Positions 1-36,255 of a stretch of DNA of 36,255 bases are shown in pieces. A model generated the notes under the pieces. That model did not search any database. It saw nothing but the letters and a program-made list of their open reading frames with translations, and was not told where the DNA came from. Within the stretch, counting starts at the first letter, position 1, and each line of letters opens with the position of its first letter. The stretch is taken from positions 1-36,255 of the IMG/VR virus record IMGVR_UViG_3300007960_000072. One strand, given 5' to 3'. The position numbers were made by a program, and so were the translations under genes. Origin of the DNA: a virus.

Positions 1-2
1 AT

Positions 3-143
3 AAGATAATGTCACCTTCTGTTATTTGCGTAGGAACAAGTGGTATAAGAGCAGGAAAATCTTACACAATATCAAGAACTTGGGGAAAAGTTACTTGCAA
101 ACACTGTTTAAAGAAAAAACCTACTGACAACAAAGAGGAGTAG
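3..143 (+). CDS. C-terminal part of a gene cut by the window ends
   Basis: This frame is open from base 3 to the TAG at 141-143 and encodes about 46 residues ending in a basic tail. It has a C-x2-C pair (TCKHC) that could bind zinc. An ATG at 9 could start a 44-residue protein, but no ribosome-binding site is visible before it. The frame continues exactly from the ORF that runs off the right end at 35940-36255, because the single leftover base plus bases 1-2 makes a sense codon. I therefore read it as the C-terminus of that roughly 152-residue protein. Function is unknown. Confidence 0.6.
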   Translation, partial: KIMSPSVICVGTSGIRAGKSYTISRTWGKVTCKHCLKKKPTDNKEE

Positions 144-148
144 ATAGT

Positions 149-358
149 ATGAAAAGAGAATTAAGACCTATTGAAGAAGTTGAAAAGAAACTTAAAGAAC
201 TTGAGACTAAATACTATACAATGTATGAATTTTTAAATACTTACTGCTATAAAGGTTCTGACTCAAAACAAAAGATAGAAAAGGAGCTTCACTCTGTTAA
301 TCGTGAGATGGAAGCTTTAAGGTGGGTAATAAAAGATGATCTAAGCCTACCTTTTTAG
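149..358 (+). CDS. Small charged protein, unknown function
   Basis: A 69-residue, highly charged protein with few hydrophobic stretches and a likely helical N-terminal half rich in Glu and Lys (about residues 5-25). It starts five bases after the upstream stop, with GAGGAG (135-140) as the ribosome-binding site. It is the last gene before the structured gap at 359-527, which precedes the replication initiator. I do not recognise a family. Early-region accessory proteins of this size often act on host functions, but nothing in the sequence shows that here. Confidence 0.6.
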   Translation: MKRELRPIEEVEKKLKELETKYYTMYEFLNTYCYKGSDSKQKIEKELHSVNREMEALRWVIKDDLSLPF

Positions 359-409
359 AAAAAACCACTAGACAAGAACCAATAAACTTTCTAACTAGGG
401 TATAACAAA

Positions 410-530
410 GGAACGGCAAACCTTATGAAATTTTACAACATATTACGGGAAGTTACAGAGCGAACATTATCAGAATTGCCGTTCCAAAATGTTCGCTCTT
501 TTCCCGTGAAATTTACAGGAACGGCAAATG
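410..530 (+). promoter_or_regulatory. Structured RNA element 1, candidate translational switch/pseudoknot
   Basis: This fills most of the 169-base gap before the initiator gene. Segment A1 (GGAACGGCAA, 410-419) is repeated as A2 (518-527), directly abutting the ATG at 528 and overlapping its Shine-Dalgarno. Between them lies a two-part hairpin: outer stem ACGGGAA/TTCCCGT (445-451/501-507), internal loop 6/2 bases, inner 11-bp stem 458-468/488-498. The 19-base loop contains TTGCCGTTCC (476-485), the exact complement of A1 and A2. Loop pairing with A2 would hide the start region; pairing with A1 would free it. Element 2 at 5121-5243 has the same plan with different bases. Complementarity is seen directly; the switch role is inferred. 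Confidence 0.65.
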
Positions 531-1079
531 AAAGAAAAGAGAATAAATCTTTTTAATCAAATAAAATCTTTCTATGAGTTAGTATGGCATGGTGATTTTG
601 ACTTTAAGCCTGCTCATATTTCATTGTATATATTTTTATTAAATCAGAACAATAGGACAAACTGGTCAACATGGTTTAAGTTACCACGTGATACTGGTAT
701 GCAAGGCTCCTGCATAGGTTCAAAAAAAACTTACTATAAGTGCCTATCTGATCTTGTGGAGCAAAAATTAATAAAGAAAGAAGATGGAAAAAATGAACAT
801 AAGGCACCAAGAATTTCAATACAACAATTAAAAAGAGGTGATGAAGTGCCTATTCCAGAGTACCACCAAGTGTACCACCTAGAGGGGCAAAAAGGGGACA
901 CAACCTATACCGCTACCTATACCGCTACTGACCCCTCTAGGGGGACACAACCTATACCGCTAGGGGTACGAGATAAAGACTATAAGACTATAGACTTAAA
1001 GACAGAAGACAATAAGAAAGAAATATATCCTAAGATAGAAGATCCAAGTAAGAAAAAACATAACGTATGGTGGGAATAA
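528..1079 (+). CDS. Replication initiator-like winged-helix protein with internal iterons
   Basis: A 183-residue protein. The N-terminal part (about 15-100) has the look of a winged-helix domain typical of phage replisome organizers, with a helix-turn-helix near PRDTGMQGSCIGSKKTYYK and a following LIKKEDG wing. A low-complexity Thr/Pro-rich linker (about 110-150) is encoded by tandem DNA repeats. A charged C-terminal tail ends in NVWWE and may contact the helicase. Placement just before a DnaB-like helicase matches lambda O-type or DnaD-type initiators carrying their own origin. The start is fixed by ACAGGA (516-520) and lies in structured element 1. Family membership is inferred from architecture. 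Confidence 0.6.
   Translation: MKEKRINLFNQIKSFYELVWHGDFDFKPAHISLYIFLLNQNNRTNWSTWFKLPRDTGMQGSCIGSKKTYYKCLSDLVEQKLIKKEDGKNEHKAPRISIQQLKRGDEVPIPEYHQVYHLEGQKGDTTYTATYTATDPSRGTQPIPLGVRDKDYKTIDLKTEDNKKEIYPKIEDPSKKKHNVWWE
861..962 (+). repeat. Iteron cluster inside the initiator gene, candidate replication origin
   Basis: Three perfect copies of CCTATACCGCTA begin at 904, 916 and 951. The first and third belong to a perfect 22-bp direct repeat (894-915 and 941-962) beginning GGGGACACAA. Two copies of TACCACC (861-867, 873-879) lie just upstream. CTAGAGGGG (879-887) and CCCCTCTAG (932-940) form an inverted repeat around the first copies. The block encodes the linker of the initiator, as the lambda origin iterons do within gene O. 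The repeats are seen directly; the origin role is inferred. Confidence 0.6.
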
Positions 1080-1081
1080 TA

Positions 1082-2272
1082 ATGGAATTACCTAATGATT
1101 TACTTTTAGAAAAAAGATTCCTTTGTCTTTGTCAGTCACTTAACAGAATTTCTGTTGATGTTTCACATAGAGATTTCTACAAAACTGAGCATGCGAATAT
1201 TTACAGATCATTTTGCTATGGAGAATTTAGCCCAACAGAATCATCAGCAAAAAGATTCAAATTTTCTCTTGATACATTCATGGATGTTCTTTCTTCTGGT
1301 GAGTTTGCTGTAACTAACTTTCTGCCATTAGTAGCGAAAATGTCTGAAATGGCAGAAAGAAGGTCAAAGATAATTGAAGCGCATCAGATTATTGCAAACA
1401 TGAACAATATGAGCTATGATGTTAAAAGTTGTTTAGTAGAAAAACCAATGCTACCATCTCAGTGTATGAATGAGGTTATTGAAGATTGGTGTAATCAGGA
1501 AAAAATAAATTTTGACAGCTTTTGGGTTATAGGTCAGAAGATAAAAACATTCAATACAGGTCACGTTCTGTTGTTATGTGGAATGTCAGGAACAGGTAAA
1601 ACAAATTTCGCTATTCAGGTATGTGAAGATATTTGCAGAGCAAATAACGAGAAATGGCTTTTCTTATCTCTTGAAATGCAAAAGAAATCAATTTTTGAGC
1701 GCATGATGAAAATAGCATATTATCGAAACAATCCAGAAAGCAGTCATTCAGATTCAAACTGGTTTTTTGAGCAAAACAAAACAAAGAAACAATACTTTCA
1801 AACTTGTATTCAAGACAATATGTATATACTCGATAAAAGCGGATTAGATATAGTTTCAATAGAAACAGTAATAAAGGGACAGGTTGAGAAGGATCGTAGT
1901 GTTAAAACGGTTGTAATAGACTATGCACAGCTTATTTCTCATTCTACTGATGATTATAAGGCTTTATCTCAAATAAGCCGTAAGGTACCTGAAATGGCGA
2001 AAAAATACGATGTCAGAATTATATTGCTATCTCAGCTCACGAAAGATAATTATGATAACACTAGACCTACGCCAAGAGCAATTAAAGGAGCTGGTGGATT
2101 ATTTGACAACTCTGACGAAGTTTGGTGTCTGTACAGAGATAAAGAAAACTCTCCGCACAGGCTTGAGCTGATGCACTGGAAATCAAGGCATAATGGAGCT
2201 GATGGGATTACACCATTAATTATGAACGGACTTTATGTAGACAGCGAGGAAACATATGATAATCAACGGTAA
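1082..2272 (+). CDS. DnaB-like replicative helicase
   Basis: A RecA-fold hexameric helicase of the DnaB family, expected to unwind the phage origin and recruit host polymerase. Walker A is GMSGTGKT (about residues 167-174). The SLEMQKKSIFERMM segment matches the DnaB motif after Walker A, Walker B is VVIDYAQL (Asp about 280), and LLSQLTKDN is the sensor region. At about 396 residues it is shorter than bacterial DnaB, with a brief N-terminal domain. I prefer the ATG at 1082, which has GGTGGGA just upstream, over the in-frame ATG at 1067. The gene follows the initiator directly. It could instead be called a DnaB-type primase-helicase partner; no primase domain is visible. Confidence 0.88.
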   Translation: MELPNDLLLEKRFLCLCQSLNRISVDVSHRDFYKTEHANIYRSFCYGEFSPTESSAKRFKFSLDTFMDVLSSGEFAVTNFLPLVAKMSEMAERRSKIIEAHQIIANMNNMSYDVKSCLVEKPMLPSQCMNEVIEDWCNQEKINFDSFWVIGQKIKTFNTGHVLLLCGMSGTGKTNFAIQVCEDICRANNEKWLFLSLEMQKKSIFERMMKIAYYRNNPESSHSDSNWFFEQNKTKKQYFQTCIQDNMYILDKSGLDIVSIETVIKGQVEKDRSVKTVVIDYAQLISHSTDDYKALSQISRKVPEMAKKYDVRIILLSQLTKDNYDNTRPTPRAIKGAGGLFDNSDEVWCLYRDKENSPHRLELMHWKSRHNGADGITPLIMNGLYVDSEETYDNQR

Positions 2273-2381
2273 AAAAATAAGTAAAGATCAAATAATAGAA
2301 ATAATGTCAAAAATAAACCCAACAGAAGCAGACAGAGCTAGGGAGTTACTAGAGCGGTCTGGACAGTTGAGAAAAATTTAA
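2256..2381 (+). CDS. Small protein overlapping the helicase 3' end
   Basis: A 41-residue basic protein whose ATG lies inside the last 17 bases of the helicase gene. GAGGA (2245-2249) sits at good distance, so translation is probably coupled. The sequence is a plausible helical peptide (KISKDQIIEIMSKINPTEAD followed by ARELLERSGQLRKI). No family is recognised. The strong ribosome-binding site and operon position support it as a real gene despite its length. Confidence 0.55.
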   Translation: MIINGKKISKDQIIEIMSKINPTEADRARELLERSGQLRKI

Positions 2382-2399
2382 ACAAATAAAGGAATAGAT

Positions 2400-2591
2400 A
2401 TGAAAACAGAAGAAATACAAGAATGGTTAGACACTGGAATAGTCACAATAGAAAAACAAGGATATAAACAACTTGTAACAATTGGATTTTTATATGAGCT
2501 GTTTGCTGAGAAAATACAAAAAGAACTTCGCGGAATGAATGGAGAATTTATTTACCGTGTTAAAAAAGATTTAAATGAAGGTAAGATATGA
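2400..2591 (+). CDS. Small hypothetical protein
   Basis: A 63-residue protein with AAAGGA upstream of the ATG. It is predicted to be mostly helical and acidic-to-neutral, with a central hydrophobic patch (TIGFLYELF). It has no cysteines, membrane segment or known motif that I recognise. Its stop overlaps the next start in a four-base window, so it is co-translated with the downstream gene in the early accessory operon. Confidence 0.55.
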   Translation: MKTEEIQEWLDTGIVTIEKQGYKQLVTIGFLYELFAEKIQKELRGMNGEFIYRVKKDLNEGKI

Positions 2592-2779
2592 AAGTAAGAT
2601 TTTATTTAGATAGTGGAGCAAATATTCATTCGTGTAGAGAAGATACATTTGACACTGTTGAGGATTTTGGCCTTCAACAAGGAGAATGGGAGCAAATGAC
2701 AGAAGATGAAAAAATGGAATATGTTGATGATTGGAAGTGTAATTATTTAGATTATGGATTTCAGGAACTTGAAAATTAA
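2588..2779 (+). CDS. Small acidic protein, RFYLDSGANIHS family
   Basis: A 63-residue acidic protein beginning KVRFYLDSGANIHSCRE. That opening resembles small phage proteins of unknown function (a DUF7167-like group) that share the FYLDSGANIHS start; the match is from memory of the motif. The rest is rich in Asp and Glu, with Trp residues near WEQM and DDWK. The start overlaps the previous stop (ATGA). The DUF assignment is tentative and no role is known. Confidence 0.55.
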   Translation: MKVRFYLDSGANIHSCREDTFDTVEDFGLQQGEWEQMTEDEKMEYVDDWKCNYLDYGFQELEN

Positions 2780-2836
2780 CAACAAACAGCAAAAGAGCCA
2801 GATAATAGCTCAGATGCTTAAACAAAAGAGGAATGA

Positions 2837-2989
2837 ATGGAAATATTAATAAATCAACTATCTGAAATGATAGAAGAGACAGTATCAAGCACTAAAGATA
2901 CTGATTTTGAAAGAGGACTTAGGGAAGGCTTGAGAGTATCTGTGCATTTAATTGAACTATATAATAAATTAACAAAGGAAAACAAATGA
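2837..2989 (+). CDS. Small helical protein ending KLTKENK
   Basis: A 50-residue, mostly helical protein. I choose the ATG at 2837, because the ATG at 2833 is in another frame that stops quickly; AAGAGG (2825-2830) is the likely ribosome-binding site. Its last seven residues, KLTKENK, are encoded by a 24-bp sequence that recurs exactly at 3908-3931, at the end of another tiny ORF. In both places that sequence carries the ribosome-binding site and start of the following gene. Function is unknown. Confidence 0.55.
   Translation: MEILINQLSEMIEETVSSTKDTDFERGLREGLRVSVHLIELYNKLTKENK
2966..2989 (+). repeat. 24-bp direct repeat, copy 1 (gene junction)
   Basis: This segment is identical to 3908-3931. 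It contains AACAAAGGAAAACAAATGA: the end of one ORF, a ribosome-binding site and the overlapping start of the next gene. A shorter version (AGGAAAACAAATGA) occurs at the junction near 3404-3417. It could be a recombination-prone linker between small gene cassettes. Confidence 0.8.
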
Positions 2990-3417
2990 TAGAAATAACC
3001 AAAGACCACTGTACAAGAATGCTTGTATGGGATGATAATGAAGATATATCTTTAGAAGCAATGGTTTATGCTAAAGTTGAAGATTCTAATCTTCCATATA
3101 AAGTATTATTTGATGACGGAATTACAGGATCATTCAAACACGCTAAACCACTACCAGAACCAAAGAAAATGTCTGCTCTTGATGTTATGTGGTGGATGAA
3201 TAAGGTTGAGTCTGAAGGTAAATTTATAGTTGTTCAACATTCTCTATCAGTATCAATTGGTGTGTTTTTTACTAACAACTCAATTAACAATAAAATATAT
3301 GATATTGGTGCGTACAAATTCAACGAACTAATCCGCAAAGATGGTAAAACAACTCTACTTTATGACGAATGGAAAGAGTTTAACTTTGAAAATTGTAAGA
3401 TGGAGGAAAACAAATGA
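2986..3417 (+). CDS. Hypothetical protein, 143 residues
   Basis: The ATGA overlap with the upstream gene sets the start. The N-terminal half (about 1-60) looks like a small beta-rich domain, with VFDDGITGSF-like strands (VLFDDGITGSFK). The C-terminal half holds a helical MSALDVMWWMNKVESEGK segment and further strands ending near LLYDEWKEF. There are no membrane segments or metal motifs. I do not recognise the family. It lies in a run of five co-translated accessory genes. Confidence 0.6.
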   Translation: MIEITKDHCTRMLVWDDNEDISLEAMVYAKVEDSNLPYKVLFDDGITGSFKHAKPLPEPKKMSALDVMWWMNKVESEGKFIVVQHSLSVSIGVFFTNNSINNKIYDIGAYKFNELIRKDGKTTLLYDEWKEFNFENCKMEENK

Positions 3418-3839
3418 ACAAAGAAAAAGCTAAACAACAACTAGAAGCCCTCATGGAAGAGGCTAAAAAACTTGAAGCTATAATCAATGCACCTGAAAAG
3501 GCTTTGAGACTTAAGTTTGATGAACTAGAAAACTCACTAGATATAATTTATGGAGAGGACTATATTGGATTTATTAATGACAAAGGGGAATGTAGCATAT
3601 TAAATACGTGTACAACAATAGACACATACAATCAGTGGCGTAAAGACGGGATGCCCGTAGATTCAACTCCTGTTAAGTGGAGGGGGAAGAAGTATGTAAT
3701 TACCAAAAACTACTATTTATACTGCTATAGCATGCTTGCTGGAGATATATACAATTTTGATTCTTGCAAATATGTTTCACATTGCCAAGATGACAACATT
3801 AAACGCTTCGACCATAATTTAAAACCTATAGGGTTCTAA
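3414..3839 (+). CDS. Hypothetical protein with N-terminal coiled coil
   Basis: A 141-residue protein. The first 30 residues form a Lys/Glu/Leu-rich helix likely to be coiled coil (AKQQLEALMEEAKKLEAI). The rest is beta-rich, with YIGFINDKGECSI, a W-R-x-G-K-K-Y strand and several cysteines and tyrosines. The start overlaps the preceding stop, with GGAGGA just upstream. No known family is recognised. The shape resembles small phage proteins with an oligomerising helix plus a compact C-terminal domain, which is only a structural impression. Confidence 0.55.
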   Translation: MNKEKAKQQLEALMEEAKKLEAIINAPEKALRLKFDELENSLDIIYGEDYIGFINDKGECSILNTCTTIDTYNQWRKDGMPVDSTPVKWRGKKYVITKNYYLYCYSMLAGDIYNFDSCKYVSHCQDDNIKRFDHNLKPIGF

Positions 3840-3931
3840 TGATATACGTACTAATACTAATACTGTTCACTCCAAACGAAAAATGGCTCTATTGGGAGCC
3901 TTTGGGCAAATTAACAAAGGAAAACAAATGA
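3839..3931 (+). CDS. Tiny ORF with hydrophobic N-terminus, ending KLTKENK
   Basis: A 30-residue ORF that starts in a TAATG overlap with the previous gene and ends in an ATGA overlap with the next one. The N-terminus (IYVLILILFTP) is hydrophobic but short for a full membrane span. Its last codons repeat those of the 2837-2989 gene exactly. It may be a real membrane peptide or only a coupling ORF that delivers ribosomes to the downstream start. Confidence 0.4.
   Translation: MIYVLILILFTPNEKWLYWEPLGKLTKENK
3908..3931 (+). repeat. 24-bp direct repeat, copy 2 (gene junction)
   Basis: An exact copy of 2966-2989, 942 bp away, again carrying the ribosome-binding site and start codon of the next gene and the same reading frame for KLTKENK. 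Homologous recombination between the copies would delete or duplicate the genes between them. Confidence 0.8.
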
Positions 3932-4113
3932 AACAACCAAACATAATACAATATAATCTTAGGTTTTGGAGCACATCAAGACCACAAGAAGAGCTATGCA
4001 AAAAAGACAAATCAATAGTAATAGGTGGTAAGTTCTGCACAGAGCTATGTAGTAATTTTAGAGGCCATGCGCTCAGAGGCAGTAGTTTGCTTTGTGATTG
4101 GGAGTGTAAATAA
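3928..4113 (+). CDS. Small cysteine-rich protein
   Basis: A 61-residue protein starting at the ATG in the 24-bp repeat, with AAAGGA upstream. A longer in-frame start at 3883 lies inside the upstream ORF and has no ribosome-binding site. Five cysteines are present (ELCKK, KFCTELC, LLCDWEC), enough for a small zinc site, together with a basic central region. Family unknown. It sits between two tiny ORFs and ahead of the methyltransferase. Confidence 0.5.
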   Translation: MKQPNIIQYNLRFWSTSRPQEELCKKDKSIVIGGKFCTELCSNFRGHALRGSSLLCDWECK

Positions 4114-4114
4114 T

Positions 4115-4264
4115 ATGAAAATATATAACATACAATACAGAGAAAACGACAGCCTGTACATTCAGCAGGTGAAAGCAAGTAGCCTTCAAGAGGCAAAGAA
4201 CATTGTGCAGTTCAAAAACTCACTTAGAGCTAATCAAATACTACCAGATGAGGCCATCCTATGA
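4115..4264 (+). CDS. Small hypothetical protein
   Basis: A 49-residue protein starting one base after the upstream stop. It opens with beta-like KIYNIQYRENDSLYIQQVKA, followed by a helix (SSLQEAKNIVQFKNSLR). This pattern is common in small phage proteins with a strand-strand-helix fold, but no family is recognised. The ATG at 4115 is chosen because the longer in-frame extension to 4025 lies entirely within the preceding gene. Confidence 0.45.
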   Translation: MKIYNIQYRENDSLYIQQVKASSLQEAKNIVQFKNSLRANQILPDEAIL

Positions 4265-4404
4265 TTGGATGGTTTAAATATTACATGATAGTACTGGCAA
4301 TATCTTACATGATAATCCTGGCATTATCTTTGATTGCAATAAATAAAATGAAAAAACTGCAAGAGATTAAAATAAAGGTTGAAAAAAAGGATATTAAATT
4401 TTGA
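4261..4404 (+). CDS. Small single-pass membrane protein
   Basis: A 47-residue protein with one clear hydrophobic segment (about 7-27, MIVLAISYMIILALSLIAI) followed by a lysine-rich cytoplasmic-type tail. The start overlaps the previous stop as ATGA and the stop overlaps the next start as TTGA, so it is tightly co-translated. Its tail codons lie in an 18-bp sequence repeated after the methyltransferase gene. Role unknown. Confidence 0.5.
   Translation: MIGWFKYYMIVLAISYMIILALSLIAINKMKKLQEIKIKVEKKDIKF
4369..4386 (+). repeat. 18-bp direct repeat upstream of the methyltransferase
   Basis: AAAATAAAGGTTGAAAAA at 4369-4386 is repeated exactly at 5070-5087. The two copies closely bracket the methyltransferase gene, 701 bp apart. 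It may mark a cassette boundary. Confidence 0.8.
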
Positions 4405-5069
4405 AAGAGTATATAAAAGACAACATGAAATTACAAAACCGTGACTGCATGGAAGGTATGGCTGAGTATCCTGATAACTACTTTGATTTGGCTATTGTTG
4501 ACCCTCCTTATGGGATAGGTGCAGATGAGAGTCAAAATAAACTTGGTGGTAAGAAGGGCTTTACAAACGGGGCTGGAACATATAAGAAATATCACGATAC
4601 CAAATGGGATAAAGAAGTACCCGAAGATAATTATTTTAATGAGATTGTTAGAGTTAGTAAAAACCACATAGTATGGGGTGGTAATTATTTTGCTTTTTTA
4701 GGTTCTAAAGGTGTTATAATTTGGTATAAGGGAAATAGTGGAAATTTTAAGGAGGGAGAACTAGCTAAAACAAGTATAAATACATTCAAAGTATTCCAAT
4801 ATAGTAGAGCTGATGCTTATATAAATGACTGCCAAGATAAAATACACCCAACCCAAAAACCAGTAAAACTATACTCATGGCTATTACAGAACTACAGCTC
4901 ACCTGAACACAAAATACTAGACACTCACCTAGGATCAGCTTCTCACGCTATAGCATGGCACTACTTCCAAAAAGGCGGTGAATTTGTAGGCTTTGAGTTA
5001 GATGAAGAGTATTTTGAAAAGTCAATTAAGCGAATAGAGCAAGAAACAGCACAAATTTCAATGTTTTAG
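4401..5069 (+). CDS. DNA methyltransferase (beta-class, N6-adenine/N4-cytosine type)
   Basis: This transfers a methyl group from S-adenosylmethionine to an amino base in DNA, probably shielding phage DNA from restriction or marking it. DPPYGIG (about residues 34-40) is the catalytic motif IV. The SAM-binding motif comes later (ILDTHLGSASHAIAW, then FVGFELDEEYFEKSIKR), so the order is that of beta-class enzymes. Motif I reads THLGSAS rather than the usual PFxGSGT. The start is taken as TTG in a TTGA overlap with AAAGGA upstream; the ATG at 4425 is an alternative. No endonuclease partner is adjacent. An 18-bp direct repeat flanks the gene. Confidence 0.87.
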   Translation: MKEYIKDNMKLQNRDCMEGMAEYPDNYFDLAIVDPPYGIGADESQNKLGGKKGFTNGAGTYKKYHDTKWDKEVPEDNYFNEIVRVSKNHIVWGGNYFAFLGSKGVIIWYKGNSGNFKEGELAKTSINTFKVFQYSRADAYINDCQDKIHPTQKPVKLYSWLLQNYSSPEHKILDTHLGSASHAIAWHYFQKGGEFVGFELDEEYFEKSIKRIEQETAQISMF

Positions 5070-5087
5070 AAAATAAAGGTTGAAAAA
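5070..5087 (+). repeat. 18-bp direct repeat downstream of the methyltransferase
   Basis: Second exact copy of AAAATAAAGGTTGAAAAA, beginning right at the end of the methyltransferase stop codon. Confidence 0.8.
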
Positions 5088-5108
5088 GATAATAATAATT
5101 GCTAGTAT
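5080..5108 (+). promoter_or_regulatory. Candidate promoter ahead of structured element 2
   Basis: TTGAAA (5080-5085), a 17-base spacer and TAGTAT (5103-5108) fit a moderate sigma-70 promoter. Transcription would begin near 5115, just before segment A1 of the structured element. The match is partial, so this is a suggestion only. Confidence 0.3.
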
Positions 5109-5120
5109 TACTCATGTAGC

Positions 5121-5243
5121 GACTGGACCAAATCTCACTACAAAAATTTTTGCAAGCATATAGAGTAGAAACGCCTTTACACTGATGGTCCAGTCTCCTG
5201 CGTTTCTACTCTTGCTTGCTACTTTACAGGACTGGACCAAATG
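5121..5243 (+). promoter_or_regulatory. Structured RNA element 2, candidate translational switch/pseudoknot
   Basis: This occupies most of the 171-base gap before the lipoprotein-like gene. A1 is GACTGGACCA (5121-5130) and A2 is the same at 5230-5239, ending one base before the ATG at 5241. A two-part hairpin lies between: outer stem GCAAG/CTTGC (5152-5156/5215-5219), internal loop 5/2 bases, inner 13-bp stem 5162-5174/5200-5212. The 25-base loop holds TGGTCCAGTC (5186-5195), the exact complement of A1 and A2. Ten bases separate the outer stem from A2, as in element 1, and both share TTTACAGGA at that place. The plan is the same but all pairing bases differ, which is covariation. Confidence 0.65.
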
Positions 5244-5393
5244 AAACTACCAATACTAAGGACTGCACTACACCTTACATCATGGCTAATAATAGCCTAC
5301 TCAACCTCTGGATGCTCAAGAAATGTAGAGGTCATCATACTACATCACCCTGATTCACTTTCGTATAAACAGGCTTTGGAGGAACTAAAATGA
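5241..5393 (+). CDS. Small lipoprotein-like protein
   Basis: A 50-residue protein with a hydrophobic N-terminal segment (HLTSWLIIAYSTSG) followed by a cysteine at about residue 25, resembling a signal peptidase II lipobox (TSGC), although Thr at -3 is not the usual Leu. If processed, the mature part is only about 26 residues, as in Rz1-type lipopeptides. It lies far from the lysis-like genes, however. Its ATG abuts A2 of structured element 2, so its translation is the obvious target. It ends in an ATGA overlap with the next ORF. Confidence 0.5.
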   Translation: MKLPILRTALHLTSWLIIAYSTSGCSRNVEVIILHHPDSLSYKQALEELK

Positions 5394-5494
5394 GTGATTT
5401 AACTGTAATGATTATTGTTTTGACAGCTATAGCGATATTGTGCCAGATACTGAGTAGTAAACTAGCGAAGAAAATAGATAAGGAAGGTAGATGA
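5390..5494 (+). CDS. Very small membrane protein
   Basis: A 34-residue ORF with one hydrophobic segment (about 4-22, LTVMIIVLTAIAILCQIL) and a lysine-rich tail. It starts in an ATGA overlap with the lipoprotein-like gene, with TTGGAGGAAC upstream, and ends over the start of the Lar-like gene. A lipoprotein plus a tiny membrane protein in tandem could form an envelope pair, but no function can be read from the sequence. Confidence 0.45.
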   Translation: MSDLTVMIIVLTAIAILCQILSSKLAKKIDKEGR

Positions 5495-5841
5495 TGACTA
5501 AAGAAAGCAAGAGAGAAGAATTGAAGCAGTGTCCGTTTTGTGGATCATTTGAGGCGTATGAAAATTATACAAGTTTTGGAGATTCAAACAAGATTGACTA
5601 TACTGTTGAGTGCGAAAATTGTCCAGCTGATATAGGTTGGCATGATACACTTGAAGAAGCTGTAAAATCATGGAACACCAGAACCACCAACGAATCCATG
5701 GTAAAGGCGTTGGAGGAGATAGATAATCTTATAATACATAAGTACCAGTACAATTTTAATGAGTACTTTGGAGATGATATTCGTGAGGATATTGAAAAAA
5801 TCAAGTCAATCCTCCTTGGAGAGACAAAGGGAGGGGTGTAA
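5491..5841 (+). CDS. Lar-family restriction alleviation protein
   Basis: The N-terminal domain (about 8-65) carries the Lar pattern: LKQCPFCGS, then VECENCPADIGW, then TLEEAVKSWNTR, i.e. a two-CxxC zinc ribbon followed by the conserved xW-N-x-R helix. The C-terminal 50 residues form an acidic helical extension not typical of the family. Lar proteins lessen type I restriction, in the Rac prophage by modulating host modification. Two in-frame ATGs (5491, 5494) follow AAGGAAGG. It fits with the two methyltransferases in this genome as anti-restriction equipment. Confidence 0.75.
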   Translation: MMTKESKREELKQCPFCGSFEAYENYTSFGDSNKIDYTVECENCPADIGWHDTLEEAVKSWNTRTTNESMVKALEEIDNLIIHKYQYNFNEYFGDDIREDIEKIKSILLGETKGGV

Positions 5842-6144
5842 ATGGGAAGTTATGCTGAACAGGCGATAGAAAGCGGTATTAGATACTCAGGCGGACGTTT
5901 AAGTTATAGCCGCAGTGTTAGCGTTAAGGAGCAATTAAACATAGTAGCGAGAAAATGCGGTTTTTCTGGTTACCGTGGTTATAGCCATTTGGTGACAGAG
6001 TTTTGCTCCGGCTATGGATATAAACAGTTTTTATCTACTAGATATGCTCTAGGTTCGAGAAATACACAAAACAACAGGATACGCTATTGTCTGTATAAAG
6101 TGGAAGAGTTTAAGAAGCTGTTAAATGATATTAGGGGTAATTGA
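5842..6144 (+). CDS. Basic hypothetical protein, 100 residues
   Basis: A basic, Tyr/Ser/Arg-rich protein that begins right after the Lar stop, with AGGGAGGGG upstream. The GYRGYSHLVTEFCSGYGYKQF segment and Arg-rich surroundings suggest nucleic-acid contact, but there is no recognised domain. The C-terminal helix (YKVEEFKKLLNDI) looks amphipathic. Family unknown. Confidence 0.55.
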   Translation: MGSYAEQAIESGIRYSGGRLSYSRSVSVKEQLNIVARKCGFSGYRGYSHLVTEFCSGYGYKQFLSTRYALGSRNTQNNRIRYCLYKVEEFKKLLNDIRGN

Positions 6145-6335
6145 TGAATAGAGAAGAAGTAAGGGAGATAGTAGGGACTGAATTACTAGATCCATCAAAT
6201 TTTGACGAAAAAAACAATTTCAAAATGAGCAAGGTTATTGATAATATCACCGACAGAATAATGTCATTGGCTGGTAATGAGCTTAAATCGAAAGAGCAAT
6301 TATTTAAAGATTTTGAAGGAGGGTTTTCTGTATGA
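6144..6335 (+). CDS. Small acidic helical protein
   Basis: I take the ATG at 6144, sharing bases with the previous TGA and preceded by AGGGG, giving about 63 residues. The protein is acidic and mostly helical (NREEVREIVG; KVIDNITDRIMSLAG). No motif or family is recognised. It is co-translated with its neighbours. Confidence 0.5.
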   Translation: MNREEVREIVGTELLDPSNFDEKNNFKMSKVIDNITDRIMSLAGNELKSKEQLFKDFEGGFSV

Positions 6336-6523
6336 CAATATGTTCTCGCTTGAAAGCTAAAACAGAATTACAACACGCTAAAAAGGCTGAAAACCTTAAA
6401 CTCTTCTTTAGCGACATTGGTGAAGAGGGATATATTCATGTACTCAGATTGGATAGACTCCAGGACGATTGCATCAGTAATTTCGTAAATGCAAATTATG
6501 GAGGTTGCCATGTACAGAGTTGA
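6332..6523 (+). CDS. Small hypothetical protein
   Basis: A 63-residue protein with a very good ribosome-binding site (GAAGGAGGG) and an ATGA overlap with the upstream gene. It opens with a basic helix (KAKTELQHAKKAENLKLFF) followed by a short beta-like region (YIHVLRLDRL). Its 3' end overlaps the next gene by 14 bases. No family is recognised. Confidence 0.5.
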   Translation: MTICSRLKAKTELQHAKKAENLKLFFSDIGEEGYIHVLRLDRLQDDCISNFVNANYGGCHVQS

Positions 6524-7025
6524 TGTATACAAGTGCGATACTTGTATAGGCACAAAGTATTTCGAGACACAGCAAGAGGCTGAGTTCTACGTAACATTTG
6601 AGGCTGAGGATGGCTTAAACTGTGAGATAGTATACGAGCCATATGATGATAGAGAGTCAATCTTAACATGGACGGTAAGGATTGTAGTATGGTTATTTTT
6701 GATATTGGTCACTTATTTGTTTATCGGTTGCTCTGATTTTATTGTTAATGAGAGGCCAGATAAAGATGTAATATACCAAGAATACATTGACATTGAAATA
6801 CCAAACCCAGAACACTCAATAATAGGCACATGGTATTATGTAGGGAGATACTCAACAATAGACGTTGAAGTAGTATCATATACTGTAGATTATATTGTAG
6901 AAAATCCGTTTAAAATGAGCGGTAAAGTTGTTTTTGAAGTAGATGACTTCAAATATCACTATCAGCTTGAGAATGACACATTAACCGTATATAGCCAAAA
7001 AAAAGAGATTAAATTTACAAGATAA
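6510..7025 (+). CDS. Membrane-anchored protein with lipocalin-like C-terminal part
   Basis: The ATG at 6510 is chosen because ATGGAGG precedes it; an in-frame ATG at 6489 lacks a site. It encodes about 171 residues. An N-terminal cytoplasmic-type region of about 50 residues with two cysteines (KCDTCIG) is followed by one strong membrane span (about 52-72, TVRIVVWLFLILVTYLFIG). The outside part is beta-rich: GTWYYVGRYS, a run of alternating strands and DTLTVYSQKKEIKF, recalling lipocalin-like fold repeats. It could display a small beta-barrel at the envelope, for example in superinfection exclusion, but that is speculation. Confidence 0.55.
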   Translation: MYRVDVYKCDTCIGTKYFETQQEAEFYVTFEAEDGLNCEIVYEPYDDRESILTWTVRIVVWLFLILVTYLFIGCSDFIVNERPDKDVIYQEYIDIEIPNPEHSIIGTWYYVGRYSTIDVEVVSYTVDYIVENPFKMSGKVVFEVDDFKYHYQLENDTLTVYSQKKEIKFTR

Positions 7026-7059
7026 GTGCAATATATATGGTAAAATAGTTATATTTACA

Positions 7060-7124
7060 TTAAAGTGAGTTGATCTCTCTTTAATCGGTATTGATTACCA
7101 AAACATTGTTCACTTGAGGTGAGT
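7060..7124 (+). promoter_or_regulatory. Leader with two hairpins sharing a TTGAT loop
   Basis: The 93-base gap at 7026-7118 holds two consecutive hairpins. The first is 7060-7069/7075-7084 (nine pairs, one T-T mismatch). The second is GGTA/TACC at 7087-7090/7096-7099. Both have the identical five-base loop TTGAT. GTGAGT occurs at 7065-7070 and again at 7119-7124 next to the next start, and CACTT (7111-7115) could pair with AAGTG (7063-7067) instead. Suggestive of leader control of the ParB-methyltransferase gene; not proven. Confidence 0.35.
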
Positions 7125-8312
7125 GTGGAAATAGTTTTTAAAAACCCCGCTGATTTAATAGAAGCGGAGTATAACCCTCGTAAAATATCAGACGAGGATT
7201 TTAAGCAGTTAAAGAAATCTCTTTCTAATTTTGACTGTGTAGAGCCAATAGTTATAAATACCTATGCAGGTAGAGAAAACGTTATAATTGGCGGTCACCA
7301 AAGATTAAAAGCAATGAAAGCACTGGGATTTGAAGAAGTACCATGCGTTGAAGTTAATCTGCCAATAGATAAAGAAAAACAGCTTAATATAAGACTTAAT
7401 AAAAACTCAGGTGAATGGGACTTTGTAAAGCTAGATGCAGAGTTTGAATTAGATGAACTCACTGAGTGGGGATTCTTAGAAGATGAGCTTGAAGGTTTTG
7501 AAAACGTAACAGAGACAGAAGGATTAACAGAACCTGATTCAGTTCCAGAGATGCCAGAAGAGCCTAAAACTAAACTTGGGGATATATATGTATTAGGTAA
7601 CCATAGGTTAATGTGTGGTGACTCTACTAGTATCGATTCCGTTGAGAAGTTGATGGATGGGGAGAGAGCTGATTTGATTGTAACCGATCCGCCGTATAAT
7701 GTCGCATACGAAGGCAAAACAAAGGACGCATTAACAATACAGAACGATTCAATGGGCGATGAGTCTTTTTATCAATTTTTATACGATGTTCACGTAAATT
7801 ACTTTACGATCGCAAAAGAAGGTTGCGGGCTATATGTATTTCATGCTGATTTAGAAGGGCTTAATTTCAGGAGAGCATTTAAGGAATCTGGTTTTGACCT
7901 TAAACAGTGCTGTATATGGGTGAAGCAAACAATGGTAATGGGAAGGCAGGATTACCATTGGAAACATGAGCCAATACTTTATGGTTGGAAAGGCGGAGCT
8001 TCACACAATTGGTATACAGATAGAAAACAAACAACTATTTGGGAGTTTGATAGACCATTCAGAAATGATATACATCCGACAATGAAACCGATAGATTTAA
8101 TAGAGTATCCAATAAATAACTCGTCTAAGAATGGAGATATTGTTGTAGATTTTTTTGGCGGTTCAGGATCATGTTTGATAGCTTGTGAGAAAACAGGACG
8201 TAAAGCTAGATTAATGGAGCTAGACCCTAAATACTGTGATGTAATAGTAAAGAGATGGGAAGACTTTACTGGACAGAAAGCAGTACTTTTAAATGAGTCT
8301 GATTATGTCTAA
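7125..8312 (+). CDS. ParB-like nuclease domain fused to DNA methyltransferase
   Basis: A two-domain protein common in phages next to terminase genes. Residues about 5-100 are ParB/Srx-like: NPADLIEAEYNPR, then IIGGHQRLKAMKALG, then IRLNKNSGEWD. Residues about 140-390 are a beta-class methyltransferase: DPPYNVAY (about 188-195), a long target-recognition region, then VVDFFGGSGSCLIAC (about 340-354) and MELDPKYCDVIVKRWE. It probably methylates phage DNA before packaging, possibly at sites bound by the ParB-like domain. The GTG at 7125, with GAGG five bases upstream, is preferred to the GTG at 7119. The 3' end overlaps the small terminase gene. Confidence 0.88.
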   Translation: MEIVFKNPADLIEAEYNPRKISDEDFKQLKKSLSNFDCVEPIVINTYAGRENVIIGGHQRLKAMKALGFEEVPCVEVNLPIDKEKQLNIRLNKNSGEWDFVKLDAEFELDELTEWGFLEDELEGFENVTETEGLTEPDSVPEMPEEPKTKLGDIYVLGNHRLMCGDSTSIDSVEKLMDGERADLIVTDPPYNVAYEGKTKDALTIQNDSMGDESFYQFLYDVHVNYFTIAKEGCGLYVFHADLEGLNFRRAFKESGFDLKQCCIWVKQTMVMGRQDYHWKHEPILYGWKGGASHNWYTDRKQTTIWEFDRPFRNDIHPTMKPIDLIEYPINNSSKNGDIVVDFFGGSGSCLIACEKTGRKARLMELDPKYCDVIVKRWEDFTGQKAVLLNESDYV

Positions 8313-8709
8313 AGCTGGAAGAAAAAAAATAAAAATTGACTGGTCTAAAGTAGACGCAATGTGTAAGATACAATGTACTCAGGTTGAGATATGTTCGATT
8401 TTAGATATTTGTGAAGACACGATAAATGCCAGATGTAAAGAGGAACATGGAATCAATTTTTCGGAGTATTCTGCCAAAAAGAGAGAAGGCGGTAAAGCTT
8501 CATTGAGAAGAATGCAATGGCAACAAGCTGAAAAAAGCCCTGCTATGGCTATTTTTTTGGGTAAAAATATACTTGGTCAATCAGACAAACAGGAAATCGA
8601 ACATAAAGCCGATGTTAATGTCAATAACAATGATTTGCTAAAGAAAATGTCTGACGAAGATTTAGAGCTACTACAACTCACATACAGTAAATACATAAAA
8701 GAGGATTAA
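8305..8709 (+). CDS. Small terminase subunit
   Basis: This recognises packaging sites in phage DNA and recruits the large terminase. The sequence has the pattern of a known phage TerS group: basic start KAGRKKIKIDW, helix-turn-helix segment (CTQVEICSILDICEDTINARCKEE), then SLRRMQWQQAEKSPAMAIFLGKNILGQ, followed by an acidic C-terminal oligomerisation/effector tail. The length (about 134) is normal. An in-frame ATG at 8293 would add four residues; neither start has a strong site, so coupling to the upstream gene is likely. Its position two genes before the large terminase supports the call. Confidence 0.8.
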   Translation: MSKAGRKKIKIDWSKVDAMCKIQCTQVEICSILDICEDTINARCKEEHGINFSEYSAKKREGGKASLRRMQWQQAEKSPAMAIFLGKNILGQSDKQEIEHKADVNVNNNDLLKKMSDEDLELLQLTYSKYIKED

Positions 8710-9317
8710 TGAAAAAAGAACTATTTGAGTATACTCAAGAGGAAGCTAGCGCATATCTTAACATGGAAGGTGTTCATGAGATAGACTATGTTAAGAGCGA
8801 AGAAGAAGGATATAAGCTGTTTTCGAATGGTTTAAGTTCAACTGTTAAACTGAGAGTCTGTGAAGATGGTACATTCTTTCTTGAGGTATCAGTCCCAGAT
8901 AAATTACAATGCGTACCTTGCGAGCTTGACTTTAAGACAGCAAATAGGGATTCCTGCCCGTGTTGCGGAACACCTATTCGTGAGATAATGCTTAGAAATA
9001 AAGTACATGAAGAGCCATTCAGACGCTTTGAAGGTATTTATAGCGAGCTTCTTAATGCTGCTTTGCGTGTAGCCCAACCTGTTTGCGCTTATGTGTCTGA
9101 CAACTTTACATATACTCAAGCCGTAACAGCATACAAACAAGCTCGTGAGAGTTACGATGCTGTAATTAATGATCTCAAGCCGTTCAATTGGGTTTTTGAG
9201 GAAGATGTGCTCGATAAAGTAACCGATATCAAAAAAGAAAATACAAATGTTTACGCAATGAAGAAGCTTATGGGTGATGAAATCACAGAAAAGTCATTGC
9301 TAGATTTTAGTAAGTAG
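8709..9317 (+). CDS. Zinc-motif protein between the terminase subunits
   Basis: A 202-residue protein starting in a TAATG overlap, with AGAGGA upstream. Cysteines arranged as QCVPC and, about 20 residues later, SCPCC resemble a zinc ribbon at about 66-95. The second half is helical (FRRFEGIYSELLNAALRVA; YTQAVTAYKQARESYDAVI). It is not a recognised terminase or homing endonuclease. Its place between TerS and TerL suggests a packaging or early-late accessory role; I do not know the family. Confidence 0.55.
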   Translation: MKKELFEYTQEEASAYLNMEGVHEIDYVKSEEEGYKLFSNGLSSTVKLRVCEDGTFFLEVSVPDKLQCVPCELDFKTANRDSCPCCGTPIREIMLRNKVHEEPFRRFEGIYSELLNAALRVAQPVCAYVSDNFTYTQAVTAYKQARESYDAVINDLKPFNWVFEEDVLDKVTDIKKENTNVYAMKKLMGDEITEKSLLDFSK

Positions 9318-9323
9318 ATCACA

Positions 9324-9371
9324 ATGGGTTGCAAAGGATCAAAAAAGGGTAGCAAGGGCGGTAAAAAATAA
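9324..9371 (+). CDS. Possible 15-residue Lys/Gly peptide
   Basis: The ORF MGCKGSKKGSKGGKK lies between the zinc-motif gene and the terminase, and its last codons form the left arm of a terminator hairpin. Such short Lys/Gly peptides do occur next to phage structural genes, but there is no clear ribosome-binding site, and composition alone could produce it. Low confidence. Confidence 0.25.
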   Translation: MGCKGSKKGSKGGKK

Positions 9372-9381
9372 CCGCCCTTTT
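9354..9381 (+). terminator. Rho-independent terminator before the large terminase
   Basis: A nine-pair stem AAGGGCGGT/ACCGCCCTT (9354-9362/9371-9379) with an A-rich eight-base loop runs into TTTT (9378-9381). This is a good intrinsic terminator, or an attenuator, sitting only three bases before the terminase start codon. Confidence 0.75.
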
Positions 9382-9383
9382 GT

Positions 9384-10985
9384 ATGGATTTTACTTTTAA
9401 TCAGATACAGGAAGAGCTTGAGAGGCGAAAATGTGTACCTAATGAGTATACAGGTGTAACCCCTGTATTGATGCGGATTAATGGTAAATTCAAAAAGATA
9501 GTCCCTAAATTTCAGAGAATATTCACGATAGCTGGCATATGCGATGATATGCCAGACCAGACAGACGGATATGATTTTATCCCTATTGATGGTGGGCGTG
9601 GTGGAGCTAAATCTGAGTCTATTTGTGATTTGATAACAGAGATAGCTGAGGTTGAACATAATGTTGAATGCCTATGCACCCGTGAAGTGCAAAACTCTGT
9701 TGAAGAATCTATATACTCATACATTAAAAATTGGGTAATTAATAACGGATATGACGACCATTACAGGTTTTTAGACTCGAAAATAATCAACACAAAAACA
9801 AATTTTGTTTTTAGGTTCAAGGGTCTTAACGGTAGTGTTAGAACTGAATCACTAAAAGCTTTGGCAAAAGTAAAATACGTCATAGTAGAAGAGGCTCGTA
9901 CAATGAGCCAGAAATCTATTGACATGCTTCTTCCTTCTGTCCGAATGAATGGAAGGAAAATATTTTTCCTCTATAACTCAGGGCGTGAAAATGATCCAGT
10001 TGAGTCAATTAAAAAATACGAAGAAACGCTATTCATTAAAATAAATGTTTTTGATAATCCATTCTGTCCAGAAGTTTTATGGAGACAATGTCAAGCCGAT
10101 AAGAAAATAGACTTTGAAAGGTATTTGCATGTCTGGGAAGGGCATTATATTAAAGATGATCCATCAAGAGTATTATTGCCATTCGAGTGGCTTGAAAAAT
10201 GCTTAAATGCTCATAAAACAATAGGGTATGAGCCTTGCGGTAAGTTATATGCGGGCGTTGACGTTGCGGAAGGAAAGACAACAAAGCACGACAAAAACAG
10301 TATATCTATAAGGCAAGGGCCAGTAACAAAATGGTCTGACACATGGCAGTGCGACAACATATATCAATCAGTATCTAGGGTGAAATCAGAGTATTATAAC
10401 TGGGGATTTGAAGATGTTGTATATGATGCTGTTGGTGTTGGAGCTGCTTACGGGTCAGAGGTTGCAAGAATAGACAACACTGAGGCAGAGAAGTTGCCAT
10501 TCAACCATATACCATTCAAAGGTTCTAACATGGTATATGGTGGCGACTCAATATATACACGCCACGGTAACAAGATAGTGAGGAACAAAGATTTTTTCAA
10601 AAACGCAAAAGCTCAGCAGTGGTGGAATTTGAGGCTAATGGCCCAAAATACAATAAAGCTTCTTGATGGCAAAAATATTGATAGAGAGGACTATTTTTTA
10701 AGTTTTGAGGGTGATCTTGAGCAGTGGAGGGAGGCGTTTAACGAGCTTTCACAAGCTACATTTAAAGAAGATCCAGCTGGACGCAAAATGATAGAAAAAG
10801 CCCCTGGCATCCGAGAGATTGATGATGGAATGGGGAACAAGCAAAAGGTACGATCACCAAACATAGGCGATTCTATAGGAATGCTTTATTTCAAATATTT
10901 TGAAAATGGATTAAGGGCACATGGGAGCGACATAACTGACAAAAAAGAAGAAGCTACCTTCACAATGCCAACCATGACAATGTGA
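9384..10985 (+). CDS. Large terminase subunit (packaging ATPase/nuclease)
   Basis: This drives DNA into the prohead and cuts the concatemer. The N-terminal ATPase has the Walker A variant GGRGGAKS (residues 70-77), Walker B YVIVEEA (165-171) and a coupling segment around FLYNSGRENDP. The C-terminal RNase H-like nuclease starts at GVDVAEG (Asp about 293), with VVYDAVG (about 348) and NIGDSIG (about 497) as further acidic sites. The 533-residue length and the GGRGGAKS form fit the Terminase_3/PBSX-type group. The ATG lacks a Shine-Dalgarno and lies right behind the terminator stem, which is odd for a well-expressed gene. Confidence 0.92.
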   Translation: MDFTFNQIQEELERRKCVPNEYTGVTPVLMRINGKFKKIVPKFQRIFTIAGICDDMPDQTDGYDFIPIDGGRGGAKSESICDLITEIAEVEHNVECLCTREVQNSVEESIYSYIKNWVINNGYDDHYRFLDSKIINTKTNFVFRFKGLNGSVRTESLKALAKVKYVIVEEARTMSQKSIDMLLPSVRMNGRKIFFLYNSGRENDPVESIKKYEETLFIKINVFDNPFCPEVLWRQCQADKKIDFERYLHVWEGHYIKDDPSRVLLPFEWLEKCLNAHKTIGYEPCGKLYAGVDVAEGKTTKHDKNSISIRQGPVTKWSDTWQCDNIYQSVSRVKSEYYNWGFEDVVYDAVGVGAAYGSEVARIDNTEAEKLPFNHIPFKGSNMVYGGDSIYTRHGNKIVRNKDFFKNAKAQQWWNLRLMAQNTIKLLDGKNIDREDYFLSFEGDLEQWREAFNELSQATFKEDPAGRKMIEKAPGIREIDDGMGNKQKVRSPNIGDSIGMLYFKYFENGLRAHGSDITDKKEEATFTMPTMTM

Positions 10986-10990
10986 CAATC

Positions 10991-11052
10991 TATCAACACT
11001 TATCAACACTTATCAACATCTATTAAACAATATATTGACATTCTATCAACAA
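10991..11052 (+). repeat. Helically phased TATCAACA repeats
   Basis: TATCAACA begins at 10991, 11001 and 11011, exactly 10 bp apart. A degenerate copy (TATTAAAC) lies at 11021 and a further copy at 11044, inside the spacer of the candidate promoter. Ten-base phasing places all copies on one helical face, as for cooperative binding. With the preceding T, two copies read TTATCAACA, one change from the DnaA box. An operator is the favoured reading. Confidence 0.6.
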
Positions 11053-11063
11053 TAGGTTATTTT
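11035..11063 (+). promoter_or_regulatory. Candidate promoter for the head genes
   Basis: TTGACA (11035-11040), a 17-base spacer and TATTTT (11058-11063). Transcription would begin near 11070, ahead of the portal ATG at 11090. A TATCAACA copy lies in the spacer, as expected for a regulated site. Confidence 0.5.
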
Positions 11064-11089
11064 TCAGGTATACCTTGCAATGGTTTTAC

Positions 11090-13210
11090 ATGAAAAAAGA
11101 AGAAATTATTGAAGAAGCCAAGAAGAATGCCAAAAGGTATACTGATTTTTACGCTGATTTTAGGAAAGAAGCTCAAGATGATTTAGATCTTGTTAATGGA
11201 GATCCGTGGACAGATTCTGACAAAGCCAAGAGAGTTGGCCGTCCAATGGAAAAAATCAACGATACAAAAATAATAATTAGGCGTACCGTTGAAGACTACG
11301 ATCAAAAGCGGTCAACAATCAAAGTCAAAGGTTACGACAATTCAACCGATAAAATAACAGCCGAAGCATTTCAAGGAATCATATACAACATACACAATGA
11401 GGGCATGGGCGAAGAAATAAAAGACATGGCGATGTCAGATATGCTTACTTGTGGAATGGGGTTTTATAGCTGGGAAACTGAGTACGAGAATGACCTATCA
11501 TTTAATCAAAGAATAACATTTAAACCTTGTTATGACCAGTTCAATGTATACATGGACATAATGAACAGCAAAGAGATAGATTTTGCTGACTCTATGTGGG
11601 GCGGTGAAAACTATCATTACGATATAGATACATTTGAAGAGAACTGGCCTGAAGCAGAGAAGTGCAGTTTTCCTGATCTCGATAATGTTGTCAATGACGG
11701 ATTACTTTGTGTATCTAAGTATTACCGAGTTGAGCTTGAGGCTGATAAAGTAATTAGCATAGTAAATCCATTTAGTGGTCAGGCTCTTACAGTTTACTTG
11801 AGCGACCTCGAAGATAAAGAAGAGTATTTCCCTTTATTGAAATATTATCGTGAATATGGATTCGATGGCGATTTATACAAGTGGCTAAAATCAGATAACA
11901 GGTTGTTGGCTGAAAAAGATGTAGAAAGAAGAAGAATAAAATGGTATTTACTTACTGATAAAGAGATTCTTGAAGAGGGTGAGATTGGTGGCGAGTACAT
12001 ACCAATAGTGCCCATGCTTGGCCCGAGATACATATACAAAGGCAAAGTATACTATGATTCATTAATAAGACAAACAAAAGACCCGACACGCTTAAATAAC
12101 TTCGTTATTAGTAACTATGTTGAAGCAATGGCTGCTGATACTATATCTCCTTGGGTGACTAATTTCCAAAAGATAAAGAAGCACATGCCAACATGGGCAA
12201 ATGCAAATAACAGACCTACTGTTGCGCTGCCATTTGATGCTGTTGAGTTGCCAGATGGGACAATAGACGCTTCACCACCACAGAAAGTGCCTAAAGGCGA
12301 TGTTCCTGCTGGCTGGGCTACTCTTTTCCAATTTACGACAGAAAGTAAAGAGCGAACAAGTGGGCTTCCAGATAGTGCAGCAGGTCTACAAGGCAATGAG
12401 GTTTCTGGTTCTGCACTTGAGCTAAGAACAAATAACGGTCTATCCAATAGGTCAATATTCTTTAAAGCCAGACATTTTTCCGATATGCTTCTAGGCAAGC
12501 ATCTTGAAAAGGCTATACCGGTATACTATGACTCCAAAAGGCTAACAAAAGCATCTGACATTGATGGGAAATCTAAAAGTGTAATGATTAATGCTGAGAC
12601 TCACAACCAAGGTGAGGATCAATTTAAAGGCAAATTTATTGATATAGCTAACGCTAAAGTCCAAACTTACATAACAGTAGGGCCTTCCTTTAGTTCTTTA
12701 CGTCAAGAGACTACCGCAAAGCTGGCAGAGCTTATGCCTTACGCTGGTGAACGTTATAACGATGTAATATTCCCAGAGCTAGTAAAATATATCGATGTTT
12801 CAAACTCTGAGGAGTTATACGAGAATTGCATGAAGGTTGCTCCAATAGAGATACAGGAGCAAGAGGAAAAAGATGCGAAACAATTACAGACTGAAAAAGC
12901 TCAACTAGAGCAGCAATTGCAGTCAGCTCAACAAATGATCGAAGAATTAAACAAGGTCATAATGGGTGAGCAGCAAAAAGTTCAATCTCAGGAGAAGATA
13001 GCACAGCTTAAAGCTCAGACTGAAATACAGAAAGAGCAACTTAAGCAAACTGCTGAAAACGAAAGAGAAAGAATGTCGAACCGGACAGACATTAAAGAGG
13101 CCGAGATTGATGCACAAGCTAAAATCAATATTGCAATAATGCAAATGATGGAAAAGCTTGATGCAAAGATTGACAAAATCACAACAATAACCGCTAAAGG
13201 CGAGGTCTAA
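11090..13210 (+). CDS. Portal protein (P22 gp1-like)
   Basis: A dodecameric ring at one capsid vertex through which DNA enters and leaves. About 706 residues, close to P22 gp1. The start carries the family pattern: a helix of Lys/Glu, then DLDLVNGDPWTD, then RPMEKINDTKIIIRRTVEDYDQKR. The middle contains PWVTNF and GLPDSAAGLQGNEVSGSAL. The C-terminal 120 residues are Gln/Glu/Lys-rich coiled coil, matching the helical barrel. The ATG at 11090 is chosen over the TTG at 11075; neither has a strong ribosome-binding site. It follows the terminase after a regulated gap. Confidence 0.88.
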   Translation: MKKEEIIEEAKKNAKRYTDFYADFRKEAQDDLDLVNGDPWTDSDKAKRVGRPMEKINDTKIIIRRTVEDYDQKRSTIKVKGYDNSTDKITAEAFQGIIYNIHNEGMGEEIKDMAMSDMLTCGMGFYSWETEYENDLSFNQRITFKPCYDQFNVYMDIMNSKEIDFADSMWGGENYHYDIDTFEENWPEAEKCSFPDLDNVVNDGLLCVSKYYRVELEADKVISIVNPFSGQALTVYLSDLEDKEEYFPLLKYYREYGFDGDLYKWLKSDNRLLAEKDVERRRIKWYLLTDKEILEEGEIGGEYIPIVPMLGPRYIYKGKVYYDSLIRQTKDPTRLNNFVISNYVEAMAADTISPWVTNFQKIKKHMPTWANANNRPTVALPFDAVELPDGTIDASPPQKVPKGDVPAGWATLFQFTTESKERTSGLPDSAAGLQGNEVSGSALELRTNNGLSNRSIFFKARHFSDMLLGKHLEKAIPVYYDSKRLTKASDIDGKSKSVMINAETHNQGEDQFKGKFIDIANAKVQTYITVGPSFSSLRQETTAKLAELMPYAGERYNDVIFPELVKYIDVSNSEELYENCMKVAPIEIQEQEEKDAKQLQTEKAQLEQQLQSAQQMIEELNKVIMGEQQKVQSQEKIAQLKAQTEIQKEQLKQTAENERERMSNRTDIKEAEIDAQAKINIAIMQMMEKLDAKIDKITTITAKGEV

Positions 13211-14016
13211 TGACTAATGAAAACAACGAAGTAGAAGAGCAAGAAGTTGAAACTGAAGTTACAGAAGAGGAAACTCAAGAAGTAGCAGAAGAGTCAGGTG
13301 AAGGCGAATCTACTGGAGATCCATCCGAAGAGGGTGAGGCCGAAAGTGTAAAGGCTGAAAAAGAAAAAGCACAAGCTGGTTTTTGGCAGAGACAGCAACA
13401 ACGGAAAGAAGAAACAGAACGGCTCAGACTTGAAAATGAAAGAATTTCAAGGGAGAGGGAGCATTTCAGACAGTTGGCAGAGCAACGACAAGCTCAACCT
13501 ACTAGGAGTGCCCCACAACTTTTACCACTTGAAAACTTTGAAACTGAAACTGAATGGCTTTATGCTAACATGCAAGCACTTAAGGAGCAGGAACAAAGAC
13601 AGGGAGCGGTAAAAGCAAAAACACAAACCTATGAGCAAAAGCTAAACGAATACAAACAAGTGTCTAAAGATATATATGCGTATGAGCAAGAAGTTGCAGA
13701 AATACTGAAAGACACTGGTAGATTGGATATAGCTGACGCAATTATGGAGAGTGATAAGGCAGCGCAGATAGTTGAAGCAATAGCATTAGATCCAACAAAA
13801 ATAGAGCCTTTGCTTAATGCTCGTTCAGCCTACGGGCTTGGTGCAGGCATTGCGAGACTTGAAAGTAGTTTGATTGAAAAGCCATCTATCTCAAATGCTC
13901 CCAAACCAAAGAAGTTACCAAAGGGAGAGCCGACACAATCAACTAGCCGTAACCCTGTCAACATGTCAAAAGCCGAATATTTTGAAATGAGAAGAAAACA
14001 ATTACAAGGAAAATAA
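13210..14016 (+). CDS. Scaffolding-like protein
   Basis: A 268-residue protein between portal and coat, where scaffold genes sit. The first 50 residues are extremely acidic (runs of Glu), followed by a Gln/Arg/Glu-rich coiled coil (about 55-100), a helical middle and a short basic C-terminus (MSKAEYFEMRRKQLQGK). The basic end is reminiscent of the coat-binding tail of P22 gp8. It starts in a TAATG overlap with the portal gene. The assignment rests on position and composition, not motif identity. Confidence 0.65.
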   Translation: MTNENNEVEEQEVETEVTEEETQEVAEESGEGESTGDPSEEGEAESVKAEKEKAQAGFWQRQQQRKEETERLRLENERISREREHFRQLAEQRQAQPTRSAPQLLPLENFETETEWLYANMQALKEQEQRQGAVKAKTQTYEQKLNEYKQVSKDIYAYEQEVAEILKDTGRLDIADAIMESDKAAQIVEAIALDPTKIEPLLNARSAYGLGAGIARLESSLIEKPSISNAPKPKKLPKGEPTQSTSRNPVNMSKAEYFEMRRKQLQGK

Positions 14017-14019
14017 AAA

Positions 14020-15252
14020 ATGGCTAATATTACAGAAAATATGACCGTTGTGAGCAAAGAAGCTCAGTTTGTATTTGAGTCAACATGTCTCACATACAAA
14101 ACTTTTAACACGCAGTACGATAAGTCTTACGAGTATGTAGGAGCTGCTGCTGGTTCAACAATCAACATTAAACAACCACATCGTCAATATGTTACAGATG
14201 GTCGATCAGTAGCTTCTGTTCAGGACGATGAGGAAAGAACAGTAGCTCTACCAAGAGCAACTTGGAAAAACATTACTCTTGGTTTTAACGCTCAAGAACT
14301 TGCGCAAGATCTCACTAAAAAAGAAAATGCAGAGAAGTTTTTTGGAAAAGCAAGACTTGACTCAAGCATTCAGGCGATGTCTGCTGCAATTGATACAGCG
14401 ACTTTGGCAAATGTTGTACCAAAGGTATTTAACTATACTCGCGGCGGAGAAACTACAGACCCTTCAAGCTATTCAGATGTTTTAGCTGTAAAAGCTAAGC
14501 TAGATGATTATCACGCTATGGGCAGTGACCGTACATTCCTACTTACAAATGGAGCTATGGTATCTCTAAATGCTGGTATGTCTGGATTTTTCAACAACGC
14601 CTCTAAAATCTCTGACAACTACAACTCTGGAGAGCTTGCGCCTTTTGGTGGGTTCATGTTCTACAACACAACTTACTTACCAAGACACACTAACGGTTCT
14701 GCTGCTACTGGTGCTGTTAAAACCACTCTTGCTGTAGAGGGTGCTACACAGATGGTTCTTGATACACTTGGTACTGATAATGTGTTGGTTGGCGACCGTT
14801 TTACAATTGCTGGTGTTTATCGCCGTGATTATGTTTCAAAAGCTGTTACTGGTGATCTCCAGCAGTTTGTTGTTACTGCTGCTACTGCTACAGTAGGGGG
14901 TGAGGCAACTGTAGATTTTTACCCAGCAATTGAAACCGAGGCAACAAATGCTTACGCAACAGTTGACAGCTTCCCACAAGCTACCGCTGTAGTTACATTT
15001 GCTGGTAATCGTGGTGCTTCTCAATCTGTAAACCTTGCTTATCACAAAGATGCGTTTGTGCTTGCATTTGTTGACCTTCCTAGAGTTGGTGTTACAACTG
15101 AAAGTTATGTTCGTGATGCTGAAGCTGGTTACTCTATGAAGATCTCAGGACAAGGTGATATTATGGAGCTTCAATCAGTAATGCGTCTCGATGCATTGTT
15201 TGGTTCTGCTGCTGTTAATCCTTGGTGGGCTTGTATCATATACGGTGCATAA
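14020..15252 (+). CDS. Major capsid protein (P22 coat-like)
   Basis: A 410-residue HK97-fold shell protein. Features matching the P22 coat group are the long N-terminal arm with RATWKNITLGFNAQELAQDL, the IQAMSAAIDTATLANVV helix, and an insertion-domain-like strand region (LVGDRFTIAGVYRRDYVSKA). The C-terminal part contains SMKISGQGDIMELQSVMRLD and ends at WWACIIYGA, comparable to the gp5 end ISTLSGLCRIALWYG. AAGGAAA precedes the ATG. It is followed by a GC-rich hairpin, as expected for a highly expressed coat gene. Confidence 0.85.
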   Translation: MANITENMTVVSKEAQFVFESTCLTYKTFNTQYDKSYEYVGAAAGSTINIKQPHRQYVTDGRSVASVQDDEERTVALPRATWKNITLGFNAQELAQDLTKKENAEKFFGKARLDSSIQAMSAAIDTATLANVVPKVFNYTRGGETTDPSSYSDVLAVKAKLDDYHAMGSDRTFLLTNGAMVSLNAGMSGFFNNASKISDNYNSGELAPFGGFMFYNTTYLPRHTNGSAATGAVKTTLAVEGATQMVLDTLGTDNVLVGDRFTIAGVYRRDYVSKAVTGDLQQFVVTAATATVGGEATVDFYPAIETEATNAYATVDSFPQATAVVTFAGNRGASQSVNLAYHKDAFVLAFVDLPRVGVTTESYVRDAEAGYSMKISGQGDIMELQSVMRLDALFGSAAVNPWWACIIYGA

Positions 15253-15257
15253 TAATT

Positions 15258-15279
15258 AAGGGGGTTAACAGCCCCCTTT
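15258..15279 (+). terminator. Terminator/attenuator after the coat gene
   Basis: Stem AAGGGGG/CCCCCTT (15258-15264/15272-15278) with a seven-base loop and a short T run. Probably partial termination that limits read-through from the coat gene into the tail genes. Confidence 0.65.
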
Positions 15280-15292
15280 CATTAAGGAATGT

Positions 15293-15550
15293 ATGGAAAA
15301 GAAATGGTTTTATATTGGAAATATGGGATGCCTTGCAATTGGTGATCAAATAGATTTACTTAAAGAACACTGCACACAGACAGGCCCAGAAGATCCGAAG
15401 AAATTTGAAAGCGTGCCTTTTCACGTTTTACGCAACATGATAGAACGTGCTAAAATTGAAGTAAAGATTGAAGATAATGCAGAAGATATAAAGAAAAAGC
15501 GTAAAAGAAGAACAAAAGCAGAAATGGAAGCTGAAAAAGCAGGCAAATAA
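15293..15550 (+). CDS. Small protein with basic tail, head-tail region
   Basis: An 85-residue protein with AAGGA before its ATG. Its N-terminal half is compact (WFYIGNMGCLAIGDQIDLL). The C-terminus is strongly basic (KKKRKRRTKAEMEAEKAGK), suggesting DNA or acidic-partner contact. It lies between coat and gp4-like genes, so it may be a head-completion or decoration factor. No family recognised. Confidence 0.55.
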   Translation: MEKKWFYIGNMGCLAIGDQIDLLKEHCTQTGPEDPKKFESVPFHVLRNMIERAKIEVKIEDNAEDIKKKRKRRTKAEMEAEKAGK

Positions 15551-16353
15551 TGGCTACACTTAGCGATATAATAACAGATGCTTTAGAGATAACAGGTATT
15601 AAAGATCCTAATGATACTCTTGAGTCAGTTTGGGAGTCTATAGGTCTTAGAAGAGCTAATTCTATACTGGACGGTTGGAATGTTGATAAGTTGCGTGGTT
15701 ATAGTATCAGTGAATTAGAGTTTAATTTAATTTCTGGTAATAAACAGTATGCAATAGGTCCTGCAACTTCTTTAGGTACAAATATAGAGATAATAGGAGA
15801 GGCTCTGTTGGTATATGGAGAAATTGTATTCATAGATGCCCCTATAATATTTGATACAGGCGAAGACCCAAGACCAGTAAAGATAACAAACTGTTACACT
15901 GTTGATGATTCTGGCTTAAAGCAGTTTGTCAGAATAGTAGATTATAAAACATTCCACTCTATTGATTCGATTGAGACTAGCGGATCAAGCCCTAGTTACA
16001 TGTGGTACAATCCGAGATCACCTCTTGGCGAGATAAATTTTTACCCAACTCCGAGCGTGAATAGCACTATACATTTTGATGCTTATTTTGGGTTTGATCT
16101 TTATTCTACTGTTGGAGATACCGTATCTTTTCCGCAAGGATACACTAAGTTATTTACTTATCAATTAGCTATGGAGCTTTGTACCCATATAGGAAAACCT
16201 ATTCCATCTGATGTAAGACGCATATATAATGAAGTTGAGAACAATGTAGAGGCTATTAATTTCAATATGTGGATGCCTAGTACTAAGATAATGTCTACAA
16301 GCACAGGCTATTTTACGCACCCTTATAGTACTTTTATTTCTAGGGGTATATAG
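15550..16353 (+). CDS. Tail accessory/head completion protein (P22 gp4-like)
   Basis: An adaptor ring between portal and tail machine that helps retain packaged DNA. A helical start (SDIITDALEITGI; RRANSILDGWNVDKL) is followed by strands around QYAIGP, then SPSYMWYNPRSPLGEINFYPTP. The last part contains FPQGYTKLFTYQLAMELCTH, the helical segment typical of gp4 proteins. At 267 residues it is longer than P22 gp4 (about 166) because of a beta insertion at about 70-150. It starts in a TAATG overlap and is followed by a gp10-like gene, as in P22. Confidence 0.75.
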   Translation: MATLSDIITDALEITGIKDPNDTLESVWESIGLRRANSILDGWNVDKLRGYSISELEFNLISGNKQYAIGPATSLGTNIEIIGEALLVYGEIVFIDAPIIFDTGEDPRPVKITNCYTVDDSGLKQFVRIVDYKTFHSIDSIETSGSSPSYMWYNPRSPLGEINFYPTPSVNSTIHFDAYFGFDLYSTVGDTVSFPQGYTKLFTYQLAMELCTHIGKPIPSDVRRIYNEVENNVEAINFNMWMPSTKIMSTSTGYFTHPYSTFISRGI

Positions 16354-17873
16354 TGTCTAGAGTTGAACTATCTGCAAGATATGGAAAGGATTCTGCTCAG
16401 CAATTTGATTCTAGAGAATGTCAAAACATGGTTCCATCTTATTATGAGACCGGAACTGGCAAAGGATCATATAAATATAGTTCAGTTTGGGGGTATGAGC
16501 ACGTTGAAGAGATAGGAAGGGGCGATTTTTTCCATGGTAGTTACGTTGTTCAGCCAAATAAATACAGCTCTTCAGAAAGACTTTTTTGTTTAAATGGATT
16601 AGATTTATATGAAGTTTTTTCTAATGGAACAAGTACTTTAAGAGCTACTCTAACGGGTTTTATCAATAGTGATGCTATTGTTAGGTTTGCTGATAATGGG
16701 TTGGTAATGTGTATTGTTTCAGGCGGTGGTGATGCATGGTTTTATGATTTATCTTCAGCAAGTACAGCGTCTTTAATAACAGACCCAGATTTTCCTTCCA
16801 CTGTAATTGATGTTGTATATATAGATACTTATTTTGTATGGCTTGAGGGAAGAGGAAGCGGAAATAGAATATTTATATCTGACAACTATGCCACAGACCC
16901 TGCTAACTGCGTTAACGCTTTAGATTTTACAGTAGCAGAAAGTCAACCTGATAATGCAATAAGACTAATGGTTCTAAATGGTGAGTTATTAGTGTTTGGC
17001 AATACAACAATTGAGTTTTATTATAATAGTGGTAATGTTGATTTCCCATTCGATATAAATAAAGGAGTAACACAAAACATAGGTTGCTTTTCTCCTAATT
17101 CAATAGTAAAGATGGATAACATAATAGTTTTTAACGGGAAAACAAGCGCAAGCAATAATGGTATATATGTATTAAGCAATTATCAACTTCAGGAAATATC
17201 AGATAAATACATAGTACAAGCATTGTATGGTTATTCTAGTACAAAGATGAGTTCAATTAGTCTAAAAGAAGATTTTAGTTATTTTTATTGTTTTTATTTG
17301 AATAATTTAATGTACTGCTATGATTTTAGCACTGGCTTATGGAGTACTAGAACTCAAGAAAATGCACTTGGAGTTACAGTTCCATATGGATCAAGAATAT
17401 CTTCAAGCTTTTTTGGTTATAACTATTTCTTCAGTACAGCTATAATACCTATAAATACAGTATCAAATATTTTTATCCAAAAAAAAGATATATACACTAC
17501 TGATGAAGTTACAAATAATACAACTTTAGCACCTATTGAGAAAATAAATATAAGCAGAAAATTAATATTGCCAAATATTTCACAAGAAAACAAAAACATT
17601 CAAATTAACAGATTTGAAATGGATATACAAAAAGGTGTTGGAAATGTTGATGATGCTGATCCTGAAATAAGCCTTTCTATGAGCCGTGATGGTGGTATGA
17701 CATACGGTAACGCAAGAGCGCTAAAAATTGGCGCAAGTGGAGCATATAGGGGAAGAGTAAAAGCAAGTATGCTTGGTACGGCTCGCGATGCTGTATTTAA
17801 AATAGAATCAGATAGCCCTGTTCAGCAAGAATGGTTTTGCGCTTACATTGATTATGAGGTAATGGATGAGTAG
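16353..17873 (+). CDS. Packaged DNA stabilisation/tail hub protein (P22 gp10-like)
   Basis: This forms the lower part of the tail tube and plugs the channel. A GTG start overlaps the previous stop. The 506-residue sequence has the beta-propeller-like repeat character of gp10 and conserved-looking features: TYFVWLEGRGSGNRIFISDN, FTVAESQPDNAIRLMVLNGEL, VFGNTTIEFYYNSG and DNIIVFNGKT. The C-terminal jelly-roll-like part ends SDSPVQQEWFCAYIDYEV. Order after the gp4-like gene agrees with the P22 arrangement. I see no obvious gp26-type needle gene next to it. Confidence 0.78.
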   Translation: MSRVELSARYGKDSAQQFDSRECQNMVPSYYETGTGKGSYKYSSVWGYEHVEEIGRGDFFHGSYVVQPNKYSSSERLFCLNGLDLYEVFSNGTSTLRATLTGFINSDAIVRFADNGLVMCIVSGGGDAWFYDLSSASTASLITDPDFPSTVIDVVYIDTYFVWLEGRGSGNRIFISDNYATDPANCVNALDFTVAESQPDNAIRLMVLNGELLVFGNTTIEFYYNSGNVDFPFDINKGVTQNIGCFSPNSIVKMDNIIVFNGKTSASNNGIYVLSNYQLQEISDKYIVQALYGYSSTKMSSISLKEDFSYFYCFYLNNLMYCYDFSTGLWSTRTQENALGVTVPYGSRISSSFFGYNYFFSTAIIPINTVSNIFIQKKDIYTTDEVTNNTTLAPIEKINISRKLILPNISQENKNIQINRFEMDIQKGVGNVDDADPEISLSMSRDGGMTYGNARALKIGASGAYRGRVKASMLGTARDAVFKIESDSPVQQEWFCAYIDYEVMDE

Positions 17874-18294
17874 CGTATCACCTATAAATAAAGGTCTACA
17901 AGTTCTTGAAAATGGAACAAACTTGCTTAGTGGTGTATTTTTACGCTGGTTACAAACCATTGAATCAAACATTAATAAAGCAGTTTTAAAAAACGATAAT
18001 GGTAGTATAAAATTCGGTGACACCGAAATTCCTGAAGATGTTGATCAAACCTGTATTTATCATTTTTATAATAGTGGTAGCAACAGAACAATACAAGCAG
18101 ACGGCACCATAGAAGATTGTTTTGGGTGTTATTTGACTAGTACATTTATTACATATAAGTCCCTCATAAACGGGAATATTAGTGTAATAAGTCAACAGCC
18201 AGATGGTTCATACAGGCATTATAAAAAAATTGGAGCAACAGCAGGCTCAACATATAACATAGCTATAGATTTTACAGTAACATTAATAGCTTAA
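17866..18294 (+). CDS. Small virion-associated protein, unknown
   Basis: A 142-residue protein overlapping the end of the gp10-like gene by eight bases. It has a helical N-terminus (INKGLQVLENGTNLLSG) and a beta-rich C-terminal part (residues 55-142) with repeated strands and GATAGSTYNIAIDF. In P22 the next gene is the tail needle, but no long coiled coil is seen here. It may be a short needle, a collar piece or an unrelated structural protein. Confidence 0.5.
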   Translation: MSSVSPINKGLQVLENGTNLLSGVFLRWLQTIESNINKAVLKNDNGSIKFGDTEIPEDVDQTCIYHFYNSGSNRTIQADGTIEDCFGCYLTSTFITYKSLINGNISVISQQPDGSYRHYKKIGATAGSTYNIAIDFTVTLIA

Positions 18295-18318
18295 AACGTT
18301 AAAAAAAAATTATATTTA

Positions 18319-18347
18319 ATGAGTACCCGCATTGCGGAGGCTCTCAT
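18319..18347 (+). promoter_or_regulatory. Stem-loop in the gap before the injection genes
   Basis: ATGAG/CTCAT (18319-18323/18343-18347) encloses CCGC/GCGG (18327-18330/18334-18337) with an ATT loop. It follows an A-tract of nine and lies in the 80-base gap. There is no T-run downstream, so it is not a typical terminator. It could be an RNA-processing or protein-binding site. Confidence 0.35.
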
Positions 18348-18374
18348 AGCTTAAAAAGGAACAGAAGGTATAAA

Positions 18375-19955
18375 ATGGGAGCATTAAGTTATCTATCCCG
18401 TGCAGGCAAAAATATTGGCGGTAATATTCTTAGCTCAGGGCGTGATATTGTTAGGGATATTCCTATTGTTGGTGACATACTTGGCCAAGAGTCAAGCGAA
18501 GAAATAGCAGCCAAAAAACAACAAGCTGCACTTGGTCAGGCAAGGCAGTACCAAAGTCAAATGTATGACGAAGCAAAAGGGATGATAACGCCTTATGAGC
18601 GTCTCGGAGCTTCAGCCCTTTCAAACTTAGCCACTGGTATTAGTTCAGGAGCGTATGATCCTGGCAAATTCCAGTACTCAGGACAGCAACCAGCTTCATT
18701 CAGTTACTCAGGTCAGCAACCTTCAGCATTTGACTACTCTGGCCCTCAGATGGCATCTAGTGTAGGTTATTCAGGGCAACAGCCTTCAGCGTTTAGCTAC
18801 TCTGGCCCTCAAATGGCGTCTAGTGTAGGGTATTCAGGTCAACAGCCGTCTGAATTTAGCTACTCAGGAGCAGGACAACAAGGAAGCCTTGATTATTCAG
18901 GTAAACCAGTTTCATCTATGAATTATAGTGGTGAGCCGATTAGCCAATTTGATTACTCTGGCGCTCCAGTAGACAGAAGTATAGCCTCTTATATGCAGGA
19001 CGATCCTTCGCTATCTTGGCAACAAGAGCAAATGGAGAAAATGATCGATCGTAAAGCTGCCGCACAAGGTCGTTGGGGTGGTGGTGCTACCGCTCGTGAA
19101 ATGATGCGTGAAACTGCTGGTTTGTTGTCGCAAGATTACGCAAACATGTTTGCAAGAGCGCAAGCAGAACGTGGCGCACAAGTTGGTGCAGAACGTGATA
19201 TGTATGGCCGTGCACTTACAGGTTTTGACATAGGTAGACAATCTGAGCAAGAGAAATACGGAAGAGCGTTAACAGCTAGTGAACGTGAAAGAATGGCAGA
19301 ACAAGAGACTTATGGTCGTGCTTTAACTGGGCTTAATCTGTCAAACTTAGCAGAACAATCAGCCTATGATAGAACAGCTCAGAAATATGGCATGGATGTA
19401 GCAAGAGAGCAAGATGCGTATGGTAGAGCATTAACAGATACAGAGCTTGGTAATCAAGCTGCACGACAAGCCTATGAGCAGGCACAATATGGTTATGAAA
19501 CAGGAGTAGCAAGAGAGCGAGATGCGTATGGTAGAGCGTTAACAGATACAGAGCTTAGGAATCAGGCTGCACGCCAAGCCTATGAACAGGCACAATATGG
19601 TTATGAAACAGGGGTATCGAGAGAGCAAGATGCATTTAACAGATCTTTGCAACAGTATGGTCTTGATGTTGGAAGAGAACAGACTGCTTATGATCGCTCA
19701 GTTGGTCAGTATGGCATGGAAGGAGCAAGGCTTTCTAATTTGTTGGCTCAACAGCAAGGTATAGCTAACTTAGGCCCACAAATGGCTTCAATACTTGCTA
19801 ATGCTGCAACTGGTCAGGGTTCTGCTTTGTCTAATCTAGCAATACAACAAGGTAACTTAAGCGCAGCCTCAACAATGGCACAAGGCAATCAGTTCGGTAA
19901 AGCTATTGATACTGCTGGACAAGTGGTTGAGCTAATCAACGCTATTAATAAGTAA
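18375..19955 (+). CDS. Repeat-rich injection/virion protein
   Basis: A 526-residue protein heading three large genes in the position of P22 ejection proteins. The N-terminus is small and glycine-rich. Residues 101-196 carry ten YSG tripeptides in a Gln/Pro/Ser-rich array. Residues about 250-480 are helical heptad-like repeats with YGRALT units; two 36-residue copies (343-378, 379-414) are almost identical and a third has drifted. The C-terminus is Ala/Gln/Leu-rich helix. Such disordered plus helical architecture suits a protein that unfolds through the portal into the cell envelope. Function is inferred from position and composition. Confidence 0.65.
   Translation: MGALSYLSRAGKNIGGNILSSGRDIVRDIPIVGDILGQESSEEIAAKKQQAALGQARQYQSQMYDEAKGMITPYERLGASALSNLATGISSGAYDPGKFQYSGQQPASFSYSGQQPSAFDYSGPQMASSVGYSGQQPSAFSYSGPQMASSVGYSGQQPSEFSYSGAGQQGSLDYSGKPVSSMNYSGEPISQFDYSGAPVDRSIASYMQDDPSLSWQQEQMEKMIDRKAAAQGRWGGGATAREMMRETAGLLSQDYANMFARAQAERGAQVGAERDMYGRALTGFDIGRQSEQEKYGRALTASERERMAEQETYGRALTGLNLSNLAEQSAYDRTAQKYGMDVAREQDAYGRALTDTELGNQAARQAYEQAQYGYETGVARERDAYGRALTDTELRNQAARQAYEQAQYGYETGVSREQDAFNRSLQQYGLDVGREQTAYDRSVGQYGMEGARLSNLLAQQQGIANLGPQMASILANAATGQGSALSNLAIQQGNLSAASTMAQGNQFGKAIDTAGQVVELINAINK
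18675..18962 (+). repeat. YSG-coding repeat array
   Basis: Ten in-frame Tyr-Ser-Gly units occur, several embedded in a longer unit such as GPQMASSVGYSGQQPSAF. DNA copies vary at third positions, so selection appears to act on the protein rather than on recent slippage. Confidence 0.8.
19401..19616 (+). repeat. Two tandem 108-bp coding repeats
   Basis: Units begin at 19401 and 19509 (36 codons each) and are nearly identical. A third, diverged unit starts at 19617. This is probably a recent duplication within the injection protein. Confidence 0.85.
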
Positions 19956-19973
19956 TATCGGAGTAGGTAAGTA

Positions 19974-21116
19974 ATGGCAATGATAGATACAAGTTTTTAT
20001 AAACAAGGCCCAACTGCTGCACAAGGCTTGGCTTCTTTGGTAGGTGGGTTAAAATCAATCAAGCAGTCTAAGTTGGATGATCTTATAATGCGTCAAGCTC
20101 AATTTGAGTTTGATGAGATGCAAAGAAAAGCAAAACAAGCAGAGCAATATAGATCAGCTCTTGGACAATTATCAGACAGATCTTCTCTATCTGCAAATGA
20201 TGTCGATTATTTGTCTCCTGAACAAATGCAAAGTGAACATATGAGACTATACGCTCAGTATAACCCAGAGCAGTATGCACAGATGCAAATGAGACAAAGC
20301 GATCCTTATGCGTACGAAAAACTCATGCTGAGACAGCAGCAAAATGAGCTTAGAGCTAAAGAGCTTGGAGTTAAGCAAAGCGCAGAAGAAAGACGAAATA
20401 AATTTATGCCATTAGAATTTAAGTTAAAGCAAAAAAACATTGATTCTATGATTTCAAAACGTCAATTTGACGAAGCGTCAAAGCTTAAAGATCAAGAAAT
20501 AGCAATGATGAATCATAATAGGGCAATTGAAAATGAAGAGTGGGAAAGATACTGGAAGACAAATAAAAGCCCTATAGAGTACGCACAAAAACAAGAGCAA
20601 TTGTTGGGACAAGTCCCTAAAATTGTTAGAGAAAAATATTTAGGACGTGCTGAAAATGGAGGAAAGGATTTAACACCAGAGAATGTAACTTTTCTCACTG
20701 ATGGCACAGAGGGTGCTAGTAAGATTTTACGCAATACTGATGAGCTTTTATCGCTTATGGAGTCTTACGGCCTTGAGAAGTTGCCCGGAACTGCAAGAGA
20801 GAAAATGAAGACTCTTATTGGCAATATAGGTCTACAATACAAAAGTAAAGAATTTGCTAACCTAGGAGTTCTAACTGGGCCCGACTTGGAAATACTACTT
20901 TCAGTTACAGGTGATCCGACTAGCTTTACCGCTTTAAGCTCAGATGTTCAGAAAGAGAAACTTTTGCAGTTTAGAAAAGGGCTTATTGAGGGTTACAATA
21001 AAGGGCTTATTGTGAGAGGTTTTAATCCTGTGATTGGCTCAGAGCTTTCTAGTATTGGTACATCAAGTGCAAATAGTGCTCTTGATAGACTTAAAAAACG
21101 CAAAGGTATAAAATGA
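19974..21116 (+). CDS. Injection-type virion protein 2
   Basis: A 380-residue, largely helical protein rich in Gln, Met and Lys over its first 230 residues, probably long helices. The C-terminal part has the segment NIGLQYKSKEFANLGVLTGPDL followed by SVTGDPTSF, a pattern I associate with internal virion or injection proteins of podoviruses. The ATG has GGAG upstream. It ends in an ATGA overlap with the next large gene, so the two are made together and probably act together in genome delivery. Confidence 0.65.
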   Translation: MAMIDTSFYKQGPTAAQGLASLVGGLKSIKQSKLDDLIMRQAQFEFDEMQRKAKQAEQYRSALGQLSDRSSLSANDVDYLSPEQMQSEHMRLYAQYNPEQYAQMQMRQSDPYAYEKLMLRQQQNELRAKELGVKQSAEERRNKFMPLEFKLKQKNIDSMISKRQFDEASKLKDQEIAMMNHNRAIENEEWERYWKTNKSPIEYAQKQEQLLGQVPKIVREKYLGRAENGGKDLTPENVTFLTDGTEGASKILRNTDELLSLMESYGLEKLPGTAREKMKTLIGNIGLQYKSKEFANLGVLTGPDLEILLSVTGDPTSFTALSSDVQKEKLLQFRKGLIEGYNKGLIVRGFNPVIGSELSSIGTSSANSALDRLKKRKGIK

Positions 21117-22921
21117 CTTTAGAGCAGTATATTGACGAAAACCTTGATAAATATTACGAGCTAAAACCGAATGCTTCAGATAGTGAGCTGATAAATGAGG
21201 CTTCAAGGTTGGAAGAAGAGTATAATTCTGGTGCTGGTAATATAGTAAGAGCTAAAGAGATGTTCCCAGAGAATAAGTATCTTTCAGCTTTAGAGCAGGG
21301 TGGCGAAAAATTCGGAGAAGAGTTGAGATATCAAGCATTGCCTCAGATGACTCGCTCAATGTATCCAAGAATTGCTAGATCAATGGCGCAAGGTTCTAGC
21401 TTTAACCCTGTCGGTGGTATTGCTGATGCTTCAAGTATGCTGGGAAGACTAGCAGAAGCTGGAACTTACAAAATGGCAGGAGGGGAGCAACCATTCTCTC
21501 AGCGAATGGAGCAAACAGAAGGAACTGGAATGCTTACAGATATTGTACGAGATCCATTGTTGCCATTTAGCATGGGAATAGGTGGTGCTAGTACTCAAGC
21601 AGGTTCTGGGGCATTACGAAAGGGTGCTGAATACTTGGGGAAAACTGCTGTAATTGAGGGAGGTCAAGCATTAGGAAGTCAGGCGGAGCAAATGTCACGA
21701 GGTCAAGATTTTGATCCAACAGAATTTGCAGCGGAAACAGCTTTATCAACAGCTTTGCCGTTCGGGATTAAAGCGTCAAAGAAAACGGTATCGGCTGCAA
21801 CTAACTTCACCAAGGATCTAATATCAGAGGCGACAAATAGAACTCGTGAATTGTTGGAAGAGATAGGTGGCAGAGAATTAAAGCAAGGTTTAAAAAGTGG
21901 ATTCAGAAAATCAGGTGAAGTCATTGAGCCTGATGAAGTATTGCAGAAATATTCAAACTTTGCAGAAAATGCAGAGCAAGCAGCAAAAAACATAGTTGAT
22001 GCTGTTGACGGCCTCGATGAAAAGTTTATAGAGAAAAATGTAATAGTAAGGGATGCAATAAAAGAGATGCCTCCTGTTGATGCAAGCCAGTTCATGAATC
22101 ACCTTAACAACTCAAAGCGTTTAATCCCAAGAGGAGACACTAGAGGGTATGAAAGTGACATATCGTACAACAAAATGATCGACGGTATGATTAACCGTGT
22201 GCAGAACGAAGTGAAGAAGTACAACTCGGTTATATCTGGGCAAAAAAGACTTCCAGCAGAAGCAATATATGACCTAAGGAAAGAGATAGATAGAGCTATA
22301 AACTGGAACCCAAACGAATTTACTACCGCTTATTACGATCCTATTAATAAGTTGAAAATAGATGCCAGAACTTATCTTAAAAACACGCTTGAAGATGGTG
22401 CACGCAAAATAGGTAATAAAGAATATGCCAAGACAATGAAGGAGTATCATAAACTTTTAGGTCAACAAGAAGAGGCAAAAAAGTTATTATTACCAAAGGT
22501 GCAAGATATTGGAGAAGTCGACAGGTCACAAAAATTTTTACTTAAATTATCAAACCCAAATGAACTTGACCAAAGAAAATGGGCAAAAGAATTTGAGAAA
22601 GCTACTGGTTATAATTTGCTTGCTGACGCTGATTTACTTAGATTGAGTAAAGAGTACCGTGGTGCTTTGCCAATGGTAAATGATTACAGAACAGGTGCTA
22701 AAAACTTTTCTCAAATTTTAGCGCAAAAAACAATGGAGACTCCTATAGTTGGCTCTGTTGTTGGGACGGCTCTAGGGTCACCAAAAGTAGGTGCAACAAT
22801 GTATGGAGCAATGAATGCAGGTGAAGAGGCTTATGGTAGTGCTCTTGGGAATTTATCAAAATATGCACCAATGCTAAGAGGTGCAGAACGTTCAGCTATA
22901 CGGCAGAACATAGGAGAATAA
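21113..22921 (+). CDS. Injection-type virion protein 3
   Basis: A 602-residue protein with a short acidic N-terminus, a Gly/Ala-rich region (about 80-240) with hydrophobic patches (ALPQMTRSMYPRIARSMAQG; LPFSMGIGGAS), a long helical middle (about 240-480) and another Gly/Ala stretch near the end (IVGSVVGTALGSPKVGATMYG). The amphipathic and Gly-rich segments are what one expects of a protein that enters membranes during ejection. I see no lytic transglycosylase motif. Assignment is by position and composition. Confidence 0.6.
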   Translation: MTLEQYIDENLDKYYELKPNASDSELINEASRLEEEYNSGAGNIVRAKEMFPENKYLSALEQGGEKFGEELRYQALPQMTRSMYPRIARSMAQGSSFNPVGGIADASSMLGRLAEAGTYKMAGGEQPFSQRMEQTEGTGMLTDIVRDPLLPFSMGIGGASTQAGSGALRKGAEYLGKTAVIEGGQALGSQAEQMSRGQDFDPTEFAAETALSTALPFGIKASKKTVSAATNFTKDLISEATNRTRELLEEIGGRELKQGLKSGFRKSGEVIEPDEVLQKYSNFAENAEQAAKNIVDAVDGLDEKFIEKNVIVRDAIKEMPPVDASQFMNHLNNSKRLIPRGDTRGYESDISYNKMIDGMINRVQNEVKKYNSVISGQKRLPAEAIYDLRKEIDRAINWNPNEFTTAYYDPINKLKIDARTYLKNTLEDGARKIGNKEYAKTMKEYHKLLGQQEEAKKLLLPKVQDIGEVDRSQKFLLKLSNPNELDQRKWAKEFEKATGYNLLADADLLRLSKEYRGALPMVNDYRTGAKNFSQILAQKTMETPIVGSVVGTALGSPKVGATMYGAMNAGEEAYGSALGNLSKYAPMLRGAERSAIRQNIGE

Positions 22922-22922
22922 T

Positions 22923-23237
22923 ATGGGTTATCCAGCAAAAAAAAATACTGACGAAAACACAACAGAAGGGATGGCCAAGGCAGGGCATTTTTTATTGACT
23001 TCTGGTGGTACAACGGGAAAATCCTTTACTCGCTCAGTATCATCAATAGATGTTAAAAGTGGAGCTGTTACAGTTGATAGTGCAATTCAAACTCAGTCTA
23101 TTAATGATCCAGAAAATGCAGAAGATTATCCAGACTGGTCTAGTGTGACTCTCGAAAAAGGCATTCACGTTGTTGACTTTGCACGTTGTACACTTTCAGG
23201 CGCAACAGGAATTGTGCAAGTTAATTACGGTATATAA
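22923..23237 (+). CDS. Small structural protein before the tail spike
   Basis: A 104-residue protein with a strong AGGAG site. The N-terminal 25 residues are polar and probably disordered; the rest is beta-rich (FLLTSGGTTGKSFTRS; VDFARCTLSGATGIVQVNYG). It ends in a TAATG overlap with the PHP-domain spike. It may be a virion adaptor or decoration protein. No family recognised. Confidence 0.5.
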   Translation: MGYPAKKNTDENTTEGMAKAGHFLLTSGGTTGKSFTRSVSSIDVKSGAVTVDSAIQTQSINDPENAEDYPDWSSVTLEKGIHVVDFARCTLSGATGIVQVNYGI

Positions 23238-25879
23238 TGGGTAGAATAGGGTTAGATCATAGCATTGAGGCTCTCTCTACGGTTAAAGGACATAGACAAA
23301 TCGGTGATCCTACATTGTTGGTTGATATGCCACTAGATGCGGTAAATGGTATCAATAATATTGTGACAGGTTCATCTTACGTTCCTGAACAAGAGTTTGG
23401 AGCACCTATTGATACGAGCAATGGTTACGCAGATTTTAACGAAGATGAAGCAATTGTAATACCTGAAAGTTTTAACTCTCTTATGCTACATAATCAAGAA
23501 TGGACGGCATTTGCTGATGTATTAGTGAAAGATATGTCGAACTTTTACTACACAATTAGCAAAGCTGGACTTTCTACTAGTACGTCTGCTAGGGTCGGAG
23601 CATGGCAACATAGTGTAAACGATGGAGCGTGGCTATATAATGAGACTAACGTATCTACTAATACAGCGATAACAAATGTTTTCAGGTGTATTCAATTAAT
23701 AAATACAGAAATATCCCCAGGCAACTTTAATTGCACCATAAGAATCAATAAATCAATCATTGGTACAAGAACAGTTCAAAGCGGAAATAATGTGAACGTA
23801 AGGCTTGGTTGCAGAATACAAAGTGATAGCGACACAATAGGGAGCAATTCACCTGTAAACCTTTTAAACGGTCATATAAAGAATTTTAAAATATACAATC
23901 GTGCAATAAGCGATACAGATTTAGATAACTATTGTGATGGTATACCAATACCACCACTTTATCCCGGAATTCATTTAGAAGGAACATATCTAAGTAACAC
24001 TACTGTCACCGAAAATGGTAGTTTTGAATTACGCTATTATGCTATAGATGAGGATTTTCAGCGATACCCAGCTACTGGATATGCTGTTTACCCTACTACA
24101 CTAGCTTTAGGTGATAATACTGTTAATATGGCTGTAACTCCTACAACCACCACATACAACAAAACAGTACACATCTACCTTGCTGACACATTTAGTATTG
24201 ACACTACTGGTGGTACCGCTATTGGTGCTATACCAACGATAGAGAGTACCATTAGCGGTGGTGCTTGGTCTATTTCTGCACCTACTACTCAGGTTTACGG
24301 TTATTCAACGCAGACAGCAATAGTAGAAGGTGTAAACACCGTTACCATGCAGTATAAAGATGCTAACGGTGATACCTATGTGAGCGACAACACAATAGAG
24401 GTAACGTATGCTGATACTGCTCCTATAGTTGAGATAGACGGCCAGAGCATAGCAGGAGACGTTGAGACTGCCGACTATGAGGTATCAGTTAAATATCTAT
24501 ACGGTGGATCGCTTGTATACAGAGAGGGCGCTTTAGTTACATATATTGGAGATGTTGTATGGTACGGCGGTGTAATAGTAGAGGTTGTTGATTACGCATT
24601 AAGTGCAGGTGTTAACAGCGTACAGGTTACAGGTCTTACAGATGATTTTGGTCAGACTTTCAGCACAACTGTAGAAGAGTGCACAAAGATTCCACATATA
24701 CAGTACATAGGGCCAACGACATTTAGCAAAGAAGAAGTTGGGTTAGTGGTTGAGGTTGTAGATGGTCTTCTCATAGACCTCGGAGCACCTTACCAAGATA
24801 CAGCCAACACTACATTTACCTTTACAGATGGCGTATACGGAGCTTATCAGCTACCTGCTACTTATGCCTATCCTACAGGTGAGAGCAACACAATACAGGT
24901 TGATATTGAGTATGTAGAAGGTTCAACACAGAAATGGGATAATCCTGCAAATGTCGTTTTTGACGTTTTCGGTGTTTCTGACAACAGTGCATGGGACGAT
25001 CCAGATAATGTTGCTTTTTACACTGGCGATAGTGCAGTAGTTGAGACAGAGCAAGATTTCAGATATTACAAAGCGCAATTTCATCACCACACCAACAACT
25101 CAGATGGGGCTGATGCACCAGAGACAATTGTAGATGCGTATTATAACGCAGGGTATGAGGTATTAGCTACCACCGACCATAACTACATAACAGATGAACC
25201 ACATTTTGGCATGGTTACGTTTCCGTCAGCTGAGGAAACAAGTGTAACTCTGAATCACGTTCAGGCAATTGGCATAACCTCTCAGGCTCCAGAGTCATAC
25301 ACTGCACAGGAAATTATAGACTACCATGCAGTAAATAATCCAGACGCTCTAATAATGTATAACCATTCAGCTGATGGGGTAAACTCATTTACCGAAACTC
25401 AATTACTTAATGATACATACGACCTTTTAGAAATAATTAACGCAAGGAGAGGCGGAAATTATGAAGCTGAGTGGGATCTAGCATTAACAGGCGGTCAGAA
25501 AGTTTACGGTGTAGCATCTGATGATTGTCACGATATTTCGTATGCACCGGGCTTCAACAAGGGCTACAATATGCTATACATGGATGGACTGACCAAACCT
25601 AAAGTATATGAAGCTCTTTCAAGTGGTAACTTTTTTGCTACACATAATGGACACGATGTAGTTGTGCAAGATACTGCAACAGAAATAATTGCCAAAAGCT
25701 CATCATTTTCAAATTTTACGTTTATCGGTGAAAACGGTGTGGTATTGAAATCAGAAAATAATGTTCTTACAAGTGCATTTGATGTAACTGGCTACACAGA
25801 TAAATATGTAAGGGTTGTATCAAAGCTATCATCAGACACAACAAAAATTGCTTTCGGTCAACCTAGATTTTTTCATTAA
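23237..25879 (+). CDS. Tail spike-like protein with LamG-like, Ig-like and PHP (CehA-type) domains
   Basis: An 880-residue protein. Residues about 25-235 form a concanavalin/LamG-like domain (DPTLLVDMPLDAV at the start, HIKNFKIYNRAISDTDLD at the end). Residues about 240-600 hold several Ig-like beta domains. Residues about 612-790 are a PHP metallophosphoesterase domain, nearest the CehA/McbA type, with every metal-site motif present: HHH (616-618), TDH (646-648), Glu at 666/667, NH (709-710) and DDCHD (762-766). A C-terminal beta segment follows. I infer a host-surface enzyme that cleaves a phosphodiester in a capsule, teichoic-acid-like or LPS polymer. The virion location rests on gene position. 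Confidence 0.78.
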   Translation: MGRIGLDHSIEALSTVKGHRQIGDPTLLVDMPLDAVNGINNIVTGSSYVPEQEFGAPIDTSNGYADFNEDEAIVIPESFNSLMLHNQEWTAFADVLVKDMSNFYYTISKAGLSTSTSARVGAWQHSVNDGAWLYNETNVSTNTAITNVFRCIQLINTEISPGNFNCTIRINKSIIGTRTVQSGNNVNVRLGCRIQSDSDTIGSNSPVNLLNGHIKNFKIYNRAISDTDLDNYCDGIPIPPLYPGIHLEGTYLSNTTVTENGSFELRYYAIDEDFQRYPATGYAVYPTTLALGDNTVNMAVTPTTTTYNKTVHIYLADTFSIDTTGGTAIGAIPTIESTISGGAWSISAPTTQVYGYSTQTAIVEGVNTVTMQYKDANGDTYVSDNTIEVTYADTAPIVEIDGQSIAGDVETADYEVSVKYLYGGSLVYREGALVTYIGDVVWYGGVIVEVVDYALSAGVNSVQVTGLTDDFGQTFSTTVEECTKIPHIQYIGPTTFSKEEVGLVVEVVDGLLIDLGAPYQDTANTTFTFTDGVYGAYQLPATYAYPTGESNTIQVDIEYVEGSTQKWDNPANVVFDVFGVSDNSAWDDPDNVAFYTGDSAVVETEQDFRYYKAQFHHHTNNSDGADAPETIVDAYYNAGYEVLATTDHNYITDEPHFGMVTFPSAEETSVTLNHVQAIGITSQAPESYTAQEIIDYHAVNNPDALIMYNHSADGVNSFTETQLLNDTYDLLEIINARRGGNYEAEWDLALTGGQKVYGVASDDCHDISYAPGFNKGYNMLYMDGLTKPKVYEALSSGNFFATHNGHDVVVQDTATEIIAKSSSFSNFTFIGENGVVLKSENNVLTSAFDVTGYTDKYVRVVSKLSSDTTKIAFGQPRFFH

Positions 25880-25888
25880 AGGAATACT

Positions 25889-27091
25889 ATGGCAAAGTAT
25901 ACATTAAATACGAACAGCTCATTAATTGAGTATGATGACGTTACTCAGTTGTATAAACCGAATCCAACTGATAACGCTGAGATGATTAACGCCACTGGCC
26001 TTACATCTCTCGATACACTAACACTAGCAGAGATGTCTACTGCACTTTTCGACGGTAACAACAACTGGTGTTCCGGTGCTGATTTGGCAGACCCGCTACA
26101 GTTCAGATTTATCCACTTTAGGAGCACATTGGATTTGTCTCAGAATGATCTCGATAAGGCTAGAGATGAATGCAATAGACCTCCTGACCTCACTTATAAT
26201 GACCTGCTTGTTATCGGTCAGGATGTAGATGTAAATGCCTCTTTCCAATACATTGCTGAGATTGATGTTTATGAGAACTCTTTGATTGCAACAACGTTTA
26301 ATTACACCATGCAGTTTATTGAGGATGATTTCAGGAATTATACATTTAGCGACATAAGTTACACAGATCCAAGAAACGGAAAAACTACAACTTTATCGCC
26401 TCTTACTGTTACATATCAAGAGTTCGCCCAAATTGTTGACCCAACATTACTTATTGATGCACCACTCAATAGCACTACACAGGGAGAGAACTTGACAGGC
26501 TTAACAGATGATTTTGCCATAGAGTATGGAACCCCATCTTACGCTGTAGATAGTGTTTTGCTACCTGCTGGCACAAACCTTGTACTGCCAAATAGCATTG
26601 GTGAATTGCTACAATATAACGGTGAGTGGACGTACCTAATTAAAATAAAAACACCTGCAACAGGCTCATTTTTTGTAATGGGTAATCATTCTAATGATGT
26701 ACATGATGGTATATATATGTCCTTATCAAGCGGTCTAAGAACATGGTATAGAGACGCATCAGACACACACGGCGGTGGCAATGACAACCAATGGATAACG
26801 ATAGGCGTGTCACAGAGATTGGTGAGCGAAGGTGTGTATGATGCCGACCTTTATATTAACGGTGTATTTGAGGCTCAGATACTGAAAGGCGCAGTTACCA
26901 ACATAACAAATCACTTTAGGCTAAATGGTGAGGCTAATCAATCAGAATCAGTGCAGGATGTTATAGGTGTAACCACAGTAGTAACAACTGGTGATTGCTC
27001 CTATAAAGAATTTAAGTATTATACAAGGAAGCTGGATGCAACTGACCACGCAAACTATCACAACAATGTGCCAATAGCACCACCTGCTTAA
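25889..27091 (+). CDS. Second LamG-like tail/receptor-binding protein
   Basis: A 400-residue protein with AAGGA before its ATG. The N-terminal 170 residues are a separate module with no known motif (ISYTDPRNGKTTTLSPLTVTY at its end). Residues about 185-395 form a LamG-like domain starting VDPTLLIDAPLNS and ending EFKYYTRKLDATDHANY, paralogous to the N-terminal domain of the PHP-containing spike (PTLLVDMPLDAV; KNFKIYNRAISDTDLDNY). It probably binds or decorates the host-recognition apparatus. Confidence 0.65.
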   Translation: MAKYTLNTNSSLIEYDDVTQLYKPNPTDNAEMINATGLTSLDTLTLAEMSTALFDGNNNWCSGADLADPLQFRFIHFRSTLDLSQNDLDKARDECNRPPDLTYNDLLVIGQDVDVNASFQYIAEIDVYENSLIATTFNYTMQFIEDDFRNYTFSDISYTDPRNGKTTTLSPLTVTYQEFAQIVDPTLLIDAPLNSTTQGENLTGLTDDFAIEYGTPSYAVDSVLLPAGTNLVLPNSIGELLQYNGEWTYLIKIKTPATGSFFVMGNHSNDVHDGIYMSLSSGLRTWYRDASDTHGGGNDNQWITIGVSQRLVSEGVYDADLYINGVFEAQILKGAVTNITNHFRLNGEANQSESVQDVIGVTTVVTTGDCSYKEFKYYTRKLDATDHANYHNNVPIAPPA

Positions 27092-27098
27092 ACTTAAC

Positions 27099-27115
27099 GC
27101 CCCTCAGACAGGGGC
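27099..27115 (+). terminator. Hairpin, possible weak terminator
   Basis: Stem GCCCCT/AGGGGC (27099-27104/27110-27115) with a five-base loop lies in the 57-base gap after the second LamG protein. No uridine run follows directly, so termination would be weak or factor-dependent. Confidence 0.4.
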
Positions 27116-27148
27116 TTAACCTTTAGATGAGAGAAAAGAGAAATATGA

Positions 27149-27757
27149 ATGCCTGAAATAACAACTATTAATGAAAGTGGTGATTTAGAAAGTTTTGTAG
27201 CTGACGGTAAAGTTACAAAACATCCTTTCAAGGTTTCAGATAACTACCCTTGGGATGATTTTGCATTTTCAGTCAATAACCTCAGAGTCAACCCTGCCAC
27301 ATCTAAACCAGATTTTGACGAAACAGAGGGTGAATATTTGTTTGATGATTCTTCGACTGAAACTGTTGTAGGTGCTCAAATCAGCAGACACGAATTTGCA
27401 CAGGATCAACAGGAATGGAGGCCACACGTACATTGGGTTCAGGAGGCTGTCGGGAATGTTGTATGGCAATTGCAGTACAAAATATGGCCAGCCAATACGG
27501 TAGAACCTGCATACACAACAATAAGTGCATTCACTCCTGAGTTCGCATATACAAGCGGATCACTACACCAAATCACATCACTTCCTCCAGTAGACGTTAC
27601 ATCTTATTCAAACAGTACTGCTATGATGGTCAAAGTCAAAATAAGCCGTTTAGGAGGCGATGCAAACGATACAATTGTAGGTGATGCTAGGTTTTTAGGA
27701 TTTGATTTCCATGTTCAAGTAGATGCTTTTGGTAGCAGAGAGGAGTTTACCAAATAA
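27149..27757 (+). CDS. Tail fibre-region protein with RPHVHWV motif
   Basis: A 202-residue beta-rich protein. The middle segment EWRPHVHWVQEAVGNVVWQLQYK resembles a jelly-roll-like module seen in assorted phage tail and receptor-binding loci (RPHVHW followed by W-x-L-x-Y strands). The start shares MPEI with the next gene, which may mean a common N-terminal attachment signal. The ATG follows AGAGAAAAGAG. Role is inferred as virion surface or host recognition. Confidence 0.55.
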   Translation: MPEITTINESGDLESFVADGKVTKHPFKVSDNYPWDDFAFSVNNLRVNPATSKPDFDETEGEYLFDDSSTETVVGAQISRHEFAQDQQEWRPHVHWVQEAVGNVVWQLQYKIWPANTVEPAYTTISAFTPEFAYTSGSLHQITSLPPVDVTSYSNSTAMMVKVKISRLGGDANDTIVGDARFLGFDFHVQVDAFGSREEFTK

Positions 27758-28272
27758 TGCCAGAAATAAACACTTTACTAGGGCTACAACATGGTTATTA
27801 TGATTATAATGACCTGACAACTCAAACAACTCCTATTCCAGTACCTAACACAGGAGCTTGGATACAGCTCACAAATGACGGAGCTGGGCCGTACACTGTT
27901 GATACATACAAACCAACAGGAGACGGTGAGATATGGAATACATTAACTAATCAATTTGATTTTAGTGGCCTTAATTATGGTGATAGAGTAGAGATACGTT
28001 ATGATGTAAACATTGAGACATTAGGTAATAATGGCGAGGTGATAATGCGAGCACACTTTGGAGTAGGCTCTGGTGGTGACTATTACCGCACTTTAGCGCA
28101 TAATCACTACAAAAATATATCGCCAGCGGAAAATATTACTGTTGATATTGGCGAGCACATAAGTAGTAACATAATCAAAGATTACCCTGCACAAATTGAA
28201 ATATCATCAGATGTAGCGTTAAATGTAACAGTTAATGGCTGGTACGTTCGGGTATTAAAGAGAACATTTTAG
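27757..28272 (+). CDS. Beta-rich tail-region protein
   Basis: A 171-residue protein starting MPEINTLLGLQHG in a TAATG overlap. It contains short repeats of strand-rich sequence (YGDRVEIRYDVNIETLG; FGVGSGGDYYRTLAHNHY) consistent with a jelly-roll domain. No metal-binding or catalytic motif is obvious. It is part of the receptor-binding gene block. Confidence 0.5.
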   Translation: MPEINTLLGLQHGYYDYNDLTTQTTPIPVPNTGAWIQLTNDGAGPYTVDTYKPTGDGEIWNTLTNQFDFSGLNYGDRVEIRYDVNIETLGNNGEVIMRAHFGVGSGGDYYRTLAHNHYKNISPAENITVDIGEHISSNIIKDYPAQIEISSDVALNVTVNGWYVRVLKRTF

Positions 28273-28280
28273 AGGTATAA

Positions 28281-28805
28281 ATGAGAGAATCATCAAATAT
28301 GCAAATAGACTACCCGTTTACCAATGCTGACGGGTCAGGCATCTTAATAAAAAAGGACGGTTCAGGTATTAAAAAACTTGGTGCTGGTGGCTCTGTTGAT
28401 GGCGAGTTTGTTGTGGCTCCTAGCTCTCAGTTGTTTACTTCTGGCTCATATACGCCAAACCCTGCGCCTTATAGTCCAGATGTAACAGTAACGCCTATTA
28501 CTGCAAATTATGTTATGATTAATGAACAATATGTTACAGTACGAGGAACAATGGGGCTTTCTACAACTTCATCAGGTTATTTTGCAATACCGTTTGGAGA
28601 CTTGCCGTTGGGGCATGTTTTAACACAAAAATCACAGGTATTATACGGCACAATAAACAATGTAGGCCCAGCAAATAATAATATTATAGGCGAGTTCATA
28701 TCTGATGTTGAAGACCTAGATCTTTATATCAATGTTTTAAGACTGACTTGCGATCACATTGTTTCGTCTGAAGAACTACACTACAGCTTCAGTTATACAT
28801 TATGA
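28281..28805 (+). CDS. Tail fibre tip-like protein
   Basis: A 174-residue protein with AGAGG upstream of its ATG. A short Gly/Lys/Asp repeat start (DGSGILIKKDGSGIKKLGAGG) is followed by a domain opening SYTPNPAPYSPDVTVTPITA and continuing NEQYVTVRGTMG. That order matches C-terminal tip domains of phage fibres, where a YTPTxxN-type start is followed by a 'measured value plus VTVxG' strand. The end overlaps the next gene (ATGA). Probably a stand-alone tip or short fibre. Confidence 0.55.
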   Translation: MRESSNMQIDYPFTNADGSGILIKKDGSGIKKLGAGGSVDGEFVVAPSSQLFTSGSYTPNPAPYSPDVTVTPITANYVMINEQYVTVRGTMGLSTTSSGYFAIPFGDLPLGHVLTQKSQVLYGTINNVGPANNNIIGEFISDVEDLDLYINVLRLTCDHIVSSEELHYSFSYTL

Positions 28806-29329
28806 GCTTAACAGACTTTGTGCTTAGCATTGGATGCGTACCAGAGGAGGAAGACTTGAAGAAGATCAAGAAGGAGGTTCCGCTTGAACCAAAAAAAGAA
28901 GATCACGTTTGCAAATATTGTGGGATACTTATATCGCAATGCCTTTGTACACGTACTCAGCACGTATTTAACTACAAGACTGGTAAATGCGACCTTTGCG
29001 GTGAATCTTTTAAACCGAATGGTACGGGGCCAAAAGGAAAGTGGTACACGTTCTTAATACGGATATTTCCTTTCAATCGTTGGGTAGATGATATAAGCGA
29101 TCTGCATGACATAGAGTATTTTGAGGGCTATACAAGGTTTCACAAAAACGTTGCAGACTTCAAAATGTTCGATAGGACGAAAAAGAAAATTGAGAAAACT
29201 TGGTGGCTGTTCCCAACTAAGTTATGGGTAAAAAGAGCAAGAGTGAACTATTTAGCCGTTAACGGGGGCGGTGATGATAGCTTTAACTGGTCAGGGTGTC
29301 TTGGTGAGTACAAGAAACCTGTTAAATAG
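28802..29329 (+). CDS. Zinc-ribbon protein with phospholipase A2-like HD motif
   Basis: A 175-residue protein. Cysteines CKYC, CLC and CDLC (about 37-70) suggest a zinc-binding module. The second half contains DDISDLHDIEYFEGYTRFHK then NVADFKMFDR, which resembles the catalytic His-Asp dyad and following Ala-Asp helix of bacterial/viral phospholipase A2-like domains (HD-x2-Y ... AD). The usual paired cysteines before HD are absent, and the region is rich in Lys and Trp. Placement directly before an XhlA-like gene fits membrane attack during lysis or entry. The PLA2 reading is an inference from a short motif. Confidence 0.4.
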   Translation: MSLTDFVLSIGCVPEEEDLKKIKKEVPLEPKKEDHVCKYCGILISQCLCTRTQHVFNYKTGKCDLCGESFKPNGTGPKGKWYTFLIRIFPFNRWVDDISDLHDIEYFEGYTRFHKNVADFKMFDRTKKKIEKTWWLFPTKLWVKRARVNYLAVNGGGDDSFNWSGCLGEYKKPVK

Positions 29330-29333
29330 TAAC

Positions 29334-29349
29334 GTAACTAAAAAGTTAC
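29334..29349 (+). other. Hairpin in the gap before the XhlA-like gene
   Basis: Stem GTAACT/AGTTAC (29334-29339/29344-29349) with an AAAA loop starts four bases after the upstream stop. No T-run follows, so it may protect mRNA or do little. The rest of the 56-base gap holds AGGTGAGAGAG, the site for the next gene. Confidence 0.35.
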
Positions 29350-29385
29350 AATTAACACAAATAAATCTATATTAGGTGAGAGAGA

Positions 29386-29697
29386 ATGAGTGAAGTGATG
29401 CAAAGAGATGAAACAATTAAACTGTTTGATGAGCTGAAATCGTTTGTTATGGACTCCCTTAACAGGCTTGAGCAGAACTCGAAAGAATCAGCTAATAGAA
29501 TAGAAACTAAAATAGATGTAGCTACAGAAAACATAAATAAGTACGCAAAAGATACAATAGAGCACGCCGTAAAGATACAAACATTAGAGCGTGACACTGA
29601 TGCTATTGGCGGTAAAGTAAGAGTGTTACAGCGGTGGCAATACCTGACTACTGGAGGTTTGGGTGTTGTAGTGTTTTTGATTAATTACCTGAAATGA
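29386..29697 (+). CDS. XhlA-like membrane protein, holin candidate
   Basis: A 103-residue protein: long amphipathic/coiled-coil helix (about 8-80), then a basic turn and one C-terminal membrane segment (about 86-101, TTGGLGVVVFLINYL). This layout is that of the XhlA/hemolysin family of phage lysis-associated membrane proteins, which assist holin-mediated membrane damage. The gene overlaps the DUF5675 gene by four bases (ATGA), reinforcing a lysis-like cassette. It could alternatively be a membrane-anchored structural factor. Confidence 0.6.
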   Translation: MSEVMQRDETIKLFDELKSFVMDSLNRLEQNSKESANRIETKIDVATENINKYAKDTIEHAVKIQTLERDTDAIGGKVRVLQRWQYLTTGGLGVVVFLINYLK

Positions 29698-30080
29698 TAG
29701 TAGAAATACACAGAGTTTATGAGCCTAGCGCTACAATCGGAACGGTTATTGTAGGTGGTGAGGTTCTTTGTTTTAGCTTGGAGTTACCTTGGTATGGAAA
29801 TCGAAAAAATATATCTTGCATCCCAGAAGGTAGTTATCTATGTAAACGCTCATTCTCACCAAAATTTGGTGAGGTGTACGAAGTCTCAGACGTATACAAA
29901 AGATCACACATCCTTATCCACTCAGGGAATACAGAGGATGACATAGAGGGCTGTATATTGTTAGGGCAAAGAGTTGGTTATCTCAATGATAAAAGAGCAG
30001 TACTAGACTCCAAAAACGCTTTAACTCAGTTTTATAGAGAGGTAGATTCTGTTGATGAGTTCACATTGATAATTAAATAG
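29694..30080 (+). CDS. DUF5675 family protein
   Basis: A 128-residue protein matching the DUF5675 pattern: VCFSLELPW-type start (VLCFSLELPWYGNRKNISCI), PEGSYLCKRSFSPKFGEVYEV, then RSHILIHSGNTEDDIEGCILLG. The conserved Cys, His and Gly positions are visible (IHSGN, GCILLG). Its biochemical function is not established to my knowledge, but the gene often lies in phage lysis or tail modules. Here it is translationally coupled to the XhlA-like gene and ends the plus-strand late region. Confidence 0.75.
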   Translation: MIVEIHRVYEPSATIGTVIVGGEVLCFSLELPWYGNRKNISCIPEGSYLCKRSFSPKFGEVYEVSDVYKRSHILIHSGNTEDDIEGCILLGQRVGYLNDKRAVLDSKNALTQFYREVDSVDEFTLIIK

Positions 30081-30086
30081 CTTTGG

Positions 30087-30140
30087 TGAGCGGACGCTCA
30101 AAAATAGTATAAGTAATGGTTATGGTTAACCAATGCTCAC
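30087..30140. other. Hairpins in the convergent gap
   Basis: The 76-base gap between convergent genes contains TGAGC/GCTCA (30087-30091/30096-30100), the 10-bp palindrome TGGTTAACCA (30123-30132) and GCTCAC (30135-30140), which could also pair with GTGAGC (30086-30091). Neither strand shows a clean hairpin plus T-run, so bidirectional termination is plausible but not typical. Confidence 0.4.
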
Positions 30141-30156
30141 GTCAAGCTAATATCAA

Positions 30157-30465
30157 TTATAAATCAGACTCTTTCACAAAAGTCCCGTTTCTCATCTCGC
30201 CTTTTCTGTCTTTAATCTTATGCCATGCTCTTTCCATGCACTCTTCTGGCATCATTTGTATCATCTTGCAAAGGTTATGGAGTGTAACATAACAATCGCC
30301 TATCTCTAATGAAAGATCATTGATAGAGCCATTGTAATAGGCATCTTTAACTTCTCCAGCCTCTTCAAGTAGTTTGATAAGCTGTCCTTCAGCTGTCCCT
30401 TCTGAGTAGATTTTTCTTTCCTCTGCCCAGTTAGTCACATTATATTTGAATGTTTCAAATGTCAT
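30157..30465 (-). CDS. MazG-like nucleotide pyrophosphohydrolase
   Basis: A 102-residue all-helical protein with the MazG-type metal-binding pattern: LLEEAGEVKDAY, then LEIGDCYVTLHNLC, ending in RKGEMRNGTFVKESDL. EExxE and ExxD supply magnesium ligands. Such phage enzymes cleave nucleoside triphosphates or ppGpp-related signals and shift host nucleotide metabolism. It is the last gene of the minus-strand operon, and AAAGGA precedes the start. Confidence 0.75.
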   Translation of the reverse strand: MTFETFKYNVTNWAEERKIYSEGTAEGQLIKLLEEAGEVKDAYYNGSINDLSLEIGDCYVTLHNLCKMIQMMPEECMERAWHKIKDRKGEMRNGTFVKESDL

Positions 30466-30468
30466 TTA

Positions 30469-30897
30469 TTATCCTTTAAGATGTGGTAACTCTATTTCGA
30501 GTAACCCGTTTATTATTTCCTTACTCTTTTTCTGATGATTTAGCACAGCGTAACAGTATTGTTTAATCTGCTCTGCTATCGGCCTCCATTCTATTTCATC
30601 CATCTCAGCAAAAGAGAATGATTTGTACATTTTTGCTATAGATCCATCCTTGCGAGGCATTGACTTGTAATGCCCGTATGTATCTTTAAACCAAAAATAA
30701 AGATCGTCTGAGTCTTGAAGGTGGTCAAATCTATCCATGTGCCTTGAAGTATATCCGAGCATCGCCCAAACTAGTTTGTGGTGTTTTGGGTTGCGTGGTT
30801 TCGTAATAGTTACAAAAACATCTTCTTCCATTATGGTTTCTGATTTGCCTTCATAATGAACAAATGCTTGTATGCTGTCTACTAATTGGTTCTTCAT
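30469..30897 (-). CDS. DUF1367 family protein
   Basis: A 142-residue protein matching phage DUF1367 members: KPRNPKHHKLVWAMLGYTSRH near residue 33, a Trp/Phe-rich middle, then KMYKSFSFAEMDEIEWRPIAE and LLEIELPHLKG. Function is unknown, but it is commonly found in the nin-like or recombination regions of phages, in keeping with its place after an HNH-like gene and a Rad52-like annealing gene. Overlaps the upstream gene by four bases. Confidence 0.75.
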   Translation of the reverse strand: MKNQLVDSIQAFVHYEGKSETIMEEDVFVTITKPRNPKHHKLVWAMLGYTSRHMDRFDHLQDSDDLYFWFKDTYGHYKSMPRKDGSIAKMYKSFSFAEMDEIEWRPIAEQIKQYCYAVLNHQKKSKEIINGLLEIELPHLKG

Positions 30898-31220
30898 AAT
30901 TTACCATATTTCTGATATATTTCTTCTGGTGTCATTGCATTTCTTCTTATATCACGTTCAATATCTCTAAGCTCTTCAAGCATTCCTTTGTGTTTATTTT
31001 CAAACCATTCAATGAATTCAGGCTTATTTTTATGTGCTAATTCATGTTCTATTACTGTTAACACACAAATGTTTTTAGAAACAAGAGTTAAAAGTTTTGA
31101 TTTTGACCTGTAAATAACATGGTGCGGTTGGTTGCTTTCTGCAATTATTCCGCTTTTCTCTGAAGGCAGGCCCGCAAATTGGGCCATAAACTTATTGTAT
31201 AGTGTTTTTGTTATTTTCAC
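30894..31220 (-). CDS. HNH-like recombination-associated protein
   Basis: A 108-residue protein with an HNH-type core: HHVIYRSKSKLLTLVSKNIC, then VLTVIEHELAHKNKPEFIEWF. Spacing of the HH pair, central Asn and final H-x4-H fits a beta-beta-alpha metal finger; zinc cysteines are absent. In the same position other phages carry NinG/Ref-type or DUF968 nucleases that process recombination intermediates. Nuclease activity is not certain. Confidence 0.6.
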   Translation of the reverse strand: MKITKTLYNKFMAQFAGLPSEKSGIIAESNQPHHVIYRSKSKLLTLVSKNICVLTVIEHELAHKNKPEFIEWFENKHKGMLEELRDIERDIRRNAMTPEEIYQKYGKL

Positions 31221-31705
31221 TACTTAACCTGTAAATTAAGGTTAGTCACTAGCTTTGCACCTTCAATCTCATTACCTGCTTTGATAGATGCTTGGATAGC
31301 TTTTTTGTCAACCTTCCAACATTCAGGAATATGGTTACATAGCTCTTTTGGTATCTTTGTTTCATCCAGTATCTCAACGGATTGACTCTTTCTGATAGAG
31401 ATTTTCGAGTATTGGTCTTGGTGCTCTTCTCCTGCCTCCATATTGTGAGACACATATAATTTAAACCATTCTACACGCTTCTCAATTGCTTTTCTGCGTT
31501 CAGCAAGTGCCTTCTCTTCCTCTTTTATCATGTTGGCTAATGCTGTTTCGTTCTTAATATATCTAGCGCAGTTGAGTAGTTTCTCTGCTTTTTTTGAAAA
31601 CATTTCGTCAATGTCTGCTTCAAAACCATCCTGAATGACTCCGTCTCCATCTATAGCGGAATCAATTAATCTCTGTAAGTCTCTGTTTATTTCATATAAG
31701 TTCAT
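31220..31705 (-). CDS. Siphovirus Gp157-family protein
   Basis: A 161-residue protein with the Gp157 order: helical N-terminus, long Glu/Lys coiled coil (MIKEEEKALAERRKAIEKRV), WFKLYVSHNMEA, then ISIRKSQSVEILDETKIPKE and WKVDKKAIQASIKAG. Members are linked to phage recombination and, in some hosts, to resistance against abortive systems. It lies directly after the single-strand annealing gene; the start overlaps the upstream stop as TAATG. Confidence 0.82.
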   Translation of the reverse strand: MNLYEINRDLQRLIDSAIDGDGVIQDGFEADIDEMFSKKAEKLLNCARYIKNETALANMIKEEEKALAERRKAIEKRVEWFKLYVSHNMEAGEEHQDQYSKISIRKSQSVEILDETKIPKELCNHIPECWKVDKKAIQASIKAGNEIEGAKLVTNLNLQVK

Positions 31706-32397
31706 TATGGCAACCCTTGTAAATATTTTTTGTGATCTGTGAACATTCTTAGTATTTCTGGCTCAATTTCACCTTCTGGTAATTCTCTCTCATATACCTC
31801 TGTTAGTTGTTCCATAGTTTCACATTTGTTTATCTTTTCTTGCAGTATTCCTTTACCTTCTCCATCAAAACCAATTGCTTCCTGTATATTCGGCCTGTTA
31901 TTCGAGAATCTTTTAACGCCTTTGTCATCATATATATTGTAGTGAGTATCTGATGTTTCAAATGACCAATCATAAACCCTTAATTTGTTTGATGCCTTCG
32001 CTTTGTTTCCATCAGACTCATACTCTCCATCATTAAGCTTTACAAAGAGTACAGGTAAGTCATACAGTTCACGCCCTATACCCCAGGCAAACCCTGCCCT
32101 TTTAAACGCATCTGAATATGTTCCTTTTGCTCCTTGTTTGTTGTCATCACCTACATCAGTCTTTCTTATCCATTGTTTTTTTACATCACACCACACGTCA
32201 ATATGGCACAATAAATTACCCTTTGCATCATATTCATAGTGTTTTTGCCAGTTTTCCGGCCCTACAACGTCATCAAGTCTTTTAGCATCAACTCTTGCTG
32301 TTTTATAGGCCAAAAGTATAGCCCACCCAGACTGAAAAACAGATTGTACTCGAAGCTCAATTTCATTGTCTGGAAGTCTTCTTGTTAATAAATTCAT
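31705..32397 (-). CDS. Rad52-like single-strand annealing protein
   Basis: A recombinase that pairs complementary single strands during phage recombination and replication. A 230-residue protein with the Rad52/22 pattern: FQSGWAILLAYKTARVDAKRLD, VVGPENWQKHYEYD, IDVWCDVKKQWIRKTDVGDD, KGTYSDAFKRAGFAWGIGRELYD. The last 80 residues are a less ordered tail, as in other phage Rad52-like proteins, and may bind SSB. No paired exonuclease is adjacent; the HNH-like protein could supply ends. Confidence 0.85.
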   Translation of the reverse strand: MNLLTRRLPDNEIELRVQSVFQSGWAILLAYKTARVDAKRLDDVVGPENWQKHYEYDAKGNLLCHIDVWCDVKKQWIRKTDVGDDNKQGAKGTYSDAFKRAGFAWGIGRELYDLPVLFVKLNDGEYESDGNKAKASNKLRVYDWSFETSDTHYNIYDDKGVKRFSNNRPNIQEAIGFDGEGKGILQEKINKCETMEQLTEVYERELPEGEIEPEILRMFTDHKKYLQGLP

Positions 32398-32401
32398 TTT
32401 C

Positions 32402-32629
32402 CTATTCTCCTATTTCAAAATCATCTAATTCTATTTTTTGTTCACTGTTTTTGTGCTTAACGTCAAACACATCTGCTATATTACATAGTGTTTCGTAGCA
32501 ATCTGCACATATAACATCTAGTTCATGCACAGATATTTCCTGACCGTTGCATCCGCAGTCACGGCCTGAACAGCAATATTTTGATGCTATTTTAAGTTCT
32601 TTGTTGCAAATTATACAAGGTTCTATCAT
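32402..32629 (-). CDS. Small zinc-finger-like protein
   Basis: A 75-residue, first gene of the minus-strand operon, with AAAGGAG before its ATG. Ten cysteines: CIIC, YCC, CGC, ICADC and two others, consistent with one or two zinc sites in the first 50 residues, then an acidic tail. It could regulate the operon or assist the annealing protein. Family unknown. Confidence 0.6.
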   Translation of the reverse strand: MIEPCIICNKELKIASKYCCSGRDCGCNGQEISVHELDVICADCYETLCNIADVFDVKHKNSEQKIELDDFEIGE

Positions 32630-32656
32630 TTGGTCGTCTCCTTTGTTGATTTATCA

Positions 32657-32684
32657 AATATACGTATTGCATTCATTATGTCAA
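32657..32684 (-). promoter_or_regulatory. Promoter of the recombination operon
   Basis: On the minus strand TTGACA (complement of 32679-32684), a 16-base spacer and TATATT (complement of 32657-32662) form a strong sigma-70 promoter ending about 30 bases before the zinc-finger gene. Confidence 0.7.
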
Positions 32685-32713
32685 TGCTAAAAATAAAATA
32701 AAATAATATTTTT

Positions 32714-32743
32714 ATTATACTAAAATTAGTTGACTGTTGTCAT
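32714..32743 (-). promoter_or_regulatory. Second minus-strand promoter candidate
   Basis: ATGACA (complement of 32738-32743), an 18-base spacer and a perfect TATAAT (complement of 32714-32719) lie upstream of the first promoter. TGAC-N4-GTCA (32731-32742) and two copies of AAATTAGTT (32723, 32749) overlap it and may be operators shared with the divergent gene. Confidence 0.5.
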
Positions 32744-32788
32744 TTTGTAAATTAGTTTTGATTACATGGTAATAATAAAGGATTTAAA

Positions 32789-33016
32789 ATGACAAATCGA
32801 GAAATACAAAAGCAAGTGACAGGAATGATCCAAAAAACAGCGTGGTCTATGCTTTGGCAAAACAAAGAAGTGACTATCATGGATATAGCAGGTAAGGGAT
32901 ATAAAGAATCATCAGTGCGTGCGTCTCTTAATAAATTCGTTAAGGAAGGTTGGGCCGTGAAGCCAGAGAGAACAAGAAACACTTATAGAATATCTGAGAG
33001 TGTAACTAATGGATAA
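32789..33016 (+). CDS. Small winged-helix DNA-binding protein
   Basis: A 75-residue protein with a clear winged-helix pattern: helix (TNREIQKQVTGMIQKTAWSML), then VTIMDIAGKGYKESSVRASLNKF as helix-turn-helix, then a wing (GWAVKPERTRNTYRIS). It is the first gene rightwards of the divergent control region, so it is the obvious candidate to regulate both operons. AAAGGAT precedes the ATG. Whether it is a repressor or activator is not visible. Confidence 0.65.
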   Translation: MTNREIQKQVTGMIQKTAWSMLWQNKEVTIMDIAGKGYKESSVRASLNKFVKEGWAVKPERTRNTYRISESVTNG

Positions 33017-33257
33017 CCTTATCACTTGGGAGACGGACAGCAACGTTCACTATGAACTAAATGGCTACACTCAAAGAAGCGAATATAAAGCTTACTCAAT
33101 TCTTGACACATCTTTAGAAATCAACGGTGTTTACATTAGATTTGCTTCTATTGATGATGCCAAACAGGTTGCAGAGCTTATTGAATACGGAATGATAGAG
33201 AAGGTTGGAAGCAAAAGAGGTGAGTACATGGTTTCAAGAAGCATAAAGGAGTTATAA
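33009..33257 (+). CDS. LITW-type small protein, copy 1
   Basis: An 82-residue protein that shares a start (DNLITWETD) and an end (FASIDDAKQVAELIEYGMIE) with the next gene; the central strands differ. I infer a tandem duplication of a small alpha/beta protein. Starts in an overlap with the upstream gene. Family not recognised. Confidence 0.55.
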   Translation: MDNLITWETDSNVHYELNGYTQRSEYKAYSILDTSLEINGVYIRFASIDDAKQVAELIEYGMIEKVGSKRGEYMVSRSIKEL

Positions 33258-33493
33258 TGGCTGATTTAATTACTTGGAGAACTAGTATGTTTTTAGATGA
33301 AATTGAATTTGGTTACACTGCGCTTGACATTAAAAATGATGAAGAAGCTACATATTGTATAGACGAATGCTATTTAGTTTGTAAATGTTCAAAAGATGGA
33401 AAGTATAAATCATTGCCTGCTATCAGATTCGCAAAAATCGAAGATGCCAAGCAATGCGCTGAACTAATTGAACGTGGGCGGTGTGCAGATTGA
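33257..33493 (+). CDS. LITW-type small protein, copy 2
   Basis: A 78-residue paralogue of the preceding gene: ADLITWRTS at the start and IRFAKIEDAKQCAELIERG at the end, with a diverged, Cys-containing centre (IDECYLVCKCSKDG). It starts in a TAATG overlap. Function unknown. Confidence 0.55.
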   Translation: MADLITWRTSMFLDEIEFGYTALDIKNDEEATYCIDECYLVCKCSKDGKYKSLPAIRFAKIEDAKQCAELIERGRCAD

Positions 33494-33672
33494 GCAGTTA
33501 CACAAAACTAGCTCTATTATATACATCTATCATATTAATAACAATACTGTTTGCAACATTCCTGGCATCAGTATCTGTAAACTACAAAAGAGGATATTAT
33601 GAAAAACAAGGAAATTGTACAGCGAACAATCCAACAAATTGGGATAGTTTACCCAAGTGCTGTACACATTAG
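33490..33672 (+). CDS. Small membrane protein
   Basis: About 60 residues if TTG at 33490 is used, in a TTGA overlap with the previous stop; a GTG at 33481 is another possibility. One strong membrane segment (about 6-28, LALLYTSIILITILFATFL), then a polar tail. The 3' part overlaps the next gene by 74 bases in another frame, which lowers confidence for the full length. Confidence 0.4.
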   Translation: MSSYTKLALLYTSIILITILFATFLASVSVNYKRGYYEKQGNCTANNPTNWDSLPKCCTH

Positions 33673-33808
33673 ATCATCATGCAAAGATAGTTTTTACAAC
33701 GGTCTGATATATGATCTGAGAACTGATACTCATATTAATGTGAGAGCAGAATGTGTTAATGGTGATTTATATGTAACATTTAAGGAGGTGAATTATGAGA
33801 GAATTTAA
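33599..33808 (+). CDS. Small hypothetical protein
   Basis: A 69-residue protein with AGAGGA upstream of its ATG. The sequence alternates strands and turns (YPSAVHIRSSCKDSF; LYVTFKEVNY). It overlaps the start of the YopX gene by 14 bases. No known motif. Confidence 0.5.
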   Translation: MKNKEIVQRTIQQIGIVYPSAVHIRSSCKDSFYNGLIYDLRTDTHINVRAECVNGDLYVTFKEVNYERI

Positions 33809-34184
33809 ATTTCGTTTTTGGTGTGAAAAATACAAACAATATATTGATGATAAAGTTTTGATTGATGAAGATGGTTCTGTACTTGAGTATATAGATTCAG
33901 ACTATGAAAATTATCTTAGGAAAGTTGATTATATACCAGAGCAATACACAGGACTCAAAGACAGGAACGGAGTAGAGATTTATGAAGGTGATATAGTTAA
34001 GACGTGCACAGATTTAAAATGTGAAGTGATATTTAAAGACGGAGGATTCTGCTATAAAAAAACAAATTCATTCTACATTGATTACATACATTTTGGAGGA
34101 CACAATTACTTAAGCACTGTTCTTGATTGTGGAGTTATCGGAAATGTAAGGGAGAACCCTGAGCTATTGGAGGTAAAGCCATGA
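33795..34184 (+). CDS. YopX family protein
   Basis: A 129-residue protein with the YopX pattern: REFKFRFWCEKYKQYI start, then YTGLKDRNGVEIYEGDIV, a beta-barrel centre and GVIGNVRENPELLE near the end. The family is widespread in phages and of unknown biochemical role. AAGGAGGTGA gives a near-perfect ribosome-binding site, suggesting high translation. Confidence 0.85.
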   Translation: MREFKFRFWCEKYKQYIDDKVLIDEDGSVLEYIDSDYENYLRKVDYIPEQYTGLKDRNGVEIYEGDIVKTCTDLKCEVIFKDGGFCYKKTNSFYIDYIHFGGHNYLSTVLDCGVIGNVRENPELLEVKP

Positions 34185-34318
34185 AGAAAGATGAAGTAAT
34201 ATCGGAAATAATACTGTTACTTATTGTTATTTATGCTATTAACTCATTTTACATAGCGTTTAGCAATCCGGAGTTAACTCAAACACAATTGTTTCTTAAG
34301 CTGATAGGTCTATTATGA
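34181..34318 (+). CDS. Very small membrane protein
   Basis: A 45-residue ORF bounded by ATGA overlaps on both sides, with GGAGG upstream. One membrane segment (about 9-28, EIILLLIVIYAINSFYIAF), short polar tail. The precise overlaps make it a likely coding gene. Function unknown. Confidence 0.55.
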   Translation: MKKDEVISEIILLLIVIYAINSFYIAFSNPELTQTQLFLKLIGLL

Positions 34319-34647
34319 AAAAAACAATAAAACAGCAGATACTTGATCGCCTTAATGAAGGGTATACTCTTACATACGGTCAGGCTAATACTATCACAAA
34401 TAGTCAATCAGGCTACAGAAGGCTTCAGGAGATACTAAAAGATAATCCTGAAAAGTACAGATATGTTAAGGTTAAGTCTGAAAATGGCGGTTATTATAAT
34501 GTATTTGCACAAAAAAAATGTTTTTACGTCTGGCGAACATCTACAGGTGCCAATTTAGTATGCGGAATAAATGATGATTTTATGTCTGAAAAAGCATATA
34601 AAACCAGAAAAGAAGCTCTGGCTCAGATAAAGAAGGTGGTAAGATGA
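34315..34647 (+). CDS. Hypothetical protein with N-terminal helix-turn-helix-like start
   Basis: A 110-residue protein. Residues 3-50 (KQQILDRLNEGYTLTYGQAN, then QSGYRRLQEILKDNPEKY) look like a small winged helix that opens many phage proteins. The C-terminal half is beta-rich (YYNVFAQKKCFYVWRTS). Starts in an ATGA overlap with the tiny membrane gene. Possibly DNA-binding. Confidence 0.5.
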   Translation: MKKTIKQQILDRLNEGYTLTYGQANTITNSQSGYRRLQEILKDNPEKYRYVKVKSENGGYYNVFAQKKCFYVWRTSTGANLVCGINDDFMSEKAYKTRKEALAQIKKVVR

Positions 34648-34681
34648 AAACTGTAACTGATATGTATGTGTTGGAGGGAGT

Positions 34682-34861
34682 ATGTTAGAATCAATTTTGT
34701 TTAGCTTTACGTTTATGGTTTCAGTATTTAATATGCTATCACTTATTCTTCCTGTTTTTAGGATTGAAGTAACCATTCCAATTATTTGCGTTTGGTATAT
34801 TGGGTATCCTTCAATTTCTTACCAAATATATTTCTGGTTCAGTAAATACGGTGTATTATGA
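34682..34861 (+). CDS. Small two-span membrane protein
   Basis: A 59-residue protein with GGAGGGAG just upstream of the ATG, and an ATGA overlap with the next gene. Two hydrophobic segments, about 4-26 and 31-52, leave little outside the membrane. Small size and two spans recall pinholin or holin proteins, but it lies in the early region. A 14-codon ORF at 34644-34688 precedes it. Confidence 0.5.
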   Translation: MLESILFSFTFMVSVFNMLSLILPVFRIEVTIPIICVWYIGYPSISYQIYFWFSKYGVL

Positions 34862-35106
34862 TAAAAATAGGAGAAATGAATTGGAAAAAATACGAATACA
34901 CAGAGATTAAGGTAGGAATGTTTGTATTAAATGATTGCGGAGATGTAAAGTTTATTGGCGATCTAAATGAATGTTCAGGTAGTTGTGGATGTTGTTGCGA
35001 TTATATAGAAATGTATTGTGATGATTATGTTGAATTATTCAATAAAAACTTAGATAACGTAAAAGAGTATTGGAGCAAAAAGCTTAATGATAAAAATAAT
35101 CCTTAA
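34858..35106 (+). CDS. Cysteine-cluster protein
   Basis: An 82-residue acidic protein. Residues about 38-58 carry a dense cluster (CSGSCGCCC, then YCDDY) able to bind metal. Its first half is beta-like with the segment KVGMFVLNDCGDVKFIGDL. The 3' end overlaps the RusA-like gene by 20 bases. Family unknown. Confidence 0.5.
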   Translation: MIKIGEMNWKKYEYTEIKVGMFVLNDCGDVKFIGDLNECSGSCGCCCDYIEMYCDDYVELFNKNLDNVKEYWSKKLNDKNNP

Positions 35107-35434
35107 AGACCTACCAAAGGTATCAAACAATAAATTTTATGCAGGGATGCATTGGACAAAAAGAAAGGAAACAAGGGATAATTTCCACTTTAGAGTAAAA
35201 AGCCAGTGTAAGCGTGTATTTGGATCTGAAAACCAATATATAGCTACTTATGCCTTTGAGTTTAAATCTAGTCCGCTAGATGCCTCAAACTGTGTAGGAA
35301 TGCTTAAAATGATTGAGGACGTATTGTTTGAAAAAGATAATTGGAATATAGTTGATATTGGTGGTATAACCAGTAGAAAAGGCAAACAAGATAAAGTAGA
35401 GATTACAGTTGAAATAAAAGGAGATGACCAATGA
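35087..35434 (+). CDS. RusA-like Holliday junction resolvase
   Basis: A 115-residue protein resembling RusA endodeoxyribonucleases, which cut four-way junctions so that recombined or replicated phage DNA can be packaged. PKVSNNKFYAGMHWTKRKE opens the domain; SPLDASNCVGMLKMIEDVLFE then KDNWNIVDIG hold the acidic residues expected at the active site (Asp in LDASN, Asp in IED, Asp near DN). Only part of the usual D-x-D-N pattern is intact, so activity should not be assumed. It pairs functionally with the Rad52-like operon. Confidence 0.65.
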   Translation: MIKIILKDLPKVSNNKFYAGMHWTKRKETRDNFHFRVKSQCKRVFGSENQYIATYAFEFKSSPLDASNCVGMLKMIEDVLFEKDNWNIVDIGGITSRKGKQDKVEITVEIKGDDQ

Positions 35435-35943
35435 GCAAAAAATTAACAAAGAGGCAACTAACAAAAAAAGAAACAGCTCTTAAATACGCTGTTAAGTTTT
35501 TCGAAGAGCATGGGGTAGGGTACCATTCATTTAGACGGTGGCTCAAAAAAGAGTGGGATTTAACGATGTCAGACATTAAGATGCTTAATGAGGTTGACCA
35601 GTTTGTAGAGCGTTTTAAATGTTGTTCGCTATCATTTCGTGATAAGTACGGCATATCAAATAGCTCGTTTTATAGCTGGCTAAATCACTGTAAGCAGCTT
35701 AAAGCAGGCGAGCTATACGAGGAAGAGTATGACGATTACATAGCGGAATATTTTTACTACAGGATAGTCAAAGCCTTTAAAAAAGAGGACTTTGAGCGTA
35801 TTCTTACTAGTTACATCACTGCTCAGTATGAGGGTTCTGATACTGTTGAAATTCAGGAGGACAGAGACTTGATACTCATAGAGGCAATACTCAACAAAGG
35901 CGATGCTCAAGCGCTATCAACTATTTTTGCGGGGCTGAAATGA
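35431..35943 (+). CDS. Helical hypothetical protein with two HTH-like segments
   Basis: A 170-residue, mostly helical protein. Two segments look alike: EEHGVGYHSFRRWLKKEWDL and RDKYGISNSSFYSWLNHCKQ, each with a helix-turn-helix appearance, hinting at an internal duplication and DNA binding. The C-terminal third is acidic helix. It lies in the position where antitermination or late-gene regulators often sit, but no family is recognised. Confidence 0.5.
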   Translation: MSKKLTKRQLTKKETALKYAVKFFEEHGVGYHSFRRWLKKEWDLTMSDIKMLNEVDQFVERFKCCSLSFRDKYGISNSSFYSWLNHCKQLKAGELYEEEYDDYIAEYFYYRIVKAFKKEDFERILTSYITAQYEGSDTVEIQEDRDLILIEAILNKGDAQALSTIFAGLK

Positions 35944-36255
35944 TAATACAGGAGTTCCCTAACTACAGAATAGACGGTGATGTTGTTAGTCGTGGATTTT
36001 TTGCTGACAGCAGAAGGGTAGTGGTGCCAAACAAAGGAATTTATGCCTTAAAAAAGAACGGCAAAACGCACTTTAGGACACTTAACCAATTGAAGGGGGT
36101 TAAAAGCTCTGGTGGTTTCAAAGTCAAGAATATATGTGAAAAACCAAGAAGGTTGATGCTTGATAAAATAATAGATCTTTTTCTTTCAGGAGAAACACCT
36201 AGTAAAATAGCGTTTAAGTATGACGTTTTAGAAAAAACAATTTGCGCACATTTCA
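35940..36255 (+). CDS. NUMOD4-like/HTH protein, cut by the window end
   Basis: At least 105 residues, running off the right end. The start QEFPNYRIDGDVVSRGFF resembles the NUMOD4-type opening of HNH and related proteins (FPNY-x-ID-G-x-V-S). A helix-turn-helix-like segment follows (DLFLSGETPSKIAFKYDVLE). No HNH catalytic core is seen. It starts in an ATGA overlap with the previous gene. The frame joins the open frame at 3-143, giving about 152 residues with a C-x2-C tail if the genome is circular. Confidence 0.6.
   Translation, partial: MIIQEFPNYRIDGDVVSRGFFADSRRVVVPNKGIYALKKNGKTHFRTLNQLKGVKSSGGFKVKNICEKPRRLMLDKIIDLFLSGETPSKIAFKYDVLEKTICAHF

Follow-up and report, generated by a model that had tools for sequence, protein, structure and literature searches.

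The stretch of DNA analysed here, referred to as the window, is the virus record IMGVR_UViG_3300007960_000072 over its 36,255 bases, which carries genes for a P22-type portal, a coat protein, a terminase, Erf and a DnaB-like helicase. Two of its intergenic gaps, of 169 and 171 nt, hold the elements E1 (410-527) and E2 (5121-5239), respectively. Each comprises two identical 10-nt copies of a sequence A (A1 upstream, A2 downstream) flanking a predicted hairpin, the loop of which contains the reverse complement, A'. The features are as follows.

410..419, + strand: E1 A1, GGAACGGCAA (sequence)
445..507, + strand: E1 hairpin (RNA folding, -28 kcal/mol)
476..485, + strand: E1 A', TTGCCGTTCC in the loop, exact complement of both E1 A copies
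518..527, + strand: E1 A2, downstream GGAACGGCAA copy (sequence), abutting ATG 528
528..1079, + strand: putative target gene of E1, encoding a 183-aa putative replication protein, directly upstream of the DnaB-like helicase gene
5080..5108, + strand: candidate promoter of E2, TTGAAA-17-TAGTAT with a TG extension (consensus scan, 9/12)
5121..5130, + strand: E2 A1, upstream GACTGGACCA copy (sequence)
5152..5219, + strand: E2 hairpin (RNA folding, about -33 kcal/mol)
5186..5195, + strand: E2 A', TGGTCCAGTC in the hairpin loop, exact reverse complement of both A copies
5230..5239, + strand: E2 A2, downstream GACTGGACCA copy (sequence), ending one base short of ATG 5241
5241..5393, + strand: putative target gene of E2, encoding a 50-aa protein with a hydrophobic N-terminal stretch and a lipobox-like TSGC

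The E2 repeats and their loop complement, and the position of the second element at 410, agree with a preliminary description of this DNA. That description had drawn the E2 hairpin as 5 bp + 13 bp with a 5/2 internal loop; the minimum free energy structure is instead a lower stem of 7 bp (5152-5158/5213-5219), a 3-nt 5' bulge (5159-5161) and an upper stem of 13 bp (5162-5174/5200-5212), 20 bp in total, closing a loop at 5175-5199. The E1 hairpin, by the same method, has 8 bp (445-452/500-507), a 4-nt bulge (453-456) and 12 bp (457-468/488-499), again 20 bp in total, with its loop at 469-487.

Over 80 aa, the 183-aa protein is 36% identical to the replication protein of the Tenacibaculum phage Gundel_1 (E 1e-4), and the helicase gene that follows was assigned as DnaB-like by PHROGs; AlphaFold modelling of the 183-aa protein gave a pLDDT of 39, too low for use. 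No known relatives were found for the 50-aa protein downstream of E2. Lipobox-like motifs occur in two small proteins of the early region, TSGC (5241-5393) and FIGC (6489-7025), which may be envelope or exclusion proteins. As no integrase or CI-type repressor was recognised among the window proteins searched, any lysogenic role of the elements is hypothetical.

A Shine-Dalgarno-like motif precedes 32 of the 42 listed starts, so occlusion of start sites should matter in this phage. In E1, A2 covers the GGA of the Shine-Dalgarno sequence (517-520) and the entire spacer to ATG 528, while in E2 it overlaps the last two bases of the Shine-Dalgarno AGGA (5228-5231) plus the spacer toward ATG 5241; pairing with the loop would therefore be expected to block translation. 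From the candidate E2 promoter, transcripts would be expected to start at ~5114-5116, placing A1 close to the RNA 5' end, with the caveat that the scan returned 3 sites vs 1.6 expected in shuffles and is weak on its own. A scan of the E1 leader revealed no recognisable promoter, its sole TATAAC being placed such that transcripts would start within A1. Neither leader contains an intrinsic terminator or a terminator-like T run 3' of the hairpin.

The E1 leader also contains a 43-codon open frame (425-556), with a Shine-Dalgarno sequence overlapping A1, that crosses the hairpin and continues past ATG 528 in a different frame (chance ~4% per ATG). Leader-peptide control was rejected as a common mechanism, such a frame being present in E1 and absent from E2.

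The shared plan of E1 and E2

The window contains no 10-nt A..A'..A triplets apart from E1 and E2, and searching both strands for hairpin loops under relaxed conditions revealed no third element. Among 300 dinucleotide-preserving shuffles of the window, a triplet of at least 10 nt arose once, and triplets of at least 8 nt with a stem of at least 10 bp arose six times; none of at least 9 nt with a stem of at least 10 bp was found in the 2.36 Mb of other real phage and virus DNA gathered. That one window should have two triplets, both combined with a 20-bp hairpin and abutting an ATG, is not due to chance, and the earlier proposal that selection acts on an RNA plan adjoining the start codon is borne out by a frequency well above random expectation.

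The spacing of the two elements is nearly the same (A1-A' distance 65-66 nt, A'-A2 distance 42-44 nt), whereas their A sequences differ. Cognate A:A' duplexes are predicted at -16.4 kcal/mol (E1) and -17.5 kcal/mol (E2), compared with only -3.2 and -3.8 kcal/mol for cross-pairing; given the different A sequences and this weak cross-pairing, E1 and E2 are orthogonal and would be separate switches. The 9-mer TTTACAGGA, described earlier as the sole sequence in common, is indeed shared, its only exact matches lying in E1 and E2 at offset 102 from A1 in each, but it is not alone, as both upper stems also open with AGAG/CTCT.

A common plan, TTTACAGGA and AGAG/CTCT are, as sequence evidence, too little to establish E1 and E2 as one homologous family, and their pairing does not prove homology, because two unrelated hairpins would each pair just as well. 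The preliminary designation of the two as a covarying RNA family thus goes too far for E1 and E2 alone; three-way covariation is seen in the leaders of Riemerella phages described below.

Comparison with known antisense RNAs

The C4 and CI RNAs are textbook examples of RNA-based phage immunity. The preliminary description knew of no named RNA family built in this way; the plan is, however, present in P4 CI (seqA/seqB/seqC), P1 C4 (a1b1/a'b'/a2b2) and N15 CA. In P4 CI RNA, seqB is complementary to the upstream seqA and the downstream seqC (PMC4825925). P1 C4 blocks ribosome binding sites (PMC5320573); according to that paper and the annotation of the P1 record, its loops pair with upstream targets and across the icd start site. 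Proteobacteria and phages are the reported sources of the published C4 motif (PMC2864571). Our triplet finder recovers all three as controls, in P4 (TTCACAGG), P1 (GTTAGTG, TTGACAG) and N15 (ACAAGAAG), and the Rfam C4 model (RF01695) matches P1, P4 and N15 at 69-79 bits.

P4 CI (RF01695 match; leader RF01394, isrK) is like E1 and E2 in the order of A1, a structured RNA exposing A', and A2 at an initiation region (TTCACAGGAGG). Its complementarity is 8 nt, with A1-A' and A'-A2 distances of 188 and 79 nt, as compared to 10 nt, 65-66 nt and 42-44 nt in the window, and its three-way-junction RNA and the terminator after seqA are absent from the window elements. P4 CI controls replication genes; E1 precedes a putative replication gene, but E2 does not. 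P1/P7 C4 (RF01695) likewise has loops complementary to upstream (a1/b1) and start-site (a2/b2, at icd) targets in the same transcript, and acts by blocking translation. It employs two 7-nt loops in a 77-nt, RNase P-processed RNA directed at icd-ant, in contrast to the one 10-nt loop of E1 and E2. N15 CA RNA (RF01695 match) resembles the window elements in having ACAAGAAG upstream, the complement in a loop and TACAAGA downstream, but differs in its C4 fold and in its 7-8 nt complementarity.

The complementarity that serves as a criterion for C4, that of a loop to both an upstream copy and the initiation region of the following gene, is found in E1 and in E2, at 10/10 nt on both sides. A search of the whole window yielded no gathering-threshold match to any Rfam family, and the C4 covariance model (RF01695) matched neither E1 nor E2 even at E<=10. 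Both fold as a single hairpin with one long loop, whereas C4 has three stems (P1, P2, P3); the tetraloop and the loops a'/b' of C4 are absent. E1 and E2 would therefore work like C4/CI but are not members of the Rfam C4 family, given the lack of a covariance match at E<=10 and of a three-way junction.

Searches for related elements

Protein searches of viral contigs (terminase, portal, helicase, replication protein and methylase queries) returned no close relative with E1 or E2; they yielded only distant phages and a relative with an 80% identical terminase (IMGVR 3300007960_001084), the contig of which does not include the E1/E2 region. As this contig lacks the replication region, homologues of E1 and E2 may lie on other contigs of the same virus. 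Bacterial genomes searched with the terminase gave no relative, and scans for the exact triple were negative for E1 in viral contigs and for E2 in genome contigs. DNA similarity searches (E1 against phages, E2 against phages and plasmids) gave chance-level matches only, and no comparable element was present in ten distant P22-portal phages. MW202557 has palindromic GTGAGTACTCACA repeats that form a family between genes (7191-7460 and 38463-38548) and are perhaps operators.

Tracing relatives of the 183-aa replication protein into flavobacterial phages led to the Riemerella phages RAP44 and CRP6, each of which has two full, C4-like A1-A'-A2 leaders ahead of antirepressor operons.

RAP44 leaders: 13712-13910 (+ strand) and 30372-30567 (- strand)
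CRP6 leaders: 14863-15062 (+ strand) and 31290-31496 (- strand)

The plan recurs outside C4, in viruses infecting bacteria of the sea and of ducks; RAP44 and CRP6 are an independent occurrence, and a search of RAP44 with the Rfam C4 model gave no match. Each RAP44 triple lies directly 3' of a TATATTTG promoter, and its A2 overlaps the start codon of an operon in which the antirepressor is the last gene. In RAP44 and CRP6, A1:A' pairing spans 15 bp, and A':A2 pairing spans 12-13 bp that overlap the AUG. The scaffold is conserved across the four leaders, while the 12-nt A occurs in three specificities, with five variable positions that are all compensated in A1, A' and A2. Because every change in A is matched in all three segments, the sequences are direct evidence of selection for A' pairing to each of the two copies.

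These leaders share with E1 and E2 the full triple, the position of A2 on a start codon and the presence of several specificities; unlike E1 and E2, they have a longer scaffold, an inner hairpin, a T run, a Bacteroidetes TAnnTTTG promoter and an antirepressor target. Their operons run leader RNA, small gene, antirepressor, an arrangement like that of P1 c4-icd-ant.

Leaders with A1 and a loop A' but no A2 were encountered in the flavobacterial phages Gundel_1 (two), P12002L and Freya_1/Danklef_1; the locations follow, two of them in the flavobacterial phage genomes L244 and L242.

Gundel_1: 16777-16890 and 33891-33996
P12002L: about 34376-34490 (- strand)
L244: 36634-36730
L242: 28556-28655

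Those of Gundel_1 precede the replication gene (in a 169-nt gap, as for E1) and an antirepressor gene, and that of P12002L precedes the replication gene. The reduced leaders have promoter-to-A1 distances of 19-24 nt and A1-to-A' distances of 48-58 nt, and most end in a T run. They are leads only, since the promoter-plus-hairpin count in six flavobacterial phages barely exceeded that in shuffles, and the filter on geometry and position that returned 0 in 60 shuffled sets used a window chosen after the hits were known. Lacking A2, the leaders of the flavobacterial replication genes and of the Gundel_1 antirepressor gene may attenuate transcription instead.

Proposed mechanism and alternative readings

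We interpret E1 and E2 as compact, single-hairpin antisense off-switches of the C4/CI type, situated in the leader RNAs of the downstream genes, and assign this reading a probability of about 0.68. The loop A' is antisense to A2, and so to some of the Shine-Dalgarno sequence and to the spacer of the downstream gene; if the leaders are transcribed, A':A2 pairing would block ribosome start and turn the gene off, either as a pseudoknot within one RNA or through a processed hairpin acting in trans on other copies, in which case immunity might follow. A1 would be a second identical target near the RNA 5' end that pairs with A' once the latter has been transcribed, and that gives way as the 3' arm of the hairpin folds; it may serve as a competitor that briefly holds the gene open or as an upstream target, as in P4. 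The E1 switch would guard the putative replication gene, and the E2 switch a small lipoprotein-like gene.

In prefix folding of both elements, the A1:A' pairing probability is 0.97-0.98 once A' has been made and 0.00 after the 3' arm. Nested folding cannot represent the A':A2 pseudoknot together with the hairpin; judging from the loop lengths (7 and 2 nt flanking A' in E1, 11 and 4 nt in E2) and the 10-nt spacer to A2, A' on the finished hairpin should be able to reach A2, and A1 should not be fully accessible to it in the same molecule.

The same folding order could also reflect a purely cis-acting co-transcriptional timer, in which A1 takes A' first, leaving A2 free early, and the finished 20-bp hairpin then frees A' to shut the start site. 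Prefix folding yields exactly this order in E1 and E2, and, by geometry, the loop asymmetry and 10-nt spacer would favour A':A2 over A1:A' on the finished hairpin. However, a timer has no need of an exact A1, which is nonetheless exact in all full elements and pairs over a greater length than A2 in RAP44 and CRP6, and the plan matches the trans-acting systems P1 C4 and P4 CI; we consider a timer possible but rather unlikely. An attenuator, in which A1:A' pairing decides if transcription stops at the hairpin and A2 plays a secondary part, draws on the Gundel_1 replication, Danklef/Freya and P12002L hairpins, which end in T7-T9 runs and have A1/A' without A2. It is improbable for the window, where no terminator-like T run follows either hairpin and E1 and E2 both retain a perfect A2 on the start site. 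We regard translation block as more likely than termination.

Readings that dispense with the pairing fare worse. In each hairpin a small 5' bulge tops a stem of 7-8 bp, and the upper stem begins with AGAG/CTCT, as might be expected of an operator bound by a protein, for example the downstream gene product, with the A copies incidental; such an operator would leave unexplained the perfect 10-nt complementarity to two flanking copies and the constancy of the plan while A differs, and seems very improbable. As DNA, A1 and A2 are direct repeats flanking a palindrome, reminiscent of a mobile insertion with target-site duplication or of a recombination or replication signal. Duplication yields no loop complement, however, both sites lie on start codons in gaps of 169 and 171 nt, and no empty-site relative was seen. 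This reading we find scarcely credible, and a mobile insertion or recombination site was rejected for leaving the loop complement unexplained.

Implications

The novelty of E1 and E2 lies in the variant and in the evidence for a plan that extends beyond the C4 family; they are not categorically new. The plan can be written as a simple rule for searches, A - stem A' stem - A at a start codon, for elements that sequence-profile libraries miss, and offers a candidate minimal orthogonal RNA switch. A 118-nt single-hairpin form found twice in one phage, together with the swapped code words of the Riemerella phages, would show that it is the plan that is kept, rather than the fold. We tentatively raise the prospect, at somewhat less than even odds, that self-encoded antisense control is a design which phages use generally at start codons, realised on many unrelated folds rather than in one family and reaching well beyond C4 into Bacteroidetes phages, and that one phage may carry several orthogonal copies, which give its replication and its antirepressor genes distinct immunity specificities.
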